Shown: piece after piece, positions 1 through 64,000 of the stretch
Position numbering within the stretch: the first letter of the stretch is position 1
How the letters are laid out: every line of letters starts with the position of its first letter
NCBI GenBank assembly: GCA_030019205.1
Contig: JASEFH010000011.1
Coordinates: forward strand, 255-64,254
Length of the DNA: 64,000 nucleotides
Reading direction: 5' to 3'
From: Methanomicrobiales archaeon
GTDB taxonomy: Archaea > Halobacteriota > Methanomicrobia > Methanomicrobiales > JACTUA01
Made by a program: the position numbers and the translations under genes
The notes under the pieces: generated by a model
Told to the model about the DNA's origin: nothing
Database searches by the model: none
Seen by the model: only the letters and a program-made list of their open reading frames with translations

Positions 1-223
1 CGTTGTAGAGCTGGGCGGCGAGCGTCTTGTTGTGGGCGACGACGAGCGTCGGCTTCTGGACCGCCTGGATGACGTTCGCCATGGTGAACGTCTTCCCCGA
101 CCCCGTGACGCCGAGGAGCGTCTGGAATCGGTGGCCCGCGCGGACCCCGGCGACCAGCTGCTCGATCGCCGCCGGCTGGGAGCCCTTCGGACGGAACTCG
201 GATACGAGGTTGAACTCTTGCAC
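1..223 (-). CDS. uvrB: UvrABC system protein B, N-terminal part (cut by window edge)
   Basis: Damage-recognition helicase of nucleotide excision repair, which receives DNA from UvrA and recruits UvrC. Only about 74 N-terminal residues are inside the window. They read [20 protein letters not shown], then the Walker A motif [10 protein letters not shown], then the UvrB signature [14 protein letters not shown], which is diagnostic. The start is GTG at 223: an in-frame TAA lies a few codons upstream and no other start codon occurs between. The uvrA-uvrC pair lies about 2.7 kb away on the same strand, separated by two unrelated plus-strand genes, so this is a loose uvr cluster rather than one operon. 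Identification is firm; the rest of the gene is off-window. Confidence 0.93.
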
Positions 224-598
224 GATGCCTATTATTGGGTGCCGGAGATCTTAACTGCTGGGGTGGCGGGGCAAAAGTGTCGCTGCGGGACGGCTGCGGG
301 GGCGTGTGCCGGGCGGCACCAGGACCCTGTACGCCGAACACCGGGCGCAAATCCTCCCGACCCTGCGCCTGGCATCGGGGACCGCACGGGGCTCGATCGG
401 GTGCCGGAGATCGCGGGGACGCGTGCCGCGCAGCGGCAGCCGGCAGGAGTGCGCCCGACCCGCAATCCCCGGAGAGGGGAGGGCATCGTTGAAGCCGGGC
501 GCCTGCGCCCCAGGATATGCAGCATGGCTATTTTTATGGGATGTCGTTTCATTCGATGCCGGCAGCATCGATGTTCGCGGCATGCGGGGACGGTCTGA
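224..598. other. Divergent intergenic spacer, no gene seen
   Basis: About 375 bp between the divergent uvrB and DUF1538 genes. Long open frames here have no recognisable content. An 11-base string (tgccggagatc) occurs twice, near 240 and 402. An AT-rich stretch near 528-540 (ctatttttatggg) could be a TATA element for the plus-strand gene at 599. Nothing else is supported. Confidence 0.5.
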
Positions 599-2080
599 AT
601 GGTCAGAAATATTCTGGTGAAACTGCGGGAGGCAACGCAGTCGGTGCTGCCTGTCAGCGCCATCGTGCTCGCCCTGCACGCCACCATCGCCCCCATGCCG
701 ATCTGGACATTGATCCTCTTTCTGACGGGCGCCATTCTGCTCATTGCGGGCATGAGCGTCTTCACCCTGGGTGCGGACATCGCGATGGTGCCCATCGGCG
801 AATCGTTCGGATCCGCACTGACGAAAACCAGAAAGCTCTGGCTGTTCGTTGCCGGCGGATTCGTCCTGGGCATGGTGCTCACGGTCGCCGAGCCGGATCT
901 GCAGGTGCTGGCCCGGCAGGTGCCGGCAGTTCCGAGTGTGGTCCTGATCGCTGCGGTGGGGCTCGGCGTGGGATTGTTCCTGATCTTCGGGCTGCTGAGG
1001 ATCCTGTTCCAGTTCCCGCTTCACGTCCTATTCGTCGCATCGTATGCGCTGGTGTTCGCGGTCGCCTCGTTCACAGCTCCAGACTATCTGGCCGTCGGAT
1101 TCGACTCGGGCGGGGTGACCACCGGCCCGATCACGGTTCCCTTCATCCTCGCGCTGGGTGCCGGCATCTCGGCGGCGATTGGCGGCAGGAATACCGATGA
1201 GAACAGTTTCGGCCTCTGCGCACTCTCTTCGATCGGGCCCATCCTGGTCGTGCTGGTGATGGGGATGTTCTTCGATCCGTCGGTCTCCGCGCACGCCTTC
1301 GAACCCCCTGCCGGCATCGAGGGCGTCGGGGAGTTCTTCGCGATCCTCGGGAACGGGTTTCTCCAGTTCTCCCGCGAGGTCCTGACCGTCCTTCTCCCCA
1401 TCGTGGTCATCTTCACGCTGTTCCAGCTCGTGCACCTGAGGCTGTCGAGAACCGCGCTGATACGGATCCTGATCGGTATCGTGTATACGCTCATCGGCCT
1501 GGCGGCGATCCTGACCGGTGTAAATCTCGGGTTCATGCCGGCCGGCATCTACATCGGAAACCACATCGCCGCCATGCCCTACCGCTGGGTGCTTCTGCCC
1601 CTCGGCGCAATCGTCGGCTTCTTTATCGTCTACGCGGAGCCGGCGGTGCACGTGCTCAACACGCAGGTCGAGAATATCACCATCGGCGCCATATCGAGAA
1701 GGATGATGATGGCGGCATTGTCCATAGGCGCGAGTGCCGCTCTGGTCCTCTCGATCTTCCGGGTCCTGAGCGGCATCGAGATCTGGTACTTCCTGGTTCC
1801 CGGCTACGCCGTCGCTCTGGCCCTGACATTCTTCACTCCCGCGCTCTTTACGGCGATCGCATTCGACGCCGGCGGGGTGGCATCGGGAACCATGACCGTG
1901 GCTTTCCTGCTGCCGTTTGCCGTGGGCATCTGCGAGGCCGTCGGAGGGAACGTGATAACGGATGCCTTTGGCATCGTAGCGATGGTGGCGATGATGCCTC
2001 TGATCACCGTGCAGCTCATGGGGCTGATCCACCAGTCGATACGCAGCAGGACCCGGGAGGGTAGCGGTGAGACAGATTGA
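599..2080 (+). CDS. DUF1538 membrane protein (tandem DUF1538 domains)
   Basis: Integral membrane protein of 493 aa, very hydrophobic, with roughly 12 predicted membrane spans. Two DUF1538 repeats are visible: one carries FDSGGVTTGPITVPF followed by GGRNTDENSFG (about residues 165-205), the other FDAGGVASGTMTVAF followed by GGNVITDAFG (about 420-460). These paired Gly-rich re-entrant-like motifs are the family signature. The family is thought to be a transporter of unknown substrate; function is inference. The ATG at 599 has no clear Shine-Dalgarno sequence. The stop at 2078-2080 abuts the following PII-like gene, so the two are almost certainly co-transcribed and the partner may regulate this protein. 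Length fits two-domain DUF1538 proteins. Confidence 0.85.
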   Translation: MVRNILVKLREATQSVLPVSAIVLALHATIAPMPIWTLILFLTGAILLIAGMSVFTLGADIAMVPIGESFGSALTKTRKLWLFVAGGFVLGMVLTVAEPDLQVLARQVPAVPSVVLIAAVGLGVGLFLIFGLLRILFQFPLHVLFVASYALVFAVASFTAPDYLAVGFDSGGVTTGPITVPFILALGAGISAAIGGRNTDENSFGLCALSSIGPILVVLVMGMFFDPSVSAHAFEPPAGIEGVGEFFAILGNGFLQFSREVLTVLLPIVVIFTLFQLVHLRLSRTALIRILIGIVYTLIGLAAILTGVNLGFMPAGIYIGNHIAAMPYRWVLLPLGAIVGFFIVYAEPAVHVLNTQVENITIGAISRRMMMAALSIGASAALVLSIFRVLSGIEIWYFLVPGYAVALALTFFTPALFTAIAFDAGGVASGTMTVAFLLPFAVGICEAVGGNVITDAFGIVAMVAMMPLITVQLMGLIHQSIRSRTREGSGETD

Positions 2081-2085
2081 ACCGT

Positions 2086-2841
2086 ATGGAGGGAGACGAA
2101 TTGTTTGATGATGGAGACGATGCCACCCACTCCAACGGGGGCCGGTCGGGAGGGGTGCCGGTGCAGGATCCAGCGAAATCGGTATTCCTGAGTATTCTGG
2201 TCGTCATCGCGGACAGGGGACGGGGCGAGCAGCTCCTGGCGCTTGCCGTGGAAGACGGCGTGCCGTTCAGCCTGCTGACCCGGGGTAGAGGGACCGCGGA
2301 TACGAAACTCCTCTGCTATCTGGGACTGGGGGAACCGGAGAAAGACATCCTGTACAGTCTCGTACACGCCGGGGCATCACGGAGCATCCTGGAAAAGCTT
2401 AACGCCAGGTTGCTTCCTAAAGAGGAGTACAGAGGGATTGCGTTCGCCATGCCGATCACCGCCATGGCGGATACACTACCGGACAAGCCGCTGCAGGAAT
2501 CGACCTGGGAGCCAGAGATGCCAACGGAACAGCCATACGACCTGATCGTGGCGGTCACCAATCAGGGTTATGCGGATGAGGTCATGGACGTGGCGAGAGC
2601 CGCCGGAGCCCGCGGGGGCACGGTGCTGCCCGCACGGAGTATCAGCCCCGAGAAGGTCCGGGAGTTCTTCGGCGTGTCCATCCACCCGGAGAAGGAGATG
2701 CTGTTCATCCTTGCGAAGCGAGAGGCCCGCCCGCGGATCATGGCAGCGATCGCCGATAAAAAAGGGCTCCAGACGGATGCGCAGACCGTCGTCTTCTCCC
2801 TCCCGGTCAGCGGCGTGGCGGGGCTGCCGCCGGAGGCCTGA
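2086..2841 (+). CDS. Tandem PII-like (nitrogen regulatory P-II family) protein
   Basis: About 251 aa with two PII-like folds. The first spans about residues 35-130 (VFLSILVVIADRGRGEQLLALA, then GRGTADTKLL and EPEKDILYSLV). The second spans about 150-245 (DLIVAVTNQGYADEVMDVAR, GARGGTVLPARS, HPEKEMLFILAKREARPRIM). The GG-T/GRGT segments correspond to the PII T-loop and B-loop region. PII proteins bind nucleotides and plug or gate membrane transporters, so control of the adjacent DUF1538 protein is a reasonable inference. The start chosen is ATG 2086, six bases after the upstream stop; a TTG at 2077 overlapping the upstream stop, or a later GTG near 2155, are alternatives because the first 30 residues are Asp/Gly-rich and look unconserved. 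Confidence 0.75.
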   Translation: MEGDELFDDGDDATHSNGGRSGGVPVQDPAKSVFLSILVVIADRGRGEQLLALAVEDGVPFSLLTRGRGTADTKLLCYLGLGEPEKDILYSLVHAGASRSILEKLNARLLPKEEYRGIAFAMPITAMADTLPDKPLQESTWEPEMPTEQPYDLIVAVTNQGYADEVMDVARAAGARGGTVLPARSISPEKVREFFGVSIHPEKEMLFILAKREARPRIMAAIADKKGLQTDAQTVVFSLPVSGVAGLPPEA

Positions 2842-2973
2842 AGGTCGCGGATGCACGGCCACGCCGGCACGGTGCCGGGTGCGGGATATATGCGGCCCGA
2901 TGCTCCTGCAGCGATGCCGGAGAGGGGTACGAGTCACCCAGACCCGTGCTCCTGCCGGCGCGGTCCCCCGGTC

Positions 2974-4527
2974 TCATCCCGTGAGCTTCTTCGAGCGCAG
3001 CAGGCGGTTGTAGGCGACGGCGACCCGGTGCGCCTCGTCCCGGATCTCCTGGAGGAAGAGGGAGGCGCGCTCCTTCTTCTGGACGGGCAGGGGGAAGCGG
3101 AGAGCGGGGATGTAGATCTCCTCCTCCCGTTTGGCGAGGGCGATGGCGGGGATGGAGAGCGAGAGCCGTTTCAGCTCGGCGAGCGCCGCGGAGAGCTGCC
3201 CCTTCCCGCCGTCGATGACGATCAGGTCGGGCAGCTCGCCCCCCTCCTTCTGCAGGCGGGCGTAGCGCCGCCGCACCACCTCGGCGATGGCGGCGGTGTC
3301 GTCCACCCCCTCGACCGAGCGGATGCGGAACCTGCGGTAGTTCCGTTTGTCCGGCTTCCCCTCGCGGAACTGCACCATCGCCCCCACGGTCGAGGTGCCG
3401 GAGAGGTGGGAGATGTCGAAGCACTCGATGACGCGCGGCAGGACGGGCAGGTGCAGGCTCTTTTTCAGCGCCTCGAGCTTGATCCGCTCCCCGAAGAACG
3501 CCGCCTCGATATTCTTCTGCACCAGCTCCAGCAGCCGTTTCTTCTCCCCCTTTGCAGGGACCGTGATCCGCACCGCCTTCCCCTTGCGGTAGGCGAGGTA
3601 ATCCTGCAGGGACTCTCCCACCGCCTGCGGGAGGATCAGCTCCGACGGGGGTTCGCGGTCCGCGTAGTAGCGGGCGACGAACTCCTCCAGGAACTCCCCG
3701 CCGCCCTCGAAACGGAACCACTCCCTGTCGGTGAGCGTCCCCCGCTGCACCGCAAAGACCATCACCCAGACGCTTCCTTCGGCGGCGACGAAGTTGATGA
3801 CGTCCTCGTCGTGCTTCTTCTGGCGGGCGACGTGCTGGCGCTCCCCCAGGCGCTCGATCGCCTGGATCTGCCCGCGGAGCTCCAGCGCCTTCTCGAACGC
3901 CTCCGCCTCCGCGCACGCCTCCATCTCGGCGCGCAGTGCGGAGAGCAGCTCCGCGCTCCTCCCCCGCAGGACCGCCTCCGCCCGCTTCACGCTCTCGCGG
4001 TACTCCTCCTTCCCGATCTTCCCGATGCAGGGGGCGCTGCAGGACTGCATGTGGTAGCGCAGGCACGTCTTCTTCGGGAGCCGCCGGCAGGTCCGCAGGC
4101 GGAAGGTCTTTTTCAGCACCTGCAGCACGAAGTCCCGCTCCTGGGCGGAGACGAAGGGCCCGAAGAGGGTGCCGCTCCCGCCGCCGGGCCGGCGCGCCAT
4201 GCCGATGCGGGGGAACTCCTCGTCGGTGATCTGGATATAGGCGTAGCTCTTCGCGTCTTTCAGGTCGATGTTGTACTTCGGCTGGTGCCGCTTGATCAGG
4301 TTGGACTCGAGAATCAGCGCCTCGGTCTCCGTATCGGTGACCATGCAGTCGACGGAGGCGATCCTCTCCACCAGCCGCGCGGTCTTGGGATCGAGCGGCC
4401 TCTTCTGGAAGTAGCTCGCCACCCTTTTTTTGAGGTGCTTCGCCTTGCCGATGTAGAGAATCTCCCCGCCACTGTCCCGGAAGAGGTAGCAGCCGGGTTC
4501 CGCGGGTAGTTGGTCGAGTTCTATCAT
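2974..4527 (-). CDS. uvrC: Excinuclease UvrC lacking the C-terminal helix-hairpin-helix domain
   Basis: Dual-incision nuclease of nucleotide excision repair. The 517-aa product has the GIY-YIG domain (GCYLFRDSGGEILYIGKAK, residues about 12-32), the Cys-rich stretch CLRYHMQSCSAPCIG, the UVR motif near 200-235 and the RNase H-like nuclease (ECFDISHLSGTSTVGAMVQF; VIDGGKGQLSAA). It stops right after RDEAHRVAVAYNRLLRSKK, exactly where bacterial UvrC (about 610 aa) continues into the (HhH)2 DNA-binding domain. The sequence after the stop shows no HhH in any frame, so this is a genuinely short form rather than a frameshift. The ATG overlaps the uvrA stop (ATGA), so uvrA and uvrC form an operon. Confidence 0.95.
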   Translation of the reverse strand: MIELDQLPAEPGCYLFRDSGGEILYIGKAKHLKKRVASYFQKRPLDPKTARLVERIASVDCMVTDTETEALILESNLIKRHQPKYNIDLKDAKSYAYIQITDEEFPRIGMARRPGGGSGTLFGPFVSAQERDFVLQVLKKTFRLRTCRRLPKKTCLRYHMQSCSAPCIGKIGKEEYRESVKRAEAVLRGRSAELLSALRAEMEACAEAEAFEKALELRGQIQAIERLGERQHVARQKKHDEDVINFVAAEGSVWVMVFAVQRGTLTDREWFRFEGGGEFLEEFVARYYADREPPSELILPQAVGESLQDYLAYRKGKAVRITVPAKGEKKRLLELVQKNIEAAFFGERIKLEALKKSLHLPVLPRVIECFDISHLSGTSTVGAMVQFREGKPDKRNYRRFRIRSVEGVDDTAAIAEVVRRRYARLQKEGGELPDLIVIDGGKGQLSAALAELKRLSLSIPAIALAKREEEIYIPALRFPLPVQKKERASLFLQEIRDEAHRVAVAYNRLLRSKKLTG

Positions 4528-7328
4528 GCTGCCAGGATTCGTTTCAGGAACTGCCCCGTGTAGCTCTCATCGCGGTCCGCCACCTCCTCGGGGCTGCCGC
4601 AGGCGACGATGGTGCCGCCGCCCTCGCCGCCCTCCGGGCCGAGGTCGATGATGTGGTCGGCGGACTTGATCACGTCCAGGTTGTGCTCGATCACGACCAC
4701 GGTGTTGCCCATCTTCACCAGGTCGTCGAGGACGCGGATCAGTTTCTTCACGTCGTGGAAGTGGAGGCCGGTGGTGGGTTCGTCCAGAAGGTAGAGAGTC
4801 TTTCCGGTCGCCTTCTTGGCCAGCTCACGCGTGAGCTTGATCCGCTGCGCCTCCCCGCCGGAGAGCGTCGTGGAGCTCTGCCCCAGCTTGATGTAGTCCA
4901 GCCCCACCCGGCAGAGCGTCTCCAGTTTGGTCCTGATGGCGGGGATGTTCTCGAAGAGGTGCATCGCCTCGAGAACGCTCATGTCCAGCACGTCGGCGAT
5001 CGACTTCCCCCGGTACTTCACCTCCAGAGTCTCGCGGTTGTAGCGCTTCCCCTTGCACTCCTCGCACTCGATGTAGACGTCGGGGAGGAAGTTCATCTCG
5101 ATCTTGATCAGCCCCTCCCCCTGGCAGGTCTCGCACCTCCCCCCCTTGAGGTTGAAGGAGAAGCGGCCGGGTCTGTAACCCCTGCGCTTCGCGTCGGTCG
5201 TCTCGGCGAAGACCCGGCGGATCTCGTCGAAGACCTTCGTGTAGGTCGCCGGGTTGCTCCGCGGCGTGCGGCCGATGGGGCTCTGGTCGATCACGATCAC
5301 CTTGTCGATCTCGGAGCCGAAGGAGATCGCGGCGTGGGCGCCCGGCGTCACCCGGGCGTGATGGAGCTCCTTCTGCATCGCCTTGTAGAGGATGTCGTAG
5401 ACGAGCGTCGACTTCCCGCTGCCCGAGACGCCCGTCACCACGGTGAGCACACCGACCGGGATGTTCACGTCGATCCCCTTCAGGTTGTTCTCCCGGCAGC
5501 CGGCGAGGGTGATGAACCGATCGCTCTTCCGCCGCGCCGCGGGGACCTCGATCTCCAGCTTCCGCGCCAGGTACAGGCCGGTCAGGGACTGTTCGTTCCT
5601 CTCGATCTCCTCGGGCGAGCCCTCCGCCACCACCTGCCCTCCGTGGATGCCGGCTCCGGGCCCCATGTCGATCACGTAGTCGGCACTGCGGATCGTCTCC
5701 TCGTCGTGCTCGACCACGATCAGGGTGTTCCCGAGATCCCGCAGCGTCCGCAGGGTCTCGATCAGCTTGCGGTTGTCCCGCTGGTGGAGCCCGATCGAGG
5801 GCTCGTCCAGGACGTAGAGCACGCCCATCAGGTTCGATCCGATCTGGGTGGCGAGGCGGATCCGCTGTGCCTCCCCGCCGGAGAGGGTGCCCGCGCTCCG
5901 CGAGAGGGTCAGGTAGCCGAGCCCGACGCGATCCAGGAAATGGAGGCGGGCGTTGATCTCTTTCAGGATCTGGCGTGCGATCTCCATCTCCTTCCGGGAG
6001 AGTTCCAGGTTCCGGAAGAACTCGATTGCGCGGGCGATGGAGAGATCCGTCACGTCGACGATCGATTTGCCCTGAACCCTGACGGCGAGCACCTTCTCTT
6101 TGAGCCTCCGCCCGCGGCAGACGGGGCAGGGAGAGATCCGCATGAACTTCTCCAGCTCCCGCTTGCGGTACTCCGACTGGGTCTGGCGGTAGAGCCTTTC
6201 TGCCTGGGGGACCAGACCCTCCCAGGAGGAGGTCTGGGACCAGTGCATATCCCCGTTCCTCGCCGTCATGGAGAAGCGGATCCGCTCCGGGGAGCCGTAC
6301 ATCAGGGCGCTGTACTGCCGATCGGTCAGGTCCTCGATGGGTGTGAGGGTGTCGAACCCGAAGTGCTTCGCGACCGCGCTCAGGTAGTAGCCGCGGTATG
6401 TATCGAAGTAGTTCCTGTAGAGAGCCACCGCGCCTTCGGCGATCGACTTGGTCCTGTCGGGGATGATCAGGTCGGGATCGAAGTCCATCCGGAACCCGAG
6501 ACCATTGCACTCCTCGCAGGCGCCGAACGGGCTGTTGAAGGAGAACATCCGCGGCTGCAGCTCCTCGAACGCGATCCCGCAGAGCGGGCACGCCATGCGG
6601 GAGGAGTAGAGATGCTCCTGATCCTCCCCGTCAAGGACCAGGATCAGCCCGTCGGACCGCGCCAGGGCGTTCTCGCAGGCCTCGACCAGGCGGGAGCGGT
6701 CGGCCGGATCCAGGCGGTCGATCACGATCTCGATGTCCTGTTTTTTGTATCGCTCGAGCGGAATCTCCTCGTCGGTGCGGTGGATCACCCCGTTCACCCG
6801 CACGCGGGTGTAGCCCTCGGCGTGCAGCTCCCGGATCAGCGCCTGGTAGGTGCCCTTCTTCTGCCGCACGATCGGCGCCAGGATGGTCGCCATCCCGCAG
6901 ACCTCGGCCGCGATGCGGTCGGCGATCTGCTCGGGGGACTGCGACTCGATGCGGATGTTGTGCTCCGGGCAGTAGGGCACCCCGATCCGCGCGAACAGCA
7001 GCCGCAGGTAGTCGTAGATCTCGGTGACGGTGCCCACGGTGGACCGCGGGTTCTTGCTCGTCGTCTTCTGCTCGATGGAGATCGCCGGGGAGAGGCCCTC
7101 GATGCTGTCCACGTCGGGTTTGTTCATCAGTCCCAGGAACTGGCGGGCGTAGGCGGAGAGGGACTCCACGTACCGCCTCTGCCCTTCGGCGTAGATGGTG
7201 TCGAACGCCAGGGTGGACTTCCCGGAACCGGAGAGACCGGTGATGACGACGAGCTTGTCCCGCGGGATCTCGACGGAGATATTCTGCAGGTTGTGCTCGC
7301 GCGCACCTTTGATCCGTATGCTCTTCAT
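4524..7328 (-). CDS. uvrA: Excinuclease ABC subunit A
   Basis: DNA-damage sensor ATPase that loads UvrB. The 934-aa product has the normal family length. Two ABC modules are present: Walker [13 protein letters not shown] near residue 32 and [12 protein letters not shown] near 630; signature [12 protein letters not shown] and [12 protein letters not shown]; Walker [14 protein letters not shown] and [13 protein letters not shown]. Zinc-binding CxxC pairs ([36 protein letters not shown]) are intact. It is first gene of the uvrA-uvrC operon, whose stop and start overlap by four bases. A TATA element at 7361-7370 sits about 37 bp upstream of the ATG, so the leader should be about 10 nt. Confidence 0.97.
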
Positions 7329-7360
7329 GGCTGTGGTGTCTGGATCGACGTGCTGGTGTG

Positions 7361-7370
7361 TTTATATAGA
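7361..7370 (-). promoter_or_regulatory. TATA box of the uvrA-uvrC operon
   Basis: Read on the minus strand the bases are TCTATATAAA, a good archaeal TATA element, about 37 bp upstream of the uvrA ATG. This predicts a transcript start roughly 10 nt before the start codon. Confidence 0.6.
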
Positions 7371-7417
7371 TCGGATCCGAGGGGGCTTAAAACCTGCAGG
7401 CGCGGTACAAAAGTGAG

Positions 7418-9034
7418 TCAGAGAGCCCGGATCATCTGGCCTAACCGGGGCAGGAAATCCTTTTTGCGGGACATAATGCCCTCCATTTCGATCGGCTGCT
7501 CCCGCATCCCGAGTCCTGCCAGGCAGGCGTCGTCGGCGGCGGCGAAGACTGCGCTCGCGTTCTCGAAGATGCTGGTGAAGAGCGCCGCGTAGATGTCCAC
7601 ACCCTGGGATGCCCGCAGGCGCGCGAGCTCCGTTCGGATCTCCTCTCTGCGCTCCCGCGGGAACTCGAACGTCGGGACCATCACCTGGGCGACGATCACC
7701 TCCCTTCCGAAGAGGGTGTAGCGTTTGGTGTCCTGCATCAGCAGCTCCTCGATCGTGCAGGTGTCGTACTGCATCCCCGCCTGGATCAGGCGGGTGCCGA
7801 ACTCGACGGGATCCTCGTCGACCCACCGGGCCAGGTAGTCCACTGCCTTGCGGTCCGAGGGCGTCGTCGTCGACAGGCGGAGCGCCATGGTGTCGGAGAG
7901 GATCCCCGCCATCAGCAGCCCCGCGGTCGACTCCGAGGGCTCGATCCCGCTCTCTGCGAACCTGCGGGCGATGATCGTGGACGTGGATCCGACAGGATCG
8001 TTCAGGAAGCGGATCGGTTTCAGGGTCGAGATGGCGCTCAGGCGGTGGTGGTCGATGATCTCCAGGATGTCCGCGTTCTCGATCCCGTCCACCGCCTGCG
8101 CGGGCTCGTTGTGGTCCAGGAGGATGACGGACTTCTGGATGTCCTGCATCAGCGAGGTGCGGGAGAGCATGCCGAGGAACTTCCCCCCGGAATCGACGAC
8201 GCAGGCGGTGCGGTACCGGGAGGCCGAGATGACCTGTTTGGCGTACTCCAGGGTGTCCTCCATCTGCACGGTGGGGACGTCCGTCTCCATGATCATCCCG
8301 GCCGGCAGGGAGAGGTTGATCATCTTTCCCACCCCGAAGGCATCCAGGGTCGTTGTCAGCACCGAGACGCCCCGCTCGCGGGCGGCGCGGACCACCCGCT
8401 CCCCGAGGGGCGCCCCGTCGGCGAGGATCAGCCCGGCGATGCCGGCCGAGATGAGCGCCAGCTGGGCGGGCTCGTTGTCCCCCACGATCGCCACGTCCCG
8501 GGGGGATATGCGCGAGAGTGTCACGTGCAGGGCATCGATGGCGGTGTAGACCTTCCCCTCCAGCGTCTCTCCCGCGGAGACCGCCACCTCGGCGTTCAGG
8601 ACCCGCGCCAGCGTCTCCAGACGGATGGGGGCGAACGTCAGCGGCTCGATCTTCTGCCGCCGCACGTAGGCCCGGGCGAGCCCGTACTCGCTGACCAGCC
8701 CCACCAGCCGCCCCTCCCGGTCCGTGATGGGCATGTTCCGCATGTCGTAGGCGTCCATCAGGGCGGCGACGTCCACAGTCGGGAGGTCCCGATCCGCGCT
8801 CCGCGTGTCCAGGTAGGGGATGTCGGAGACGTTGGGCTCCACGCTCTCGACGTAGAGCGGCGGCTCGCGCCCGAACCTCGAGAGGACGAACTGCGTCTCG
8901 GCGTTCACGTCGCCGCAGCGGGCAGGGACGTACCGATCGGGCTCGCCGTGGTTGAGCAGCTCCGCATACGCCAGGACGCTGCAGATGCTGTCCGTATCCG
9001 GCTGGCGGTGCCCGATCACGTATACTCTATGCAT
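7418..9034 (-). CDS. ppaC: Manganese-dependent inorganic pyrophosphatase with CBS and DRTGG domains
   Basis: Soluble family II pyrophosphatase (DHH superfamily), hydrolysing PPi to phosphate. The N-terminus carries the metal motif VIGHRQPDTDS; then come a CBS domain (MRNMPITDREGRLVGLVSEY), a DRTGG-like domain (about residues 150-250) and a second CBS (YRTACVVDSGGKFLGMLSR). The catalytic half resumes with DHNEPAQA, the eponymous IIDHHRLS and NDPVGSTSTIIARRF. The inserted CBS-DRTGG cassette is known in clostridial relatives to confer adenine-nucleotide regulation; that this applies here is inference. Length is 538 aa. Start ATG 9034 is chosen over an upstream frame opening because AGGAGG lies 7 nt before it and the protein begins directly with the conserved motif. 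Confidence 0.93.
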   Translation of the reverse strand: MHRVYVIGHRQPDTDSICSVLAYAELLNHGEPDRYVPARCGDVNAETQFVLSRFGREPPLYVESVEPNVSDIPYLDTRSADRDLPTVDVAALMDAYDMRNMPITDREGRLVGLVSEYGLARAYVRRQKIEPLTFAPIRLETLARVLNAEVAVSAGETLEGKVYTAIDALHVTLSRISPRDVAIVGDNEPAQLALISAGIAGLILADGAPLGERVVRAARERGVSVLTTTLDAFGVGKMINLSLPAGMIMETDVPTVQMEDTLEYAKQVISASRYRTACVVDSGGKFLGMLSRTSLMQDIQKSVILLDHNEPAQAVDGIENADILEIIDHHRLSAISTLKPIRFLNDPVGSTSTIIARRFAESGIEPSESTAGLLMAGILSDTMALRLSTTTPSDRKAVDYLARWVDEDPVEFGTRLIQAGMQYDTCTIEELLMQDTKRYTLFGREVIVAQVMVPTFEFPRERREEIRTELARLRASQGVDIYAALFTSIFENASAVFAAADDACLAGLGMREQPIEMEGIMSRKKDFLPRLGQMIRAL

Positions 9035-9169
9035 GCGTCGCCTCCTGCGCTCTACTGCCCCTTCGCCAGGCAGGGCAGCCGACCCCATCCTCTCTTGAAC
9101 CCATCCGGTGCGGTCTCTCCCATAGGCAACTGTTCGTGATTTTTCATCTGGATACCGGAATAGAGCGCC

Positions 9170-9280
9170 TCACGCCTTCGCCAGGCGGTGGATGCCGAGT
9201 CCCGCAAGGGATGCGGCGGCCAGCACGATGGAAACGAGCGGGTCGAGCATCGCGGAAAACAGCACCAGAAGTGCCGCCAT
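9170..9280 (-). CDS. Possible small hydrophobic protein (36 aa)
   Basis: A short frame starting at ATG 9280 (or in-frame TTG 9313) encodes MAALLVLFSAMLDPLVSIVL and continues for 16 more residues, ending in a basic tail (HRLAKA). It forms one or two membrane helices. Codon use is GC-rich at third positions like the neighbours. No strong ribosome site is present and no homologue is recognised. It lies upstream of the pyrophosphatase gene on the same strand. Treat as a candidate only. Confidence 0.3.
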   Translation of the reverse strand: MAALLVLFSAMLDPLVSIVLAAASLAGLGIHRLAKA

Positions 9281-9313
9281 GATGGCAGCGCCCCCCTCTG
9301 TTCGGGAATCCAA

Positions 9314-9868
9314 CCGGATCACGTCTCACTATGAATGGATGCCCGGGGGATAAATTCCTTCGCCCCGCCCGTCTGCCCCATAACATCCTTTGGCAGAATG
9401 CCAGGAGGGTCAGCCGCTCCGAAAATTGGCGGATCAAAGCGTCGAAGCGATCGCATTCGGGAGAAGATCCGGCGGAGAGTCTGTCGGTTTCATCCCCGGA
9501 ATCCATCTTCCTGTTCCCGTGCGGGTGGAGTGCACGAGTCCCCGCTTCCCCAATCCAGCCCCCACCCCGCAGGTACGATAGCCTCCAAGGATCCTGAAAT
9601 ATCTCCCCTAACAACCTCACCGCCAGTACGATAGCCTTCTTGGATGTTCGAAGGATAGCCTGGCTCGATCCGGATCTGGTGTCCGACCCGGATCCGATTC
9701 GCGCTGACAGCCCCTGTCGTACCAAAGAGATTCCCGCGAGAGCGTCTCACTTCGGATTTTATCGGAACCGGATCGCATCGAAACGCCAGTGCTCTCCCGT
9801 CAGCGACCGCGGCATGGGCCGGGAGCGGGCCCGCCCTGCACTCCGCAAAGGATGAGGTCCGAACGTTC
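9314..9868. other. Intergenic spacer holding a repeat, no gene seen
   Basis: About 550 bp before the convergent end of the PfpI-like gene. It contains two copies of a TACGATAGCC motif (see the repeat at 9557-9640). All longer open frames have low-complexity, Arg/Ser/Pro-rich translations typical of non-coding GC-rich DNA. Confidence 0.5.
9557..9640 (+). repeat. Dispersed intergenic repeat, copy A
   Basis: The segment has cccccaccccgcaggtacga then tagcctccaagg, and about 55 bp later accgccagtacgatagcc. The same arrangement (CCACCCCGC, then GGTACGATA, CTCCAAGG, then about 50-60 bp later CCAGTACGATA) occurs at 50.18 kb, with related pieces at 12.6, 30.8 and 43.5 kb, always between genes. Confidence 0.5.
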
Positions 9869-10435
9869 CTATCGGGCGGCAGTGCCGCGTTCTGCTGCCG
9901 CCATCTGCCCCGGAGACGGTGCCATCTCCTCCAGCTTCTTCAGGGAGGCATCGATGAACGCGGGGAGATCCCCCGGGTTCCGGCTGGACACCAGGCTGCC
10001 GTCTTCCACGACGGGAGCATCGACGAACTGCGCCCCCGCGTTCCGGATATCCTGGGCGATGGACTTCCAGCCGGCGACCCGGCGCTCCCGGAGCACGTCG
10101 GCGGTGATCAGCAGCTGCGGCCCGTGGCAGATCATGAGCACCGGTTTGCCGCTCTCCACGAAGCGCCGCACGAAGCGGACCGCGTCGTCATCCGCCCGCA
10201 GGTTGTCCGGGGAGTGCCCGCCGGGGATGAAGAGCGCATCGAAATCGTCCGCGGATACGTCTCTCACCGCCCGCTCGATCCCGACCGGAGTCGCTTTTTT
10301 CTTTCCGCTCACCGTGCTGCCCCGCTCCAGACCGACGTGCACCAGTTTGTGCCCTGCGGCCCGGAACGCATCCGCGGGCTGGATATACTCCACGTCCTCG
10401 AACCCCTCTCCAATCAGTACGGCAATCGTTGCCAT
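9869..10435 (-). CDS. DJ-1/PfpI family protein
   Basis: 188-aa single-domain protein of the DJ-1/PfpI superfamily (intracellular protease, glyoxalase or deglycase activities reported in the family; the exact one here is not known). The nucleophile elbow is clear: PVLMICHGPQLL with Cys at about residue 104. The Glu of the active site (GEGFEDVEY, about residue 16) and FIPGGHSPDNLR are also present. The start ATG 10435 is preceded by GGAGG with 7-nt spacing, which rules out the longer frame beginning upstream. A TATA-like element near 10548-10557 would give a leader of about 90 nt. The gene stands alone. The family assignment is firm. Confidence 0.9.
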   Translation of the reverse strand: MATIAVLIGEGFEDVEYIQPADAFRAAGHKLVHVGLERGSTVSGKKKATPVGIERAVRDVSADDFDALFIPGGHSPDNLRADDDAVRFVRRFVESGKPVLMICHGPQLLITADVLRERRVAGWKSIAQDIRNAGAQFVDAPVVEDGSLVSSRNPGDLPAFIDASLKKLEEMAPSPGQMAAAERGTAAR

Positions 10436-10851
10436 ATCATACCCTCCTTGGGGAATGACCAAACGCCCGGTTCCCGCTCTTCCCGGCGGCGGGGGACCGT
10501 GCGTCCGGTCACTCCGGCGATGCGGTGCTCCTCTCTCCCGGACATCCTATAAATACACACCTCCTCGCTCTGGTGCATCCCTGCGCCGCGACGGCGGCCC
10601 CTTGAGAGAGTGAAACCCCCCCCCCGCCGCAGGGAGAACGCACCTACTGCAACGTTCGGGGAAGAGAATGGCGAACTCCTCCGCCGGATGGCTCCTTGCA
10701 GTATGGGAAGCGGTGAGAGGAGAAGCGATGGGACGGGCGAGATGCAGGTCCAGCCATGTTGTATCCCGCTTCATCCTGCAGGTACGGGAACGCCCCATTC
10801 GGGGTGCTTGGAGGGGGCGACCTAAAACTGCGCATGCACCTTTTTCAGCAT
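10436..10851. other. Intergenic spacer, no gene seen
   Basis: About 415 bp between two minus-strand genes. It holds the possible TATA element ctataaatac (10548-10557), a run of about ten C near 10617-10626, and gcaggtacggga near 10784, which distantly resembles the TACGATA repeat. No coding frame looks real. Confidence 0.45.
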
Positions 10852-12336
10852 TCAATGGTCCGGAGCGGCATCCTCACAGGCAACATACCGGGTCCCATCG
10901 GAGAGGCTGATCGAGCTGAAGCGGACAGTCTTCTCCGCTCCGTCCTTGCACCGCACCAGGAGCGTGCGGGAGCGGACCGCGCCGGGATCCGCCAGATTCG
11001 CCTTCCAGGCAGCAATCGCCCCCTCCTGGTATCCAGGATCGGGAAAGGCGCACTCGAACCATTCCGTTCCCGTGGGGATATCAGAGAGCGTGTACCCGAA
11101 GCGTTCCGTGAATGCGCGGTTGAGGAGGGTGCAGCGCCCGTCCGCCTGGACGAGGGCGGTCGGGATCGGGGAAGCATCGAGCACCTCCTGCAGCCGCCGT
11201 TCGCTGCGGTGGAGACGGTCCTCGGTCTGCCGCCGGGCAATCGCGATGGAGGCCTGCCGCAGAAAGGACTCGACCACCTGCGTATCCTCGAGCTCCCGGT
11301 CGGGCGGGAGGATGATCCCGACATTGCCGAAGAGCCGCTCCCCCCAGACGAGAAAGATGAAGTAGGCCTTTCCGATAGGAAGCGTCCGGCAGATCTCGTC
11401 ACAGAGCTCCGGCGGGATCTGCCGGAAACTAAGCTCGTAGAACGACATCCCCTCTGGCCCAATCTCCGGCCAGAAGGTGAACTTCCAGGCCTGCCCCTGC
11501 AGCAGACTCAGGGGATTTCCGCCCCGAGGATGCGATAGGATCTCGGTCATCGGGACCACCAAGCCCACGGGATCCCGCCCCAGTATCCTGGTCAGCGCAC
11601 TGCGAATATGGGCATCACGGATAGCCTGTATGGTAAACTGCCGGCTGCCTTCATCGTAGGATATAACCTGGATGAGCGTCTTTGGAACCAGTTCAGAGAT
11701 CCGATCGGCGATGTACTGGTAGATATCCTGCTCCGGGGGCATATCGACGAGCTCCATCGCGGTTTTGGCCAGGAACTCCATGTTCTGCACATACCGTTTC
11801 CGCTCCGTGATATCCTCCAGGACGAGGGTAGCACCCTTCTCCCCGTCCTCGAAGGTGGTGGGGATCACCTGCAGCTGGAAGAAGAGGTCCTTCCCCCCCT
11901 CCTGGTACCGAAGGTCGGTAATGATCTGCTCTTTCTCCAGGCTCTCGATAATGGATAGGGCCTCCGGGGTGGAGACGACGGGCAGGTTCGCGGCGGCCAG
12001 GGTATAGCCCACCAGGTCCTCCTTGGTCCGTTTCGCCAGTGTGAGGCACCGGTCGTTCACCTGGACGATGCGGTGGGAACTGTCCAGGATCAGGACCAGG
12101 TTCTTCGTGAAGCAGAGAAAGGCGGACAAGGGGACCCGCTGGGCCCGGTAGTAGACTTTCGCGGAGCCGAACGCTTTCAACTCCACCTGGCCGTTCACCC
12201 GCAATAGCTCCAGCTGCCGTGCTGCGGTGTTGCGGTTAATCCCGGTTGCCGTGGCGATGTCGGCAATGGTCATCCCCCGGGAGCGGTACTTGAGGGCTTT
12301 CAGGATCCGGGCGGCGGTCTCCGGCGCGTGCTGCAT
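10852..12336 (-). CDS. HTH-PAS-GAF-PAS one-component regulator
   Basis: 494-aa cytoplasmic regulator with no transmembrane segment or kinase domain. Residues about 5-65 form a winged helix-turn-helix (GMTIADIATATGINRNTAAR). A PAS domain (about 75-180) ends in the PAC-like VLEDITERKRYVQNMEFLAK. A GAF-like region follows (about 185-375; AMELVDMPPEQDIYQYIADR and FGNVGIILPPDRELED), then a second PAS (about 395-490; VLDASPIPTALVQADGRC, AFTERFGYTLSDI). This architecture is recurrent in Methanomicrobiales, where a sensor domain is coupled directly to DNA binding. Ligand and target genes are unknown. The start is the ATG at 12336, where the HTH follows within a few residues. Confidence 0.82.
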   Translation of the reverse strand: MQHAPETAARILKALKYRSRGMTIADIATATGINRNTAARQLELLRVNGQVELKAFGSAKVYYRAQRVPLSAFLCFTKNLVLILDSSHRIVQVNDRCLTLAKRTKEDLVGYTLAAANLPVVSTPEALSIIESLEKEQIITDLRYQEGGKDLFFQLQVIPTTFEDGEKGATLVLEDITERKRYVQNMEFLAKTAMELVDMPPEQDIYQYIADRISELVPKTLIQVISYDEGSRQFTIQAIRDAHIRSALTRILGRDPVGLVVPMTEILSHPRGGNPLSLLQGQAWKFTFWPEIGPEGMSFYELSFRQIPPELCDEICRTLPIGKAYFIFLVWGERLFGNVGIILPPDRELEDTQVVESFLRQASIAIARRQTEDRLHRSERRLQEVLDASPIPTALVQADGRCTLLNRAFTERFGYTLSDIPTGTEWFECAFPDPGYQEGAIAAWKANLADPGAVRSRTLLVRCKDGAEKTVRFSSISLSDGTRYVACEDAAPDH

Positions 12337-12820
12337 GCAAGTGACTTGCTCCAGAGGATTACATCAGGTTTTCCATGGAGTAGTGCAGACCGTCGAACCC
12401 ACGAGCCGGGGCCAGGGATGGGGAGCAGGTATCCTTCCTATCCCGTCCGCTCCCTCATGGGTGATATCGAGGATCGGAACTCCATGGAGCAGGATTTGAA
12501 CGGCAGGCATTCGGGCCCGAACATGAAGTGGCTCATGTTCCGGTCAGCGAAAGCGGGCCAGGGATCACGCAGACCTTCCCCGCCAGGCTATCGTACCGGG
12601 GGTAGGGGACGGGGGGAGGGGGCGCACCCCCTCCCCCTTTGGTGCGATAGGGACTGGTTAAGCGAACAGGATGTCAGCGTTCTCTGCAAGCGGTTCAACA
12701 AGAGCCATAATGACCGATGGAGAGGGCCAACGGGAGGAATCCGGAGACGGCCGGTCCCCTGCGGTCCGGGAAATAAAGATTAATGGCAGATCACGCCCAC
12801 GTCCTCATGCAGGTGAATCG
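12337..12820. other. Intergenic spacer with a large GC hairpin, no gene seen
   Basis: About 485 bp between divergent genes. It contains the inverted-repeat element at 12585-12650 and no credible coding frame. The plus-strand phosphodiesterase has its ribosome site at the right end. Confidence 0.5.
12585..12650. repeat. Dispersed intergenic repeat, copy B: large inverted repeat
   Basis: Outer arms are ctatcgtacc (12588-12597) and ggtgcgatag (12641-12650), complementary at 9 of 10 positions. Inside lies GGGGGAGGGGG, a CGCA loop and CCCCCTCCCCC, an 11-bp perfect G/C hairpin. The outer arm matches the TACGATAG core of the copies at 9.56 and 50.2 kb. It could act as a transcription terminator or be a miniature repeat element. 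Confidence 0.6.
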
Positions 12821-13318
12821 ATGCTCATCGGTATCATCTCCGACACCCACGACAACCTCCCCCGGGTGGACGACGCGGTGCGGGTGCTGAACAGGGCGGA
12901 GGTCGGGCTGGTGCTCCATGCGGGCGATTATATCGCCCCCTTTGTCCTCCCCCGCCTCGCAGACCTGGACGCCCGGATGATCGGGGTGTTCGGGAACAAC
13001 GACGGCGAGAGGGCGGGGCTGCACCAGAAGCAGCAGGAGTTCGGCAACATCGATATTCGGGGCCCGTTCGCCCGCGTGGTCGCGGGGGGAATCAAAATCG
13101 GGCTTCTCCACGGCCACGACGGGGAGCTGCTGGAGGCCCTGATCGAGGGGCAGGGGTTCGATGCCGTCGTCTGCGGCCATACGCACCGCTATGCGGTCGA
13201 ACGGCGGGGGAGGAGCCTCGTCGTAAACCCCGGCGAGGTGTGCGGTTACGTCAGCGGACAGTCGACGCTGGCCCTCCTCGACACGGAATCGCGTGATGTC
13301 CGCCGGATCCAGCTCTAG
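12821..13318 (+). CDS. YfcE/MJ0936-type metallophosphodiesterase
   Basis: 165-aa calcineurin-like phosphoesterase. Metal-binding motifs are complete: ISDTHDN (residues 6-12), HAGDYI, FGNNDGE, LLHGHDGE and CGHTHRY. Family members hydrolyse phosphodiesters in vitro with a dinuclear Mn/Ni centre; the natural substrate is unknown. The start ATG 12821 is preceded by AGGTGA at 7-nt spacing, and the conserved strand begins at once (MLIGIISDTHDN), so upstream frame extension is excluded. Monocistronic. Confidence 0.93.
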   Translation: MLIGIISDTHDNLPRVDDAVRVLNRAEVGLVLHAGDYIAPFVLPRLADLDARMIGVFGNNDGERAGLHQKQQEFGNIDIRGPFARVVAGGIKIGLLHGHDGELLEALIEGQGFDAVVCGHTHRYAVERRGRSLVVNPGEVCGYVSGQSTLALLDTESRDVRRIQL

Positions 13319-13413
13319 CGCCCGGCAAGCGCTGCACCGCAGAGAGGCAGAGGGATGGGCAGCCGGCTGCGTTGAACCCCCGGGTTCAAGAATCGAACCG
13401 GTGCCATCACGGG

Positions 13414-13421
13414 AATATATA
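13414..13421 (+). promoter_or_regulatory. TATA box of the 82-aa protein gene
   Basis: The bases aatatata form a TATA element about 70 bp upstream of the ATG at 13487, predicting a 5' leader of about 45 nt. Confidence 0.45.
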
Positions 13422-13486
13422 GGCAGGGCGAAGAGAAGCAGCTACCGTACAACTCTGGACTTCGGAGACGCGATGCGGGGGCAACC

Positions 13487-13735
13487 ATGGATCCCAACAG
13501 AATCCTGAGCGGCGGCATCTTTCGCCTGAAGCGGATCGACGGGGAGGTGCTGATCCAGATGCCCTCGGACGCGGAGCGCTACGGGCGCTTCTGGGAGCGC
13601 GTGATGTTCCCGGACGGAACCGTGCTCTTCCGCCCCCGGGATGCGGATCTGAGTGCGAAAGAGAGCGTTCAGGAGTGTTCCCCGCCGCCGCTCGAGCGCT
13701 TCAAGGCGTTCTTCAGGACCAAGCATACGCCCTAG
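13487..13735 (+). CDS. Hypothetical protein, 82 aa
   Basis: Not recognised. The product (MDPNRILSGGIFRLKRIDGE at its N-terminus, then a charged middle with GRFWERVMFPDGTVLFRPRD) looks like a compact soluble alpha/beta protein with balanced composition, unlike shadow frames. A TATA box lies upstream. Its stop codon shares a CTAG palindrome with the stop of the convergent gene at 13732-14220. No function can be proposed. Confidence 0.6.
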   Translation: MDPNRILSGGIFRLKRIDGEVLIQMPSDAERYGRFWERVMFPDGTVLFRPRDADLSAKESVQECSPPPLERFKAFFRTKHTP

Positions 13736-14220
13736 CGGGCGCTCAGGGTTGTCTGGCGGCTGGAAGATGCCTTCCTGGCTGGACGCTGCTGTCTTCGGGG
13801 GAGTCCAACTTCCAGATAGAAGACGCGATCCGCCAGCTTCGCCAGAAGCCGCGCGGACGCATCCGGTGCGGCGGCATGGCAGACTACGGCTGCGGTTCGG
13901 GCTGCCTCCCGCATGGCCGCGGCCAGCGGGGGGATCAGGCTCCGGTCCCCGTAGAAGGCGGGGTCGTGCTCGATCAGGACGAGGGGGTGGTGGACCCCCT
14001 GCAGACTCGAGCGGAGCTCGCGGGGGTTGCGGGCGCAGCGGAGATCGAGAGCGGCGCGGCGCACACGGCAGAGGACGGCCGAACGATCTCCGCAGATGTA
14101 GAGCGGGCGCGACAGGGCAGGGACGCCGTTCAGGGCGGAGGCGACCGTCTCCGCCGGCGCAAAGGCGACCGCGAACGTTCCCGCGGAGACGACCATGAGG
14201 GGATGCAGCGCGAACTCCAT
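13732..14220 (-). CDS. Hypothetical protein, possible degenerate RecA-like fold
   Basis: 162-aa protein from ATG 14220. It begins MEFALHPLMVVSAGTFAVAF and later has hydrophobic strand HPLVLIEHDP (resembling a Walker B strand) and the ending segment ARTAAVVCHAAAPDASARLL, AKLADRVFYLEV, which resembles the last strands of RecA/KaiC-like ATPases where ADR precedes a final beta strand. No P-loop lysine motif is visible, so any ATPase relationship is inference. An upstream in-frame ATG near 14262 is possible. It converges on the 82-aa gene, and both stops lie in one CTAG. It diverges from the HEAT-repeat gene at 14447. Confidence 0.6.
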   Translation of the reverse strand: MEFALHPLMVVSAGTFAVAFAPAETVASALNGVPALSRPLYICGDRSAVLCRVRRAALDLRCARNPRELRSSLQGVHHPLVLIEHDPAFYGDRSLIPPLAAAMREAARTAAVVCHAAAPDASARLLAKLADRVFYLEVGLPRRQQRPARKASSSRQTTLSAR

Positions 14221-14446
14221 GCGAGGCAGGGTGGCTCGGGCGCCGGGATAAGGGCGTGGCATGAGGGGCGCGAAAGTGGAGCGGACCGCCCCCGCGGGGG
14301 CGGACTCCGGCGGACAACAATCTATGTAAAGTGTGCGGACGAACCGGATCCCCGGGGGAGAGCAGCGGTGCTGCGCACGAGCGCAACGCTCATATGGGAG
14401 CCGGGCCCGTATACCGGAACCTGCTGATAGCACCCCGAGGTTTGCG

Positions 14447-15508
14447 ATGGGATTCCGCGAGGCGATGGAGTTCGGCGTTCCCGATATCCGGAGGGGCTTG
14501 AGAGGGCTCTGCAGGATCTTCGAGTGCGGAGATGCGGGCATGCAGAGGGAACTGCAGGCCGCCCTCCGGGATATGGACGAGGCGGCTGTCGAGGTCTTCA
14601 TTCTGGCGCTGAAGCACAGGAGCCGGAAGATCCGCGCCCTGGCGCTCTCCACGCTCGCGGAGATCCGGGCTGCCCGGGCGGTGAAGCCCATCGTCGAACT
14701 GCTCGGCGACGAGGACGCGGAGATGCGGGCCAGGGCAGCGGCAGCGCTCGGGGAGATCGGGGATCCGGCGGCAGCCGCCCCGCTCATGCACGCGCTGCGG
14801 GATTCGGATCGGTTCGTGCGGGCGCGGGCGGCGATCGCCCTCGGACGCCTGGGAGGCGGGGTTGCCGAACCGCTGATCGCGGCGCTGTCGTCGGAGCACG
14901 AGCCCATCCGGGCGGGTGCGGCGATCGCGCTCGGAGAGCTGCAGGATCCGCGGGCGGCCCCGCATCTCCTGCGGGCGCTGAAGGACCGGGGCCCGGCCGT
15001 CCGTGCAGCGGCGGCGATCGCCCTGAAGTATGCCGGCCCTCCGGCGGTCGAGCCCCTGATCGGAGCGCTGCAGGACCCGGATGCGGATGTCCGGGCTGCC
15101 GCCGCCATCGCCCTCGGCAGGATCCGGGATCCGCGCTCCGTTCAGCCGCTCCTGCTGGCCCTGAAGGACGCGAGCGACGACGTGCGGGCGGAGGCCGGAG
15201 CGGCCCTGGGAGGCATCCGGGATCCGCGCTCGGTCGAGGGGCTCATTGCCGCCCTCACGGAGGACCGCAAGAGCGTCCGCTACTGGGCGGCCTCGGTCCT
15301 GGGCGAGATCCGGGATCCGCGCTCCGTCGAGCCGCTGATCGCGGCCATGCAGGACCCCGACGGCGACGTGCGGGAGGCGGTCGTTGAGGCCCTGGGCGAG
15401 ATCCCCGACCCCCGCGTGATCGAGCCCCTCAAGAAAGCCCTGAAGGACGAGCACAGGCGGGTGCGCAGGACGGCGGCCCGCGTGCTCCGTGGGGACGGGG
15501 ACCCGTAG
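14447..15508 (+). CDS. HEAT-repeat (PBS-lyase type) protein, 353 aa
   Basis: Almost entirely HEAT/PBS-lyase repeats: about ten units of roughly 31 residues with the pattern A-L-G-E-I-R-D-P-R-S-V-E-P-L-I-A-A-L-D, for example LGEIRDPRSVEPLIAAM and LGRIRDPRSVQPLLLAL. The first about 45 residues (MGFREAMEFGVPDIRRGLRG) are an N-terminal cap. Such alpha-solenoids act as protein-interaction scaffolds; lyase activity is not implied. The start ATG 14447 has CGAGG 6 nt upstream. Repetition at DNA level (gggatccgcgctcggtcgag and near copies) suggests repeat number may change. It is one of four HEAT genes in this window, all unlinked. Confidence 0.88.
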   Translation: MGFREAMEFGVPDIRRGLRGLCRIFECGDAGMQRELQAALRDMDEAAVEVFILALKHRSRKIRALALSTLAEIRAARAVKPIVELLGDEDAEMRARAAAALGEIGDPAAAAPLMHALRDSDRFVRARAAIALGRLGGGVAEPLIAALSSEHEPIRAGAAIALGELQDPRAAPHLLRALKDRGPAVRAAAAIALKYAGPPAVEPLIGALQDPDADVRAAAAIALGRIRDPRSVQPLLLALKDASDDVRAEAGAALGGIRDPRSVEGLIAALTEDRKSVRYWAASVLGEIRDPRSVEPLIAAMQDPDGDVREAVVEALGEIPDPRVIEPLKKALKDEHRRVRRTAARVLRGDGDP

Positions 15509-15756
15509 CGGCAGGGGGGGGGACGTGTTCTCGGCCATAACCCCGGATACGGGCAGCGCCGCTCGATGAGAGCGGATCGCCGCAGCCCCTGCACGCGGCC
15601 GTCCGGCGGGCCCACCGCTCTCTGATCCGTCTCATCCGCCCTTTATCCGGCTCCCCGGCAGCAGCCTGCCGTGGCCGCGGGGCACACGTAGACCACGACG
15701 GAATCCGTTACTGCCTGCCCGGTGGGGAGCCCGGGCTGTCTCCCGGGGAGGAGGGC
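15509..15756. other. Spacer upstream of permease remnant
   Basis: About 250 bp after the HEAT gene with no coding frame of recognisable content. Some of it may belong to the decayed permease that follows. Confidence 0.35.
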
Positions 15757-16500
15757 TTGGCTGAAGGAGCGGATGCGGATATCGGGACCGCGGTGATCGC
15801 AAACAGCAACGCCATCATTGGCACGAGCGTCTCCGTGCTCCCGAGCATCACCGCCGGGTTCGCAGGGCCGGCCATGGTCGTCTCCTTCCTGGTTGCGGGA
15901 CTGATCGCGTATGTCGCCGCCCTCACCTCCGCAGAACTCTCCCCGTTTATCAGCGGGAGAGGGTGGCTCCATGCGCAACGGCCGCACCATCTCGCAGCGG
16001 GGCGGCTTCCTGATCGGCTGGGTGCAGACCTTCAGTTTCGTTCTCGGTGCGAGCGTGGCGACCTTTGGAACCTGCTCAATGGCACGACCTGTGCCGTGCC
16101 CTGGGCGCACATCCTCCTGATCGGGGGCCTGGCCACTCGTCCTGACCATTGCCGGCATCGGCTGGACACCGAGGACTGCCCGTCCGCCCCCGGGGGTGCT
16201 GGCGTTCAAACTCAGCCCCCTCGCGGTCTCCGCCATCGTCGGCGGAGCGCTCCTCCTATCCCGGAGGCGACTTCTCCGCCGGCACCCCCGTTTGCATCCC
16301 CGGGAGCGGAGGGGATGCTGCGGGGCGCCTCCATGAACTTCCATGCATTCGGGGGGCCAAGCGCGATGTCCATCTTCCCCGACCGGGGAATATCCCCGGA
16401 GCCCTCGCGATCTCCCCCGGCGCGGCGGCGATCCATGCCATCTGCGTACCCCTGGCCGCCATCGGTCCCGGGGGACAGGCACATCGGCGGTTATCCGCCT
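15757..16500 (+). pseudogene. Decayed amino-acid permease (APC superfamily)
   Basis: Fragments of an APC transporter are readable in order but in different frames. First, in one frame, IIGTSVSVLPSITAGFAGPA then FLVAGLIAYVAALTSAELSP (first two helices). Next, in another frame, GGSMRNGRTISQRGGFLIGW then VQTFSFVLGASVATFG. Then LVLTIAGIGW and LSPLAVSAIVGGALLL, then EGMLRGASMNFHAFGG, and last PGNIPGALAISPGAAAIHAI with CVPLAAI, which matches the NIPRAI helix region. At least three frameshifts and a missing C-terminal half make it non-functional. Boundaries are approximate. Confidence 0.6.
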
Positions 16501-16552
16501 TCCTGCTGGTCGTTCCGGGCGGCGGCAGGCGGAGTCGCGGCAGTGCAGGGGA

Positions 16553-16563
16553 AATATTTATTA
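16553..16563 (+). promoter_or_regulatory. TATA box of the short HEAT gene
   Basis: The bases aatatttatta lie about 33 bp upstream of the ATG at 16591, implying a transcript with only a few untranslated bases. Confidence 0.5.
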
Positions 16564-16590
16564 ACGAACCTGCCCGTCCGTACTGGCATC

Positions 16591-16863
16591 ATGCAGGTTC
16601 AGGACGTGGACCGGATGGCAGGCGACGGCGATCTGGAGGGTCTGATCCGCTCGCTGCAGGATGAGAGAGCCGATGTCCGCCGGAGAGCGGCGGTTCAGCT
16701 GGGATTCCTGGCCGAAGGGAGAGCGGCCGAACCCCTCCGGCGGGCGGCTGCCGCCGATCCCGATGCGGGAGTGCGGGAAGCCGCAAAGACCGCGCACGAA
16801 CGGCTTGTCGAGGCCGCCCGCGCCTCCGAGGCCGCATCGGAGACCTACGTCTGCCGCGAGTAG
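16591..16863 (+). CDS. Short HEAT-repeat protein, 90 aa
   Basis: About two HEAT units: GDLEGLIRSLQDERADVRRR with AAVQLGFLAEG, and AAEPLRRAAAADPDAGVREA with AKTAHERLVEAAR. The tail is Ala/Glu-rich. ATG 16591 fits a TATA box 33 bp upstream and a near-leaderless mRNA; the same frame runs open far upstream through the permease remnant but that part is unrelated. Probable small adaptor; partner unknown. It is convergent with the antiporter gene at 16962. Confidence 0.75.
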   Translation: MQVQDVDRMAGDGDLEGLIRSLQDERADVRRRAAVQLGFLAEGRAAEPLRRAAAADPDAGVREAAKTAHERLVEAARASEAASETYVCRE

Positions 16864-16961
16864 GGGAGAACCGCAACAGGCAACAGCTGCGGAATCGGCA
16901 GAGGCCTCGCGGGATCGATTCCATGCAGGGAGAGCGGACGCGCGTCGCCGAAGGCGGGCCG

Positions 16962-18146
16962 CTATATCCGGCTCCCGTGCCTTCCGGGCTTGCGGTGCGG
17001 CGAGCGCCCTCCGCTGAACGATGCGCTGATCAGGAGAGGCGAGAGCAGGTTGCCCAGCAGGAAGACGCCCACCAGGACGGAGTAGAATGTGCCGTCCAGC
17101 ACCCCGCCGGCTGCCCCCAGGCCGAGCATCAGCAGGCCGTACTCGGACATCGGCGCCATGCCGGCGGCGACCCGGACGGACTGGCCGAGCGAGTGGCCGC
17201 AGAAGAGCGCCGGCACCATCGCCGCCGCGAAGCGGATGGCGGCGAAGACCGCGAGGAGGAAGACGAGCCAGGGGAGATTGAGCAGCAGCGGGAGAACCGT
17301 TACGCCGAGCCCCAGGGATGCGAAGAAGACGGGGATGAAGAAGCCCTCGCCTATCTGGCGGATGCTCCGGGAGACGGCCCCGGCCTGCGGTGTCCTGCTG
17401 ACGAGAATGCCGGCGAGCATCACCCCCAGGTAGGGCGTGAGTCCGATCGCCTCTGTGATCGCCGCCAGGGAGAAGGCCAGGAGCAGCGTCAGGGCCAGCA
17501 GGACCTCGTCCAGGCGCAGCGCCTGGACCGATGCCATCATCCGCTGGACGAACCGTTCGCCGAGCCGGCTCGCCACGGCAAACGTCCCCGCGACCATCAG
17601 CCCCAGGGAGAGGAGGGGCGCGGCGCTGAACTCGCGGGCCTGCAGCAGGTTGACAACGGAGGCGATCAGGAGGATCTCGACGATGCCGTTCATGACCTGG
17701 AACCCGATGATCGTCCGCCCCTCCGGGGAGTTCAGCCTTCCCAGGGCGAAGAGGAATCGCACGGCGATCACCGTGCTCGAGCCGAAGATGGCCGCTCCCA
17801 CCACCGGCACCAGCCCGGGATCCAGGCCGAGGTGCGCGAAGAGGAGGGCGAGCAGGAGGAAGATGACGGCGGCCGTGCATACCTGGGAGAGGATCAGCCG
17901 CTCCAGGTTCCCTTCGATGGTGTCGAGATCGATGGAGAGCATCGTCAGCAGGATGAGGAACATGATCCCGATCTGGGACACAACGCGGATGGTCTCCGAG
18001 GCTGCCAGACCGCTGACGACTGCACCGAGAACCGCACCGCCCAGCAGTTCGCCGACGAGGGGCGGCTGGCGAAGGCGGGAGCATGCCATCCCTCCCGCCT
18101 TTGCGCACAGAAACAGCAGCGCCAGGTCCCACATCCCGAAACTCAA
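16962..18146 (-). CDS. CPA2-family cation:proton antiporter (Kef/NapA type)
   Basis: 394-aa membrane protein with about 12 helices. N-terminal features typical of CPA2 are RLRQPPLVGELLGGAVLGAV and GIMFLILLTMLSIDLD. The ion-binding crossover region is represented by FGSSTVIAVRFL and later by LTPYLGVMLAGILVSRTP and GEGFFIPVFFASLG. It lacks a C-terminal RCK/TrkA domain, so regulation must be separate or absent. Cation (Na+ or K+) cannot be told from sequence. The longest start is TTG 18146; ATG 18134 (MWDLALLFLCAK) is an alternative. A TATA box (18166-18174) lies 24 bp before the TTG, so the message is close to leaderless. Confidence 0.88.
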   Translation of the reverse strand: MSFGMWDLALLFLCAKAGGMACSRLRQPPLVGELLGGAVLGAVVSGLAASETIRVVSQIGIMFLILLTMLSIDLDTIEGNLERLILSQVCTAAVIFLLLALLFAHLGLDPGLVPVVGAAIFGSSTVIAVRFLFALGRLNSPEGRTIIGFQVMNGIVEILLIASVVNLLQAREFSAAPLLSLGLMVAGTFAVASRLGERFVQRMMASVQALRLDEVLLALTLLLAFSLAAITEAIGLTPYLGVMLAGILVSRTPQAGAVSRSIRQIGEGFFIPVFFASLGLGVTVLPLLLNLPWLVFLLAVFAAIRFAAAMVPALFCGHSLGQSVRVAAGMAPMSEYGLLMLGLGAAGGVLDGTFYSVLVGVFLLGNLLSPLLISASFSGGRSPHRKPGRHGSRI

Positions 18147-18165
18147 CCTCTCCCCCCGTCCTGCC

Positions 18166-18174
18166 GCTATATAG
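18166..18174 (-). promoter_or_regulatory. TATA box of the antiporter gene
   Basis: Minus-strand reading gctatatag is a TATA element 24-36 bp upstream of the candidate starts of the antiporter gene. Confidence 0.5.
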
Positions 18175-18338
18175 CTACGGCCATGGGGATTCTCAAATAT
18201 TTTCTCATTCCGCCTTCGGAACTCCGCCGGAGATGCCGCCCGATCGATCGGTGCGGCGTCCGGGAGCGGCGGGATCGGTCCGTGCGGACGCTCGGGGAAC
18301 GAACACGGGAGAATACGGTCAAAAAAGGTATGCGGGGA

Positions 18339-18707
18339 TCAGACGACCCGCCGGAGCAGGTCCCTGTCGATCACCTCGGGCGAGAGGGGTTTGCTCTCGA
18401 TGCGAAGTGCCTGTTCCACTCTCTGAGCGTAGTGGAACGCGTGCATGAAGTTCGCCGGCAGCCGTTTGCTGCGCCACCCGCGTTCCAGCCAGGAGATGCG
18501 GCGGATCCCGTCTGCCGATTCCCTCAGCACCTCGACCCGTGTATCTCCAATCTTTCCCGAAACCGTCTTACCAGAACTGTCGACGTAGGTATACGGCTCC
18601 TGCGCCCGGACAGTCTTGATGACGATCGATTTCTTCGGAATCTTTACCGTGCTCAGTACGGCAAAAGAGCTATGAGGCCCAGGATCTCCATCATCAGTGG
18701 ATTCCAT
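18339..18707 (-). CDS. Hypothetical protein, 122 aa
   Basis: Not recognised. A soluble, basic protein with KIPKKSIVIKTVRAQEPYTY then VDSSGKTVSGKIGDTRVEVL (a beta-rich N-terminal half), followed by an aromatic and basic alpha part (ISWLERGWRSKRLPANFMHA, FHYAQRVEQALRI). Balanced composition and lower GC than shadow frames support a real gene. It starts at ATG 18707. Flanks: the antiporter 190 bp downstream and the NSS transporter 250 bp upstream, all on the minus strand, but spacing suggests separate transcripts. Confidence 0.65.
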   Translation of the reverse strand: MESTDDGDPGPHSSFAVLSTVKIPKKSIVIKTVRAQEPYTYVDSSGKTVSGKIGDTRVEVLRESADGIRRISWLERGWRSKRLPANFMHAFHYAQRVEQALRIESKPLSPEVIDRDLLRRVV

Positions 18708-18957
18708 ACCGGTTGTTCACTCTCGTGAGGAATGTCCAAGGGTTGATCGCATCCTCATACGATCAACGGGCAAATCCAGCCGGCATGCCGCGCCGCTGCT
18801 GGTTTGCTATCCTCTCAGTATTTGCCTTCGTGTTTATGAATCTGATGGTAGAGGGGAGGGCGGCAATGCCCTCTGCGTATCGGAAATGCGAGCAGGAGAC
18901 CGCAGCCCGTGGGGATGGTTCCGCCTCGCGCACCGCCCGCCTGTCCTGCACCCCCGC

Positions 18958-20406
18958 TCACCGGAAGTAGCGGAGACCCGGCAGCCGGCAGCTGCGGAGG
19001 CGGCAGGCGATGAGAATGAGCGCCAGGAGTGCGGACAGGATCAGGAGGGTGCCGAGACCCTGGGCCAGGTCCCCGATGAAGGGGAGCCCCGGAACGAGCT
19101 CCCATCCGAGACTGGTGGTGAGCAGCAGGCGGGCGGCTGTCGTCACGACGAGAACGGCCGGAATCACGTACTTGACCATCGGATAGACCCACCGGGCCAG
19201 GTTTCCGCTCCCGGCCAGCTGCACCTCCAGCACCTCTCTCCCGAGGAACCAGGTGAATACGACTGCGGTCAGCACGGCCGTGACGGGAAGGCCGAGCGTT
19301 CCCACCGTCTCGTCCATGATATCCAGGATTCTCGCCCCGAATAGGGTCAGCTGGAGCGGGGTGTAGCTCAGCGCCGAGGGCAGCCCGACGAGGATGACCA
19401 GCGCCGTCAGGACGGCGCTCACCCTGCCTCGGGAGAGCCCGGTGCTGTCCATGAGCGGCGTCACGCTCACCTCCAGCATGGATATCGCGGACGTGAGCGC
19501 GGCGAAGAAGAGAAGAACGAAGAAGGATACGGCGATCCAGCGCCCGCCCGGCAGCAGCTCGAACGCACGGGGCAGGGTGGAGAAGGCGAGCTCCGCTCCG
19601 ATGGCCGGCTCCAGCCCGAACGTGAAGACGATGGGGAAGATGACCAGCCCCCCGAGCAGTGCGACCGAGAGGTCGGCGAGGGTGATGATGAGGGAGGACC
19701 GGGGGATATTGATGCCGCTCTCCACGTACATGCCGTAGGTGAGCAGGATCCCCTGGCCCACCGAGAGGGAGAAGAAGGCCTGCCCGAACGCGGCGCTCCA
19801 GAGCAGGGGGTTGGTCAGGACGGAGTAGTCGGGTGTCAGGAAGAATGCCAGCCCGGCGGAGAACCCCGGCAGGGTCGCGGCGAAGAGCGCCATGCCGATC
19901 AGGATGACGAACACGAGAGGCATCAGCACGGTCGTGATCCGCTCGATCCCCTGCCGCACGCCGAGGGAGACGATCAGCCCGACGGTGAGGGCGGCGATGA
20001 CGAAGAATCCCGGGGGAAGGCTGGAGGAGGTGAACGCGGAGAACGAGAGCGGAATGTCCAGCAGCGCGAAGGTGAAGTATGCGAGCGTCCAGCCCGTGAC
20101 GACCAGGTAGTAGCTCAGGATGAGAAAGACGATGCCGGCGATCAGCCATCCCAGGACGTGGAACCGGGCTCTGACCTGACGGAAGGCGGAGACGACACTG
20201 CCCCGGAACTGCCTCCCCATGGCGAGTTCCAGGATCATCATGGGAACCGCGAAGAGGAATACCGCGATCAGGTAGGGGAGGAGGTAGGCGCCTCCTCCGT
20301 TCGCGCCCACCACCGACGGAAACCGCCAGATGTTCCCGATCCCTACCGCCGATCCGATTGCCGCCAGGAGAAATCCCAGCCGGGATGACCATCTCTCCAT
20401 CGCCAT
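18958..20406 (-). CDS. Sodium-dependent transporter, NSS/SNF (LeuT) family
   Basis: 482-aa symporter, probably for amino acids, driven by Na+. The N-terminus has the family signature RLGFLLAAIGSAVGIGNIWRF and GGGAYLLPYL (TM1-TM2). TM6 contains FGQAFFSLSVGQGILLTYG, the unwound substrate-binding helix, and TM8 includes the Ser-rich FFAALTSAISMLEVSV that supplies Na2-site Ser residues in LeuT. About 11-12 helices are predicted. ATG 20406 (MAMERWSSRLG) is preferred over the upstream ATG at 20448 because the latter sits inside a TATA-like stretch (tatacataag). Substrate cannot be assigned. Confidence 0.92.
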   Translation of the reverse strand: MAMERWSSRLGFLLAAIGSAVGIGNIWRFPSVVGANGGGAYLLPYLIAVFLFAVPMMILELAMGRQFRGSVVSAFRQVRARFHVLGWLIAGIVFLILSYYLVVTGWTLAYFTFALLDIPLSFSAFTSSSLPPGFFVIAALTVGLIVSLGVRQGIERITTVLMPLVFVILIGMALFAATLPGFSAGLAFFLTPDYSVLTNPLLWSAAFGQAFFSLSVGQGILLTYGMYVESGINIPRSSLIITLADLSVALLGGLVIFPIVFTFGLEPAIGAELAFSTLPRAFELLPGGRWIAVSFFVLLFFAALTSAISMLEVSVTPLMDSTGLSRGRVSAVLTALVILVGLPSALSYTPLQLTLFGARILDIMDETVGTLGLPVTAVLTAVVFTWFLGREVLEVQLAGSGNLARWVYPMVKYVIPAVLVVTTAARLLLTTSLGWELVPGLPFIGDLAQGLGTLLILSALLALILIACRLRSCRLPGLRYFR

Positions 20407-20562
20407 TGCTCCGCGACGCCGCAGGTACGTGGGATGGACTGTATACATAAGGGTTACAGAATCGATCCTGCGGTATAGGGGAAAATTTCGCTGCGACGCG
20501 GTGCCGCGGCTCCGCGAGGGATCATCGCGGAAAATTCGGTTCGGAAGCAGGAGGGGTGGTGA

Positions 20563-20688
20563 TTACGGATTGCTCTTCTTCTCTCGTCGAACTCTGATCG
20601 AGGTGCGGCAACGGGGACATGATGTGTACCATTCCGCCTTGCCCTTATAGTCCCACTGGTAGCCGCACCTCTGGCACTGCAGAATCAT
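20563..20688 (-). CDS. Small zinc-ribbon protein, 41 aa
   Basis: Short frame with two knuckles: MILQCQRCGYQWDYKGKAEW then YTSCPRCRTSIRVRREKKSN and P. The pattern is CxxC-x16-CxxC with a strongly basic tail, a typical archaeal zinc ribbon likely to bind nucleic acid or act as a transcriptional or ribosomal accessory (inference). ATG 20688 follows a TATA-like element (ttatttaaac, minus strand, centred near 20719) by about 30 bp, so the mRNA should be nearly leaderless. The gene diverges from the 57-aa gene at 20797 and shares with it a 108-bp region carrying duplicated 25-bp repeats, one copy directly abutting this start codon. Confidence 0.75.
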   Translation of the reverse strand: MILQCQRCGYQWDYKGKAEWYTSCPRCRTSIRVRREKKSNP

Positions 20689-20796
20689 TGTATGTATTTA
20701 TGTATGTAGCACCGTTTAAATAACAGTATCGCGATCGGGCAAGTTTTTATGTATGTATTTATGTATTTACTACCATAGTGGCAGGTGAGAGATCCG
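20689..20796. promoter_or_regulatory. Divergent promoter with twin 25-bp direct repeats
   Basis: Copy 1 at 20689-20713 begins TGTATGTATTTATGTATGTA and copy 2 at 20750-20774 begins TGTATGTATTTATGTATTTA; they match at 22 of 25 positions and are 61 bp apart. Each also has an internal 8-bp tandem repeat (TATGTATT-like). A TATA-like element for the left gene is near 20714-20724 and for the right gene near 20744-20752, which would place each copy between TATA and start site. That position suits repressor binding. Confidence 0.6.
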
Positions 20797-20970
20797 ATGG
20801 TATACTGTGTCGTTTGCGATATCGGGCAGAAAGACCTGATAGTGGACAGTTTTCTCTCGGCAGGTGCAGCCGAACAGTTCGTCCAGACCACCCAGCAGTG
20901 GTTTGCCCTTCCGCTCCGGGTGATCAAACTCCTGGATGTGCGGGGCATTCTCCTCGACAAGAAAACCTGA
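20797..20970 (+). CDS. Hypothetical protein, 57 aa
   Basis: Product starts MVYCVVCDIGQKDLIVDSFL, then SAGAAEQFVQTTQQWFALPL and ends RVIKLLDVRGILLDKKT. A CxxC-like YCVVC pair is near the N-terminus. GGTGA lies 8 nt upstream of ATG 20797, supporting this start over GTG 20785. No homologue recognised. It shares a divergent promoter with the zinc-ribbon gene, so the two may respond to the same signal. The MarC gene follows 70 bp downstream. Confidence 0.6.
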   Translation: MVYCVVCDIGQKDLIVDSFLSAGAAEQFVQTTQQWFALPLRVIKLLDVRGILLDKKT

Positions 20971-21041
20971 CGTTCGTGCTGTTGTAGAACCGGGGGGCAT
21001 CGCATCTATTATCTCTGGAACGAACGTATTTTCTACCTGGC

Positions 21042-21629
21042 ATGCTGGAGATCATCCCCTCGATCGTCTACGCCTTCGGAGCGCTCTTCATCATCCTCGA
21101 TCCTCTGCTCTCGGTCCCCATCTTCGTGGACATGACGCGGGACCTCTCACGGAAAGAGGCGAACGAGCAGGCCTGGGTCGCGGTGATCGTGGCAGGTCTC
21201 CTGATGTACGTATTTCTCTTCTTCAATTTCCTGATCTTCGATACGCTGGGCATCACCCTTGCCAGCTTCCAGGTGGCCGGCGGCATACTGCTGTTCATCC
21301 TGGGCATGCAGGAGGCCCTCGGCATCGAGATCCCGCACGCCCGGAGCTACAAGCACAACGCGGCCGGCGTGGTGATCGGAACGCCCCTGCTCTGCGGCCC
21401 GGGCACCATCACCACGGTCCTCCTCCTCTCCTCGGAGTTCGGCCTGTTCGTTCCGTTCGTCGCCATCACGCTCGCCCTCCTGGCCACCTGGCTGATCCTG
21501 CGCTACGCCTCCCAGATCCAGAGGCTGATCGGGGAGCTGGCAACGGATATCCTGGCCAAGGTGCTCGGCATGCTGGTGGCCGCCATTGCCATCCAGATCA
21601 TAACGGAGGGGATCATCGCTCTCGTCTAG
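21042..21629 (+). CDS. MarC-family integral membrane protein
   Basis: 195-aa protein with six predicted helices. Family features are the N-terminal FIILDPLLSVPIFVDMT, the middle GMQEALGIEIP and the conserved GTPLLCGPGTITTVLLLSSE loop. MarC proteins were once thought to affect multiple-antibiotic resistance, which was later refuted; molecular function is unknown. ATG 21042 begins directly at the first helix. No clear ribosome site; it may be co-transcribed with the 57-aa gene 70 bp upstream. Confidence 0.9.
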   Translation: MLEIIPSIVYAFGALFIILDPLLSVPIFVDMTRDLSRKEANEQAWVAVIVAGLLMYVFLFFNFLIFDTLGITLASFQVAGGILLFILGMQEALGIEIPHARSYKHNAAGVVIGTPLLCGPGTITTVLLLSSEFGLFVPFVAITLALLATWLILRYASQIQRLIGELATDILAKVLGMLVAAIAIQIITEGIIALV

Positions 21630-22307
21630 GATGGAGGGGGGGGCAGGGCTGCGGAACAACGGAAGTCCGCGTCCCACCCCGCGATACGGGAATCCGGCTG
21701 CCTCCATGTGGACGGTCCGGGACTCCACGGAGCCGAAGGAGCCGTCCAGACGGCCCGCAGCGATGCCGACAGCGGTCCACCGGTAACAGGCAGACGCAGA
21801 AGGCGGCTGTTCGATCCTCTACGGCATTTCTTCCATCGCAATGAGGGGAGAGTGGGCTCGATGAGGGGGCCCGATCGTGCCCGCTCCCGCCGGCAGGACA
21901 GCACGGGGAAGCGGTGCTCGCCATCCCGGGCAGGAGAGGATTTCTCTGCAGCAGCGGTACGATCTGCCCGGCATGCGCAAGGAGCGAAACGATCTCCGCA
22001 TCCGAGCAGGACCGGATCCTTCCCGCAGGAGCGCACGAGAATGCGTTCGTGGCGGTCTGGCTGCGGGAGGGCGGCATATGCCGTGCCGCCCCGAAGGTCA
22101 TCCTGCCGGGAGGACGGCGCGAAAGAGCGGGGCATCCGGCCGTTCTCCTGTCCGTGAATCCGGCAGGACACCGTCTCCACCCCATAAAAACCAGAATTTC
22201 GGGCCTCAATTCATTTTAACCATAAAAAGTGGATTAAATTCGAGAACGAAATATATAAATATTGTATTAAAAAATATCTATCTACCGGACGGCACAGGGC
22301 GATCGCG
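21630..22307. other. Long spacer, GC-rich then AT-rich promoter island
   Basis: About 680 bp. The first 560 bp are GC-rich with no convincing gene; a frame at 21914-22219 is open but unrecognised. A fragment cccaccccgcgatacggg at 21673 resembles the dispersed repeat. The last 100 bp (22190-22290) are sharply AT-rich and hold the promoter of the HTH-FHA gene. Confidence 0.45.
22246..22262 (+). promoter_or_regulatory. TATA box of the HTH-FHA/kinase operon
   Basis: The bases cgaaatatataaatatt hold a strong archaeal B-element/TATA combination about 55 bp upstream of ATG 22308, predicting a leader of about 30 nt. It is set in an AT-rich island unlike the surrounding DNA. Confidence 0.6.
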
Positions 22308-23108
22308 ATGGACGAGCGGAGCGCGGCAGAGACCGTTCTCATCAAGGAGGACCCCGATTTTCTCGAGGAGCTCTCGGAGTACCTCGATGTCCTGAGCAGC
22401 AGCGCGAGGCTCAGGATCCTGAAACTGCTGGAGAAGAAGCCCCGGGATGCCCGGTCCCTGTCGCACGAGATCGAGACCAGTTACGAGAACACGAAGAAGC
22501 ACCTTGACAAACTCCTGAGCATCGGCGTCATCCGCAAGGAGGCGGGGCTGGGGAGACCCACCAGCAAGGGGATCCATCCGGTCTGGGAGTACTCCCTGGT
22601 GCCGGGGAGCCTGGAGGCGATCGTTCGGAACCTCGGCCTGTTCAGCAACATCCGGATCACGGCCATCGACCGGGATCTCACCGACCGGTTGCGGCAGGTG
22701 CGGGGAAAGGTCTCCGACGAGCTCATGGATCGCTACCCCGCGCTGATGGTGATGGGGGGACCGGAAGACGGGCGGATCTTCCGGATCCGGGGCGATCGCG
22801 TGCGTATCGGGCGGATCGATCCCGAAGACCCCGAGAAGCACGAAGAGGATCTGGTCCTCCCGGAGGAATACCGATCCGTGACGCGGATCTCGAAACCGCA
22901 CGTGCGGATCCTGCAGGTGCAGGGCACCTGGTACGTGGAGGACTGCGGCAGCACCGGAGGCACCTTCCTGAACAACCGGAAGGTGGAGGGAGGGCGGCGG
23001 GAGAGTCTGCAGGACGGCGACGTGCTCGAACTCTCACGAGGCGTTCAGGGTGTGCGCCTTCTCCTCACCCTCCCTGCGGACGCCTCGAAGCCCGGCGCGG
23101 CAGACTGA
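22308..23108 (+). CDS. HTH-FHA regulator (ArsR-like winged helix fused to a forkhead-associated domain)
   Basis: 266-aa cytoplasmic protein. Residues about 20-105 form an ArsR-like winged helix (LSSSARLRILKLLEKKPRDA, SLSHEIETSYENTKKHLDKL). After a linker, residues about 145-260 form an FHA domain: the strand VRIGRIDPEDPEKHEEDLVL, then ISKPHVRILQVQGTWYVEDC and GSTGGTFLNNRKV, with the Arg, Ser/His and Asn-Arg positions that bind phospho-threonine. FHA domains recognise phospho-threonine peptides, so this protein could be a phosphorylation-controlled transcription factor. The next gene, 23 bp downstream, is a Ser/Thr kinase and the obvious upstream partner. The start at ATG 22308 fits the TATA spacing; target genes are unknown. 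Confidence 0.85.
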   Translation: MDERSAAETVLIKEDPDFLEELSEYLDVLSSSARLRILKLLEKKPRDARSLSHEIETSYENTKKHLDKLLSIGVIRKEAGLGRPTSKGIHPVWEYSLVPGSLEAIVRNLGLFSNIRITAIDRDLTDRLRQVRGKVSDELMDRYPALMVMGGPEDGRIFRIRGDRVRIGRIDPEDPEKHEEDLVLPEEYRSVTRISKPHVRILQVQGTWYVEDCGSTGGTFLNNRKVEGGRRESLQDGDVLELSRGVQGVRLLLTLPADASKPGAAD

Positions 23109-23131
23109 AGGGGCCGACGGGGGAAGGGGAG

Positions 23132-25528
23132 ATGGCATCGCTGCAGGGGGGCGGGCGGAGAACTGCGGTTGCCATCCTGGTCTTCTGCCTCCTCCTGCCG
23201 CCCACCTCTGCCGCCACGTACACCGTCAACCCCGGAGGCGGGGATTTTGCGAGCATCCAGGCAGCGATCGATCACGCCTCCCGCGGCGACACCATCCTGG
23301 TGGAGAGCGGCACCTACGCCGAGAACCTGCGGGTGGACCGGACGATCTCGCTGAAGGGGGCGGATACGGGAGACGGCGCCCCCGCGATCGACGCCGGCGG
23401 ACGGGCGGCGGCGATGATCCTGCTGGCCGACGGCTGCCGGATCGAGGGGTTCAGCCTCTACGGCGGGGGCGCCTTCGACGGCATCACCGTCTCGTCGTCG
23501 GGCAACACGATCGCCGGCAACCGGATCGCGGGCTGCGGGCGGGGCATCGCCCTCGAATCTTCCGGAGGGAACAGCATCGTCGGGAATACGATCTCCGCCT
23601 GCCGTGACGCGGGCATCGCCCTCATGCAGTCCCCGGATAACCGGATATCGCAGAACACGGTGCGCGGCAATGCGGGATACGGCCTCGTCCTCGGGGCGGG
23701 ATCCTCCGGGAACCGCATCTTCCTCAACACCTTCGAGAACGCGCAGAACGCGATCGCCTCCAGCGCCTCGGACTGGAGTTCGGCGGAGGCGCTGGCCTAC
23801 CCCTGGGGCGGGCGCACGATGACCTCCCCGCTCGGCAACTACTGGAGCGATTACTCGGGCAGGGACGGGGACGGCAATGGCATCGGGGACAGCCCCTACA
23901 CGATCGAACGGGGAGGGGATGCGATCCCCCGCCTGGCGACGCCGCAGAACCGGAGGGACGCCTACCCCCTGATCCGACCCTGGGAGGCGTACCTGGGCAC
24001 GGAGGCGGCGCCGTCGCAGACTGCCGCAACGCCGTCCCCCGCCCCGACGACGCCGGTGACCCCTGCAACGACGCCGCCATCCCCGGCGGAGCCCGCGGGG
24101 ACACCCGCAACACCTTCGGAATCACCCGGGCCACCGGCTCCCGGTCTCGCCCCCGTCCTGGGGACGCTGGGCGCCGCGGCGCTCCTGCTCGCCTCCGTCC
24201 TCGTGCGGGACGGCAGGAGCGCCGCTGGCTTCATCGTGGCGGACCTGCGGCCGTCCACCCGTATACTCGCCGCCGGCTTCGGGGCAACGGGCATCGCGCT
24301 CCTCCTCCTCTACGCCCTGACCGTGAGCTCCCTCGCCGCCCGCCCTCCGCAGGATGCCGGGTTCGCGGTCGGCCTCGGCACCGCCTTCCTCCTCACCTAC
24401 CTGGCGCTGTCCGCCCTGGTGCTCTGCTATGCCGCAGCATGCCGCCGCCCCTTCCCGACGGTGGCGCGCATCCACCTCGGGCTCTCCCTGGCCGCCGCCG
24501 CAGTGCTGATCCTCCTGGTCCCGGCGGTCAGCGGTGCCTTCTCCTTCCCGGATATCGGCGCGGTGCTCGCATCGGCCCTTCTCTCGTTCTGGCTGCAGGA
24601 GAGGACGCAGCCCCGGGGCGCCGACGGGCCGGCACGGGCAGAGGCGCCTGCATCCACGCTCCCGGGCGGGCTGACGATCCTCGATCCCTCGGCGGCGGAA
24701 GCCCCCGAACCGCAGAAAGCCCACTTTCCCCCGGACCTGCGGGGCAGGTACGCCAGCGTCGAGTACCTCGGGAAGGGGGGCGTCGCCCGCGTCTTCCGCG
24801 CACGTCGGGCGGGCGACGGGCGGGAGGTGGCCGTGAAGATCCCGATCAGTTTCGACGAGCTGACCGGCATCAGCTTCCTGAAGGAGATCAAGGCCTGGGA
24901 GGGGCTCCGCCACGAGAACATCGTGGAGCTCTACGAGGCGAACATCCTGCCCGTCCCCTTCTTCGAGATGGAGTACCTGCCGATGACGCTGGAGGCGTGC
25001 AGAAAACCCATGCCCGTGAACCGGGCGGTCCGCATCGTCCGTGCGGTTGCCGGAGGGCTCGCCTACGCGCACGCGCGGGGTGTCGTGCACCGCGACCTGA
25101 AGCCGCACAACATCCTCCTGTCCCCGGAGGGTCAGCCGAAGATCGCAGACTGGGGGCTCTCCAAGGCGGTTGCCGACGAGCGGGCATCGACCCTGACCGG
25201 GTTCTCCCTTCCGTATGCCGCCCCCGAGCAGATTGCGCCCCGGGAGTACGGCAGGACGGACGCGCGCACGGACATCTACCAGCTGGGCGTGCTCTTCTAC
25301 GAGCTGGTGACGGGGCAGCTCCCCTTCCGGGGAGAGGGGATCGCGGAGATCGCCTCGTCCATCCTGCACGACCGCCCTGCACCGCCCTCCCGCCTCAATC
25401 CCGAGGCTGAGCGCGTCGAGGCGGTCATCCTGCGGTGCCTGGAGAAGGATCCCGCGCAGCGCTACCCGTCGGCAGAGGATCTCCTGAGGGATCTGGAGGG
25501 CTGCGTCCGCGATGCGGAGGGTGCGTAG
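23132..25528 (+). CDS. Membrane Ser/Thr protein kinase with extracellular NosD-type beta-helix
   Basis: 798-aa receptor-like kinase. Residues 1-30 are a signal peptide (VAILVFCLLLPPTSA). About 30-290 are CASH/NosD-type right-handed beta-helix repeats rich in N-x-I-x-G-N steps (SIVGNTISACRDAGIALMQS, NRISQNTVRGNAGYGLVLGA). A Thr/Pro-rich linker (290-345) leads to about five membrane helices (345-510). The Hanks-type kinase (about 535-798) is complete: GKGGVARVF glycine loop, VAVKI lysine at residue 569, HRDLKPHN catalytic loop at 653, DWG (for DFG) at 673, and APEQ. An odd number of helices puts the kinase in the cytoplasm. ATG 23132 has GGGGAAGGGGAG upstream. It follows the HTH-FHA gene as an apparent operon. 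Confidence 0.9.
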   Translation: MASLQGGGRRTAVAILVFCLLLPPTSAATYTVNPGGGDFASIQAAIDHASRGDTILVESGTYAENLRVDRTISLKGADTGDGAPAIDAGGRAAAMILLADGCRIEGFSLYGGGAFDGITVSSSGNTIAGNRIAGCGRGIALESSGGNSIVGNTISACRDAGIALMQSPDNRISQNTVRGNAGYGLVLGAGSSGNRIFLNTFENAQNAIASSASDWSSAEALAYPWGGRTMTSPLGNYWSDYSGRDGDGNGIGDSPYTIERGGDAIPRLATPQNRRDAYPLIRPWEAYLGTEAAPSQTAATPSPAPTTPVTPATTPPSPAEPAGTPATPSESPGPPAPGLAPVLGTLGAAALLLASVLVRDGRSAAGFIVADLRPSTRILAAGFGATGIALLLLYALTVSSLAARPPQDAGFAVGLGTAFLLTYLALSALVLCYAAACRRPFPTVARIHLGLSLAAAAVLILLVPAVSGAFSFPDIGAVLASALLSFWLQERTQPRGADGPARAEAPASTLPGGLTILDPSAAEAPEPQKAHFPPDLRGRYASVEYLGKGGVARVFRARRAGDGREVAVKIPISFDELTGISFLKEIKAWEGLRHENIVELYEANILPVPFFEMEYLPMTLEACRKPMPVNRAVRIVRAVAGGLAYAHARGVVHRDLKPHNILLSPEGQPKIADWGLSKAVADERASTLTGFSLPYAAPEQIAPREYGRTDARTDIYQLGVLFYELVTGQLPFRGEGIAEIASSILHDRPAPPSRLNPEAERVEAVILRCLEKDPAQRYPSAEDLLRDLEGCVRDAEGA

Positions 25529-25828
25529 CCGGGCGATGCAGGGACGCCGCGCTATCCCGCCCGGGACCCGTCCGCCGGAACGGGGATGCACGGGAGGCGC
25601 ATCCCGTGCGGCATGGATAACATGACCGCGCCGGAGAGGATCGGGTCCCGCCGATCTCTCCGACGGCGCATGCAGGGGGAGCTCCCCGCTGTGTTTGCCT
25701 GCGGTTGCCGCCTTCGTGAATCGAAAAAAGTCCCGTTTTGCATTCGGAAAAATCAGGGGAGGCAGGAAAGAGGTGGATTTCCCGAAAGAGGTAAAATAAA
25801 GTATTTATATAGGCAGATTGACGGAATA
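25529..25828. other. Intergenic spacer, promoter at right end
   Basis: About 300 bp after the kinase with no gene. The TATA element gtatttatatagg sits at its end (25801-25813), about 22-25 bp before the first ATG of the next gene. Confidence 0.5.
25801..25813 (+). promoter_or_regulatory. TATA box of the 62-aa small protein
   Basis: gtatttatatagg is centred about 22-25 bp before the tandem ATGs at 25829 and 25832, so the transcript is probably leaderless. Confidence 0.6.
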
Positions 25829-26017
25829 ATGATGGGTATGGTGTCCAAGGTGTCCAGGAAAGCCCTGGAGAGGGAGAGAACGATCGTGATGGTCATGCAG
25901 CTCGCGGATATGGCCACGGCAGCGCATGAGCGGGGGGATTTCCGCCAGCGCGATGCTGCGCTGGGGAAGATCAAGGAGCTGAGAGAGGGGATCAGCAGAC
26001 AGCGAGCCAGCGCCTGA
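25829..26017 (+). CDS. Small conserved protein, twin of the 50-aa protein at 28.5 kb (62 aa)
   Basis: The product ends with TIVMVMQLADMATAAHERGD and FRQRDAALGKIKELREGISR plus a few residues. This helical block is clearly paralogous to the protein at 28459-28611 (MQLADIAAAAHEAGD, YAKRDAALEKIRELR). It probably forms a two-helix hairpin; function unknown. Start is ambiguous among ATG 25829, 25832 and 25838, but TATA spacing favours the first two and a leaderless mRNA. A T6 run at 26033-26038 may terminate the transcript. Confidence 0.75.
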   Translation: MMGMVSKVSRKALERERTIVMVMQLADMATAAHERGDFRQRDAALGKIKELREGISRQRASA

Positions 26018-26029
26018 TCGCGGCAGGCG

Positions 26030-26039
26030 CTCTTTTTTC
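26030..26039 (+). terminator. Poly-T terminator candidate
   Basis: ctcttttttc, a run of six T 16 bp after the stop of the small gene at 25829-26017, matches the usual archaeal oligo-T termination signal. Confidence 0.4.
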
Positions 26040-26210
26040 CGGGAGGGGGAGCGCGTACAGGGAAACCCCTGACCCGTCCCGACGGGCAGGCTCCCGCCGT
26101 CGATGGCGGAGAGGGCGCAGAGGGGGCCCTGCTGCCGCCTTCCGCAACGTATATGATACCGTGCGCCGAACCAGCCCCCTGCACGAAGCAAGAGTCAGCG
26201 AGGATCGACG

Positions 26211-26591
26211 ATGGAAGCCTTGAGATACAAGTGCAGGGTCTGCAACTACATCTACTCGCCCCTCCGGGGCGAGCCGCATAACGGCATCCCGCCCGGGACG
26301 CGCTTTGAGGATCTGCCGGAAGATTACGTCTGCCCGGTCTGCGGTCAGCAGGGGAAGGGCAGAGTCGGCGCATGGGGTTTCGATCCCTGGGTCCCCACGC
26401 GGTACATCTGCGACGTCTGCGGCTACATCTACGACGAGAGCCGCGGCGAGCCGCATAACGGCATTCCCCGCGGCACGAAGTTCGAGGACCTGCCCCGGGA
26501 TTACACCTGCCCGGTCTGCGGCCTGGATCCCAAAATCACCGGGTTCTATGGCAAGGTTGGCAAGGAGTACTTCAAACCGCTCGACGTGTAG
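26211..26591 (+). CDS. Double-domain rubredoxin, 126 aa
   Basis: Two complete rubredoxin domains in tandem. Domain 1 has [20 protein letters not shown], later YVCPVCGQQ; domain 2 has [20 protein letters not shown], later [10 protein letters not shown]. All eight Cys needed for two Fe(SCys)4 centres are present, with the aromatic core residues. A spacer ([17 protein letters not shown]) joins them. Rubredoxins carry single electrons, in methanogens commonly to oxygen- or superoxide-detoxifying enzymes; the partner is not in the neighbourhood. Domains share PHNGIP and FEDLP segments, so a recent internal duplication is likely. A basal promoter is probable within 26.1-26.2 kb. Confidence 0.93.
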
Positions 26592-26779
26592 GTCCGCCGG
26601 AAGCAGGGCTCGATGCGGAGAACCGCCGGATCTCCCCCCGCCGGAATGGCCAGCCCGGCCGCCTTCCCGATCTCTGCGCCCGGGATCCCGATGGCGGACC
26701 CGATCGCACCGCCCGTCCCCGGGAGAGCCCGGTTCCCCCTTCCCCCGCTCCAGAAATGCATAAGTACTGTCAGACCTGA

Positions 26780-26788
26780 GTATATAAA
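26780..26788 (+). promoter_or_regulatory. TATA box of the 410-aa unknown gene
   Basis: gtatataaa, about 75 bp upstream of ATG 26860, predicts a leader of about 50 nt. Confidence 0.55.
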
Positions 26789-26859
26789 CAGGCAGTTTTG
26801 GACGGGAAGAGCCTCCATGACGGGAGAGATGCGGTTTTGATCCGGATTCTGGTAGCACC

Positions 26860-28092
26860 ATGCTGAAAATGGTCGAATGGCTGGAGAATAACTTTCAGAG
26901 CATCCAGCCGGACCGCGACATCACGCTGCGGGCGGCACGGCATCTGTCCAAGCCGGAGAGGAGGAAGCTCTTCTCGGCCGACGTCGAACCCATGCGTACG
27001 GCCGAGGGGCGGTGGTACGAGGCGATCGTCTACGAGATGGTGCTTAAACTCGCCCTCCAGAGCGACCTGATCAAAGGTGTCGTGCGCAAGGGGGCCGACG
27101 CCCGGCACATCCGCCAGAAGGTGGAGCTGGGGCAGAACGGGCTCTTCTACTCCCGTCTGGGCGACATCAATATCCGGGGCAACGGCCAGGATCTGGCGGA
27201 GTTCGACCTGATGCTCATCGACCGGAACGATCGCATCGCCTTCGGCGAGATCGTCACCTCCCCCCTGGACATGAAGGAGTTCGGGGACGAGATCCGCTAC
27301 AAAAAGAGGCTGCTCGGCTACCTGTTCGGGCAGGAGACGGTCCCGTTCATCCTGATATCGTCCGTCGACATCTCCCGCATCGTCGCGGTCCGCCGCCTCA
27401 TGAAGGAGGCGGACAACATCCTGATCCACACCCAGTCCTGCGGGGAGATCAAGACCTGCTTCCGCCCGTTCGAGATCCGCAACATTCCCCGCAAGCCGGC
27501 GCATCACCCCAAACTGGTGTCGGTGCACGAGATCGGGCCGCTGCGGCAGTTCGACTACAAACGGCTCCACGATATCGAGCGTGAGCGTGTGCTCCGGACC
27601 ATCGCAAAATCGGGTTCCCCGCAGCTGCCGGAGAATGCGGATCCCGCGGGGCTCCTCGTGAAGAAGATCCTCTTCGGAGCCCTGTACCCCTCTGCGATCC
27701 GCATGCTGGACCAGGAGTACGAGATCCTGATCCGGGGGAGAGACTGCAACCTGGACTGCCTCAGCAACGAGTTCTCCAAGGTCGTCCTGGCGGCGGATCT
27801 CCCCGGTTTCGACCCGATCATCTACCTGCGCTCGAAGAAGGATAAGGAGTACCTCAAGATGGTGAAGTCGAAGGGCGGCACCTTCAAGTTCGAGCGCTAC
27901 ACCCCGAACAAGGTGGGGTTCTTCCTCTGGCTGGAGTCGCTCCGCCCGAACCTGGGTGCACGCATCACGAAGGACCTCCTGGACGCGTTTGTCGGGTTCC
28001 AGGAGGCGCAGTCCGGGGATGCACGCGGCGCGAAGGAGGCGGCAGCGATTCCCGCTGCTGCTCCGCAACGGGCGAAGCGGAAGCGCCGGTAA
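26860..28092 (+). CDS. Unknown protein, 410 aa, possible PD-(D/E)xK-like fold
   Basis: I do not recognise a named family. The N-terminal half contains DLAEFDLMLIDRNDRIAFGE followed by IVTSPLDMKEFGDEIRYKKR. The spacing of an acidic strand (EFDLMLID), a turn and a second strand (IAFGE) resembles the core of PD-(D/E)xK nucleases, but the usual ExK lysine is replaced (GEIVTS), so catalysis is doubtful. Two further segments (EYEILIRGRDCNLDCLSNEF; YLKMVKSKGGTFKFERYTP) form a separate C-terminal domain, and the tail is basic (RAKRKRR), suggesting nucleic-acid contact. Monocistronic with its own TATA box. Followed by an AT-rich spacer. Confidence 0.75.
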   Translation: MLKMVEWLENNFQSIQPDRDITLRAARHLSKPERRKLFSADVEPMRTAEGRWYEAIVYEMVLKLALQSDLIKGVVRKGADARHIRQKVELGQNGLFYSRLGDINIRGNGQDLAEFDLMLIDRNDRIAFGEIVTSPLDMKEFGDEIRYKKRLLGYLFGQETVPFILISSVDISRIVAVRRLMKEADNILIHTQSCGEIKTCFRPFEIRNIPRKPAHHPKLVSVHEIGPLRQFDYKRLHDIERERVLRTIAKSGSPQLPENADPAGLLVKKILFGALYPSAIRMLDQEYEILIRGRDCNLDCLSNEFSKVVLAADLPGFDPIIYLRSKKDKEYLKMVKSKGGTFKFERYTPNKVGFFLWLESLRPNLGARITKDLLDAFVGFQEAQSGDARGAKEAAAIPAAAPQRAKRKRR

Positions 28093-28458
28093 CAATTTAA
28101 AATCAATAAAATCCTGTTTCTTATCTGTATCTACAAATAGTAAAATATAAATAATATAAAGTTCAATCAGGGATCGGGATTGGGACCACCTCCCCCAACG
28201 CACGAGGGCCCTGCCACTACTGCCGTAAGTGTTTTGCGAGTGTGGTCAAGTCCCTTACACCATCGGACACATCTCTATACCCTACCGTAAGAACCCCCCG
28301 TACCCCCCCCTCAACCTTCTTCTGGGGGGATTCTTACAACCCCCACCGGCGGGAAGAGGAATCTTTCGGATGACGAAGACGGCGCGCAGACGCCCGATCA
28401 GGGGAAGGATTGTATATGCCGAAAGGAAACGTATAGTATCCACCGTTGGGGGCGGATC
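28093..28458. other. AT-rich then GC-rich spacer with an inverted repeat
   Basis: 28093-28165 is very AT-rich and contains TATA-like aaaatataaataatataaag. Downstream there is an open stretch (28190-28370) whose translation includes CHYCRKCFASVVKSL, resembling a zinc knuckle but lacking a start codon. An inverted repeat follows at 28287-28337. A weaker TATA (ttgtatatg, near 28411) may serve the small gene at 28459. Confidence 0.45.
28287..28337. repeat. Inverted repeat (GTAAGAA-C6 / G6-ATTCTTAC)
   Basis: Left arm gtaagaacccccc (28287-28299) pairs with right arm ggggggattcttac (28324-28337) with one bulged base; the loop is 24 nt. It could be a terminator hairpin for a transcript starting at the AT-rich island or an operator. 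Confidence 0.5.
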
Positions 28459-28611
28459 ATGGCAACGCGATCGATTCTCGACGACGAACAGACGTTCCTC
28501 CTGATCATGCAGCTGGCGGATATCGCCGCGGCGGCGCACGAAGCGGGAGATTATGCCAAGAGGGACGCCGCCCTCGAAAAGATACGGGAGTTGCGATCCC
28601 TGTTCCGGTAG
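28459..28611 (+). CDS. Small conserved protein, twin of the 62-aa protein at 25.8 kb (50 aa)
   Basis: Product MATRSILDDEQTFLLIMQLA then DIAAAAHEAGDYAKRDAALE and KIRELRSLFR. About 20 of 29 core residues match the paralogue at 25829-26017, with the same H-E-x-G-D turn and KIxELR ending. This similarity is the main evidence that both are genuine genes. It is probably an alpha-helical hairpin; function unknown. GGGGGCGG lies just upstream of ATG 28459. Confidence 0.75.
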   Translation: MATRSILDDEQTFLLIMQLADIAAAAHEAGDYAKRDAALEKIRELRSLFR

Positions 28612-28721
28612 GATTGCCCTTTTCTCCGCCCATAATCCTGGACGCAGACCACTGATTTTCGTCCTCCTTCGATCCTGCCTCCTCCGGGACCCGCAGGACG
28701 CCCGGGTTGCCCCTCCCTTCG

Positions 28722-29267
28722 CTACGGGAGCATCACCTGGCACGCCACGCAGCCGGCGAGGAAGGCCAGTCCCAGGACGTAGAAGCAGAAGGCGGGGATC
28801 ACGATCAGCGCGCTTGCTACGGCGATGCGGTGCGCCTTCCACCAGAGCGCCACCGCACCGTCCAGGGCGGCGTAGGCATCGTGGTAGAGGCCCCGCACGC
28901 TCCGCTGGCGCCGGAGGAAGGATCGGTCCTGCACCCGATCGACGGAGCCGACCGCCCCCTCCAGCAGAACCTGGACGATGAACAGGGTGGCCCGGTATAT
29001 GGCAAAGAGCATCGCCGACAGGGAGAAGAACGCGATCACCAGAAGAAACAGGGAGAGATTGGCCGATCCGGGGGAGATCGCCCCCGTGCAGAGCCATGCG
29101 AACGCCCACAGGAGGGAGCCGAGCGAGATGGCCAGCATCCAGTCCACGTCCCGGGCAAGCCGTTCCCTGAAGAGGCTGAAGCCGTCGTAGCCTTTGAGCA
29201 GGCCGATGAAGTGATCCGTGCGCTCGCGCAAGGTTCGGCCGGATGATGCGTCTGCCCGAAGCCCCAT
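28722..29267 (-). CDS. Hypothetical membrane protein, 181 aa
   Basis: Four predicted helices: MLAISLGSLLWAFAWLCTGA, LSLFLLVIAFFSLSAMLFAI, a less clear pair around ATLFIVQVLLEGAV, and SALIVIPAFCFYVLGLAFLA. A cytosolic loop (DRVQDRSFLRRQRSVRGLYH) is basic. No family recognised. ATG 29267 lies about 30 bp from a TATA-like ctaataagg (minus strand, near 29297), so it is nearly leaderless. A perfect palindrome TGTACGTACA lies just upstream of the start. Confidence 0.65.
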   Translation of the reverse strand: MGLRADASSGRTLRERTDHFIGLLKGYDGFSLFRERLARDVDWMLAISLGSLLWAFAWLCTGAISPGSANLSLFLLVIAFFSLSAMLFAIYRATLFIVQVLLEGAVGSVDRVQDRSFLRRQRSVRGLYHDAYAALDGAVALWWKAHRIAVASALIVIPAFCFYVLGLAFLAGCVACQVMLP

Positions 29268-29589
29268 GGTTGTACGTACATTTACCCGAACCCTTATTAG
29301 TCATTTTCGAATTATCGTTATGATGGCAGGAAGAGTGTTCCATATCCTGACCGATATCCGGGTTCATAGCGAGAAAAACAATGGCCTGAAAAGAATTCCG
29401 GGTCCGGCGGATCGCCGTTCGCGTCCGCCTCCCGCGGCGAGGGCGCGCCTGCCCTTCGGACCCGCACGGATTGCTCCCCGTGCCGGGCGGGGGGCCGCAT
29501 TGTTTCTCCTCGTCGCAATCCGTCGATGGCGAAAATCTTAAATTATTTCACGCAGAAGTGCCTTCGAAACCGTGAGGGGGAGATCGTAC
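29268..29589. other. Divergent spacer with a palindrome
   Basis: About 320 bp. The palindrome TGTACGTACA is at 29271-29280. A TATA-like cttaaattat near 29535-29545 may serve the plus-strand surface protein at 29590. No gene seen. Confidence 0.45.
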
Positions 29590-30684
29590 ATGGCAGGCAT
29601 TCCACCGGGTCCCCGATCGAGGGGAAGGATCGGATCAGGGCGGAGAGGAGGGCGGCGCGTGCCCGAGGGGGGATGGACGCCGGATGCGCGGGGGATCCGC
29701 ACGGGCTGCGTCGCACTGGCAGTCCTGCTCGCCGTCGTGGTCCTGGTTCTGCCGGCAGCGGCACGGGGACCGACGATAAAGGACATCCAGCCGGGGGATA
29801 CCGTATTCGTGCACGAGAGAGGGCTGAACCTCGCCGCACTCGGCGGCGCGGGCGACGATCTCGCCTCCCTCGTCCACTACAGAGACTTTTCGCGGCAGGT
29901 TATCGACAGGACGATCCCGGTGGACGATCCGGGCGACTTCGAACTGCTGGAGTTCGAGGTGGACGGCACGTACGGGATCTACTACGCCTGGAACCGATCC
30001 GGGCTCATTCGCAGCGGGGACGGGGTCCCGGTCCACGTGGACATCCAGGAGCCCCGCCTTGCCCTGGACGTCGTCCTCGCCGCTCCGTACCACCAGGACT
30101 CCGTGCAGGGGCTCACCATCTCGAGCGGGACCCTGATCGCCTTCGAGATCACCTCCCCGAGGGTCGGAACCCAGTACCGGATCGATAACACCTATCCGGC
30201 GCAGGTGGACATCGTATTCCTGCGGCCCGGGGGCGCCGAGACCACGGTGATCGGGGGCAGGGATATGAGCGGCCTGAATGTCAGCGCCTCGCGGTTCTAC
30301 ACCGACGATCCCGGCAGGGCGGGTGCGGTATCGCTCTCCGGCCTCGAACCGGGCACGTACACCTTCCAGGCGCGCTGGAGGGCCCCGCAGGAGTTCGCCG
30401 ACTATGCGCAGGACTCCAACGTCGTGAACTTTACGGTGCGGGGCCGCCCGGGCGTCACCATCACCGTGAGTCCGACGACGCCGACGGAGACCGCTCCGCC
30501 GCCGACCACGGAGCCCACGACTCCGCCGGCGACGCTGCCGACGACAGCCGAAACCACGCCGCCGACGACGCCTCCCGCGACCGAGACGACCGTCCCCCCC
30601 ACCACGCAGGCGCCGCTCATGCCGCTCCTGGGCGTCATCGGCGTCTGCGCGGCCATGATCTGGGCTGCGCTGAAGAGGCGGTGA
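29590..30684 (+). CDS. DUF3821-type secreted, membrane-anchored surface protein
   Basis: 364-aa exported protein. A basic N-terminus precedes a signal helix (VALAVLLAVVVLVLPAAARG, about residues 41-60). The mature part begins IKDIQPGDTVFVHERGLNLA, the DUF3821 hallmark, followed by HYRDFSRQVIDRTIPVDDPG and VDGTYGIYYAWNRSG. A beta-sandwich region (about 155-290) is followed by a Thr/Pro-rich stalk (about 300-340; TTPPTTPPATETTVPPTTQA) and a C-terminal anchor helix with a KRR tail. DUF3821 proteins are abundant at the Methanomicrobiales cell surface; role unknown, perhaps S-layer associated. Start ATG 29590 has GGGGGAG upstream; an internal start closer to the signal peptide (GTG near 29659) is possible. 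Confidence 0.85.
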   Translation: MAGIPPGPRSRGRIGSGRRGGRRVPEGGWTPDARGIRTGCVALAVLLAVVVLVLPAAARGPTIKDIQPGDTVFVHERGLNLAALGGAGDDLASLVHYRDFSRQVIDRTIPVDDPGDFELLEFEVDGTYGIYYAWNRSGLIRSGDGVPVHVDIQEPRLALDVVLAAPYHQDSVQGLTISSGTLIAFEITSPRVGTQYRIDNTYPAQVDIVFLRPGGAETTVIGGRDMSGLNVSASRFYTDDPGRAGAVSLSGLEPGTYTFQARWRAPQEFADYAQDSNVVNFTVRGRPGVTITVSPTTPTETAPPPTTEPTTPPATLPTTAETTPPTTPPATETTVPPTTQAPLMPLLGVIGVCAAMIWAALKRR

Positions 30685-31100
30685 AAGCGGGGCAGACGCG
30701 ATACCCCCGGCAGGACTCCGGCTGACGGCGTCCTGGATCCCTGCAGGCGGAGCCAAACCCGACCGGAGACCCCCGGTCCACCGGTGAGCATCCGGGCTGA
30801 TCGCGCCTGTCGGGGCGGGGGTGCACTCCCCCTCCCCCCGCTGATACCATCTCTCGCCGGCGCCCTCTTCCGTTCCATCCGGTCGCCTGCAGATCACCTG
30901 CTCCCCGCATTTGCATCCCGTCGCCTTCGGGCAGGGTCGAACGGGGAGACGTAGAAGCGCCTCATCGCACACCCTCCCGGCACGGGAAGACAGGACGCCC
31001 TCGAGAGCGGGACCGGCGAACCTGCCCGCCATCTGCAGCGAAAAAAGGATGCATCACCGCAGCGATGCCTCCCGCGCACGATCCGCCTGCAGGACGGGGA
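30685..31100. other. Convergent spacer with repeat copy C
   Basis: About 415 bp between convergent genes. It contains the repeat at 30812-30848. On the minus strand a 23-codon frame with a strong GGAGGGTGCG ribosome site (MRRFYVSPFDPARRRRDANA, near 30966) is followed in another frame by a Cys-containing stretch (GCKCGEQVICRRPDG); this may be a broken small gene but the evidence is too thin to call. Confidence 0.4.
30812..30848 (+). repeat. Dispersed intergenic repeat, copy C (partial)
   Basis: ggggcgggggtgcactcccc is followed by ctccccccgctgatacca; the GTGCAC-centred G/C palindrome and the CCCCGCTG-ATAC end match the copies at 12.6, 43.5 and 50.2 kb. Confidence 0.4.
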
Positions 31101-31658
31101 CTACCACTCCTCCTGCTCCGTGATCTTGCGCAGGGCGCCCCGGGCCGCGCTCCGCACCTCGTACTCGTCGTCCTCGAGAGCGCGGATCAGGGCGCTCACC
31201 GCCTCCTCGGTATCCGGGCGGACCCCCTGCTCGTCCAGGATCTTCCCGATCGCGTCGGCTGCGGCAACCCGCACGTCCTTCTTCGGATCCTCCAGCAGGG
31301 CGACCAGATCCGGCACCGCCCGCTGATCCCCGATCTCACCCAGCGCCCCGGCTGCCCCCTGCCGCACCCAGCGCTCCTCGTCTTTCAGGGCGCGGATGAG
31401 AGGCTCCACGGCCCGCCTGTCCCGGAGCCTGCCCAGCGCCACGGTGGTCACGTAACGCACCTCGTTCGAGGGATCCTCCAGGAGCGCGATGAGCGGCACC
31501 ACACCCCGCTCGTCGCCGATCCGCCCGAGAGCCTCCGCCGCCTTCACCCGGTAGGGGATATGCTCATGGCCGAGCTGCCTGACGATCTTCTCGAAGTTCT
31601 CCTCCCTCCTCTTCTCCCGATCCACCATGATCACGGGCGGTGGAGCCTCTTCACCCAT
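31101..31658 (-). CDS. HEAT-repeat protein, 185 aa
   Basis: Five HEAT/PBS-lyase units, e.g. AAEALGRIGDERGVVPLIAL, VALGRLRDRRAVEPLIRALK and GALGEIGDQRAVPDLVALLE. The N-terminal 25 residues are charged (MVDREKRREENFEKIVRQLG) and likely start at ATG 31658; an internal ATG at 31628 (MVDREK) is possible. An alpha-solenoid interaction scaffold; its partner is unknown. Unlinked to the other three HEAT genes here. Confidence 0.87.
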   Translation of the reverse strand: MGEEAPPPVIMVDREKRREENFEKIVRQLGHEHIPYRVKAAEALGRIGDERGVVPLIALLEDPSNEVRYVTTVALGRLRDRRAVEPLIRALKDEERWVRQGAAGALGEIGDQRAVPDLVALLEDPKKDVRVAAADAIGKILDEQGVRPDTEEAVSALIRALEDDEYEVRSAARGALRKITEQEEW

Positions 31659-31803
31659 GGTGCCACCTCAGACATCGGTGGGTATGCGCCGCACCCTACA
31701 AAAGGGTTTCCGTCCCTCACACGGAGGACGCCGGCAGGGGCGGTGCGCATCCCTTCTTCAGGATGCACACCCAACCGGATAGGGATCGGGAGGGCGAGTG
31801 CGG

Positions 31804-32730
31804 ATGCTGACGGAGTTCCTGGTAGTGGCCGACCGGATCTTCGCCCTGATCCTCCTGATCACGGCGGGTTATGCCGCCTACAGCCTGAAGATCCTGGATC
31901 TGAACGCGACGCGGCGGATCTCCAGCTTCCTCCTCAACATCGCCATTCCGGCGCTGATCATCGCCTCGATGCAGGTCCCCCGATCCGCGGCGCTCCTCGC
32001 CGGCGCCGGCGAACTCCTCCTCCTCACCGGGATCCTGTACCTTATCTCCTCAGGCATCGCCGGGCTCGCTGCCGCCGCCCTCCCCGCCACCCGCACCGAG
32101 CGGGGCGTCTTCCAGTTCGCCATCGTCTTCGGCAACGTGGGATTCATGGGATTTCCGGTCGTCCAGGCCCTCTACGGCGGCGATACCCTCTTCTACGCGG
32201 CTATATTCAACCTCGTCTTCAACGTGCTCGTCTTCTCCCTCGGGATCGCGCTGCTGACGCGGGGGAGGGAGCAGGGGTTCGACCCCCGCCTCCTGGCCAA
32301 TCCCGGCATCCTCGCCTCCGTCGCGGGCCTGATCCTCTTCCTGGAGTCCGTGCAGATCCCGCCGCCGTTCATCGACGCGATCGGGCTCCTGGGAAATGTG
32401 ACCGCCCCGCTCGCCATGATCGTCGTCGGAGCCCTGCTGGCGACGTTCCCCCTCCGGGAGATGATCGGGGACTGGCGGGTTCTGCTGGCGTCCGCCGTCC
32501 GCCTCCTGGCCATCCCGCTCGCCGCGGCGGTGCTGCTGCGGCCCCTGGCGGCGGATCCTCTCGCATTCAGCGTGCTTGTCACCCTCGCGGCGATGCCGGC
32601 CGCCGCGAACACGGTCATTTTCGCCGAGCAGTACGGCTCCGACGCCCGCCTGGCGTCCCGGACCGTGTTCGTCTCCACCCTGGCGTCCCTGGCGACCATC
32701 CCGCTGGTGACCTCCGTTCTCCTGGCCTGA
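31804..32730 (+). CDS. AEC-family transporter (auxin efflux carrier-like permease)
   Basis: 308-aa membrane protein with about 10 helices in two inverted five-helix halves. The conserved crossover segments are SSFLLNIAIPALIIASMQ and AIVFGNVGFMGFPVVQALYG in the first half and TLAAMPAAANTVIFAEQYGS in the second. AEC members export small carboxylates or similar organics; substrate not assignable. ATG 31804 is chosen over GTG 31798 because GGGAGGG precedes it at suitable distance. It ends 11 bp before the convergent ABC-permease operon. Confidence 0.9.
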   Translation: MLTEFLVVADRIFALILLITAGYAAYSLKILDLNATRRISSFLLNIAIPALIIASMQVPRSAALLAGAGELLLLTGILYLISSGIAGLAAAALPATRTERGVFQFAIVFGNVGFMGFPVVQALYGGDTLFYAAIFNLVFNVLVFSLGIALLTRGREQGFDPRLLANPGILASVAGLILFLESVQIPPPFIDAIGLLGNVTAPLAMIVVGALLATFPLREMIGDWRVLLASAVRLLAIPLAAAVLLRPLAADPLAFSVLVTLAAMPAAANTVIFAEQYGSDARLASRTVFVSTLASLATIPLVTSVLLA

Positions 32731-32741
32731 AAGGGGCCCCC

Positions 32742-33932
32742 TCACTCGTAGCGCAGCGCCTCGATGGGATTGAGCTGCGCCGCCTTCCAGGCCGGGTAGA
32801 GCCCGGCGACGATGCTGGCGGCGATGCCGAAGGCGACGCCGGATGCGATGTGGCCGATGGCGGTCAGGTCCAGGACGGCCGCCCCCTCCACGGGGATGAA
32901 GTCGGCCAGGAGCCCCGCGACGGACGCGCTGACGTAGAAGCCGACGATTGCGCTGGCCGCCCCGCCGGCGAAGCTCCCCGCGATCCCGAGAACCAGGCTC
33001 TCGTAGAGGAATATGGCCATCACCTCCCGCCGCTTCGCCCCGATGCTCCGCATCAGCCCGATCTCGCGGGTCCGCTCGGTGACGGAGATGATCATCACGT
33101 TCAGGATGCTCACGCTTGCGACGAAGAGCGACACCAGACCGATGCCCAGGAGGAAGACGTTGATGGCGTCGACAGTCTGGTAGTAGATCTCCAGGATCTC
33201 GCGCGAGTCCAGGATGTCCACGGTCTCCCGGCGGCGGTTGACCTGCTGATCGATGGCGGCTTTCACCCCCGCGATCTCCGCGGGATCCCGCACCTTCACC
33301 ACCACCTGGCTTGCCTCCTGCTCGCCGTGCCGCGCGGCGTACCACTCGTCGGTGACGATGACGGCGTAGTCCGGGTTGATGTCGATCCCCATCCCCCGCT
33401 CGGCGGCGACGCCGACGACGCGGACGCTCTCGCCCCCGACCTCGATGCGGCTGCCGGCGTGCAGGCCGAACTCGTCGGCGAGCAGCGCACCCACCATCAC
33501 CCCCGAGGACCGCTGCGGGTAGAGGCCGGACGAGCGCTCCAGCAGGAGGGGGATGTCGTCCGCAGCCAGCACGTAGAGCAGGGTGTAGCCGCTCCGCTCC
33601 CCGACGCCGATCCGCTCCGAGGTGCGGATCATGGGGATGACGCGGTTCTGGGCGGCAGCCTTCTCGATCAGCGCCACGTCGCGGTCCGCGATCCGCGCGG
33701 CGAGCGTGTTCCGTGGGTCGAACGGATCCCCGCTGGATGCCGCCAGGTGGGGGGTGACGAGAATGGTGTCGCCCACGTCCGAGACCAGCCCCCCGAAGAG
33801 CACCGAGAGGCTGCTGCCCATGATGCCGAGCGATGCAAGGGCGATCACCCCGATGACGATCCCGACCGTGGCGAGCCCCGAGCGGACCGCGTGCCGCTTC
33901 AGGTTCCGCACCGCGAGGCTGAAGAGGATCAT
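32742..33932 (-). CDS. MacB/FtsX-type ABC transporter permease (third of three)
   Basis: 396 aa. N-terminal helix after FSLAVRNLKRHAVRSGLATV, a large extracytoplasmic MacB-PCD domain (about residues 45-245), and a C-terminal FtsX block of three helices (VSILNVMIISVTERTREIGL, MRSIGAKRREVMAIFLYESL). The NPIEALRYE C-terminus is typical. It is the last gene of the operon, 21 bp after the preceding permease gene. Such permeases pair with the ATPase encoded at 35429-36130 to move lipoproteins, peptides or surface proteins by a mechanotransmission mechanism; the exact cargo is unknown. Confidence 0.9.
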   Translation of the reverse strand: MILFSLAVRNLKRHAVRSGLATVGIVIGVIALASLGIMGSSLSVLFGGLVSDVGDTILVTPHLAASSGDPFDPRNTLAARIADRDVALIEKAAAQNRVIPMIRTSERIGVGERSGYTLLYVLAADDIPLLLERSSGLYPQRSSGVMVGALLADEFGLHAGSRIEVGGESVRVVGVAAERGMGIDINPDYAVIVTDEWYAARHGEQEASQVVVKVRDPAEIAGVKAAIDQQVNRRRETVDILDSREILEIYYQTVDAINVFLLGIGLVSLFVASVSILNVMIISVTERTREIGLMRSIGAKRREVMAIFLYESLVLGIAGSFAGGAASAIVGFYVSASVAGLLADFIPVEGAAVLDLTAIGHIASGVAFGIAASIVAGLYPAWKAAQLNPIEALRYE

Positions 33933-33953
33933 GCCGCATCCCGCCTTTGCCGT

Positions 33954-35153
33954 TCAGTCATGGCGCATCGCCTCGATCGGCTGCATGTGCGCGGCTCTAT
34001 ACGCCGGGTAGAACCCGGCGGCGACGCTCGTTCCGACACCGAACAGCATCCCGAAGACGATGTAGGCGGCGGACGCCAGGTTGAAGACCGTGAAGTTCTC
34101 GCCGAACGTGGTTCCGGCCGTGAACACCTCGATGGCGGCGACGCTGATGAAGTAGCCGCCGATGGCGCTGAACGCCCCGCCGGCGACGCTTCCGATCAGG
34201 CCCAGGATCAGGGCTTCGTACAGGAACATGCGGAGCACTTCGCGGCGGAGGACGCCGATGCTCCGCAGGATACCAACCTCGCGGATGCGCTCCGTCACCG
34301 ATATGTACATGACGTTGAGGATGTTAACGGCGGCGATGACGAGGGAGATCGCCCCGATGCCGACGAGAAAGATCGTGATCTGCTGGTAGATCTCCCGGTA
34401 CTGCGCCAGCATCTCCCGGGAGTCGAAGATGTCCACCGTCTCCTCGCGGCGGTTCAGGCGGGCGTTCACCGCCTCTTTCACCGCATCGATCGCCTGCATG
34501 TCGCCGACGCGGACGATGACCATGGCGTACGCGTCCGCCGTGCCGAAGTGCCTGCCGTACCATGCGTGCGGCACGACGATCGCGAAGTCCGGGTTGATGT
34601 CCGCCGCAAATCCGCGTTCGCGGAGCGTTCCGGTGACACGCAGCGTCTCGCCGCCGATCGCGATCCGTGAGCCGGGCGCGAGATCGTACTCCTGTGCGAG
34701 GTAGGTCCCGACGAGCGCACCCGGCTGGTTCGGGCGGAGGTTCTGCCCCTCCTCGATATCGAGCAGGACCGCGGCGTCTTCGGGATCGAGCCCGATGATC
34801 TGGGTGTAACCGCTCCTGCCGCCGCCGAACTCCACCTCGTCCGCACCCTGCAGCACGGGGATTACGCGGTGCGGGCTGACCGCCCGGCGGATCTCGTCCA
34901 CCTGACGGGCGGGGATCGCGGCATCCACCGCGGTCCGCGGATCGCCGGCGAACGTGGTCCCGATCGCCGTATGCGGGGTGATCACGACGGTGTCGCCGAC
35001 GTCGCTGATGAGGTTGGCGACCAGGAGGTTGATGCTGTTGCCCATGATCCCCAGGGAGGCGATCGCGATCACCCCGATGACGATCCCGATGATCGAGAGG
35101 GAGGAGCGGATCCAGTGCCGCCGCAGGTTCCGCACGGCGAAGCTGAGGAACAT
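33954..35153 (-). CDS. MacB/FtsX-type ABC transporter permease (second of three)
   Basis: 399 aa with the same layout: FAVRNLRRHWIRSSLSIIGI at the N-terminus, an outer MacB domain, then AVNILNVMYISVTERIREVG, ILRSIGVLRREVLRMFLYEA and a C-terminal QPIEAMRHD. The frame is open upstream, but ATG 35153 (MFLSFAVRNLRRH) aligns with the other two permeases, so upstream extension is rejected. It is separated from the upstream ATPase gene by 275 bp, which hold no gene; the gap is unusual for this operon and may contain a secondary promoter. Confidence 0.9.
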   Translation of the reverse strand: MFLSFAVRNLRRHWIRSSLSIIGIVIGVIAIASLGIMGNSINLLVANLISDVGDTVVITPHTAIGTTFAGDPRTAVDAAIPARQVDEIRRAVSPHRVIPVLQGADEVEFGGGRSGYTQIIGLDPEDAAVLLDIEEGQNLRPNQPGALVGTYLAQEYDLAPGSRIAIGGETLRVTGTLRERGFAADINPDFAIVVPHAWYGRHFGTADAYAMVIVRVGDMQAIDAVKEAVNARLNRREETVDIFDSREMLAQYREIYQQITIFLVGIGAISLVIAAVNILNVMYISVTERIREVGILRSIGVLRREVLRMFLYEALILGLIGSVAGGAFSAIGGYFISVAAIEVFTAGTTFGENFTVFNLASAAYIVFGMLFGVGTSVAAGFYPAYRAAHMQPIEAMRHD

Positions 35154-35428
35154 CACGCCCGCCTGCCTGTGGCGACCCGTGGGCGGGGGCGGACGCCGTC
35201 GGGCGGGCCGCCGGCTGCCCTCGCCGTTCCGGGCGGCGCGGTCCCGATCGCCGCCTCCGCCCGCAGGATCCTGCAGGTCCGCCGCGAAGGCGGATCGCTG
35301 CATCGTTCACGGGTGCGCTCCCGCCGCCCCATCGCACGACCTCTTCCGGCGGTAGCGTTGCCGTTCCTGCCTCATAGCCATTTGGATTCCTGCGGTCGCA
35401 CAGGGTCCCGTCGGGTAACCCCGGGGGA

Positions 35429-36130
35429 CTACGCGATCTGGCCGTCGACGAGGTGTATGCGGCGGGTCGCGTAGTCCGCGACCCGCGGATCGTGGGTAAC
35501 CATGACGATCGTCTTTCCCTTCCGGTTCATCTCGGCCAGGAGCTCCATGATGCCGGTACCCGTCTTCGTGTCCAGGTTTCCCGTGGGCTCGTCGCAGAGC
35601 AGGATCTCCGGGTCGTTCACCAGCGCCCGCGCGATCGCCACCCGCTGCTGCTGCCCTCCGGACAGTTCCGCCGGTTTGTGGCTGAAGAGCGGCTCGTCGA
35701 GCCCCACCGACCGCAGCACGCTGCGGGAGCGATCCCGGCACGCCCCCCGCCCCTTCCCATCCCCCTCTTTCAGCGTGCAGGGGAACTCCACGTTCTCGAG
35801 CGCCGTCAGGAGCGGGATCAGGTTGAACTGCTGGAAGACGAACCCGATGCTGTCCCGCCGCAGCCGTGTCAGGTCGTCGTCGGAGAGGTCCCTGACGTTG
35901 CGCCCCCGGATGAAGAGATCGCCGGAAGTCGGGACGTCCAGGCAGCCGATGAGGTTCAGCAGCGTGGACTTGCCCGAACCCGAGGGGCCCATGATGGCGA
36001 TGAAGTCTCCGGACTCGATCTCGAGGGATACCCGGTTCAGCGCCACCACGTCCCCTCCCGGCAGCGGATAGATCTTCGTCACGTCCCTGAGCTGCATGAC
36101 AGCGGTACCGCGCAGACGATCGTCACTCAT
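35429..36130 (-). CDS. LolD/MacB-type ABC transporter ATPase
   Basis: 233-aa ATP-binding subunit. Walker [12 protein letters not shown] (about residues 49-59), Q-loop VFQQFNLIPLL, signature LSGGQQQRVAIARAL, Walker B EILLCDEPTGNLD and H-loop VTHDP are all present. The N-terminus overlaps the end of the first permease gene by 8 bp, implying translational coupling. It is the only ATPase in the cluster, so it presumably energises all three permeases. Position between permeases 1 and 2 in transcription order. An insertion (KEGDGKGRGACRDRSRS) follows the Q-loop region and is unusual. Confidence 0.94.
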   Translation of the reverse strand: MSDDRLRGTAVMQLRDVTKIYPLPGGDVVALNRVSLEIESGDFIAIMGPSGSGKSTLLNLIGCLDVPTSGDLFIRGRNVRDLSDDDLTRLRRDSIGFVFQQFNLIPLLTALENVEFPCTLKEGDGKGRGACRDRSRSVLRSVGLDEPLFSHKPAELSGGQQQRVAIARALVNDPEILLCDEPTGNLDTKTGTGIMELLAEMNRKGKTIVMVTHDPRVADYATRRIHLVDGQIA

Positions 36131-37283
36131 GCCGCAACGCCTCCACAGGATTCAGATTGGATGCCTTGTAGGCCGGGTAGAAGCCCGAGAGCACGCTCGT
36201 CGCGATCCCGACCGCCATGCCGAAGGGGATGTAGACCAGCGTCGAGGGCACGAAGAGGTAGGACGTGTTCTGCACCATCAGGAAGAGCAGCACGTATCCT
36301 CCGCCCAGGCTCAGCACGCCCCCGATCAGGCTTCCGATGAGCCCCAGGAGGAGTGACTCGTAGACGAACATCCTCAGCACTTCGGTCCTCCGGGTGCCGA
36401 TGCTGCGCAGCACGCCGATCTCCCGCGTCCGCTCGGAGACGGACATCATCATCACGTTCAGGATGCTCACCCCCGCCACGACCAGCGAGATGCCCCCGAT
36501 GGCGAGGGTAAACGTCGTGATCTGCCCGAAGACGTCGAAGATCGCCTCGAGGATCACCCGGGTCTCGAGGACGTTCAGCACGGGCTCCCGGCGGTTGAAC
36601 TTCGCCTCGATCCTCTCTTTGACGGGGGTGATGTCGTCGAGGTTCCGCACCTTCACGATCACCTGGTCCCAGTCCGCCTCCCCGTACAGGGTGGAGAAGA
36701 TACGGTCGGAGACGATGACCGCATAGTCCGGGTTGATGTCGAACCCCGCTCCCCGGGACTTGAGGATTCCCACGACCCGCACGCTCTCCCCGTCGCTTCC
36801 GATGCTGATGCGGCTGCCGGGCGCGATATTGAACCGTTCGGCCAGCTGGCTCCCCACCATCGCGCCGGAGGCCCCCCGCGGGTAGATGCCCCTGTCTATC
36901 TCCAGGAGCAGGGGGATGTCGTCCTCCCGCATCCCGTAGATGGTCGCAGCCCCGATCTCGCTTCCGAGGGCAATCCGATCGCCGCCGACATGGAGCGGGA
37001 TCACGGCGTTGGGCGCGGCGATCCGCTGGATCTCCTCCACGTCGCGGGGCGAGATCTTCTGCGCCGTCTGCCCGCCCCCCATCCCGAACCCCCCGGCCCC
37101 CGGGGTGATCACGAGGGTGTCGCCGACGTCGGTCAGGGACTCCGAGACCGAGAGGACCAGGCTGTTGCCCAGGATCCCCAGCGAGGAGATCGCCAGCACG
37201 CCGATCACGATCCCGATGACCGCCAGGAGAGAGCGGAACCAGTGCAGGCGGATATTCCGCCTGGCAAACTCGAAGAAGATCAA
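36123..37283 (-). CDS. MacB/FtsX-type ABC transporter permease (first of three)
   Basis: 386 aa. ARRNIRLHWFRSLLAVIGIV, then GILGNSLVLSVSESLTDVGD and the outer MacB domain (about 45-245), then the C-terminal block GVSILNVMMMSVSERTREIG and VLRSIGTRRTEVLRMFVYES. It overlaps the ATPase gene by 8 bp. The Gly-rich insertion GAGGFGMGGGQTAQ in the outer domain is not in the other two permeases. The first of three paralogues, all roughly 40-50 percent similar by eye. Confidence 0.9.
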   Translation of the reverse strand: MIFFEFARRNIRLHWFRSLLAVIGIVIGVLAISSLGILGNSLVLSVSESLTDVGDTLVITPGAGGFGMGGGQTAQKISPRDVEEIQRIAAPNAVIPLHVGGDRIALGSEIGAATIYGMREDDIPLLLEIDRGIYPRGASGAMVGSQLAERFNIAPGSRISIGSDGESVRVVGILKSRGAGFDINPDYAVIVSDRIFSTLYGEADWDQVIVKVRNLDDITPVKERIEAKFNRREPVLNVLETRVILEAIFDVFGQITTFTLAIGGISLVVAGVSILNVMMMSVSERTREIGVLRSIGTRRTEVLRMFVYESLLLGLIGSLIGGVLSLGGGYVLLFLMVQNTSYLFVPSTLVYIPFGMAVGIATSVLSGFYPAYKASNLNPVEALRHE

Positions 37284-37376
37284 TCGCTCCGCCTCATGCC
37301 ATCGATGCCGCCCTGCCCGCAGGGGCGGGGCGGCTGCAGCCGGAGGAGCCGCCAGGGGGGTGCGGCGTCCCCGTGA

Positions 37377-38501
37377 TCATGCACGTCTCCAGGAGTAGAC
37401 GATGGCGGCAGCGACCCCGAGCACCAGCAGCCCCACGAGCGCGTAGGCATAGAGCGGTATCTCCGTCTCCGGGCCCTTCAGCGGCTGCGCTGCGATGTCG
37501 GCGCCCGTCGTCGAGGTGAAGAGGGTGCCGTCGTCGTCCTTGAACTCGACGATCAGCGGCACGCGTTCCAGACCCTCCCCGCGGAACGTGAGTTCGAAGC
37601 TGGCGAAGTCGTCGGGATCCAGGGTCCCCACCACGTAGTTCTCGAAGGGGGGCACGGGACCCGCCGAGGCGTCCGCGCGGAGCACGACCGCGTATGCGGT
37701 CTCGAGCCCGGCGTTGGTGATGTCCCCGCTGAGACGGTAGTAGCCGCCTGCCGCCTGGACTTCGATGTTGGTCAGGATCAGGTCCGCGCCCCGCAGGTTC
37801 TGCTCGGTCGTCAGCGGGAGAGCGAGCTCCGTGCGGTGCTCGTTCACGCCGTTCCTGTAGGTGACGACGAACGTGACGTTCGTGGAGCGGGCCGGGGTGA
37901 TGTTGAACGATACCGTCGCGGACTGATCCGGCGCGAGAGTGCCGATGAAGGCGCTGGAGGGCGCCGCCTCAAAGCCCTCGCCCGTCGGCGTCACGCGGAC
38001 CCCGTTCACCGCACTGTCGCGGGGATTTCCCACGAGGAGTGTGTAATCGCCCCTCTTTCCCTCCACGATGTACGTCGGCTTCGCCGTCAGCGAGAGCGGG
38101 AGTTCCGTGCTCTCCACGCGGATCGGGATCGGGTACCGCAGCTGGCCCGCATCCCGGAAGTCGAGCAGGAATACGGGGTAGTAGATGCCGTCGGCTGCAT
38201 CCGCGCGGACCGTGAAGGTGAAGGTCTTGCTGGTGCCGGGCCCGAGCAGCCCGCCCGTGGTGTACGGGTCCGCGGTGGCGCGGATCTCCGTGCCGAAGAG
38301 CTTCGCCCATCGGTAGGCGACGCTCTCGGTTCCCGTGTTCGTCACGGTGACGGCGACGGTGCCCACGTCCCCCCGCATCAGGCTGACAGGCTCCACCCGG
38401 TGTTCGGAGACAGTCACCTGCGATGCGCTCTGTTCGCTCGCGGAGACTCCGGCGACGAGTGCGCCCAGCAGAAGGATTACGAGCAGCAGGGAACTTCGCA
38501 T
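37377..38501 (-). CDS. COG1361-type secreted membrane-anchored protein (CARDB-like repeats)
   Basis: 374 aa. A signal peptide (SLLLVILLLGALVAGVSAS), then about three beta-sandwich domains of CARDB/COG1361 type with motifs such as GTVAVTVTNTGTESVAYRW and GPGTSKTFTFTVRADAADGI. The C-terminal helix (YALVGLLVLGVAAAIVYSWR) ends in a basic tail and anchors it outside the membrane. COG1361 proteins are repeatedly found next to MacB-like permeases in methanogens and probably act as the extracytoplasmic partner or cargo receptor. Start ATG 38501 abuts the Yip1 stop (38502) without a gap, so they are co-translated. Confidence 0.88.
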   Translation of the reverse strand: MRSSLLLVILLLGALVAGVSASEQSASQVTVSEHRVEPVSLMRGDVGTVAVTVTNTGTESVAYRWAKLFGTEIRATADPYTTGGLLGPGTSKTFTFTVRADAADGIYYPVFLLDFRDAGQLRYPIPIRVESTELPLSLTAKPTYIVEGKRGDYTLLVGNPRDSAVNGVRVTPTGEGFEAAPSSAFIGTLAPDQSATVSFNITPARSTNVTFVVTYRNGVNEHRTELALPLTTEQNLRGADLILTNIEVQAAGGYYRLSGDITNAGLETAYAVVLRADASAGPVPPFENYVVGTLDPDDFASFELTFRGEGLERVPLIVEFKDDDGTLFTSTTGADIAAQPLKGPETEIPLYAYALVGLLVLGVAAAIVYSWRRA

Positions 38502-39143
38502 CTAGAACAACCCCAGAGTGAGCAGCGAGAAGGCGATGTATACGGCAACGGGCAGGATCACGGTGATCGCCGCGTTCCGGGTGGTCAGGCTGCGGGCGTG
38601 CTGGACGGCGAAGATCCAGATGTTGGCGCTCCACGCCAGAAACAGGATGCCGACGAGCGACGAGAGGAGAAGGAGCGGGGACTGCATCAGCTGTCCCACC
38701 GCCCTCTGCACCTCCAGCGGGTCGGTTACCGGCGCGACCTGGACGCCGGAGACAAAGGAAAATATCAGGATGAGCGATACTATCCCCCCGATGATCTGGG
38801 GGACGAAGCCGTACCCGACGAACTCCAGCGTTCTCCTGAAGCTGCCCTGGCCCCCGAAGAACGCTGATATTCCGAAAAATACCGCAGCGATCACAGCCCA
38901 GGTCAGGAATGCAGCAATCAGAGCGCCAGCTGCTCCTGCAGCACCCGCAATAGCGGCAAAGGACTGCATATCCCCGGGGAGCAGCTGCATGGTCAGGCCT
39001 GCCATGAGGTAGGCGGCAGCGGCCGATACGGCTCCCAGCACCAGCACGATCAGTACCGGAACTCTCAAACTCTCCTGTTCAACCTTCTTTTCCGAATAAA
39101 ACCGGGCAGGCTTGACCAGCACCCGGGCAATGGATGTCGCCAT
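38502..39143 (-). CDS. Yip1-domain membrane protein
   Basis: 213 aa with five or six helices. The N-terminus (RVLVKPARFYSEKKVEQESL) precedes LRVPVLIVLVLGAVSAAAAY, and the Yip1 core (FRRTLEFVGYGFVPQIIGGI) is followed by VGILFLAWSANIWIFAVQHA and a C-terminal helix. Yip1 proteins are widespread in archaea; their role is unknown. It is first in the exporter operon (Yip1, COG1361, permease, ATPase, permease, permease), all minus strand. Its start ATG 39143 has weak ribosome-site sequence. Confidence 0.82.
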   Translation of the reverse strand: MATSIARVLVKPARFYSEKKVEQESLRVPVLIVLVLGAVSAAAAYLMAGLTMQLLPGDMQSFAAIAGAAGAAGALIAAFLTWAVIAAVFFGISAFFGGQGSFRRTLEFVGYGFVPQIIGGIVSLILIFSFVSGVQVAPVTDPLEVQRAVGQLMQSPLLLLSSLVGILFLAWSANIWIFAVQHARSLTTRNAAITVILPVAVYIAFSLLTLGLF

Positions 39144-39868
39144 GGTATACTCCTTCTGTACTTATGCATCCCATGACCCCTTTATCTTTGCCAATTGATG
39201 GACTGTGCCGTTCGGGCATTTCGAGGTCTCCCGCCTGAAGATCGCTGCTCGGGGGAGCGGCAACCGCATCAATACCCCGCCCGTGGAGATTGCCGTGGGG
39301 CTACAGCGCACGACGGGGACCAAGGTGAAAACCCGGGAACCGGTTCAGCTGACAGGGAATGGCGGCTGAAGGGACCGATTCTCCGGCACCCGTTCGGGAA
39401 CAGAGCATGATGGCGAAGACCAACCTGCCAGCCCTCCCGACGCGGGGGCGCTCATCCCCCTCCTGGAGATGTACATCTCGTCGCCGGGGAAGAGAGGTCG
39501 GTTTGCAGGCTGTTGCAGGGGATCAGCCTTCTTCCCATGCCCCCGTGACCCGGTCAACGCTGACGAGAGGTGCCTTTATAAAGAGATCTGCGGCCATTGG
39601 ATAAGCCCTGGACGAGCGGGGGTTCTGTACGCACACAATATCTGTCCGTCCTGCCCCTCCCCTGCAGGCGAGGGCCGACCCGGACAGAGCATCCCGAATA
39701 CCCCTTCAGGGTCTCCCGGACCGTATGGCCAAACGTGACCGCGGGATCGAAGCGTACCCGCATCGAGGAGGAGAGTCTCCACCGCAGATGAGAGCGCTCG
39801 GTGTCTATTGCTCCACCCGAACGGGTCACCCGCGAACACGGGCATCCCGAGGTGCGCAAATCTGAATG
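39144..39868. other. Long spacer with one candidate mini-gene
   Basis: About 725 bp between two minus-strand genes. The only protein-like frame is the 54-codon plus-strand ORF at 39205-39369. The rest gives low-complexity translations and no promoter-like sequence. Confidence 0.4.
39205..39369 (+). CDS. Possible small protein or gene fragment (54 aa)
   Basis: Starting at GTG 39205: VPFGHFEVSRLKIAARGSGN then RINTPPVEIAVGLQRTTGTK and a short tail (VKTREPVQLTGNGG). Codon use is GC-rich at third positions like real genes, and the peptide looks protein-like, but no family is recognised and there is no ribosome site. It may be a remnant of a larger gene. Confidence 0.3.
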   Translation: MPFGHFEVSRLKIAARGSGNRINTPPVEIAVGLQRTTGTKVKTREPVQLTGNGG

Positions 39869-40294
39869 CTATTCTCTCCTTTTCTCTCTCCCTTCGATGC
39901 GCCGCAGCGCCTCCTCCACCTCGCCCTCGGCCTTCGATCCCTTCAGCGCCTGCCGGAGCGGCTCCTTCGCCCCGATCTCGACGAGCGCCTGGAGCGCCCG
40001 CAGCCGCACGCCCCGGTCCCGGTCTTCCAGAGCCCGTATCAGGGCCGGCACCGCCCTCTCGTCCCCGATGCTGCCCAGGGCCTCTGCCGCCTCCTCGCGG
40101 ACGGAGAAGTGGTCGCTGCTCTCGAGAACCCGCAGGAGCGGCTCCACCGCCCGGGGATCCTGCCGCCTCCCGAGAGCGATCGCCGCCCTCCAGCGGATGC
40201 TCACGTAGTCCGGATCCTGGAGCGCCTGCACCAGGAGCTCGGTCGCCCGATCGCCGGGCATGCCCTCGAGAGCCAGGACGGCATCCCAGCGCAT
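39869..40294 (-). CDS. HEAT-repeat protein, about 141 aa
   Basis: Four HEAT units (AAEALGSIGDERAVPALIRA, AAIALGRRQDPRAVEPLLRV and others) and a charged C-terminus (ALRRIEGREKRRE). The frame stays open and protein-like for 31 codons upstream of ATG 40294 (STDRARELERLARVLRHPTS is half a HEAT repeat) but contains no ATG, GTG or TTG before an in-frame TAG at about 40390. Either translation begins at a non-standard codon, or the N-terminus was truncated. It follows the sensor gene at 40433 on the same strand and may be co-transcribed. Confidence 0.8.
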   Translation of the reverse strand: MRWDAVLALEGMPGDRATELLVQALQDPDYVSIRWRAAIALGRRQDPRAVEPLLRVLESSDHFSVREEAAEALGSIGDERAVPALIRALEDRDRGVRLRALQALVEIGAKEPLRQALKGSKAEGEVEEALRRIEGREKRRE

Positions 40295-40432
40295 CTTGGA
40301 TGTCGGGTGCCGCAGAACCCTGGCGAGGCGTTCCAGTTCGCGAGCCCTGTCCGTGGATCCCGGTCCGCCGTCGATGCAGACCCCGCCCTAACAGGGGGCG
40401 GAAGGGGATAAAAAGGCTTCGGCGACCCCCGC

Positions 40433-42205
40433 TCACTCTTCCCGCCCGTACTGGCGGCGCAGGAACTCCCGCACCTTCTCCGACTCGATCCAGCCCCTGT
40501 CCAGCTGGTCGATGATGCGGTCGATCTCCCAGGCCTGCTCCAGGATCTTCCGGGAGTGTTCGCCGTCCTCCATATCCGCCAGTCCGATGATCACGGCGAG
40601 CGGGTTGCGGATGTGGTCGCCCAGGATGGCGAACTGTTCGATGTTCTGCTCGATCTGCTCGAACGCCCTCCGCTTCAGGGTCTCCATCTGCACCCGCTCG
40701 GTGATGTCCCGGGCCGCCCCCTGGATGGAGACGATCGTGCCGTCCACCACCACGGGCGAGGTGCTCACCTCGACGATCGCCTGTGCGCCGTCCTTTCTGC
40801 GCAGGGCGGTCTCGAACTCGTCCTGCTGCCCGCCGTCGAGCAGCCTTCTGCGGGCGCGGTGGATGCGGGCGGGATCCACGGCAAGATCGTGCAGGTGCCT
40901 TCCGACGACCTCGTCCGGGGTGTATCCCGTTATCCTCTCGACGGCCGGAGAGGCGTAGGTGATCCGCCCGTCCGTGTCCGTCAGGTAGATCATCTCGAAG
41001 CTGCGCTGCGCGATGCCCCGGAACTTCTCTTCGCTCGCCCGCAGCGCCTCCTCCATCCGCCGGCGGTGCGTGATGTTGACCAGCAGGATCAGGATGACGC
41101 TCATGAGCGCGACGGTGCCGGCGATCGTGCCCCAGACCACGTACTTGGGTATCGCGTAGAACGGGTCGGGCAGGTTGATCACGGTGCTCTCCGGCGGGAG
41201 ATCGGACATGCCGATGCCGAAGGCGCGCATCATCCGGTAGTCGAACATGTAGCGGCTCCCGCTCCCCCGGTCGACGGGCAGATCGGTGACGTTTCCCCCC
41301 CGGAGGATGGAAAGGGCCATCTCACCGGCCTTCCTCCCCTGCTCGGTGCCGTCGCTCAGCTTCCCGCCCACGATGCCGTGGCCCAGATAGACATTCCAGA
41401 GGCTGTAGACCGGGGCGCTGCTCCGGCTGATGAGGGCGATGCTCTCGTCGTTATCCAGCACCCGCCCGGTGCTGTCGCGGTTGAAGGAGAGGAAGAGCAC
41501 GATCCGGTCGGCGGGAAGCTGCTGCAGCTCGCGTTCCAGCTCCCGTACGGTCAGGTTGTCCAGGAAGAGAAAACTCACCCTGCCGGTGTACTCGGGGACG
41601 ATCTCCTCCAGCGCCTTCTGGTTCGCGATACCGGTGTCCGTGCGGTCGTTCACCACCACCACCTCGCGCGTGGAGGGGTGCAGGGAGAGGGCCACATCCA
41701 GCGTCTCGCGGATGGCGAGATTCTCCACGACTCCCGTGTACTTCGTTCTGTCCGCCAGCACCGCGTCGTCGAGGTGGTTGAGGCCGCAGAAGATGACGGG
41801 CGTGCTCGGGAAGAGGTTCTTCCGGTGCAGGAGCAGGAACTGGAACGCGGTGTCGTCCGAGCAGATGACGGCGTCGAACCGTATGCCCGCATATTTCAGC
41901 CTGTAGAGCTCGTACAGCTTCTGGAAGTAGCCCTTCTCGTCGATCCGGCTGGAGTCCATGTGCTCGAAGTAGATCTTGGCGTTCTGCCCTTCCAGCGCGG
42001 ACTTGATGCCCTCCGTGATCTGCTCCGTCCAGGGATCGCCCTGGTGGTACGAGGAGATCACGAGCACCGTCTTCTCCGGTCCCTGGGCCGCTGCGGGGAT
42101 GGCGGCTCCGGCTAGCGCAAGCAGCACCAGAACGGACGCGGCAAACCGGATCAGCCTGGACCTCGCGGCATTCGTTTCTCGAGTGCGCAAACCCGACACC
42201 TGCAA
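40433..42205 (-). CDS. Periplasmic-binding-protein/PAS sensor with partial histidine-kinase core
   Basis: 590 aa. A signal or anchor helix (FAASVLVLLALAGAAIPAAA) precedes an ABC-substrate-binding-type sensor (about 45-330; VLVISSYHQGDPWTEQITEG, VVNDRTDTGIANQKALEEIV). A transmembrane helix (YVVWGTIAGTVALMSVILIL, about 355-380) leads to a PAS domain (FEMIYLTDTDGRITYASPAV, PAC with SIQGAARDITERV). The C-terminus has a HisKA-like helical segment (FAILGDHIRNPLAVIIGLAD) with a possible phospho-acceptor His but no HATPase domain. This looks like a transmembrane sensor that needs a partner for output. The longest ORF start ATG 42205 is used. Ligand unknown. Confidence 0.83.
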   Translation of the reverse strand: MQVSGLRTRETNAARSRLIRFAASVLVLLALAGAAIPAAAQGPEKTVLVISSYHQGDPWTEQITEGIKSALEGQNAKIYFEHMDSSRIDEKGYFQKLYELYRLKYAGIRFDAVICSDDTAFQFLLLHRKNLFPSTPVIFCGLNHLDDAVLADRTKYTGVVENLAIRETLDVALSLHPSTREVVVVNDRTDTGIANQKALEEIVPEYTGRVSFLFLDNLTVRELERELQQLPADRIVLFLSFNRDSTGRVLDNDESIALISRSSAPVYSLWNVYLGHGIVGGKLSDGTEQGRKAGEMALSILRGGNVTDLPVDRGSGSRYMFDYRMMRAFGIGMSDLPPESTVINLPDPFYAIPKYVVWGTIAGTVALMSVILILLVNITHRRRMEEALRASEEKFRGIAQRSFEMIYLTDTDGRITYASPAVERITGYTPDEVVGRHLHDLAVDPARIHRARRRLLDGGQQDEFETALRRKDGAQAIVEVSTSPVVVDGTIVSIQGAARDITERVQMETLKRRAFEQIEQNIEQFAILGDHIRNPLAVIIGLADMEDGEHSRKILEQAWEIDRIIDQLDRGWIESEKVREFLRRQYGREE

Positions 42206-42471
42206 TCGAAAATTCGGGAATTCTTCCTGTATTCTGTGTACTATTTGCGTCTCATGTTATTTGAATAAATAGACCCGGCGGAGAATCCTCCTCCGCTCGG
42301 GCTGAAGGGCCTGGAGGGGGTTCGCACACGCGGCGGGTTTGCGGATCCGATGCCCGCTGCAGTCCGTCCGCCGCCCCGGTTGCGCCGGCCCCGGGTTCCG
42401 GCGGGATAGCGCCCGCCGGCTGCCGCGGAATTGCAAACCCTGATATACGATGTTCTGCTAACCGAACCGGC

Positions 42472-42741
42472 ATGTATGTCCTGAAGTGCAGGCGGTGCGG
42501 CGGGAGCGGTCTCGTCCCGAACGATGCCTACGCGCTCTGCAGACTGGTCAAGTCCGAGGAGGCCAGGAGATACTTCGGGATGACGGCAGATGCCGAGGAT
42601 CCTGCTGCGGAATGGGTGCGGACGCAGTGCGGTCCGGAGGAGACGGTGATCTGCGGAACGTGCAACGGGGCGGGGACGATCGAGTTCGACGACGAGGACT
42701 GGGAACTGATCGTGGTGCCGGCGGAGGACGGGGAGGAGTAG
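42472..42741 (+). CDS. Small protein with two DnaJ-type CxxCxGxG zinc motifs, 89 aa
   Basis: KCRRCGGSGLV at residues 5-15 and ICGTCNGAGTI near 61-71 are two CxxCxGxG motifs, which pair in DnaJ to bind one zinc. The middle (about 50 residues) is acidic and aromatic with two further Cys (ALCRLVKSEE; RTQCGPEE). The tail is Glu/Asp-rich. It is not a J-protein since there is no J domain. Start ATG 42472 follows AACCGAACCGGC with no clear ribosome site. Role unknown; a zinc-binding chaperone-like or redox role is conceivable. Confidence 0.72.
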   Translation: MYVLKCRRCGGSGLVPNDAYALCRLVKSEEARRYFGMTADAEDPAAEWVRTQCGPEETVICGTCNGAGTIEFDDEDWELIVVPAEDGEE

Positions 42742-42824
42742 CCCCCATCCCCGACGGGGGTTCGACCGACGGATCGGGCATCGCCCGCGATGCTGCGGTT
42801 CACTCTCGCCCTGCCCTTCCAAGG

Positions 42825-42832
42825 TTTATATA
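42825..42832 (+). promoter_or_regulatory. TATA box of the 109-aa leaderless gene
   Basis: tttatata is centred 25-26 bp upstream of the GTG at 42854, the exact distance for a leaderless archaeal transcript. Confidence 0.7.
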
Positions 42833-42853
42833 GCTCCCCGCCCAGTCTCCTCC

Positions 42854-43183
42854 GTGGAGTTCAGAGACGCCGGATACGTCCAGAAGAGCGGCGACCACCT
42901 GATCGTCCGCATCCCTCGCCGCGGCACCTACGTCATCCACCTGCAGGAGGTCTCCGGGGTGCTGAACCGCGGGGAGACCGCCCCGCTGGTCGCCCGCTCG
43001 CGGACGATGGAGGGGGAGGACCGGCAGTGCTGGTTCGAGGCGGGCAGGATGCGGCTGTCCCGCTCGAAGAAGGCACTCCTGATCTCCCTGGGGGAGTGCC
43101 GCTATCTGCTCGCCATCCAGAGCCTCGCGCGGCTCCTCTCCAATACCGTCTCCTACGCCGCCGTCCGCGAGATGGCTCCGTAG
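42854..43183 (+). CDS. Hypothetical protein, 109 aa
   Basis: Leaderless gene with GTG start at 42854. The product (MEFRDAGYVQKSGDHLIVRI, then PRRGTYVIHLQEVSGVLNRG) begins as a beta-barrel-like domain with a mid-protein WFEAGRMRLSRSKKALLISL and a helical end (YLLAIQSLARLLSNTVSYAA). No family recognised. The sharp TATA spacing and composition make it a firm gene. It stands alone. Confidence 0.72.
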   Translation: MEFRDAGYVQKSGDHLIVRIPRRGTYVIHLQEVSGVLNRGETAPLVARSRTMEGEDRQCWFEAGRMRLSRSKKALLISLGECRYLLAIQSLARLLSNTVSYAAVREMAP

Positions 43184-43581
43184 AGGGCATTCGTGAACCC
43201 GTGACCCGGATTGTGCACAGCGGTCGACGGGGCGGACCGGGCCTGGATCGGGGATGCGCCGGGAGGAGAGGGCTTCTCCTCGCAGAGGATCTCCTGGCAT
43301 CGCGGCTCCCGCACGGTCGGGGATACGGCATGGCGGTTAGACGCGTCAACGGATCCCTCCCTCTTCCTGCATCCATCGCAGGCTGCGGGGAGCCTTTCCG
43401 CCAGCCCTGTCAGGGGTTCGGGACGTCAGGAGTGCCGAACCCTCACGGTTCAGGTCTCTTGAAGGGGGGGTGCACCCCCCGATTGCCCCCACCCCGCCTG
43501 CGATAAGGCCTGTTCCGGGTGACGGCCGAGAGCCTTTTCTATACCGCCTCCGCCGGAGCGAACGGGGGCGGTGCCGCGCGG
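43184..43581. other. Convergent spacer with repeat copy D
   Basis: About 400 bp with no credible gene. Contains the palindrome and repeat at 43464-43506. Confidence 0.5.
43464..43506 (+). repeat. Dispersed intergenic repeat, copy D (GTGCAC palindrome)
   Basis: ggggggtgcacccccc is a perfect palindrome (G6-TGCA-C6). It is followed by gattgcccccaccccgcctg then cgata, which matches the CCCCACCCCGC-x-TACGATA end of copies A and E. Confidence 0.5.
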
Positions 43582-44682
43582 TCAGTCCGGGCTGTTCGGC
43601 AGCAGGCCCATCCGCTTCACCGCCCACCAGGAGAATCCCGTCGCCAGCAGGGTGGAGACGAGCAGGAGGGCCATGTAGGAGGGGGCGTCCGGCGGCCTCA
43701 GATCGAAGACGGTGTTGCTCGCCACCGTCGCGATGGTGTTCGGCACCAGGAGCGCCGTGCCGATGATGGTCAGGTAGGCGACGAGCATCGCCAGGCGGTT
43801 GTTCAGGATCTGGAGCTGGTTGTTGTAGATGGACTGGAGCACCTCGAGCCCGCTGGCCAGCACCTCGCTCATGTGCTCTGCCAGCCCGATCTGGGAGTTG
43901 ACCTCTCCGATCAGGGCGTTGATCCGGTTCAGGATCTTGGGATCGTCCGTCATCAGATCCGCATCACCGTATCGGAGCGCGTTGAGCGTATCCACCGTGG
44001 CCCAGAGCCCGCCCAGGTAGATGATCAGGGCGTGCTTCATGTCGTAGATCTTGGGGCCGATGATCGTGCGGGATACCCGGGGATCGGCGAGGTCCTTGGA
44101 GAGGCGGTCCCCGGCCTCCTCGATCTCCCGCAGATAGTCGAAGTTCTTGGAGTTGTTCTCATCCAGAATGCGGATCAGCAGGAGCGATATCTTGTCCTTC
44201 TGGAGCTTCCTGTTCGGGATCTTGCGGAGCAGCGTCTCCGCGTACCGGCGCACCCGGAAGAACCGCCGCACCTCCGTCGTATGGATGGTCACGATCAGCC
44301 GCTCGCGGATCAGGATGAGCAGCGTGTTGAGCCGCACGTCGAACCCGTCCATGGAGATCGCCGGTACCAGGATCCCCACCTCGTTCCCGAGATCCTCGTA
44401 TCCCCCTTTCGGAGTCTTCAGCAGGTTCCGCACCAGCAGTTCGCTGAACCCCAGCGTCTTCGCCGCGCTGAAGACCTCCCCCTCGAAGTTCTCGACCACG
44501 AAATCGATCCAGGCGACCTGGGCGGCGTCGACCATGTCAAGGAAGTCGCCCACGCTCCGGGAGGCCCGCCTCCTCGTCTCCCCTCCGCCCGACATCGCGA
44601 CGCAGAAGCCCTTCTCGTGCACCGAGATCGCATCCCCGCCCCCCTCGGAGAGCTCCCGCGCCGCCGCGGACGCATCCTGCAT
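43582..44682 (-). CDS. CorA-like divalent cation transporter without a GMN motif
   Basis: 366 aa. The N-terminal cytoplasmic domain and long helices follow the CorA plan (GFDVRLNTLLILIRERLIVT, then the stalk around LASGLEVLQSIYNNQLQILN), and two C-terminal helices are present (LAMLVAYLTIIGTALLVPNT and SYMALLLVSTLLATGFSWWA). CorA's GMN selectivity signature, expected at the end of the first helix, is not present (VPNTIATVASN instead), so ion specificity may differ. ATG 44682 (MQDASAAARELSEGG) is preferred to longer frames because upstream residues are low complexity. Confidence 0.82.
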   Translation of the reverse strand: MQDASAAARELSEGGGDAISVHEKGFCVAMSGGGETRRRASRSVGDFLDMVDAAQVAWIDFVVENFEGEVFSAAKTLGFSELLVRNLLKTPKGGYEDLGNEVGILVPAISMDGFDVRLNTLLILIRERLIVTIHTTEVRRFFRVRRYAETLLRKIPNRKLQKDKISLLLIRILDENNSKNFDYLREIEEAGDRLSKDLADPRVSRTIIGPKIYDMKHALIIYLGGLWATVDTLNALRYGDADLMTDDPKILNRINALIGEVNSQIGLAEHMSEVLASGLEVLQSIYNNQLQILNNRLAMLVAYLTIIGTALLVPNTIATVASNTVFDLRPPDAPSYMALLLVSTLLATGFSWWAVKRMGLLPNSPD

Positions 44683-45659
44683 ATCCACATCATCTGTTCC
44701 CCGCGATATCAGGATTGTGTTTCGCCTCTTCCGCCGCCGGACGCCGGCGGGGCCCCCTCCTGCGCGTGCCGCAGGGTCCCGCTGCGGCACGGGACTGCTG
44801 TGCCTGGTTCCGGCCACTGCGGTCACCGCCAGCCGACGTTCACCCGCACCTCGCGGATCCTGCCCTCCTTCACCGGAGATCCGCCCGATGCCGGAGAAGG
44901 GTCATTCGGCATTCCACCGCAATCCATCGGCGATGTCCCGTGCCCGGACCACGTATCCCGGCCCTTTCGGTCGCGGACGCACGCGGTCGGACAGGGTGGC
45001 CCGCTGGACCGGGCCGGGGCATTCTCCCGCGTCTCGATCCCGGTTCCGGTGCTCCCCGCAGGTCGCGATCGCATCGCTGCGGCCGCCGGGACCGGCTCGT
45101 GACCTCCAGGCTGCGGATAGGGGGTCCCGGCGGCGGTCACGACGGGGCATCGATCCCGCCGCGCCGGACATGGCACGACTCCCGCATCCATTCGCCCCGG
45201 TTCGCGACTTTGATCCCCGGTGCTGCCGGAACGATGATGACATCGTCGGCGGGCGTTCCGGGAGCGCCCTCCAGGGGGAGATACCCCGGTGCTGGATCCG
45301 GCGGAAGAGAGCGGTGGAATCTGCGGGGGCGAGGCGGGGATCCAGGTCGAGAGCTTCCGGAGATATCCCCCGGCAGGGCATCCGGAGGAAGAGGCGAACG
45401 CAGGCCATCCGGGCAGTGAACGGTTCCGGATTGAGACGCGGCCGTCCACGCGTGGCGGCGTTCATCCGGGAGAGCGGATCGTCGGGCCGATGAAATCCCG
45501 GGAGAGAGGAAACTCTCCTCTCCGGACCCGGCGCTCATGCTATGCACTCCCCCGCGGGCATCCCTCTGCGGGCGTCCCCATCGTTGGCAGGGAGGGGCGT
45601 CCGGGATCTTCTCCGGGTCGGGGGGCGGGGTCGTCCGCCGCAGCACGGGGGACAGAAAA

Positions 45660-45669
45660 GTTATATATG
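45660..45669 (+). promoter_or_regulatory. TATA box of the KamA-family gene
   Basis: gttatatatg is centred near 45664, about 205 bp before the ATG at 45869, predicting a long 5' leader of about 180 nt. Confidence 0.55.
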
Positions 45670-45707
45670 AACATTGTTACTGATACGTGCCCGCAGGAGA
45701 TGGGCAA

Positions 45708-45818
45708 ATTACTTAATGGATGAATCCCATAGTAATTGATGCCGAATCTGGCTCCCCCTGATGGTTTGGGCTCAGAAGTCGCAGTCCGACACCTTTTCAG
45801 GCGCACCTTGCCCCAAAC
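45708..45818 (+). promoter_or_regulatory. Structured leader: two hairpins upstream of KamA-family gene
   Basis: Hairpin 1 (45708-45736): attact-ta-atgg pairs with cccat-agtaat around a short loop. Hairpin 2: gtttgggc (45764-45771) pairs with gccccaaac (45810-45818), with one bulged base and a 38-nt loop. An unusually long leader for this genome, with such structure, is compatible with RNA-level control. Confidence 0.4.
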
Positions 45819-45868
45819 GGCATACTTTCAGGAGGACCGTGAAGATTCGCGTGCTAGAGGGGATCGCC

Positions 45869-46993
45869 ATGATATCGAAGTACTGTACACGGGTCGAAGA
45901 CCTGGAGCGCCTGACCGAAGAGGAGAGGGGGGGCATCCAGATGGTTGCCGACGTCTACCCCCTCCGTGTCAGCGAATACTATGCATCCCTCATCGACTGG
46001 GAGGACCCGCTCGACCCCCTCCGGCGGATCGTGATCCCCGATCCCGGCGAGCTGGAGCCCTGGGGCAGGATGGATCCCTCCTCCGAGAGTTCGTTCACGG
46101 TGGCGCCCGGTCTGCAGCACAAGTACAGGGAGACCGCCCTCCTCCTGGTGAGCGACGCCTGCGGGGGGCAATGCCGCTTCTGCTTCCGCAAGCGGATCTT
46201 CATCGGGGAGAGACGGGAGAGCGTGAGGGACCTGCCGCATGCTCTCGAGTACATCCGCAGGCACACGGAGATCACGAACGTCCTCCTCACCGGCGGGGAT
46301 CCCCTCATGCTGGACACGGACAGGCTGGAATCGATCGTCCGCCGCATCCGAGAGATCGAGCATGTCCATATCATCCGCATCGGCAGCAAGCTGCCGGCCT
46401 ACGATCCCGGGAGGATCCTGGACGATCCCCGCCTCCTGGAGATGTTCGAGCGCCACAGCACCGCGGAGAAGCGGATCTACGTCATGTCGCACTTCAACCA
46501 CCCGCGGGAGCTCTCGGATGCGGCCCTGGAAGCGCTGGCTCTCCTCCAGAAGAGTGGCGCCATCGTGACCAACCAGACCCCTCTCCTGCGGGGCATCAAC
46601 GACGATCCCGACGTGCTCGCCGCGCTCTTCAAGCGGCTCTCGTTCATCGGCGTGCCGCCCTACTACGTCTTCCAGTGCCGGCCGGCCGTCGGGAACCGCA
46701 TCTTCTGCGTCCCTCTGGAGGAGGGCTACACCATCTTCGAGCGGGCGCGGATGTCCTGCTCCGGGCTCGCCAAGCGGGCGCGGTTCGTCATGTCGCACGC
46801 CAGCGGCAAGATCGAGGTGGTCGGCGTGACCGGGGAGCATACGTTCATGAAGTACCACCAGGCGGCCGATCCCGATAACCTCGGACGCTTCATGGTCTTC
46901 CGTGCCAATCCCGCCGCCTACTGGTTCGACGACTACCTGAACCCGGTCCACGACGCCCCGCCGTTCCCCTCCGGCTTCCCCGTGAGCGGATGA
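45869..46993 (+). CDS. KamA-family radical SAM protein (lysine 2,3-aminomutase-like)
   Basis: 374 aa. The radical SAM cluster motif is DACGGQCRFCFRKRIF (Cys-x3-Cys-x2-Cys), followed by LLTGGDPLMLDTDRLESIVR. The C-terminal HASGKIEVVGVTGEH has a Lys in the position that holds PLP in lysine aminomutases. Family members act in N-epsilon-acetyl-beta-lysine osmolyte synthesis (with an acetyltransferase) or in related aminomutation; the acetyltransferase is not seen here, so substrate is uncertain. The start is ATG 45869 with GAGGGGATC just before it; the longer frame upstream lies within the structured leader. Confidence 0.87.
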   Translation: MISKYCTRVEDLERLTEEERGGIQMVADVYPLRVSEYYASLIDWEDPLDPLRRIVIPDPGELEPWGRMDPSSESSFTVAPGLQHKYRETALLLVSDACGGQCRFCFRKRIFIGERRESVRDLPHALEYIRRHTEITNVLLTGGDPLMLDTDRLESIVRRIREIEHVHIIRIGSKLPAYDPGRILDDPRLLEMFERHSTAEKRIYVMSHFNHPRELSDAALEALALLQKSGAIVTNQTPLLRGINDDPDVLAALFKRLSFIGVPPYYVFQCRPAVGNRIFCVPLEEGYTIFERARMSCSGLAKRARFVMSHASGKIEVVGVTGEHTFMKYHQAADPDNLGRFMVFRANPAAYWFDDYLNPVHDAPPFPSGFPVSG

Positions 46994-47032
46994 CGCGGCC
47001 CGCCCTGTCTTCCATCGGCCGAAACGTTCGGT

Positions 47033-48151
47033 TCAGAATCCCAGGTATTGCGGGATGAAGAGGATCGCGAAATAGATCCCGAGGGCCGCGATTCCGATGG
47101 GCACCCCCACCCGCGCCCACTCCTTGCTGGTGATCCGCAGTTTGCCGGCGGCGATGATATTGGGGATGTTGCCCGGGATCAGCATGCCGCCTGCGACGAC
47201 GAGCGCCATCAGCAGGGCGCGGATCTGGAAGATGGACAGATAGGGTCCGATCTCCGCCGCGGTCAGCGTGGCGTTGTCCAGGATGGCGGAGACCGTGTTG
47301 ATCCAGTAGAGCAGCTCCGCCGGCACCAGGGCGATGTACTTCAGGATGATCGGCTTGAACCCCTCCCCCAGGAGGACCAGCGCCGCGATGAAGACGTACA
47401 CCCGCGCGGCCCGAAGGATCACGTCCCGGAGCGTCTCGGTGTAGGGCTCACAGGCAACCCTGGCACTCGTGCCCAGGGACTGGACGCGGTACATGCCCAG
47501 CAGGGCGAACGCGACGATGCCCGGGACGATATAGATGCCGAGCAGGTCGATCAGGAAGAAGAAGTCGGCGAAGTAGGGCGGACCCGAGAGCTTGGATACG
47601 GCGATCGTGGACAGGGGCTCGCCGAGGGGGGTCAGCGCCGCCCCGAGCCCGATGGCGAAGCAGGCGATCACCGTCAGCTCGACCCGCGGCCGCCGCTCGA
47701 TGGGCAGGACGCAGAGCACCTCCACCAGGATGATGGCGGCGATGATGGCGGAGACGATGCTGGATATCAGGCCAAGGACCAGGATGAGCAGGGCGACCGT
47801 GACGCGGAGCGAGAGGATCTCTGCCATCCTCCCGATGGCGGCGTGGATGGGGCCGTGCCAGCGGTAGATGATCAGCCCGACGAGGAGCACGATCTGGAAG
47901 ATGCCGATCGGAACCCCCAGGATCTCCGTGATGTGCAGGGGCGAGGTCAGCGCCTCTTCCACGATCGCGAGGGTCCAGCCCGTCGTCTCGCCGGGGATCA
48001 CGGCAAATCCCGCGATGGTCAGGGCGATGATGCCCATCAGGAGGAGGAAGGGTTCGAGGTTATGCTCGATCGCCCGCACCCGGAACGGGCCGACGAGAAC
48101 GACGAGGAATATTGCAAAAAGCCCTATTGTGACCAGTATCTCCGATACCAT
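47033..48151 (-). CDS. DUF1646 / ion transporter superfamily permease
   Basis: 372 aa with about 11 helices. Features: FLLLMGIIALTIAGFAVIPG, GLGAALTPLGEPLSTIAVSK and AILDNATLTAAEIGPYLSIF followed by GGMLIPGNIPNIIAAGKLRI. The TPLGEP and DNAT motifs correspond to re-entrant, Na+-coupled segments of ArsB/NhaD-like transporters. Substrate unknown. Start ATG 48151; a TATA element at about 48177-48187 (GTATATGTA) lies 30 bp away, so the mRNA has almost no leader. Confidence 0.85.
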   Translation of the reverse strand: MVSEILVTIGLFAIFLVVLVGPFRVRAIEHNLEPFLLLMGIIALTIAGFAVIPGETTGWTLAIVEEALTSPLHITEILGVPIGIFQIVLLVGLIIYRWHGPIHAAIGRMAEILSLRVTVALLILVLGLISSIVSAIIAAIILVEVLCVLPIERRPRVELTVIACFAIGLGAALTPLGEPLSTIAVSKLSGPPYFADFFFLIDLLGIYIVPGIVAFALLGMYRVQSLGTSARVACEPYTETLRDVILRAARVYVFIAALVLLGEGFKPIILKYIALVPAELLYWINTVSAILDNATLTAAEIGPYLSIFQIRALLMALVVAGGMLIPGNIPNIIAAGKLRITSKEWARVGVPIGIAALGIYFAILFIPQYLGF

Positions 48152-48267
48152 TGCCCATAATGTCTCTCGTTTAACCTACATATACCATTCAGTCCTGCTT
48201 CCCCCTGCCCCGGTGCCTGCGGGGGGCATGCCCTGCCGCAAAAGAGGAGGAGCAGACCGTGAAACGG

Positions 48268-49404
48268 TCAGCCCCTCAGGATCCGGATGCGCCGCATCGC
48301 TTCCTGCAGCTGGGGGAGGGACGCGGCGTAGGAGAGCCGGATCCAGCCCGGCGCGTAGAACGCGGCCCCCGGCGTGACCGCCACGTGGGCCTCCTGCAGC
48401 CAGCGGCGGGCGATCGCGGTGTCGTCCCCCTCGACCCTGACGAAGGCATAGAAGGCGCCCTCGGGGGGCGCCATGGCGAACTTCATGTCGGTCAGTGCAT
48501 CGACCAGGTACTCCCGCCGCCGATCGAACTCCTCCCGCATCGCCTGCACCGCCCCCTGATCGCCCTGGAGGGCGGCAACCCCTCCCCACATCACGAACGT
48601 GGCGGGATGGCTCACCGAGTGCTGCTGGATTGTCAGCATCCGGCGGATGATCCCGGCGGGCGCCACCGCATAGCCGAGCCGCCAGCCGGTCATCGCGTAG
48701 GCCTTGGAGAAGCCGTTGACGGTGATGGTCCTCTCCTGCATGCCGTCCAGGGAGGCGAGGGAGACGTGCTCCCGCCCGTAGATCAGCTTCTCGTAGATCT
48801 CGTCCGACAGGGCAAAGAGGTCGTAGTCCTGGCAGAGATCGGCCACCAGCTGCAGGGACCGGCGGTTGAGAACCGTTCCCGTGGGGTTGGAGGGGGTGTT
48901 GACCACGATCATCTTGGTCCGCTGGGTGATCCGCTCTCCCAGGGTGTCGTCGATCTGGAAGGTCTTCATGTTCAGGGGATGGTGCACCGCCCGCCCCCCC
49001 GCCAGCTGGATGCACGGCTCGTAGGAGACCCAGGCCGGATCGATCAGGATCACCTCGTCCTGGGGATTGAGGACCGCTTCCATCGCCTCGCGGATCGCGT
49101 CCTTGGCGCCGCAGGTGGCGATCACCTCCTCGGGCCGGCAGTCGATGCGGTTCTCGGTGCGGATCTTCTCCGCGATCGCGTGGAGCAGCTCCGGGATGCC
49201 GTTGCTCGGGGCGTAGTGGGTCTCCCCCCGTGCGAGCGCCGCGCAGCAGGCGTCCTTGATGTGCTGCGGGGTGTCGAAGTCCGGCTCGCCGATGGAGAGG
49301 GAGACGACGTCGATCCCCTTCCGCTTCATTCGCTTGGCCTCGTCCGAGATCTCGATCGTGGCGGACGGGGCGATGCCGGCAACCTTCTCGGAGAGGGATC
49401 TCAT
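48268..49404 (-). CDS. Pyridoxal-phosphate aminotransferase, class I/II (aspartate aminotransferase type)
   Basis: 378 aa. Signatures: [70 protein letters not shown], and the PLP-lysine motif [17 protein letters not shown] (Lys about residue 232). The conserved C-terminal Arg (GWIRLSYA) binds the substrate carboxylate. Most probably aspartate or a closely related amino acid is the substrate, though aromatic or branched substrates cannot be excluded. ATG 49404 overlaps the ribH stop by 4 bp (ATGA), so it is co-transcribed with ribH. Confidence 0.93.
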
Positions 49405-49808
49405 CGCAATCGCTGGACCAGTTTTACCGCCGATTCGACCGCGCGGCGGGCGTAGTCGATCCGCTCCTGCGCCTCCAGGCGGGTCATGCCGGGCCCGGAT
49501 ATACCGAGGGTGACCGGTTTGCCGTACTCCAGCCCCAGGTCCATGATCTTGCGGGCGGCGTGCTGCAGCACGATCTCGTCGTGCTGGGTGGCGCCCTCGA
49601 TCACCGCGCCGAGGGTGACCACCGCGTCCACCTCGCCCGCCTCGAGCATCTTCTTCACCGCGATGGGGACGTCGTAGGCGCCCGGCACGTACAGGGTATC
49701 GACGACGTCGGCGCCCAGGAACTTCGCGTGCTCCCGCCCCTCGATCTCCATCAGGTAGGTGATGTCCCGGTTGAACTCCGAGACCACAAATCCCAGCTTT
49801 ATCGTCAT
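49401..49808 (-). CDS. ribH: 6,7-dimethyl-8-ribityllumazine synthase
   Basis: 135 aa. Condenses 5-amino-6-(D-ribitylamino)uracil with 3,4-dihydroxy-2-butanone 4-phosphate to make the penultimate intermediate of riboflavin. Signatures: [28 protein letters not shown], and [20 protein letters not shown] with the catalytic His. Length is typical for the archaeal enzyme. ATG 49808 has AGGAGG 6 nt upstream. It is first in a two-gene operon with the aminotransferase. The uracil substrate is shared with CofH, encoded 7 kb away, so flavin and F420 synthesis compete for it. Confidence 0.96.
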
Positions 49809-50525
49809 TCCGATCCTCCTTCTAAGATTCTCACCAGGTCTATTTTAAGGCGGCTCATGCACGCTGCGGGGGGCGGGCGCCGGGGCCGCTGCCCGATTCC
49901 GAGCCCCCCGCGGACGTGCACGCCCATCCGGCGCAGGCCTCCGGCGGTATCCAGCACGTGCGGCCTCTCTCGCGCCGGCAGGGCGAAGAGCGGGGCGGCG
50001 AGTTCGCTGCACTATCCTCGGGCCCGATCATCTGGACGGGGCGATGGCAGGTAGAATTTTTCAGGCAGGGCGGCGCCCGATATCGCCTCGCTCTCGAGAG
50101 AGACCTCCGGGGATGCAGGGCCCATCGCTTCGGATGAACCTCCAGATCGGGTTGGGCGGGATTCCTCCTGCCAGGCAGTGTTCCACCCCGCTGGTACGAT
50201 ACTCTCCAAGGGAGGCAGATCCGGGAGCGCCACGTCACCGTCCCTCCACCGCTGCCAGTACGATATCCATGCATGCGGGAGCCGGGAGGAGAGGATGGAT
50301 GGGAGAACCCGGTTCCGCCCGGGATTGCGAATACGTCAACCCTGTATGCCGCCCGCCCAGAGCGGCGCCCAATCCTGCGCATGGCCGCGGCATAGAAGGC
50401 GGCGCTGACAAGCCGTGCCCGCACGCCCCGTGCGGGCCCTGCCGGGCGAGAGGCGAGGGATCGGGGAGGTTTGCTCCCCGGCGGGGGGGAGCCCGAGACG
50501 CATCGACCGCACCGGAGACGGGATC
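49809..50525. other. Long spacer with repeat copy E, no gene seen
   Basis: About 715 bp between minus-strand genes. It contains the ribH promoter region (TATA-like cttaaaata near 49840 on the minus strand) and repeat copy E (50183-50275). No frame looks coding; several open frames are Arg/Pro/Gly-rich shadows. Confidence 0.5.
50183..50275 (+). repeat. Dispersed intergenic repeat, copy E
   Basis: ccaccccgctggtacgatac then tctccaaggg, and 70 bp later accgctgccagtacgata. Same order and spacing as copy A at 9.56 kb (two TACGATA cores 55-70 bp apart, the first preceded by CCACCCCGC and followed by CTCCAAGG). Confidence 0.5.
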
Positions 50526-51017
50526 TCAGGCCCGCTTCCGCAGGATGACCATCTCGCAGAAGAGGGAGCCGCTGCACATCGTGTCGTGGATCTCGATCCC
50601 GTACTCCGGATTGAGCGCCTCTATCGCGGCACGCACGTAGGACGCACAGAGGATGCCGGCGTCCTCCTCGCGGAGCCCCCGCTCCCGCGCCAGGGTGCAC
50701 ATCGGGCACGCCGCGAAGCGGATGACGGTCTCCTCGGGAACGCCCTCGATCAGCGGCGTCTCGAACCCGGAGCCGAAGAGGACGACGGAGAGCGTCCCGA
50801 GGGTCTGGACGAGCCCCGCTGCATCCTCTCTGGGCATCCCGTACTCGTCTGCGATGCGGCGGAGCTCCTGGCCGACGTCGCGGAAGACGGCGTCGATCCT
50901 GCCTTCCCTCCCGCCGGGCTCTGCGAACCTCCGGAGAAAGAGGAACGGCATGTAGGTCAGGATGCGCGACGCGATCTCCCATCGCGCCCGCATCGGAATA
51001 TCCCTGATCGTTACCAT
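50526..51017 (-). CDS. Hypothetical Cys-rich protein, 163 aa (ATC-hydrolase-like?)
   Basis: Not securely recognised. It starts at ATG 51017 (MVTIRDIPMRARWEIASRIL). The second half contains clustered Cys: RFAACPMCTLARERG, AGILCASYVRAA and HDTMCSGSLFCEMVI, in an arrangement resembling L-2-amino-thiazoline-4-carboxylate hydrolase-like small proteins or a metal-binding methanogen sensor. The first half is helical. Neither function nor ligand is assignable. The upstream longer frame is Arg/Gly-rich and rejected. Confidence 0.65.
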   Translation of the reverse strand: MVTIRDIPMRARWEIASRILTYMPFLFLRRFAEPGGREGRIDAVFRDVGQELRRIADEYGMPREDAAGLVQTLGTLSVVLFGSGFETPLIEGVPEETVIRFAACPMCTLARERGLREEDAGILCASYVRAAIEALNPEYGIEIHDTMCSGSLFCEMVILRKRA

Positions 51018-51168
51018 GCGGCATCCCCTCCGCTGCCGGGGACCGACACCGCCCCGTCCCCCCCGACGGCACACCGTATGCAATCCTCGAACGCCATTGC
51101 CGGTAAGATGCCCGGGGTAATATATGAAGTTGCCCCATTCGCACCGCCCGGCGGACCGGGCGGCTCCC

Positions 51169-52754
<1,586 letters not shown>

Positions 52755-52802
52755 AGAATACCACATACTAATAAGGGGGGATTCGATATAAGCTTGAATG
52801 GC

Positions 52803-53189
52803 ATGGTCGACGTTTCGGTCATCTCCGGCTCTCCATCGGACGCCCCGGTCGTGGAGAGGGTCTGCAGGACGCTGGACGAACAGGGGCTCTCCTACGAGCG
52901 CCAGGTCATCTCCGCCCACCGCCAGCCGGAGCAGCTGGACGCCTACATCCGGGGGGACCCGTGCCGGGTCTACATCGCGATCGCCGGCATGTCCGCCGCG
53001 CTGCCCGGCGCGATCGCCTCCCGCACCGCCCGTCCGGTGATCGGGGTGCCGGTCTCCGCCAGCCTGATGGGGCTCGACGCCCTCCTCTCCATCGCCCAGA
53101 TGCCGAAGGGGGTGCCGGTCGCCTGCGTGGGGATCGACGCCGCGGAGAACGCCGCCCTGCTCGCCGCCCGCATCCTGCAGGCCCGTTAG
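52803..53189 (+). CDS. purE: 5-(carboxyamino)imidazole ribonucleotide mutase / AIR carboxylase (PurE)
   Basis: 128 aa. Converts N5-CAIR (or AIR plus CO2) to CAIR in purine synthesis; the two classes cannot be separated by eye. Signatures: [35 protein letters not shown] and [40 protein letters not shown]. The length is close to the short archaeal form. ATG 52803 is the only start directly before VDVSVISGS. The stop is 9 bp before the convergent thiC stop. Confidence 0.94.
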
Positions 53190-53198
53190 AGCTGTTTT

Positions 53199-54482
53199 TC
53201 AGTCCTCTCCCGCCTTTTCGTCCCCGAAGACCTCCCGCACCATCCGCACGGCGCAGAGGTCCCCGCACATGGAGCAGGTGTCCATCATCCCGTCGCGGTC
53301 GTGGATCATCCGGGCCAGATCGCCGAAGAGCGCCAGCCGGAACTGCTCCTCCCAGTCCAGGCGGCGGCGGGCGTCTGCCATCGCCCGCTCCCGCCGCCGG
53401 GATCCCTCGACACGCAGGGTATCCCCGATGTGGGCGGCGATTTTCGTCACCCGCGTCCCCTCCTCGATATCCTCCACCGACGGCAGGGCCAGATGCTCGC
53501 TCGGGGAGACCATGCAGAGGAAGTCCGCCCCGTGCATGCAGGCGATCGCGCTGCCGATGGCGGCGGCCACGTGGTCGTAGCCGGCGGCGATGTCGGTCGG
53601 GAGCGGCCCGAGCAGGTAGAGGGGGGCTCCGCCCGTCATCTCTTTCAGGGCCCGCACGTTGTAACCGATCTCGTCCAGGGGGATGTGGCCGGGCCCTTCG
53701 ACGAGGCGCTGCACCCCGGCGGCGAGCGCCCGCCGGGACAGGCGACCGAGCGTGGCGTACTCCGCCGATTTCGCGAGCCGCCGGGAGTCGCAGACGCTCC
53801 CCGGGCGCATTCCGTCCCCCAGGCTCGCGACCACGTCGTACTCCTTCAGGATCTCGAGAAGGTAGTCGAACTCGGCGTAGAGAGGGTTCTCCTCGTCGCG
53901 GTAGACCATCATCGCCGTATGGAACGCCCCGCCCCGGCTGACCACGCTCAGGATGCGGGGATCGGCGCGGAGCGCCGCGAGCGCCTCGCGGTTCACGCCG
54001 CAGTGGAGGGTGAGGAAGTCCACCCCCTGCTGGCAGTGCTCGCGGATCACGCGGAAGAGGAGGTCGGCATCGACGTCCGCTGCGCTGCCGGCGCGCCGCA
54101 CCGCCTCGTAGATCGGTACCGTTCCCACCGGCACGTCGAGCGCCAGGATCTTCCGCCGCATGCGCGGCAGGTCGCCCCCCGTGGAGAGGTCCATGAGGGT
54201 GTCGGCGCCGCTCCCGATCGCTGCCAGACCCTTCTCCACCTCGAGCGTCTCGTTGCAGCGGCTCGCCGAGGTGCCCACGTTCACGTTCACCTTCACGCGG
54301 CACCCGGCGCCGATGGCGCAGAGGCGGTGCTTCCGCCGGGGGTTGGCCGGTACCGTGACTTGCCCTTCCGCGATGGCCCGCGCCATCCGCTCCGGAGGCA
54401 TCTGCTCACCCTCTGCCAGTTCCTCCACCAGGGGAGGGATCCCGTTCCGGCACTCTGCGATCAGGGCATGCATAACACACAT
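53199..54482 (-). CDS. thiC: Phosphomethylpyrimidine synthase ThiC
   Basis: 427 aa radical SAM enzyme that converts AIR to the HMP-phosphate moiety of thiamine. AIR is also the substrate of the neighbouring PurE pathway, so the locus sits at a branch point. Signatures: VNVNVGTSASRCNETLEVEK, GADTLMDLSTGGDLPRMRRK, LHCGVNREALAALRADPRIL, LVEGPGHIPLDEIGYNVRAL and the cluster motif MDTCSMCGDLCAVRM near the C-terminus (Cys-x2-Cys-x3-Cys, the archaeal spacing). Start ATG 54482 (MCVMHALIAECRNG) has AAGGAGGGG 5-8 nt upstream, which excludes longer frames. It diverges from the metallo-beta-lactamase gene by 25 bp. Confidence 0.95.
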   Translation of the reverse strand: MCVMHALIAECRNGIPPLVEELAEGEQMPPERMARAIAEGQVTVPANPRRKHRLCAIGAGCRVKVNVNVGTSASRCNETLEVEKGLAAIGSGADTLMDLSTGGDLPRMRRKILALDVPVGTVPIYEAVRRAGSAADVDADLLFRVIREHCQQGVDFLTLHCGVNREALAALRADPRILSVVSRGGAFHTAMMVYRDEENPLYAEFDYLLEILKEYDVVASLGDGMRPGSVCDSRRLAKSAEYATLGRLSRRALAAGVQRLVEGPGHIPLDEIGYNVRALKEMTGGAPLYLLGPLPTDIAAGYDHVAAAIGSAIACMHGADFLCMVSPSEHLALPSVEDIEEGTRVTKIAAHIGDTLRVEGSRRRERAMADARRRLDWEEQFRLALFGDLARMIHDRDGMMDTCSMCGDLCAVRMVREVFGDEKAGED

Positions 54483-54507
54483 GTACTTCCCCTCCTTATT
54501 ATGGTAC

Positions 54508-55110
54508 ATGCCAGTCCGATGGATCGCCGGGAGCGGCGGGCTCGCCAACGCCTACCTGTTCGGCCCGGTCCTGGTGGACGCCGGGGTGCTCCCGATGGAC
54601 GTCGCGCTCTACAGGGAGCAGATCCGCGTGATCGTCCTCACCCACGGCCACTACGATCATACCGCCCACGTGAACGAGATCCGCCGCATGTGCGGCGCAC
54701 GGGTCTGCATTCACCCCCTGGATGCACCGGCTCTTGCGGACGACCGCCGCAGCGTGGCGATGCTCTTCGGGGCCCGCCCTCCCGGGGCGGCCGCCGACTT
54801 CACCGTGGAGGAGGGGGACACCGTGGCGGGGCTCGAAGTTCTGCACACCCCCGGCCACACCCCGGGCGGGATCTGCCTCTACCACGCGGGGGAGCGGATC
54901 CTCTTCTCGGGGGACACGGTCTTCACCCACGGCTCGTTCGGGCGGTACGATCTCCCCGGCGGCGATCTCGCCCTCCTGCAGCGGTCGATAGAGCGCCTCG
55001 CGGGCCTGGACGTGGAGGGGCTCTTCCCCGGCCACGAGGCGCCGGTGCTGCAGGGGGGGCGGCGGCACATCCTGGCGGCGCACACGATCGTGCAGGGTCT
55101 GCATGGATAA
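54508..55110 (+). CDS. Metallo-beta-lactamase fold hydrolase (glyoxalase II-like)
   Basis: 200 aa. Metal motif LTHGHYDHTAHV (HxHxDH, about residues 49-54), then HTPGHTPGGICLY, FSGDTVFTHGSFGRYDLPGG and GLFPGHEAPVLQGG. This is the glyoxalase-II-like arrangement, with dinuclear zinc expected; substrate unknown. ATG 54508 (MPVRWIAGSGGLANAYLFGP) starts directly before the first strand. Its last 8 bases overlap the next gene (55103), and the third gene overlaps in turn, so 54508-56106 is a three-gene operon. Confidence 0.9.
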   Translation: MPVRWIAGSGGLANAYLFGPVLVDAGVLPMDVALYREQIRVIVLTHGHYDHTAHVNEIRRMCGARVCIHPLDAPALADDRRSVAMLFGARPPGAAADFTVEEGDTVAGLEVLHTPGHTPGGICLYHAGERILFSGDTVFTHGSFGRYDLPGGDLALLQRSIERLAGLDVEGLFPGHEAPVLQGGRRHILAAHTIVQGLHG

Positions 55111-55558
55111 GGGGATCTACTGCCTGATCCTGGAGAACGCCGCCTGCACGCTCCCCGTCGGCGGCCTGGGAGAGGTCCCCTTCCGGGCGGGATGGCACGT
55201 CTACGTCGGCTCCGCCCTCGGCCCGGGCGGGCTCTCCCGCGTGCGGCGGCACCTCCGCCTCGCCGCCCGCCGCGATGCACCCCCCCGCTGGCACATCGAC
55301 CGCCTCCTCCTCTCCCCCCGGTTCCGCGTGCGGTACGCGGTCTGCGCCCCGACAGCGCTCCGTCTCGAGTGCCGCCTGGCAGCGGCGCTCGGGAGCGGCG
55401 GCGTCGCGGGGTTCGGCGCGAGCGACTGCTCCTGCCGGTCGCACCTCTTCTACCGCTCCGCCGATCCGCTCCCGGAGGCGGAGCGCGCTTTCCGCAACCT
55501 GGGTCTCTCCTGCACCAGCAAAAGAATAAAAGAGTCCGCGGACAAGGGTAGAGTATGA
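55103..55558 (+). CDS. DUF123 (GIY-YIG superfamily) protein
   Basis: 151 aa. DUF123 core: GIYCLILENAACTLPVGGLG, FRAGWHVYVGSALGPGGLSR and VRRHLRLAARRDAPPRWHID, with the C-terminal GASDCSCRSHLFYRSADP. The fold is a GIY-YIG relative, and DUF123 is also found fused to endonuclease III in archaea, which suggests a link to DNA repair (established context, not shown here). A tail (TSKRIKESADKGRV) is basic. It overlaps both neighbours: 8 bp with the metallo-hydrolase and 4 bp (ATGA) with the Isf-type flavoprotein. Confidence 0.87.
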   Translation: MDKGIYCLILENAACTLPVGGLGEVPFRAGWHVYVGSALGPGGLSRVRRHLRLAARRDAPPRWHIDRLLLSPRFRVRYAVCAPTALRLECRLAAALGSGGVAGFGASDCSCRSHLFYRSADPLPEAERAFRNLGLSCTSKRIKESADKGRV

Positions 55559-56106
55559 AGGTGCTGGGCATCTCCGGGAGCATGCGGAAGGAGGGGAACA
55601 CGGCCCTGCTGGTCCAGGCGATCCTGGACCGCTGCAGGGAGGAGGGCATCGAGACCGAGTTCCTCTCTCTTGCCGGGAAGACGATCAAACCCTGCCTGGG
55701 TTGCGAGGACTGCAAGCGGAACCTGACGTGCGCCGTCCGGAACGATGACTGGCACGCGATCGCCGAGAAGGTGATCGCGTGCGAGGTGCTGGTGCTGGGG
55801 TCGCCCACCTACTACTACGACGTGAACGGCCACACCAAGAACTTCATCGACCGCACCTACTCGCTCTACCACAACCGCGTGCTGGCGGGGCGGAGGGCCG
55901 TCGGGGTCGCCGTCTGCGCCGATAAGGGGGGAAGCCGGGCGCTCCAGACGATAGAGGGGTTCTTCAGCTCCCACGAGTTCTCCTACCTGGGCGGGGTGCA
56001 GGGGCGGGGATACCTCGCCGGCGAGGTGCTGAAGGACGCGGACGCCATGCGGCGGGCGCGGGAGATCGGGGACAAGATCGTCCGCCTGCTGATGCCCTCA
56101 GACTAG
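55555..56106 (+). CDS. Iron-sulfur flavoprotein (Isf type)
   Basis: 183 aa. FMN-binding flavodoxin-like fold (MKVLGISGSMRKEGNTALLV, VLVLGSPTYYYDVNGHTKNF) with the compact cluster motif IKPCLGCEDCKRNLTCAV (Cys-x2-Cys-x2-Cys-x5-Cys), which binds the [4Fe-4S] of Isf. Isf proteins in methanogens handle electrons from ferredoxin to FMN, possibly in oxidative-stress defence. It is last in the operon with DUF123 and overlaps the convergent cofH stop by 9 bp. It needs FMN made by the riboflavin genes nearby. Confidence 0.92.
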   Translation: MKVLGISGSMRKEGNTALLVQAILDRCREEGIETEFLSLAGKTIKPCLGCEDCKRNLTCAVRNDDWHAIAEKVIACEVLVLGSPTYYYDVNGHTKNFIDRTYSLYHNRVLAGRRAVGVAVCADKGGSRALQTIEGFFSSHEFSYLGGVQGRGYLAGEVLKDADAMRRAREIGDKIVRLLMPSD

Positions 56107-57174
56107 GGAGTAGAGGGTCGTCCGCTGGCGCAGCGTCCTCCCCAGATCCTCTGCCATCCGCTGCATCTCGGCGGGATCGAGGTACTCGGTGTTCGCCGCG
56201 CCGGCGCCCCGCGAGATGCTCTCCTCGAACATGGTCCCGCCCAGGTCGTCCGCGCCGGCGAGGAGCCCCACCTGCGCCAGCTTCGTCCCCAGCTTCACCC
56301 AGGAGCTCTGGATGTGGTCGAAGTTGTCCAGGAAGAGGCGGGACACCGCGAACATCAGGATATCCTCCCTTCCCGTCGCCCCTCCCCGCGCCTTCCCGGC
56401 GCGGTAGATGGGAGTGTTCATGTGGATGAACGAGAGCGGCACGAACTCCGTGAACCCGCGGGTCTCGTCCTGGATCTCCCGCAGGATCGCCAGGTGCCGC
56501 GCCCGGTCCGCCTCGCCCTCGAGGGAGCCGTACATGATGGTCGCCGTGGAGGGGATGCCAAGGGCGTGCGCCTCGCGGATGATGCGGATCCAGGCGGCGG
56601 TATCGATCTTCCCCGGGCAGAGGACGGAGCGCACCTCGTCCACCAGGATCTCCGCGGCGGTGCCGCAGAGGGAGCCCAGACCCGCCGCCTTCATCCTCTG
56701 CAGGACCTCCGCGGTGCTGCACCCGCTCTTTCTCGCGGCATAGGCGATCTCCATCGGGTTGCTGGCGTGGATGTGGACGTGCGGGGCCGCCTCGCGGATC
56801 CAGCCGATGAGGTCGACATAGGAGTCCGCGGTGAAGTGCGGGTGCAGTCCGCTCACCGTGCAGATCTCGGTCGCGCCCCGCTCCCGCGCCTGCGCCGCCT
56901 TCTTCTGGATCGTCTCCCGCCCGTAGAAGTAGGCGTCCGGGTCCCCCTGCTTCCGCGAGAACCCGCAGAATCCGCAGGCGTTGATGCAGATGTTCGTCAC
57001 GTTGAGATTCTGGTTGCGGACGTAGGTGACGGTGTCGCCGACCTTCTCCTCCCGCAGGGCGTCGGCGGCGGCGGCGATCGCGAAGACGCCCCGGTCCCGC
57101 ACCTGCAGGAGGGATGCGGCCTCCTCCTCCGTCAGGCGGTGGCCGCCGAGCACGTCGTCGAGCAGGGTTCGCAT
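56098..57174 (-). CDS. cofH: 5-amino-6-(D-ribitylamino)uracil--L-tyrosine 4-hydroxyphenyl transferase (CofH), copy 1
   Basis: 358 aa radical SAM enzyme. With CofG it makes the deazaflavin F0 of coenzyme F420; CofH transfers the tyrosine side chain to the ribityl-aminouracil. Cluster motif NICINACGFCGFSR (about residues 61-74) and family segments LGSLCGTAAEILVDEVRSVL, ALGIPSTATIMYGSLEGEA and FTEFVPLSFIHMNTPIY. Start ATG 57174 (MRTLLDDVLGGHRLTEEEA) follows GGGGGGAT. Its first about 50 codons are nearly identical at DNA level to copy 2 (see repeats). CofG is not in this window. Either copy could be the main enzyme. Confidence 0.93.
   Translation of the reverse strand: MRTLLDDVLGGHRLTEEEAASLLQVRDRGVFAIAAAADALREEKVGDTVTYVRNQNLNVTNICINACGFCGFSRKQGDPDAYFYGRETIQKKAAQARERGATEICTVSGLHPHFTADSYVDLIGWIREAAPHVHIHASNPMEIAYAARKSGCSTAEVLQRMKAAGLGSLCGTAAEILVDEVRSVLCPGKIDTAAWIRIIREAHALGIPSTATIMYGSLEGEADRARHLAILREIQDETRGFTEFVPLSFIHMNTPIYRAGKARGGATGREDILMFAVSRLFLDNFDHIQSSWVKLGTKLAQVGLLAGADDLGGTMFEESISRGAGAANTEYLDPAEMQRMAEDLGRTLRQRTTLYSLV
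57008..57166 (-). repeat. 159-bp near-identical tract shared by two cofH genes (copy in gene 1)
   Basis: Matches 58532-58690 at 158 of 159 bases, within coding sequence for the N-terminal region (LLDDVLGGHRLTEEEAASLL to RNQN). Outside the tract the two genes diverge at once. A sign of gene conversion or recent partial duplication. Confidence 0.85.
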
Positions 57175-57302
57175 ACGGAAAGGGCATCCCCCCGGGAGAG
57201 GGGTGCCCGAGCCTCCGGGTTCAAGGTTGTCCAGGAACATGATTAGGGTAACGCAATGGGCGCAGGCATACACTTAATAACCATCGCGGATATCCCCCTG
57301 CC

Positions 57303-57614
57303 ATGCTGGGACAGATAACCCCGCAACGGATCCGTCTCTCCTACAAGGACGCCGAGGGGTTCGTCATCCCCCTCGGGAACACGAGCCTGGTCTTTGCCGT
57401 GACCGAGAGCGGCCTGATCGCCAACGACATCATCGACATCGAGGCGCTCGAGAACTTCGACTACCCGGCGGCGCAGATCGGCCCCGCCCAGGGGGACATC
57501 GTCGACACCCTGGAGGAGCTGCTGGAAGGGGAGGTGAAGGCGGCGAACCTGCACGCGATCCAGCGCCGCGTCGAGGTCGGGATGCCGGCGCTGGAGGCGC
57601 TGAACCGCATCTAG
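57303..57614 (+). CDS. DUF1805 protein, 103 aa
   Basis: Small soluble protein of the DUF1805 family: IRLSYKDAEGFVIPLGNTSL, ANDIIDIEALENFDYPAAQI, then GDIVDTLEELLEGEVKAANL and GMPALEALNRI at the end. Function unknown. ATG 57303 is the only sensible start. It lies between the two convergent-facing cofH genes on the opposite strand, 5 bp before the stop of copy 2, which is a tight arrangement and suggests old association with F420 metabolism, though this is inference. Confidence 0.8.
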   Translation: MLGQITPQRIRLSYKDAEGFVIPLGNTSLVFAVTESGLIANDIIDIEALENFDYPAAQIGPAQGDIVDTLEELLEGEVKAANLHAIQRRVEVGMPALEALNRI

Positions 57615-57618
57615 GCGC

Positions 57619-58728
57619 TTATCCCACCCGTCCGTAGGTCGTGGTCCTCTGGCGCAGCGTCCGCCCCAGATCCTCTGCGATCCGCTGCATCTCGGCCGGG
57701 TCGAAGTATCCGCCGCCCTCGCCGCCGGCCTCCGCCGAGACCGCATCGGCATACATCGTCCCCCCGAGATCGTTCCCCCCGCACTGCAGCCCGGGCGACG
57801 CCATCTTTCGCCCCACCTTCTGCCAGGGGATCTGGATATTGTCGAAGTTGTCCAGAAAGAGGCGGGAGACCGCGAAGAGCAGGATGTCCTCCCTCCCGGT
57901 CGCCCCGGGGGGCGCCGTGCCGGATGCGTAGAGCGGGGTGCGGGCGTGCAACCAGGAGAGCGGCACGAACTCCGTGAACCCGCGAGTCTCGTCCTGGATC
58001 TCCCGCAGGATCGCCAGGTGCCGCGCCCGATCCGCCGCCGTCTCCACGTGGCCGTAGAGGATGGTGGCGGTCGAGCGGATTCCCATCCCGTGCGCCTCGC
58101 GGATGATGCGGATCCAGTCCCCGGTGCGCACCTTGTTCGGACAGATGACGGCCCGCACGTGGTCGACCAGGATCTCCGCCGCCGTCCCCTGGAGGGTCCC
58201 GAGACCCGCCGCCCGCAGGCGGCGGATCACCTCCCCGCTGGAGATGCCGCTCTGCCGCGCAGCCCAGGCGATCTCGTCCGGGCTGGCGGTGTGGATGTCC
58301 GCCCCGGGGATGGCGGCGTGCACCCGGCCGATCAGGTCCGCGTAGGTCTCGGCCGTAAAGTGCGGGTGCACCCCCGAGAGGAGGCAGATCTCGGTCACGC
58401 CCCGTTCCCGCGCCAGGCGCGCCTGCTCCGCGATCTGCTCGCTACCGAGCAGATAGCCCTCGTCCGATCCCTTCGGCCTCCCGAACCCGCAGAACCCGCA
58501 GAGGTTCTTGCAGATGTTGGTCACGTGAATGTTCTGGTTGCGGACGTAGGTGACGGTGTCGCCGACCTTCTCCTCCCGCAGGGCGTCGGCGGCGGCGGCG
58601 ATCGCGAAGACGCCCCGGTCCCGTACCTGCAGGAGGGATGCGGCCTCCTCCTCCGTCAGGCGGTGGCCGCCGAGCACGTCGTCGAGCAGGCGGTGCAGGA
58701 CCCTACCGCTTCCCCCGCTTCGCGGCAC
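57619..58728 (-). CDS. cofH: CofH-family F0 synthase subunit, copy 2
   Basis: 369 aa. Cluster motif NICKNLCGFCGFGRPKG and family segments GLGTLQGTAAEILVDHVRAV, GMGIRSTATILYGHVETAAD, FTEFVPLSWLHARTPLYASG place it in the CofH family. It is roughly 65 percent identical to copy 1 overall, apart from the near-identical N-terminal tract. Differences near the active site (WLHARTPLYA versus FIHMNTPIYR) allow a changed substrate or role. Start GTG 58728 has AAGGAGGAGAG upstream and lies 26 bp inside the end of the signal peptidase gene, so translation is probably coupled to it. Methanogens with two cofH genes are known. Confidence 0.9.
   Translation of the reverse strand: MPRSGGSGRVLHRLLDDVLGGHRLTEEEAASLLQVRDRGVFAIAAAADALREEKVGDTVTYVRNQNIHVTNICKNLCGFCGFGRPKGSDEGYLLGSEQIAEQARLARERGVTEICLLSGVHPHFTAETYADLIGRVHAAIPGADIHTASPDEIAWAARQSGISSGEVIRRLRAAGLGTLQGTAAEILVDHVRAVICPNKVRTGDWIRIIREAHGMGIRSTATILYGHVETAADRARHLAILREIQDETRGFTEFVPLSWLHARTPLYASGTAPPGATGREDILLFAVSRLFLDNFDNIQIPWQKVGRKMASPGLQCGGNDLGGTMYADAVSAEAGGEGGGYFDPAEMQRIAEDLGRTLRQRTTTYGRVG
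58532..58690 (-). repeat. 159-bp near-identical tract shared by two cofH genes (copy in gene 2)
   Basis: Partner of 57008-57166, with a single base difference (cccgcacctg versus cccgtacctg). A second tract of about 75 bp (about 56433-56511 versus 57956-58035) has only two mismatches. Confidence 0.85.
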
Positions 58729-59341
58729 CGCTCTCCTCCTTCCTGCCGGCGATCACCTCGTAGAGGAGCATGAGGACGATCACGATTGCGGCGAACTCGA
58801 AGAGGTGCAGGGCGGGATAACCCAGGAGCGGGATGGCGAAGAGGGCCTTTCCCACGATCCACTCCTTCCGAACGGGCTCGATCGCCCCGATGCCCTGGTA
58901 GTAGCCCTGCTGGTCCGCCAGCTGGTTGTTGTCGCCCTTGGTGATGTAGCCCGCGTCGGCGTCCGAATAGGCCATCGCCCGGTGGATGATCGGATTCACG
59001 CGGTTCTCGCCGTTCGGGCGGTAGACGATCACGTCCCCGTAGTCGCCGAACGCCGCGTAGCCGCTCTCTCTCCCCTCCTCCCAGGTGCGGAGCGGTCCGA
59101 AGCGGTCCTCCTCCACCACGAAGACCAGGTCGCCGACGTTCATGTGGGGCACCATGCTCTCCGACTCGATGGTGACGAGAGCCGGCCAGGTGCCGGCGGC
59201 CAGGAAGAGGACGAGGGCGAACCCGCCCACCACGGCGGCCACCCAGAGGAGATCCCGTGCGAGAGATACCCAGGGGTTGTCGCTCTCGCGGAACCGCCGG
59301 ATCGGGTTCGCACTGCCGTTCAGCTTCTTTGCGTCTGCCAT
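58703..59341 (-). CDS. Signal peptidase I (S26B archaeal type)
   Basis: 212 aa. Cleaves Sec signal peptides at the outer face of the membrane. N-terminal helix DLLWVAAVVGGFALVLFLAA, then the nucleophile box TIESESMVPHMNVGDLVFVV (Ser of SMVP), the region NPIIHRAMAYSDADAGYITK with the His that replaces the bacterial Lys, the GYITKGDNNQ motif, and a C-terminal helix (LFEFAAIVIVLMLLYEVIAG). ATG 59341 (MADAKKLNG) is chosen over upstream ATG 59425 as the earlier residues are not family-like. It overlaps copy 2 of cofH by 26 bp. Divergent from the DP1 gene, with about 110 bp between. Confidence 0.92.
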   Translation of the reverse strand: MADAKKLNGSANPIRRFRESDNPWVSLARDLLWVAAVVGGFALVLFLAAGTWPALVTIESESMVPHMNVGDLVFVVEEDRFGPLRTWEEGRESGYAAFGDYGDVIVYRPNGENRVNPIIHRAMAYSDADAGYITKGDNNQLADQQGYYQGIGAIEPVRKEWIVGKALFAIPLLGYPALHLFEFAAIVIVLMLLYEVIAGRKEESGAAKRGKR

Positions 59342-59451
59342 AGAGGATACTTGCTGAGTACCATCCGCGTTTATCCTACAAATACATACCAGAGGGAGGG
59401 GGGCCCCACCATTGGCAAAGGTCATAGAGGTGGGGGACCATAGTAGGATCT

Positions 59452-60864
59452 ATGCTCGGTGACCAGGAGATCGTCCAGCGGTTCCTCGAGACGAACCTGC
59501 AGGTGCACCCGGATGTGGTGAACTACATCCGCAAGCAGGGCGATCCCGCGCTCATCGACCGCATCATCGCCGCCATCCCGGAGAGCACGGTCGTGGTCTC
59601 GACGCGGCACATCCCGGACTTCGCCCCCGAGCGAGACGGGACGCGGTTCCTCACCGATCCATGGGTGGAGGTGATCCGCGGCAGCGCCGATTCTTCCGCC
59701 GCCGCCAACAACTTCGCGGACTTCGTGCACCTCTTCCGCGACCGCTACACCCGCCTCGGCAACCTGATCCGCGGCAGGAACCCGGCGATGCCCATCGAGG
59801 CGCTCACCCGCTCGAGCCGCTACAACCAGCAGGAGTGCACCGTGATTGGCATGGTCGGCGACGTGCGGACCACGGGGAGCGGCAACCGCCTGATCGACCT
59901 GGAGGACCCGACGGGGCAGCTCTCCGTCCTCTTCAACAAGGGAAAGGACGTCTTCGCCGAGGCGGAGCGCCTGCTGCCCGACGAGGTGATCGGCGTCCGC
60001 GGTAAGCTCTCGCAGGACGGGCGGCTCTTCTTCGCGGAGCAGATCGTCCGTCCCGACATCCCCATCAACCACGCGCCCTACACGAGCCCGCAGCCGGGGA
60101 AGGCGGTACTCGTCTCGGACATCCACGTGGGGAGCGACACGTTCCTGGAGGCGGAGTGGAACCGCTTCGCCGACTGGCTGCAGGACTCGGACGTGCAGTA
60201 CCTGCTGGTGGCGGGCGACCTGGTGGACGGCATCGGGATCTACCCCGGCCAGGAGGAGGAGCTGGTGATCCGCGACATCTACGAGCAGTACGACGTCCTG
60301 GGGGGGATGCTCGCCGACCTCCCCTCGCGCCTGCGGATCGTCCTCTCCCCCGGCAACCACGATGCGGTGCGGGCGGCGGAGCCCCAGCCCGCCATCCCGC
60401 CCGACTTCACGCGCAAATTCCCGGGCAACTGCCTCTTCGTGGAGAACCCCTGCCTCCTGGCGGTGCAGGGGGTGCGGGTGCTGATGTACCACGGACGCTC
60501 GATCGACGACATGATCGGGCTGATCCCCGGCGCCAGCTACGCCCAGCCGGAGCAGATGATGGCGGGGATGCTGGAGCGCCGCCACCTCGCCCTCACCTAC
60601 GGGAAACGGACGTCTCTCGCCGCCACGCGGCAGGACCAGCTGGTGATCGACCCCATCCCGGAGGTGCTCCACACGGGGCACGTCCACACCAGCGGGCTGA
60701 CGCGCTACCGCGGGGTGCTGGGCGTCAACGCCGGGGCCTGGCAGTCCCAGACCGCCTTCCAGAAGCAGATGAACATCCATCCCACCCCGGCCCGCGCCGT
60801 GGTGCTGGATCTCCAGACGCTGGAGCCGCAGATTCTGGACTTCACGGGTCCGTCCGCGGTTTAA
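59452..60864 (+). CDS. polB: DNA polymerase II small subunit (DP1)
   Basis: 470 aa exonuclease subunit of the euryarchaeal D-family polymerase, the replicative partner of DP2 (not in this window). An OB-fold (about residues 120-210; VIGMVGDVRTTGSGNRLIDL) precedes a calcineurin-like phosphoesterase with all metal motifs: VSDIHVGSDTFLE (about 222), GDLVDGIGIY, SPGNHDAVR, YHGRSID and HTGHVHTSG. Length matches the shorter archaeal DP1 proteins. ATG 59452 (MLGDQEIVQRFLETNLQVHP) is right before the conserved N-terminal helix; a possible GGTGGGG lies upstream. Confidence 0.95.
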   Translation: MLGDQEIVQRFLETNLQVHPDVVNYIRKQGDPALIDRIIAAIPESTVVVSTRHIPDFAPERDGTRFLTDPWVEVIRGSADSSAAANNFADFVHLFRDRYTRLGNLIRGRNPAMPIEALTRSSRYNQQECTVIGMVGDVRTTGSGNRLIDLEDPTGQLSVLFNKGKDVFAEAERLLPDEVIGVRGKLSQDGRLFFAEQIVRPDIPINHAPYTSPQPGKAVLVSDIHVGSDTFLEAEWNRFADWLQDSDVQYLLVAGDLVDGIGIYPGQEEELVIRDIYEQYDVLGGMLADLPSRLRIVLSPGNHDAVRAAEPQPAIPPDFTRKFPGNCLFVENPCLLAVQGVRVLMYHGRSIDDMIGLIPGASYAQPEQMMAGMLERRHLALTYGKRTSLAATRQDQLVIDPIPEVLHTGHVHTSGLTRYRGVLGVNAGAWQSQTAFQKQMNIHPTPARAVVLDLQTLEPQILDFTGPSAV

Positions 60865-60873
60865 ATCCGTGAA

Positions 60874-60882
60874 TTTATATAT
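60874..60882 (+). promoter_or_regulatory. TATA box of the membrane pyrophosphatase
   Basis: tttatatat is centred about 65 bp upstream of ATG 60943, predicting a leader of about 40 nt with an internal GGAGG ribosome site. Confidence 0.6.
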
Positions 60883-60942
60883 TCCGTACAAAGAACTTCT
60901 ATAGATTCTTTCTGTTTGAGAGTCGTTCGGAGGCAATCAGAG

Positions 60943-62964
<2,022 letters not shown>

Positions 62965-63123
62965 CCTTTTTCAGACAGCGAACATTCACCGCACGGGTTC
63001 GGCATTTTCCAGCATCCTTCGATCCCCGCTCCAAAGGTATATCAGCGAGAACGCCCATGGGTTCGCCTCGCGGGAGCCGGAACGGCAGGGCGGTTTCAGC
63101 CCCCGCGAGGGGCGACGAAGGGG
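62965..63123. terminator. Spacer with poly-T candidate after hppA
   Basis: A T5 run (acctttttcag, 62967-62972) directly follows the hppA stop and may terminate transcription. The remaining bases are a short spacer before the surface-protein gene at 63124. Confidence 0.3.
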
Positions 63124-64000
63124 ATGCGTGTATTCGTCCTGGTCTGTCTGATCCTGGCGCTGCTGGCGGCCGGTCCTGTGCAGGCAGCGGTTCCCACCGT
63201 TCTGGTGGCCGATTACCGGGTCACCCCGGCGGTCCTGCTCCCCGGCGACACCGGGACCATCACGGTCATGCTCCGGAACACCGCCGAGAGCGCATCGCAG
63301 ACCGAGACCGACGTCGTCGTTCAGCAGGACGGCACCTCCACCTCGACTGCCGTCACCCCCATCGATGCCTTCGTGGAGAGCGTCTACCTCTACGGCAACG
63401 GGCTCGAGGTGCTCGAGGGGAGTTACACCGATGTGGGCGCCATCGGGCCCGGGCAGTCCTTCCCCCTCACCTTCCTGGTCGAGGCGCCGACCCGGGCGGG
63501 GATCTACTTCCCCGAGGTCTGGATCCGCGTCCGGGGAGCGGAGAGCGTGAAGTATCCCCTGCCCGTCGACGTGAACTCGCGGGTGTCCCTGCAGAAGGAG
63601 CCGGCAATCACCGTGAACAAAACCGTGCCGGTGGATATCCAACCGGGCGACCGCTTCAGCGTCTCCCTGGATCTGACCAACGGGGGGCTGGCCCGGGCCG
63701 ACGACGTCGCCGTCACGCTGAATACCAGCGGGCTCTCCCTCGCGCCGAGCGGACCCAGCAACTACTTCTTCGACCACATCGAGGCGGGGGAGGCGATCCA
63801 CCTGGACCTGCGTTTCATGACAGACGAGAACATCCCCCTGGGGCTGAATATCGTGCCGCTGACCGTCACATACTCCGGCGGCAACGGAACAGCGAAGCGC
63901 CAGGTCGAGACGCTGGGGATACCGGTCGTCGGGCGGGCGGAGCTGGGTGTCGCCTCGATCCGTACCGATCCGACCCAGGTCGCCGCCGGCGATAGCGTGG
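63124..64000 (+). CDS. COG1361-type secreted surface protein, N-terminal part (cut by window edge)
   Basis: At least 292 residues. Signal peptide VFVLVCLILALLAAGPVQAA (residues 3-22) then CARDB/COG1361-like beta-sandwich domains: VADYRVTPAVLLPGDTGTIT, LRNTAESASQTETDVVVQQD, then GPGQSFPLTFLVEAPTRAGI and LTNGGLARADDVAVTLNTSG. It resembles the COG1361 protein of the exporter operon at 37.4 kb, so a second MacB-like locus may follow off-window. ATG 63124 has AAGGGG directly upstream. The frame is open to the right edge, so the product is longer. Confidence 0.85.
   Translation, partial: MRVFVLVCLILALLAAGPVQAAVPTVLVADYRVTPAVLLPGDTGTITVMLRNTAESASQTETDVVVQQDGTSTSTAVTPIDAFVESVYLYGNGLEVLEGSYTDVGAIGPGQSFPLTFLVEAPTRAGIYFPEVWIRVRGAESVKYPLPVDVNSRVSLQKEPAITVNKTVPVDIQPGDRFSVSLDLTNGGLARADDVAVTLNTSGLSLAPSGPSNYFFDHIEAGEAIHLDLRFMTDENIPLGLNIVPLTVTYSGGNGTAKRQVETLGIPVVGRAELGVASIRTDPTQVAAGDSV

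Follow-up and report, generated by a model that had tools for sequence, protein, structure and literature searches.

A conserved receptor kinase and HTH-FHA regulator form a probable cognate phosphothreonine signalling pair in Methanomicrobiales

The two genes at positions 22308-25528 of the window, by which we mean the whole 64,000-nucleotide stretch of Methanomicrobiales DNA analyzed here, belong to a real and conserved system whose members are probably cognate. The best overall explanation, in which we place good confidence, is that they encode a cognate transmembrane Ser/Thr kinase and regulator, with Thr9 of the regulator as the likely switch and a PP2C phosphatase as the likely means of resetting it. 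The original prediction had recognized a signalling pair at this site; new beyond it are another such pair elsewhere in the genome, the invariance of Thr9, the PP2C and a candidate operator.

Results

Both open reading frames lie on the + strand, at 22308-23108 (266 aa) and 23132-25528 (798 aa), separated by a 23-bp spacer. These coordinates, lengths and spacer agree exactly with the original prediction, and the domain content that it gave is borne out by Pfam and AlphaFold. A TATA-like, AT-rich stretch 5′ of the first gene, AAATATATAAA (22249-22259, + strand), is a candidate promoter element, its consensus judged by eye. Elsewhere in the window, two proteins (14333-15508 and 31101-31658) resemble by eye HEAT-repeat (PBS-lyase-like) repeats.

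The first gene encodes a putative HTH-FHA transcription factor. Its AlphaFold model (m4f4e414ef3e0; mean pLDDT 82) comprises an HTH domain and a linker that are both helical, followed by an FHA domain folded as a beta-sandwich. Pfam places an ArsR-like helix-turn-helix (HTH_5) at residues 32-77 (22401-22538; 2.8e-5, above its cut-off), with a stretch, SYENTKKH, that is invariant in the alignments, and an FHA domain at residues 165-242 (22800-23033; 2.5e-12). Among the residues of the phosphothreonine pocket, which also include His198, Arg169 is invariant and Ser195 and Asn222 are shared by 90% or more of 55 relatives. By the presence of this Arg, Ser and Asn, the domain is predicted to read phosphothreonine. 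The structures closest to the modelled FHA fold include those of GarA, phosphorylated OdhI, EmbR, and DgcB with its phosphorylated tail peptide.

Thr9 (codon 22332-22334) lies in an N-terminal tail, residues 1-13, that is disordered in the unphosphorylated model (pLDDT below 50), AlphaFold being unable to place phosphothreonine. Every one of the 82 relatives whose N-terminus is complete has Thr9, as do 20 further members, and its entropy in the family alignment (A3) is zero, whereas the tail around it is otherwise variable. Downstream of Thr9 the residues are mostly I/L/V, V/I and L/V/I, then often acidic, giving a conserved pattern T-[ILV]-[VI]-[LVI], which reads T-V-L-I in the window. Because an invariant threonine in the tail, mostly V/I/L residues at +2 and +3, the FHA fold matches and the precedent of Rv2175c all point the same way, Thr9 is a candidate phospho-acceptor that we infer to be both the target of the kinase and the ligand of the FHA domain. 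One alternative is that the sole ligand of the FHA domain is the receptor kinase in its autophosphorylated form, so that the transcription factor would be held at, or released from, the membrane, with Thr9 making a structural or some other contact. The FHA domains of EmbR and GarA do bind phosphorylated kinases (PMC4601284, PMC8546545), and the conserved pocket residues suit this reading too, but it leaves unexplained why a threonine should be invariant amid variable residues of a tail modelled as disordered, and we consider it unlikely.

The second gene encodes a receptor Ser/Thr kinase (Pfam: NosD 7e-28, Beta_helix 2e-18, Pkinase 7e-42). Its AlphaFold model begins with a helix at residues 7-21 (23150-23194), taken with hydropathy as a signal peptide, followed by a NosD-type right-handed beta-helix ectodomain at approximately residues 29-232 (23216-23827), a disordered proline-rich linker, membrane helices and a kinase domain from about residue 540. 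The model has five membrane helices (342-359, 373-402, 409-437, 441-462 and 472-492; 24155-24607), of which hydropathy alone detects four. With an odd helix count following an external ectodomain, the kinase domain would sit in the cytoplasm, and by hydropathy the kinases of relatives have one or about five helices after the ectodomain. Such odd counts fit a predicted sensor outside and kinase inside.

The kinase domain (residues 540-785; 24749-25486) is of Hanks type, with the expected Lys, alpha-C Glu, HRD Asp, Asn, DFG-type Asp and APE, DWG replacing DFG. A pseudokinase reading, suggested by DWG, was discarded because catalytic Lys569, Glu585, HRD Asp655, Asn660 and DWG Asp673 are invariant among relatives (alignments A2 and A4). 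Conservation of the activation-loop threonine is not strict. Foldseek with the full protein matched kinases only, with PknB the nearest solved structure. Pfam detected neither a histidine kinase nor a receiver domain in either protein, and a phospho-relay in the His-Asp sense, the term originally used for the pair, is unsupported.

The pair is conserved well beyond the window. A scan of public genomes with the HTH-FHA protein returned 80 loci. Nearly all bear Methanomicrobiales names (Methanoregula, Methanoculleus, Methanolinea, Methanofollis, Methanocalculus and Methanospirillaceae among them), and a few are labelled otherwise, as 'Euryarchaeota archaeon' or, once, 'Thermoplasmata archaeon'. 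The kinase lies directly behind the HTH-FHA gene in nearly all of these loci with enough downstream DNA. Within the phylum, 30 of 38 genomes sampled from the order carry the gene for the HTH-FHA protein, versus 0 of 159 from outside it.

We then have a survey of 100 Methanomicrobiales genomes, each at least 90% complete, searched with profiles of both proteins. HTH-FHA genes occur in 73 and kinase genes in 74, and 72 of the 75 genomes having either have both (Fisher p ~4e-20, the genomes not being independent). On the same strand and within 2 kb downstream, a kinase gene follows 102 of 108 HTH-FHA copies; some of the six exceptions are near contig ends. The two genes stand side by side across 22 genera, a pairing far beyond chance, and the check that the original prediction had set, a conserved neighbourhood with co-occurrence of the two genes, was passed. 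In one genome (G086:C63, L118), a pair is divergent and not in tandem.

In the genome that contains the window, exactly two FHA genes and exactly two full kinases score over the cut-off, and these form two pairs. The second (contig G000:C35; locus L006, 5132-7600) has a kinase with several membrane helices and no recognized ectodomain. Upstream of this pair, a divergent gene codes for a small exported protein that has a relative behind the palindrome described below in another genome (L123). Protein distances for the HTH-FHA protein and the kinase domain correlate over 89 pairs (r = 0.87, to which shared ancestry contributes).

Could the two genes be co-expressed without being cognate, the kinase acting on other proteins and the HTH-FHA protein reading some other phosphoprotein? 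We find that 25 of 127 kinase matches lack a neighbouring HTH-FHA gene, as this would allow, several of them being fragments or at contig ends. Near-perfect co-occurrence, adjacency in 22 genera and correlated divergence argue against it, as does the window's own genome, whose only two FHA genes pair with its only two full kinases, making this the least probable of the explanations that we weighed, and a very improbable one.

The conserved pair has exchangeable ectodomains. NosD beta-helices are found in the Methanoregula lineage, the window and one further family (f2), PEGA domains in a Methanolinea-type lineage, and unrecognized or short ectodomains in most Methanoculleus and in Methanofollis. 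A joint tree of the HTH-FHA protein and kinase domain requires at least six changes of ectodomain type. Retention of the pair while its sensor is swapped is the trace expected of a cognate kinase-regulator couple. The original claim of a signalling pair is supported by gene order and co-occurrence. Two of its parts are unsupported, the His-Asp sense of 'relay' and the carbohydrate ligand; the latter was dropped because the ectodomain is NosD, PEGA or unrecognized depending on lineage.

A phosphatase adjoins the pair in some lineages. PP2C is present in 77 of the 100 Methanomicrobiales genomes and lies near an HTH-FHA gene in approximately 20; in all of these the two genes share a strand, and in 14 PP2C stands immediately upstream. 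Among the loci read out in full, ten have PP2C, HTH-FHA and NosD kinase genes in a row and two have the order HTH-FHA, kinase, PP2C. These gene runs bring together, in some lineages, the three parts for reversible phosphothreonine signalling. PP2C was ruled out as a universal third member, its linkage depending on lineage; 15 genomes have PP2C without an HTH-FHA gene and 11 the reverse, as far as PP2C was detected. The one PP2C found in the window's own genome is unlinked to the pair (G000:C10:17930-18508; L090, 7784-8563, - strand). Its sequence has DGxGG, GDSR, SDG and DN motifs, and its neighbours, which look unrelated (DHH/OB-fold-like and PhoU/TrkA-C-like by eye), provide no functional lead. 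In a Methanospirillaceae genome (L088 and L114), an HTH-FHA gene is followed by PP2C and, approximately 2.4 kb on, by a divergent second HTH-FHA gene, behind which L114 has a kinase.

A palindrome, TTGAACC-N4-GGTTCAA, stands 5′ of HTH-FHA genes in Methanoregula and some Methanolinea. At least 11 of its 14 positions match in 26 of 84 upstream regions, where about 1 would be expected. Exact copies occur in 32 of the 100 genomes of the order, versus none for a reversed control, and in 2 of 159 genomes outside it, so that the palindrome is nearly restricted to Methanomicrobiales. Many copies lie some 20-24 bp before a GGGAATATAT box, and such spacing ahead of a TATA box is the position expected of an archaeal activator. 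Of 30 sampled sites, several of them orthologous and hence not independent, 14 precede a gene for a signal-peptide protein, versus 7% of random positions; two of these proteins have CARDB or weak PKD matches.

The sole exact copy in the window's own 2.73-Mb genome lies in the window, at 13372-13389 (TTGAACCCCCGGGTTCAA, unstranded), 21 bp before a TATA-like GGGAATATATAGG box. Behind it is an 82-aa open reading frame (13487-13735, + strand), a possible target gene for which Pfam gave no match and the collected loci no homologue. Here the putative link between this candidate operator and the transcription factor comes from relatives only. No palindrome precedes the paralogous pair on C35, and the best match upstream of the window's HTH-FHA gene is 8/14, which led us to reject autoregulation through such a site in the window's own promoter.

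Judged from these sequence patterns, the chances are about even that the palindrome is an operator of the HTH-FHA protein. The rival to this one step, that the site belongs to another regulator of the order of which the cassette is merely one target, is a serious possibility that we rate somewhat below even. Two Methanoculleus-type genomes (G054 and G088) have three copies each with neither cassette gene found, and family f2 has the pair with no exact copy, as another regulator would predict. Against it, 8 genomes have a copy no more than about 4 kb from the cassette, and in family f3 the palindrome occurs in 5 of the 6 genomes that carry the higher-scoring HTH-FHA copy, the one resembling the window's, and in none of the 4 that carry the second copy alone.

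Nine Methanoculleus-type loci (L124, L127, L130, L131, L135-L137, L140 and L141) have the palindrome at position 1501 (826 in L136), where it and a TATA box precede a conserved stretch, TAATGGGGAATGTGGAYGGGGTTCGCCCC(C)CACTCTGTTAT. This stretch could form a hairpin, has no clear long open reading frame, and is perhaps a small RNA or a small peptide gene.

Discussion

We propose a model where the external ectodomain controls the cytoplasmic kinase. Once active, the kinase would autophosphorylate and the FHA domain would dock on it, whereupon the docked kinase would phosphorylate Thr9 in the flexible tail of the HTH-FHA protein. An FHA domain, either its own or that of a partner subunit, would capture pThr9-x-x-[ILV], and the resulting change of conformation or oligomer may alter DNA binding. 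PP2C, whose gene belongs to the cassette's run in some lineages but is unlinked to it in the window's genome, would reset the switch. Probable targets include the cassette's own genes and those of exported proteins, controlled through TTGAACC-N4-GGTTCAA just upstream of the TATA box. We infer the phosphorylation and capture of Thr9, the direction of the switch, the ligand, and palindrome binding by the HTH-FHA protein.

In a broader context, it is tempting to see here a phosphothreonine counterpart of two-component systems, in which a receptor kinase with an exchangeable ectodomain, an HTH-FHA protein acting as response regulator and reading the phosphothreonine of its own N-terminus, a dedicated PP2C and a palindromic operator would together govern exported proteins of Methanomicrobiales. 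We put this wider reading forward tentatively, at somewhat less than even odds. To our knowledge, hardly any substrate of an archaeal receptor-type Ser/Thr kinase is known, and ArnA, the best-studied archaeal FHA regulator, is without agreed evidence of direct DNA binding. In the present system, gene order names a substrate, conservation a likely residue in Thr9, and promoter comparison a likely DNA site; with all three named, a membrane-to-promoter phosphothreonine pathway in archaea becomes directly testable. The varying ectodomains provide a natural series in which to look for the signal.

No description of a kinase/HTH-FHA pairing in archaea was found among open-access papers, in agreement with the original statement that none was known. 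The nearest archaeal system is that of Sulfolobus, where the FHA protein ArnA and its partner ArnB, the Hanks kinases ArnC and ArnD, and PP2A control gene expression (PMC5300886, PMC12852372). It shares with our system an FHA protein, a Hanks kinase and a phosphatase. However, ArnA has a zinc finger in place of an HTH, and its authors saw no hint of DNA binding; ArnB is a vWA protein, and ArnC is described as carrying an OB domain and a TPR-like stretch in place of an ectodomain. The protein described here differs from ArnA, with its N-terminal zinc finger and vWA partner, in having an HTH at the N-terminus and a kinase as the next gene.

The system would appear to work most like PknH-EmbR of Mycobacterium tuberculosis, where FHA-dependent phosphorylation raises DNA binding and the PP2C MstP reverses it (PMC4601284). 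Both have a transmembrane Hanks kinase and a partner with an N-terminal DNA-binding and a C-terminal FHA domain. EmbR, however, combines an OmpR-type DNA-binding domain with a BTA domain, whereas here Pfam finds an ArsR-like HTH (HTH_5) and FHA only, with no BTA; the ectodomains also differ, and the N-terminal threonine is invariant here. EmbR aligns with our model over both domains only at rmsd 16. Since DNA-binding domain and sensors differ, we do not place the protein in the EmbR family.

For the switch itself, the closest parallels are GarA and OdhI, substrates of PknB or PknG, and Bdellovibrio DgcB, which likewise have a threonine in a disordered N-terminal tail, hydrophobic residues at +2 and +3, and the same FHA fold. 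Their tails are bound by their own FHA domains, the +3 residue of DgcB entering the FHA cleft (PMC6733907); for the archaeal protein, the same capture is our proposal. GarA and OdhI are regulators of enzymes, DgcB is itself a diguanylate cyclase, and none of the three has the HTH present here. The ETTS motif of GarA and OdhI is absent from the HTH-FHA tail, and the alignments contain no TTS. In M. tuberculosis, PknL phosphorylates Thr9 of the disordered N-terminal tail of Rv2175c, and a phosphomimetic there abolishes DNA binding (PMC4601284). Rv2175c is a winged-helix DNA-binding protein and, like the putative regulator described here, has Thr9 in a disordered tail, but no FHA domain has been described in it and its tail is unconserved even among mycobacteria. 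The archaeal pair combines features of both, the tail threonine and FHA domain of GarA and OdhI with the tail threonine and HTH of Rv2175c.
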